Assembly: GCA_040752395.1 (NCBI GenBank)
Contig: JBFMHD010000178.1
Span: 1 to 5,731, forward strand
Direction of reading: 5' to 3'
DNA: 5,731 nucleotides
Source: JBFMHD01 sp040752395 [NCBI: Candidatus Hydrogenedentota bacterium]
GTDB lineage: Bacteria; JBFMHD01
Positions 1 to 5,731 of the stretch are shown piece by piece (the first letter of the stretch is position 1; each line of letters starts with the position of its first letter). Under the pieces are notes generated by a model. The model was not told the DNA's origin and searched no databases. It was given only the letters and a program-made list of their open reading frames with translations. A program made the position numbers and the translations under genes.

Positions 1-91
1 CCTGTTTTGACTCACGACTCTCGACTCCCGACCCCTAATATACCCCATCCCCTATGACCCATCCCCTAATATCCTTTGTGCCTCTGTGCCT
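1..91 (-). repeat. Left arm of 91-bp inverted repeat
   Basis: This segment is the reverse complement of 5638-5728, with mismatches only at positions 20 and 21, so 89 of 91 bases pair. It is itself built from short related words: on the minus strand it runs CACAGAGG/CACAAAGG-type units, then about three 15-base units containing TAGGGGATGGG or TAGGGGTCGGG, then variants of GAGTC, ending in a core that reads GAGTCGTGAGTCAAAACAGG at positions 20-1. It lies downstream of the 389-residue gene and is oriented on that gene's coding strand. No ORF, transposase or target-site duplication is visible, and the outer flank is outside the window, so it is called only a dispersed intergenic repeat. Confidence 0.93.
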
Positions 92-103
92 TTCCTTTAA
101 ATC

Positions 104-124
104 TTTCAATCTTTCAATCTTTGA
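104..124 (-). repeat. GATTGAAA micro-tandem repeat
   Basis: Two perfect 8-bp units (TTTCAATC on the plus strand, GATTGAAA on the minus) are followed by a degenerate third (TTTGA). The tract sits eight bases beyond the stop codon of the minus-strand 389-residue gene. The same 8-bp word occurs in three units at 5558-5581, at the 3' end of the HAD gene, so this tract belongs to the same composite downstream element as the 91-bp repeat. Confidence 0.8.
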
Positions 125-132
125 CTTCTAAT

Positions 133-1302
133 TTACTCGATATGAAATAGTCTGAACAATACCACTATTGGGGTGTAGTATGATTTTATAGCATCAGCAT
201 TACCACCATACGCTGTAACTATAGCAGGGTATTTATCACATAATTTGAAATAATTTGATGCTTTATTTAGAATGAGCTGTGTTTTCTGCATTTGTTCTGG
301 GGGATAATTTTTTACGGTTTCCGGATCAGAGCTGATGGATTTTAAGTGTTCAAGAATTTTTATTACGATATCACGTTTTATGTCTACTAATAGATCAATG
401 AGTTCTACTGGATATTTTTGTGAGACAAGGAATCTACCTTCTTCAAGGAGTAGTTTTATACGGTTAGCAATGCTGAGTTGTTCAGCGATTTTTTCATAAT
501 CTCTATATTTTATTTCTTCTTCTGGTTTCTTTTCTTTTTTAGGCAGTTCTTTTTTTTCTTCGCCAAACATCCATGCGTTCAAACATCTACGAGTTCTTTT
601 CGAACGAGAGTCATAGATTTTAAGTCTGCCGTCCTCAACACTATAGATACAGGTACGGTTTTCGCGTGATAGTATAGAATCGAGCTCTTCTTTTTGTTTT
701 AGAAAATCGCTTATTGATTCATCGGTATCGATTAATTTTAAAATCTCGGAGATTGGTTTCTTGGATATAGTGGTCGCTGAGCTATAAATAGATTTGAGGT
801 ACTCGGTATATAAAAATGTAGAGCTTGTTAAAAGAGGAAACTTAAATAATAGATCAGCTTTTTTATTTAATCCCGCTTCTTTTATCTCGCATAGCTTAAT
901 TAATTTTTCATATTGAGATGGTAGTATTAAATGGATAAACTGGTAATCTTTAAATTCTTCGAATCTGCCAGTGAACTGCATTCTTTTACCGCCAATGATT
1001 TCCGGTTTACCTGAATAATGTCCCTGAAACGAGCCAGCAGAGTTGTATAAGATATACACTTCAAAATCGCGCATCGATTTCGATTCAGTTCTAAAACCTG
1101 CTTCTTCAAGATAGGATTTAATCTCATGGTCTATATTATGTAATGTTATTTTAGAAGGGGAGGGGTATCCATATATATCTCTTATAAAATCGCAATCAGT
1201 TCCATAAAAGTTCATTATGACTTTAGTTTTTAATCCCTCCTGCAGCCCTTCTATCTCTTTATAAAATTTCCATAAATAATAAACTATAAGATAATCTTTC
1301 AT
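133..1302 (-). CDS. Hypothetical protein, 389 aa, downstream of FapA-family gene
   Basis: I do not recognise this family. The protein is soluble: there is no signal peptide and no convincing membrane segment, although the N-terminus is aromatic-rich (MKDYLIVYYLWKFYKEI). Three parts can be seen: an alpha/beta-looking N-terminal region (about 1-135), a mostly helical region (about 136-245), and, after a highly charged Lys/Glu/Pro linker at about 248-266, a helical C-terminal region (about 267-389). No catalytic or metal-binding signature is evident; cysteines are few and scattered. The ATG at 1300-1302 is preceded by AGGAG (1318-1314 on the minus strand, 11 bases away), which overlaps the TAG stop of the upstream FapA-family gene. 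The intergenic gap is 14 bases, so co-transcription and probable translational coupling with that gene are inferred. It may work with the FapA-like protein, but that rests only on position. Its stop lies a few bases from the terminal repeat tract. Confidence 0.85.
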   Translation of the reverse strand: MKDYLIVYYLWKFYKEIEGLQEGLKTKVIMNFYGTDCDFIRDIYGYPSPSKITLHNIDHEIKSYLEEAGFRTESKSMRDFEVYILYNSAGSFQGHYSGKPEIIGGKRMQFTGRFEEFKDYQFIHLILPSQYEKLIKLCEIKEAGLNKKADLLFKFPLLTSSTFLYTEYLKSIYSSATTISKKPISEILKLIDTDESISDFLKQKEELDSILSRENRTCIYSVEDGRLKIYDSRSKRTRRCLNAWMFGEEKKELPKKEKKPEEEIKYRDYEKIAEQLSIANRIKLLLEEGRFLVSQKYPVELIDLLVDIKRDIVIKILEHLKSISSDPETVKNYPPEQMQKTQLILNKASNYFKLCDKYPAIVTAYGGNADAIKSYYTPIVVLFRLFHIE

Positions 1303-1316
1303 GGTAGTTGATACTC

Positions 1317-2732
1317 CTAGCCACTACCTACCACAAATGCACCGTCGATTATTTTTATAAAAAACGGTGATTGTTCTGTGGAGATTTTAATACTATTTTT
1401 TGGTGAATAGAACTCAGTGCCCGGATAAATTTTCTTTGCAGATATAACCGAGGCATAGGATTCGTTAATTTTAAACGAAAGTAATCTTGTTTCAATTATA
1501 ATAGCTAAAATCTCACCAATAGACTTTTTTCTTAGAGCAATTAATGCATCATATAGTTTAAGTTTTTCTTCATCAAGTTTACCCTCTTTTTTCTGCGATT
1601 CAAGGATATTAATATTTTTGTCTGACTCAATATAACTTCTGCGATTTTTAATAAATTCCTTCTCAAGCTGCATAAATCTTGCAAACGCCTCGTAGGGTAG
1701 TCCGCATTCTATCACAGTGCGTGGATATGCCTCAGCTCCGATAACATTCGCAACAACACCTTTTGTAGCAGTAATTTTACCACCTATAATTGCACCTTTC
1801 CCCTCCTCAACTTTTAAAAAACCACCTGTATATATTTCGCTATGCATTATAGAATCGTGAACTATACAATCTTCTTTTGAATATACTATACCCTGATTGA
1901 CAAATAATACCTCAACTTTTTCAGCGGTGATAATCCCTTTTTCTTTGCCATTAAAACCACCTTTTATTGTTACAGATTTTCCAGACTCAATGTTTGCAGC
2001 ACCAACTGCTCCATTAATCACAATTTCTTCATTAGCTTTTATAATATAACCATCTAAAACAGAGCCCTGAACAATTACGCTACCAACAAAATGTATGTTA
2101 CCGGTTGCTGAGCCAACATCTCCACTAACAATATACACAGGGTCAACTTCTATACGATTTTTTCGTATCACTACCATTCCGTCACAGGAAGCATATAGTT
2201 CGTTCCCATCTTGAGAAAAATAAGTATTCGTGCCTCCAAGAAGTTTGACATCCGCAACTCGGCTTGGATGAATCGTGAGACGTTTTACAGATATACCTGT
2301 CCGTCCGTAAACAGGTGGTATATGAACAGCTAACAACTGATCCTTAACAATATTCTCAATTTTATGTAATTCTTTAAGATTAACTCTACCGTGTTCATCT
2401 ACTTTTGGCATGGTTTCAGAATCAATTCTGAATTTATAATCGATATAGCCATCTTTCCCCTCAACCGCAGGTTTCCCCCATGCTATCTCCACCCATTGTT
2501 CTTCTATCTTTTTACTGATAACATTTTCAAAGATTGACTCATCTATACCGTATTTAATACCTTTTGAGTTTATTATGGCTTTTATTTCTTCGGCAGATGG
2601 TCTATACTGAAGAAAGGTACTTGCATCGATACGAATATATCCTTTAAGGTCATTATCTCTGAAATCAACAGCAATATGTCGTTTCAAAGCATTCTCTCTT
2701 GGGATATCTTTTTCATCTTCTATATCAGCCAC
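1317..2732 (-). CDS. fapA: FapA family protein (DUF342), beta-helix polymerisation-type domain
   Basis: This 471-residue protein has the organisation of the DUF342/FapA (flagellar assembly protein A) family. The N-terminal alpha/beta region (about 17-195) carries the family hallmarks GKDGYIDYKF (92-101) and PPVYGRTG (139-146), then the SxDGNELYASCDGMVV stretch (173-188). A Gly/Val/Ile-rich right-handed beta-helix follows (about 199-345; for example GNIHFVGSVIVQGSVLDGYI and ANEEIVINGAVGAANI). After it come a charged helical, probably coiled-coil segment (about 346-412) and a C-terminal strand region with IYPGTEFY (435-442). Length is typical of the family. The start is GTG: an in-frame TAA (2735-2733) directly precedes it, and AAAGGGG (2746-2740) lies seven bases upstream. 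Members are soluble; one studied in Vibrio is tied to flagellation and interacts with EIIA-Glc, but many members have no known role. No flagellar gene is in view, so orthology to that protein is not assured. It is first in a two-gene operon. Confidence 0.92.
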   Translation of the reverse strand: MADIEDEKDIPRENALKRHIAVDFRDNDLKGYIRIDASTFLQYRPSAEEIKAIINSKGIKYGIDESIFENVISKKIEEQWVEIAWGKPAVEGKDGYIDYKFRIDSETMPKVDEHGRVNLKELHKIENIVKDQLLAVHIPPVYGRTGISVKRLTIHPSRVADVKLLGGTNTYFSQDGNELYASCDGMVVIRKNRIEVDPVYIVSGDVGSATGNIHFVGSVIVQGSVLDGYIIKANEEIVINGAVGAANIESGKSVTIKGGFNGKEKGIITAEKVEVLFVNQGIVYSKEDCIVHDSIMHSEIYTGGFLKVEEGKGAIIGGKITATKGVVANVIGAEAYPRTVIECGLPYEAFARFMQLEKEFIKNRRSYIESDKNINILESQKKEGKLDEEKLKLYDALIALRKKSIGEILAIIIETRLLSFKINESYASVISAKKIYPGTEFYSPKNSIKISTEQSPFFIKIIDGAFVVGSG

Positions 2733-2739
2733 TTAAGAA

Positions 2740-2746
2740 CCCCTTT
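2740..2746 (-). promoter_or_regulatory. Ribosome binding site fixing the GTG start of the FapA-family gene
   Basis: On the minus strand AAAGGGG is followed by seven bases (TTCTTAA) and then GTG at 2732-2730. The TAA within those seven bases is in frame and immediately precedes the GTG, so no longer N-terminus is possible. The next in-frame Met is far inside the conserved domain. This makes the GTG call firm although the Shine-Dalgarno match is imperfect. Confidence 0.7.
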
Positions 2747-2877
2747 GAAAAACGTTAAAAAGTTAAAAGTAAAGAAAAAATATCTTGTTTTTTATACGTT
2801 ATGTGGGCAGAAGAAACTTGAAATATATATTATATTTTATAAAATAAAAAATCAAGGATAATAAATCAAGATAATAA

Positions 2878-2906
2878 TTGCAAAAAAAATTAAAAATTGA
2901 TATAAT
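2878..2906 (+). promoter_or_regulatory. Sigma-70-type promoter for the STAS gene
   Basis: TTGCAA (2878-2883) and a perfect TATAAT (2901-2906) are separated by exactly 17 bases. This predicts a start of transcription near 2912-2914 and a leader of about 115 bases before the STAS start codon. The surroundings are A/T-rich, so chance matches are easier than usual, but the perfect -10 box and ideal spacing make it the best promoter in the window. Confidence 0.6.
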
Positions 2907-2986
2907 AGACCAGAGTATAAAAATTTCATTTAAGCACTTGCCTCTGGCTTATTGCATCTCGCTTCTTATCACGGGAGCCAACTCTT

Positions 2987-3002
2987 GAACTCATGAACTC
3001 AT
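2987..3002 (+). repeat. GAACTCAT tandem pair in STAS leader
   Basis: Two perfect 8-bp copies of GAACTCAT are followed by a partial third (CAACT) just before the ribosome binding site. The tract is one of the family of 7-8-bp tandem words found in every larger spacer of this window, and lies inside the predicted 5' untranslated leader. Confidence 0.7.
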
Positions 3003-3027
3003 CAACTTTTTCGAAGGAGTCCTTACG

Positions 3028-3792
3028 ATGGAGATGAACAAAGAGTATTTAGATAATATAGTGATAATAAAATGTGAAAAGATTATGGATATAAATGTGC
3101 TTAAAGATCTGGATAAAGTATTTAAAGAGTGTTTAAATGCAAATGATATATATCTTGTTCTTGATTTAATAGATACTAAATTTCTCGATAGCATAATAGC
3201 AGGAAAAATACTGGCTATGCTTAAACTCTTCCACGCAAAAGGTGGAGATATAAAATTATTAAACCCACAATTAAATGTTATTCAGGCTTTGAAAACACTC
3301 GGCGTCATCGGATTGATTGATATCTATGACAACATTGATGAGATAAAAAAATCATTTACTCAAAGAGAACTTGAAAAAGAGGAACTTGAGTTTATTAAAA
3401 AAGAAGTTATAAAAAAAATTTTAATTAAATATGATGGGTTATGTACTGATATAACTATCGAGGACAGATTGCAGGCTGCTATTGAAGGAAGATATGTACC
3501 TAATATTGAAAGAGACTTAAATATTGTGGATATGTTTAGCAAAAAAAAGATGGTTCTTTTTGATAATGTAGATGAGTTCTGTGAACATCTTGAAAAATAT
3601 TTCAGGGCAAGAAGTCTCTCTTTTGAAGATATAAAAAATATGAAAAATGAAATGATAAAACTTAATGAATATTACTTAAAAGCTCTTAATAAAGAGATTA
3701 ACATTGAAGAGTTATATAAAATTTTTGATATTGGTAAATTCGATGCTATAAATAGAAAACTCGAACAGTTAAAAAAAATGATTGAAGAATAA
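3028..3792 (+). CDS. STAS-domain protein (anti-sigma-factor-antagonist-like) with helical C-terminal extension
   Basis: Residues about 8-110 fit a STAS domain, the fold of SpoIIAA-type anti-anti-sigma factors: an early beta strand (NIVIIKCEK), the central strand and loop VLDLIDTKFLDSIIAGKIL (44-62), a helix with KGGDIKLLNP (71-80), and a terminal VIQALKTLGVIGLIDIYDNIDEI segment (84-106). Ser55, in FLDS, matches the phosphorylated serine of SpoIIAA, although the following residues are Ile-Ile rather than the usual Ser/Ala-Gly. About 144 further residues (111-254) are strongly charged and helical, starting with a Glu/Lys-rich stretch (111-131); I recognise no domain there. Ordinary antagonists are about 100-120 residues, so this is a fusion or extended type. 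The ATG follows AGGAG (3015-3019) by eight bases; a second in-frame ATG at 3034 is less well placed. No anti-sigma kinase, phosphatase or sigma gene is nearby. The gene appears to be transcribed alone from the promoter near 2900. Confidence 0.85.
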   Translation: MEMNKEYLDNIVIIKCEKIMDINVLKDLDKVFKECLNANDIYLVLDLIDTKFLDSIIAGKILAMLKLFHAKGGDIKLLNPQLNVIQALKTLGVIGLIDIYDNIDEIKKSFTQRELEKEELEFIKKEVIKKILIKYDGLCTDITIEDRLQAAIEGRYVPNIERDLNIVDMFSKKKMVLFDNVDEFCEHLEKYFRARSLSFEDIKNMKNEMIKLNEYYLKALNKEINIEELYKIFDIGKFDAINRKLEQLKKMIEE

Positions 3793-3843
3793 TAAAGAAA
3801 TGATATAATTTTTTGATACTTCTTACTTTTTCGAACTACACTA

Positions 3844-3891
3844 TTGGGTTCTTGGGTTATTGGGTTATTGGGTTTTTGCGTTTTTGCGCTC
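3844..3891 (+). repeat. TTGGGTTA 8-bp tandem array, six units
   Basis: Six consecutive 8-bp units fill this tract: TTGGGTTC, TTGGGTTA, TTGGGTTA, TTGGGTTT, TTGCGTTT and TTGCGCTC. The central units are identical and the flanking ones diverge progressively, especially toward the right end. The first unit begins 52 bases after the STAS stop codon. No function can be assigned. Confidence 0.9.
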
Positions 3892-3927
3892 TACACAACG
3901 TATGAAAAACTAAAGATGATATGAAAA

Positions 3928-3950
3928 GAGTCGTGAGTCAAAACAGGACT
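3928..3950 (+). repeat. Third copy of the inverted-repeat core
   Basis: Bases 3928-3947 (GAGTCGTGAGTCAAAACAGG) are a perfect reverse complement of window positions 1-20. Bases 3930-3950 are identical to 5711-5731, the right end of the window. The 91-bp element is not otherwise present: only the core occurs, preceded by A/T-rich sequence in place of the AGGGGATGGG units and followed by GACTC words. It lies downstream of the STAS gene on its coding strand, as the other two copies do for their own upstream genes. Confidence 0.9.
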
Positions 3951-3967
3951 CGAGACTCAAGACTCAA
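3947..3967 (+). repeat. GACTCAA 7-bp tandem array, three units
   Basis: Units GACTCGA, GACTCAA and GACTCAA run head to tail, with a decayed fourth beginning GACTTTT. The first unit overlaps the last base of the 20-bp core repeat. GACTC-type words also make up the outer part of both terminal repeats, so this array and the core appear to be related. Confidence 0.85.
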
Positions 3968-3980
3968 GACTTTTCAGCAG

Positions 3981-4028
3981 GCTTTTGGCTTTTGTCTCCA
4001 GCCGGCTGTAGTCCGTAGCCTGTAGCCT
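3981..4028 (+). repeat. GCTTTTG and GTAGCCT 7-bp tandem tracts
   Basis: GCTTTTG occurs twice at 3981-3994. After a short unique stretch containing the palindrome CAGCCGGCTG (3999-4008), the units GTAGTCC, GTAGCCT and GTAGCCT follow at 4008-4028. The two words are unrelated to each other but share the 7-bp period. Confidence 0.8.
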
Positions 4029-4048
4029 GTCCTGATACCTCTCACTTC

Positions 4049-4132
4049 TTCCGTTATCTTGCTTCTTGCTTCTTGCTTCTTGCTTCTTTCGTTATCTTTC
4101 TTTCCGTTATCTTGCTTCTTGCCTCTTGCTTC
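4049..4132 (+). repeat. TTGCTTC 7-bp tandem array inside a 53-bp duplication
   Basis: Four perfect TTGCTTC units lie at 4059-4086. Three more (TTGCTTC, TTGCCTC, TTGCTTC) lie at 4112-4132. Each group is preceded by the same lead-in: the 21-base segment starting TTCCGTTATC at 4049 is repeated exactly at 4102, 53 bases on, with a degenerate GTTATCTTTC copy between (4091-4100). The array ends 45 bases before the Yip1 start codon. It is open in the frame of that gene, which creates a spurious hydrophobic extension, but the true start is downstream. Confidence 0.9.
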
Positions 4133-4164
4133 TACTTGATATTATTAGAGTTACAATGTTTTTC

Positions 4165-4172
4165 AGAGGAGG
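4165..4172 (+). promoter_or_regulatory. Ribosome binding site fixing the Yip1 start
   Basis: AGAGGAGG lies five bases before the ATG at 4178-4180. It decides the start: the open frame extends upstream through the TTGCTTC array to possible TTG codons such as 4073, but none of those has a Shine-Dalgarno site and the sequence there is pure repeat. Confidence 0.85.
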
Positions 4173-4177
4173 CTTAT

Positions 4178-4858
4178 ATGGATACCATTGATAAAGTTTT
4201 CCCATGGGAAGACCCGTCACTTGACATCTGGCAACGATGTATTGAAACAATAAAAGGCGTGCTTTTTCAACCCGCTTCCACATTCGCTAAGATATCTCCT
4301 CAAACAGGTATAGGTAAATCATTATTATTTGCTGTTATTTTCGGTACAATCGGGAATGTATTTGCAACAATTTATCAACTTGTTTTACAAAGTTTCAGTA
4401 TGCTTGGGCCGTTTTTCGGGACCAGACCAGATATAAAGGAAAGTGTTCTCGGTTTTATCGCGATGCCAATTGTCCTTGTATTATTTATTATTATATCGCC
4501 ACTTTTAGTTATGGTTGGTGTATTTATCTGGGCAGGAATATATCATTTATTCCTTTTATTATTTCGAGCCGCAGAAGGTGGTTTTGAAGCTACAATAAAA
4601 GTTGTAGCTTATACGATGGGTTCCACGATGTTGTTTAATATCGTTCCTTTTTGCGGTTGTATTATTGCAGGTATCTGGAGTCTCGTCTGCTACATTATAG
4701 GTTTTAAAGTTGTTCATTCTACAGATACATCAAAGGCTGTTTTTGCAGTATTGCTGCCTCTTATTATTGTATGCTGCTGTTGTATAGCAGTTATTATGAT
4801 GATAGCAGGGATGGGTGCGTTTGCCGGATTTACTGCCTATCAAGGACAAGGCTTTTAA
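4178..4858 (+). CDS. Yip1-family integral membrane protein
   Basis: This 226-residue protein is recognised as a bacterial member of the Yip1 domain family. A short cytoplasmic-looking N-terminus (1-45) has WQRCIETIKGVLFQPASTFAKI, the usual lead-in in which a short amphipathic segment and an FxxP motif precede the first membrane segment. Hydrophobic segments follow at about 47-70, 90-112, 113-130, 145-165, 166-178 and 187-217, so five or six membrane passes are likely. The stretch KVVAYTMGSTMLFNIVPFCG (141-160) is the family's characteristic region around the later membrane helices. A run of four cysteines (199-202) lies in the last segment. Bacterial Yip1 proteins are mostly uncharacterised; eukaryotic relatives act in membrane trafficking, which should not be carried over. 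The start at 4178 is fixed by AGAGGAGG. The 3' end overlaps or abuts the HAD gene, suggesting co-transcription. Confidence 0.87.
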   Translation: MDTIDKVFPWEDPSLDIWQRCIETIKGVLFQPASTFAKISPQTGIGKSLLFAVIFGTIGNVFATIYQLVLQSFSMLGPFFGTRPDIKESVLGFIAMPIVLVLFIIISPLLVMVGVFIWAGIYHLFLLLFRAAEGGFEATIKVVAYTMGSTMLFNIVPFCGCIIAGIWSLVCYIIGFKVVHSTDTSKAVFAVLLPLIIVCCCCIAVIMMIAGMGAFAGFTAYQGQGF

Positions 4859-5579
4859 GTCGGGTACTGATTCTAACAACACAGTGAATAATTACAAAGC
4901 TATATCGTTTGACCTTTATAATACAATCCTTGAGATAGAGACTGATGAAGAATCAGCTGAAACCTTTGATACATATTCAAAACTCTTAAGCGAGAAAAAG
5001 ATATTTATTCCACCAAATACATTAAAAGAAGATTATAAAAATATCTTGCAAGAAACAATAAAGACAACAAAACAAGGAAGAGAGATCGATATAAAGAAAG
5101 TATTTAGAAAAATATTTATCAAAAATAAAGTGGTAATAACTGGTGATAGAGTTGATGAATTGATCTATTTATTCAGGATCGCATCAAGAAAAAAGATTAG
5201 ATTAAAGATCGAATTAAGAGATTTTTTAAAAGAATTGAAAACTTGCTATAAACTCTACATCGTAAGTGATGCTCAAAAATATTTTGCTTTTCCTGAAATA
5301 AAATTATTTAGTATAGACAAAATTTTTAATAGAATTATTCTATCCCAGATTATAGGTTATAAAAAGTCATCAGGTAAATTGTTTGAGTATCTTATGAAAG
5401 AAGAGCATCTTGGTAAAGATGATATTATACATATAGGTGATGATGAGGATAGTGATCTACAGGGTGCGAGTAAAAGCGGTATAAAATGTATAATTATAGA
5501 CTCTGTCGATGAAGTTATACAAGCTTTTCAGTCTATAGACTATGAAATCAGTCGAGGGATTGAAAGATTCAAAGATTGA
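4815..5579 (+). CDS. HAD-superfamily hydrolase, subfamily IA-like
   Basis: All four HAD motifs are visible, numbering from the GTG at 4815: motif I SFDLYNT with nucleophile Asp33; motif II Ser151 in YIVSDA; motif III Lys184 in GYKKSSGKLF; and motif IV HIGDDEDSDLQGA with Asp209 and Asp214. A helical cap of about 90 residues sits between motifs I and II, as in the haloacid dehalogenase/phosphoglycolate phosphatase group. The second Asp of DxD is Tyr35, as in haloacid dehalogenases and several other IA proteins, so phosphatase activity cannot be assumed and the substrate is unknown. The start is uncertain. GTG 4815 overlaps the Yip1 gene by 44 bases and has AGCAGG five bases upstream. GTG 4884, 25 bases after the Yip1 stop, would begin the protein just before motif I (231 residues) but has no Shine-Dalgarno site. 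The last codons and TGA stop are formed by a GATTGAAA repeat tract. Confidence 0.85.
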   Translation: MRLPDLLPIKDKAFKSGTDSNNTVNNYKAISFDLYNTILEIETDEESAETFDTYSKLLSEKKIFIPPNTLKEDYKNILQETIKTTKQGREIDIKKVFRKIFIKNKVVITGDRVDELIYLFRIASRKKIRLKIELRDFLKELKTCYKLYIVSDAQKYFAFPEIKLFSIDKIFNRIILSQIIGYKKSSGKLFEYLMKEEHLGKDDIIHIGDDEDSDLQGASKSGIKCIIIDSVDEVIQAFQSIDYEISRGIERFKD

Positions 5580-5581
5580 AA
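5558..5581 (+). repeat. GATTGAAA 8-bp tandem array spanning the HAD stop codon
   Basis: Three units, GATTGAAA, GATTCAAA and GATTGAAA, run head to tail. They encode the C-terminal IERFKD of the HAD protein, and the TGA stop at 5577-5579 is inside the third unit. Related A/T-rich words (AATTAAAA, ATTCAAAA) continue to about 5599. The same 8-bp word lies next to the left inverted-repeat arm at 104-119. Confidence 0.88.
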
Positions 5582-5600
5582 AATTAAAAATTCAAAATTA

Positions 5601-5656
5601 GGAGACAGGAGACAGAAGACAGGAGGAGAAGACACAGAGGCACAGAGGCACAAAGG
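5601..5656 (+). repeat. GGAGACA and CACAGAGG tandem tracts
   Basis: GGAGACA, GGAGACA and GAAGACA form a 7-bp array at 5601-5621. A purine-rich bridge follows, and then CACAGAGG, CACAGAGG and CACAAAGG form an 8-bp array at 5633-5656, which runs into the right inverted-repeat arm. The left arm side lacks the GGAGACA tract and has one fewer CACAGAGG-type unit, so the two composite elements differ in word content and copy number. Confidence 0.88.
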
Positions 5657-5728
5657 ATATTAGGGGATGGGTCATAGGGGATGGGGTATATTAGGGGTCG
5701 GGAGTCGCAAGTCGTGAGTCAAAACAGG
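5638..5728 (+). repeat. Right arm of 91-bp inverted repeat
   Basis: This segment pairs with 1-91 as the reverse complement, with mismatches at 5708 and 5709 only. Reading rightward it contains roughly 15-base units built on TAGGGGATGGG (from 5660 and from 5675), a TAGGGGTCGGG variant (from 5691), then GTCGTGAGTCAAAACAGG at the end. It lies downstream of the HAD gene in the same orientation that the left arm has to its own upstream gene. The window stops three bases later, so the outer boundary of the element is unknown. Confidence 0.93.
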
Positions 5729-5731
5729 ACT

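What the first reader, a model, noticed from the sequence alone, without database searches (positions are those of the whole stretch)
3844..4132. Spacer built from a mosaic of unrelated 7-8-bp tandem words
Within 289 bases there are tandem arrays of at least five different words: TTGGGTTA x6, GACTCAA x3, GCTTTTG x2, GTAGCCT x3, TTGCTTC x4 then x3. The words are unrelated but the period is always 7 or 8 bp. A constant period with changing content points to a common process making short tandem duplications, such as slippage or a templated terminal synthesis, rather than the spread of one repeat family.
Basis: seen in the sequence. Interest (0 to 1): 0.62.

Follow-up and report, generated by a model that had tools for sequence, protein, structure and literature searches.

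The report
Intergenic mosaic of 7-8-bp repeats
The gap between two bacterial genes is built from short words each repeated head to tail every 7 or 8 letters; this looks like a real and dense example of a known kind of bacterial repeat, best explained by slippage during DNA copying, word drift and copying of blocks between gaps, not by a new machine.

Summary
In 3844-4132 lag-7 identity is 53% (z = 10), and period-7 and period-8 runs exceed all 2000 dinucleotide shuffles. The excess at 7, 8 and 14 sits in non-coding DNA. Some stated copy numbers count imperfect units.

Slippage is supported by analogy: the same octamer, TTGGGTTA, lies in the E. coli ydeI-dgcZ spacer, where 20 fetched genomes give array regions of 25, 33, 41, 49 or 57 nt, an exact 8-nt ladder; two Vibrio species differ by 64 nt at one homologous array, with drifted words. 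Period is inherited, the word mutates. But 'rather than spread' is contradicted: the window's ends are inverted copies (91 nt, 98%) of one composite of words, and 22 nt of it lie in the finding.

Heptamer abundance, the polymerase-slippage idea, 7-nt strain indels and mixed heptamers are in print (PMC4679880, PMC4692102, passages). Whether such words recur across phyla more than scrambled words stayed inconclusive. No genome is held for the window, so the genome-wide survey was not done. New member of a known kind.

The parts
3842..3886 (+). Octamer array TATTGGGT, 5.6 units, drifting to TTTTGCGT; 3846-3872 fits a G-quadruplex motif (four GGG, 5-nt loops)
   Evidence: TRF; unit print-out; G4 motif, present in 0 of 3000 shuffles of the spacer
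3929..3950 (+). 22-nt AGTCGTGAGTCAAAACAGGACT, identical at 5710-5731; 21 nt of 3927-3947 are inverted at 1-21: the link between this spacer and the two end composites
   Evidence: the repeat finder D11 and I5; alignments
3947..3971 (+). Heptamer array GACTCAA, 3.6 copies
   Evidence: TRF
3980..3994 (+). Heptamer array GGCTTTT, 2.1 copies
   Evidence: TRF, exact
4006..4030 (+). Heptamer array CTGTAGC (GTAGCCT), 3.6 copies, 2.3 exact
   Evidence: TRF, exact
4057..4133 (+). Heptamer arrays TTGCTTC: 4.6 exact copies, an interruption, then about 3 imperfect ones; the block TTCCGTTATCTTGCTTC... occurs at 4049-4080 and 4102-4133 (97%)
   Evidence: TRF; exact; the repeat finder D1
2937..2967 (+). Degenerate relative of the TTGCTTC array in the spacer before the STAS gene
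   Evidence: local alignment with the finding's array; TRF 2938-2964
1..122 (-). Composite of several words (GACTCAC, CCCCTAATA.., CCTCTGTG, CTTTCAAT) downstream of the gene at 133-1302; inverted copy of the right end
   Evidence: I1: 1-91 vs 5638-5728, 98%; alignment
5558..5731 (+). Second copy of the composite, at and after the 3' end of the HAD gene, with AGGAGAC/AGAAGAC-type units that the left copy lacks
3028..3792 (+). Upstream neighbour: STAS-domain protein
   Evidence: Pfam PF01740 E = 2e-8
4178..4858 (+). Downstream neighbour: Yip1-domain membrane protein. Start taken at the ATG after AGAGGAGG; the mechanical ORF list starts it at a TTG at 4073, inside the arrays
   Evidence: Pfam PF04893 E = 6e-15

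Best explanation
The spacer is a layered product of ordinary replication slippage (or unequal crossing-over) in DNA that codes for nothing. Step 1: chance or a local duplication gives two imperfect neighbouring copies of 7-8 nt. Step 2: slipped-strand mispairing adds or removes whole units, so the period is kept. Step 3: point mutations change single units and the changed units are multiplied again, so the word drifts while the period stays. Step 4: blocks holding several words are copied to other intergenic regions, where they keep changing. Shown: the period signal in the window; copies of a block within the window (step 4); whole-unit copy-number change (step 2) and word drift (step 3) for the same octamer in E. 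coli and Vibrio. Inferred: that the same steps made this spacer in this organism; why 7-8 is favoured (units of this size are too long for mismatch repair to see as small loops, recalled general knowledge, and 7 nt may match the stretch a DNA polymerase holds, Mrazek's published idea); that the arrays have no selected function.
For: Period 7, 8 and 14 signal in non-coding and not in coding DNA; 309 of 978 non-coding but 57 of 4752 coding bases lie in lag-7/8 runs of 6 or more. Drift inside one array, TATTGGGT to TTTTGCGT. E. coli ydeI-dgcZ spacer: 18 of 5426 genomes match the four-unit TTGGGTTA query; 15 of those 18 were fetched, plus 5 genomes of the common type, and the array region measures 25 (5 genomes), 33 (1), 41 (7), 49 (2) or 57 (5) nt, steps of 8 without exception. 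Of 60 rows spread over 5335 matching records, 58 span 24 or 25 nt less than the 5-unit query (from the printed coordinates). The common allele holds two imperfect octamers (BL21: ATTAGGGT ATTGGGTT), and strain N66 has ATTAGGTT ATTGGGTT at the same length, a plausible seed. V. vulnificus and V. parahaemolyticus differ by 64 nt (8 x 8) between the same flanks, with locally multiplied variants TATTGGAT, TAGTAGGT, TAGTGGGT. The composite copies at the two ends differ by inserted heptamer-like words.
Against: No second strain or genome of the window's own organism was found, so the dynamics are borrowed from other species. The long E. coli arrays are rare (18 of 5426) and 17 of the 18 are from pigs or wild boar, so they may reflect few events. 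Slippage alone does not explain why so many different words start in this DNA (10 arrays in 859 ORF-free bases against 5 in 6978 for an Anabaena plasmid stretch and 0 in 2900 for an E. coli stretch). In that Anabaena stretch periods 9 and 10 (3 each) are as raised as 7 and 8 (3 and 2), so it shows no sharp 7-8 peak. A function is not excluded: the array at 3846-3872 fits a G-quadruplex motif that 0 of 3000 shuffles of the spacer hold.
Confidence: 0.78

Rival explanations
1. The arrays are selected binding or structural sites: tandem words bound by a protein (a nucleoid or RNA-binding protein with a 7-nt footprint) or G-quadruplexes at gene ends, and the constant period is set by the ligand.
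For: G-quadruplex motifs at 3846-3872 and 5663-5686 on the plus strand and 43-66 on the minus strand, each on the sense strand of the gene that ends before it, 3 of 3. PMC4692102 (passages) reports G-rich heptamers near gene ends in Xanthomonas and Nostoc, and PMC4679880 (passages) notes CspB binding one protein per heptamer. The TTGCTTC array ends 44 nt before the Yip1 ATG, and its degenerate relative ends about 60 nt before the STAS start. Two promoter-like matches lie at 3782-3842 (mean 0.7 in shuffles).
Against: Words differ too much for one ligand (inference). Two of the three G4 motifs are copies of one composite, and 201 and 252 of 3000 shuffles of those segments hold such a motif. The spacer as RNA folds no better than shuffles (z = 0.21). 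The scan of 3780-4200 found one terminator-like site, on the minus strand, none on the gene strand.
Confidence: 0.12
2. A dedicated process, such as a templated polymerase, writes 7-8-nt tandem words into intergenic DNA.
For: High density of different words and the sharp period in the window.
Against: Words drift by substitution inside arrays; block copies explain part of the sharing; the same octamer behaves as a whole-unit ladder in E. coli. No gene of the window matched a polymerase family in Pfam or NCBIfam, though the ORF at 133-1302 is unassigned.
Confidence: 0.04
3. Assembly error: a short-read assembler inflated or joined repeats.
For: The window begins and ends inside the same inverted composite, as contigs that break at repeats do; no second source of this sequence was found.
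Against: Assemblers tend to collapse rather than mutate arrays (general knowledge), and units carry private substitutions; the end copies lie next to different genes, so they are not a hairpin join. Arrays of the same kind exist in finished genomes. The sequencing method is not known to me.
Confidence: 0.05

Closest known systems
Long simple sequence repeats of 5-11 nt with a heptanucleotide excess (Mrazek, Guo and Shah 2007; not held; known only as cited in passages of PMC4679880 and PMC4692102)
   Same: Unit 7-8 nt, longer than chance, polymerase slippage proposed with 7 nt as the length held by the polymerase
   Different: Here several words are packed in one 289-nt spacer and a block of words is copied between spacers
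Cyanobacterial STRR heptamers (Mazel 1990; not read, cited in PMC4692102) and mixed heptamer arrays in Microcystis, Cyanothece and Bacteroidetes (PMC4679880, passages)
   Same: Tandem heptamers, different words mixed in one intergenic region, indels mostly in 7-nt steps between two Cyanothece strains
   Different: Other words; host not shown to be a cyanobacterium; octamers are as frequent as heptamers here
Multicopy 7-8-nt tandem elements of Geobacter metallireducens (PMC2700814, passages)
   Same: Several families of 3-5 tandem hepta- or octanucleotides dispersed in one genome
   Different: There each family has one consensus word and is read as regulator sites or RNA elements
G-rich heptamers GGGAATC / GGGGATT of Xanthomonas and Nostoc (PMC4692102, passages)
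   Same: One array here has four GGG tracts at even spacing
   Different: Period 8, and most other words here have no GGG
Bacterial tandem repeats of constant size and variable sequence (Subirana and Messeguer, PMC8161180, abstract and outline)
   Same: Constant repeat length, changing sequence
   Different: Unit 20-21 or 52 nt there

Membership tests
Long simple sequence repeats, heptanucleotide class | Unit 5-11 nt, longer than chance | tested here: met
   Lags 7, 8, 14 exceed all 2000 shuffles
Long simple sequence repeats, heptanucleotide class | Mostly in non-coding DNA (reported for heptamers in Xanthomonas and Nostoc) | tested here: met
   309 of 978 non-coding vs 57 of 4752 coding bases
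Long simple sequence repeats, heptanucleotide class | Copy number changes between strains in whole units | not testable with these tools
   No second genome of this organism; seen for the same octamer in E. coli and Vibrio
Cyanobacterial STRR | Cyanobacterial host | tested here: inconclusive
   No relative found for the window; three weak plasmid hits for the right end, two of them cyanobacterial, E 0.1-0.4; no hit in phages
Cyanobacterial STRR | One of the published STRR words | not tested
   The word list was not read
G-quadruplex heptamer repeats | GGG-bearing unit of 7 nt | tested here: not met
   Four GGG tracts at 3846-3872 but period 8
TAACTGA repeats | Word TAACTGA in tandem | tested here: not met
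   Not among the TRF or exact arrays listed
Known structured RNA | Match to an Rfam family | tested here: not met
   0 matches at gathering threshold

The most novel reading that the evidence does not exclude
Bacteria of different phyla share a common dictionary of 7-8-nt tandem words (TTGGGTTA, CACAGAGG, GACTCAA, GTAGCCT and others), more than slippage of arbitrary words would give, because short composite arrays move between genomes or because certain words expand far more readily. CACAGAGG arrays with the same left edge ACCACAGAGG were seen in 3 of 6 compared places (an Anabaena plasmid and two viral contigs, not the window), and TTGGGTTA arrays in Vibrio, Photobacterium and E. coli records.
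Probability: 0.15. Interest if true: 0.65.

Novelty: new member of a known kind. Interest (0 to 1): 0.3.

Why it matters
It gives a clear record of how short tandem DNA may be born and change in bacteria: the period is inherited, the word drifts, and blocks are copied to other gaps. The E. coli ydeI-dgcZ spacer found on the way carries the same octamer with a common two-unit allele, a one-base intermediate and a ladder of expanded alleles in one laboratory-friendly species, so the old question why bacteria favour 7-8-nt units could be tested there. The window itself changes no known picture.

Tried and rejected
Finding the source genome: none held; the 22-nt shared block has 0 matches in genome contigs; the FapA protein found no relative in genome contigs or viral contigs (72 and 4 stretches matched a peptide pattern, none confirmed). 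Host phylum stays unknown. The right-end composite has no match in phages and three weak ones in plasmids; the finding itself matches one Vibrio record in plasmids, through the octamer.

Shared dictionary of words: viral contigs gave 10 records for GACTCAA (6 independent after merging overlaps), 5 for GTAGCCT (4 independent), 4 for TTGCTTC, 4 for the CACAGAGG word, 0 for TTGGGTTA; scrambled controls gave 1 (for GACTCAA) and 3 (for GTAGCCT). Plasmids gave 0, 0, 1 and 4 records for GACTCAA, GTAGCCT, CACAGAGG, TTGGGTTA against 1, 2 and 0 for scrambled controls of the first three. No control was run for TTGGGTTA or TTGCTTC. Inconclusive, and in plasmids against the idea.

Rho-site idea (C-rich words every 7 nt): dropped by inspection, not computed, since the sense strand at both contig ends is G-rich. 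Structured RNA: no Rfam match, fold z = 0.21. Terminator on the gene strand: none in 3780-4200. Telomere-like reading of TTGGGTTA: rejected, the array is internal, and the same array lies inside circular E. coli chromosomes. One paper search for such repeats in candidate phyla found 0 papers; I claim no absence from print.

Full report
WHAT IS THERE. The window (33.5% G+C) holds five likely genes: an unassigned one at 133-1302 (-), FapA at 1317-2732 (-), a STAS-domain gene at 3028-3792 (+), a Yip1-domain gene at 4178-4858 (+; ATG chosen by its AGAGGAGG site, the mechanical ORF starts at 4073) and a HAD-type gene ending at 5579 (+; ORF 4815-5579, searched from 4860). The finding is the spacer between the STAS and Yip1 genes. 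Tandem Repeats Finder confirms arrays with period 8 (TATTGGGT) and 7 (GACTCAA, GGCTTTT, CTGTAGC, TCTTGCT) at the stated places. Several stated copy numbers count imperfect units.

IS IT CHANCE. No. With the same rule for every period (7 or more matches in a row at lag p), the finding has 4, 3 and 2 runs at lags 7, 8 and 14 against 0.03 expected each, and 0 of 2000 dinucleotide shuffles reach them. All non-coding segments together have 6, 8 and 7 against 0.15. Coding DNA has 1 each against 0.5-0.6, with a weak excess only at the codon multiples 18 and 24. Lag-7 autocorrelation is z = 10.0; lags 14, 17, 21 and 24 are also raised (z 6.6, 4.8, 3.6, 6.1), which I put down to multiples and to a repeated block at 4049-4080 and 4102-4133. 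The window was picked because it looks repetitive, so its density is not a fair sample: with runs of 8 or more, 10 arrays in 859 ORF-free bases, against 5 in 6978 in an Anabaena cylindrica plasmid stretch and 0 in 2900 in an E. coli K-12 stretch. The Anabaena stretch also has 3 runs each at periods 9 and 10, so it shows no sharp 7-8 peak.

THE FEATURE IS WIDER THAN THE FINDING. All four larger non-coding segments hold such arrays. The two ends of the window are inverted copies of one composite of several words (1-91 and 5638-5728, 98%). Each copy follows the 3' end of a different gene. Aligned, the copies agree over 91 nt with two mismatches and then differ by inserted AGGAGAC/AGAAGAC-type units. 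The 22-nt end of this composite lies inside the finding (3929-3950 = 5710-5731), and a degenerate TTGCTTC array recurs before the STAS gene. So blocks of words have been copied between spacers. That the copies are real and not an assembly effect is inferred.

HOW SUCH ARRAYS CHANGE. The window's own organism could not be found elsewhere, so I used the same octamer in other bacteria. TTGGGTTA arrays occur in Vibrio, Photobacterium and E. coli records. All 15 of the 18 matching E. coli genomes that I fetched have it in the ydeI-dgcZ spacer. With 5 genomes of the common type added, the array region is 25, 33, 41, 49 or 57 nt long in 5, 1, 7, 2 and 5 genomes. In 58 of 60 rows spread over 5335 matching records the match spans 24 or 25 nt less than the five-unit query, as the common allele does; of the other two, one is the query genome and one a partial match (worked out from the printed coordinates). 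The extra 1-nt difference lies outside the array in the one such case fetched (L058). The common allele has two imperfect octamers, and strain N66 has a one-base variant of the same length with better-matching units; that this is the order of events is inferred. V. vulnificus and V. parahaemolyticus differ by 64 nt between the same flanks of a homologous spacer, and each has multiplied its own variant units. The window's first array shows similar drift, TATTGGGT to TTTTGCGT. A constant period with changing content therefore needs no special writer: duplication keeps the register, substitution changes the word.

WHY 7-8. Not shown here. Passages of PMC4679880 and PMC4692102 report Mrazek and colleagues (2007) as finding heptanucleotide repeats the most abundant class of long simple repeats in most genomes and proposing slippage tied to the length of DNA held by the polymerase; that paper itself is not held. 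PMC4679880 also reports indels mostly in 7-nt increments between two Cyanothece strains, and heptamers mixed with others in Microcystis and Bacteroidetes. PMC2700814 (passages) describes several dispersed 7-8-nt tandem families in Geobacter metallireducens, read there as regulator sites or RNA elements. PMC6749651 (passages) derives abundant bacterial satellites from hexamer and heptamer repeats. So the core of the finding and of its mechanism is in print.

FUNCTION. A role is possible but unsupported. G-quadruplex motifs lie on the sense strand after three genes (3846-3872; 5663-5686; 43-66 on the minus strand), but two are copies of one composite, and 201 and 252 of 3000 shuffles of those segments hold such a motif; for the finding's spacer it is 0 of 3000. 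The spacer folds no better than shuffles, shows no terminator on the gene strand, and the window has no Rfam match at gathering threshold and no tRNA.

A BOLDER IDEA TESTED. The window's words also turn up in viral contigs and plasmids, so I asked whether bacteria share a dictionary of words. Against scrambled words the counts were 10 and 5 versus 1 and 3 records in viral contigs (6 and 4 independent on the real side), and 0, 0, 1 versus 1, 2, 0 in plasmids, with 4 for TTGGGTTA without a control. This does not decide it.

VERDICT. New member of a known kind; interest 0.3.

Noticed in passing
L037-L041, L044-L058 (E. coli ydeI-dgcZ spacer): TTGGGTTA array with an exact 8-nt allele ladder in 20 fetched genomes; 17 of the 18 genomes listed are from pigs or wild boar, one from a human. 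Possible VNTR marker upstream of the diguanylate cyclase gene dgcZ.
   Followed up: partly
L019:532-887: Viral contig with a denser mosaic: GGCAAG, GGCAATG, AGGGCA, GGCTACG, GCTACAG, AGGATC, GGCAGGAG arrays of period 6-8 in about 350 nt.
   Followed up: no
L013:908-1007: 14.3 exact copies of AGAAGCA directly before a likely ribosome-binding site and start codon in a viral contig.
   Followed up: no
L009:1-94: 13.4 exact copies of CTTGAGT at the start of the held stretch.
   Followed up: no
L035:47580-47620, L015:71-114, L017:2470-2496: CACAGAGG arrays in an Anabaena plasmid and two viral contigs share the edge ACCACAGAGG; L016, L018 and the window do not.
   Followed up: partly
window 133-1302 (-): 389-aa ORF without a Pfam or NCBIfam match at the cut-offs used.
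   Followed up: no
window 3978-4029: Imperfect palindrome centred on CAGCCGGCTG joining the GGCTTTT and GTAGCCT arrays (73% complementary arms).
   Followed up: no
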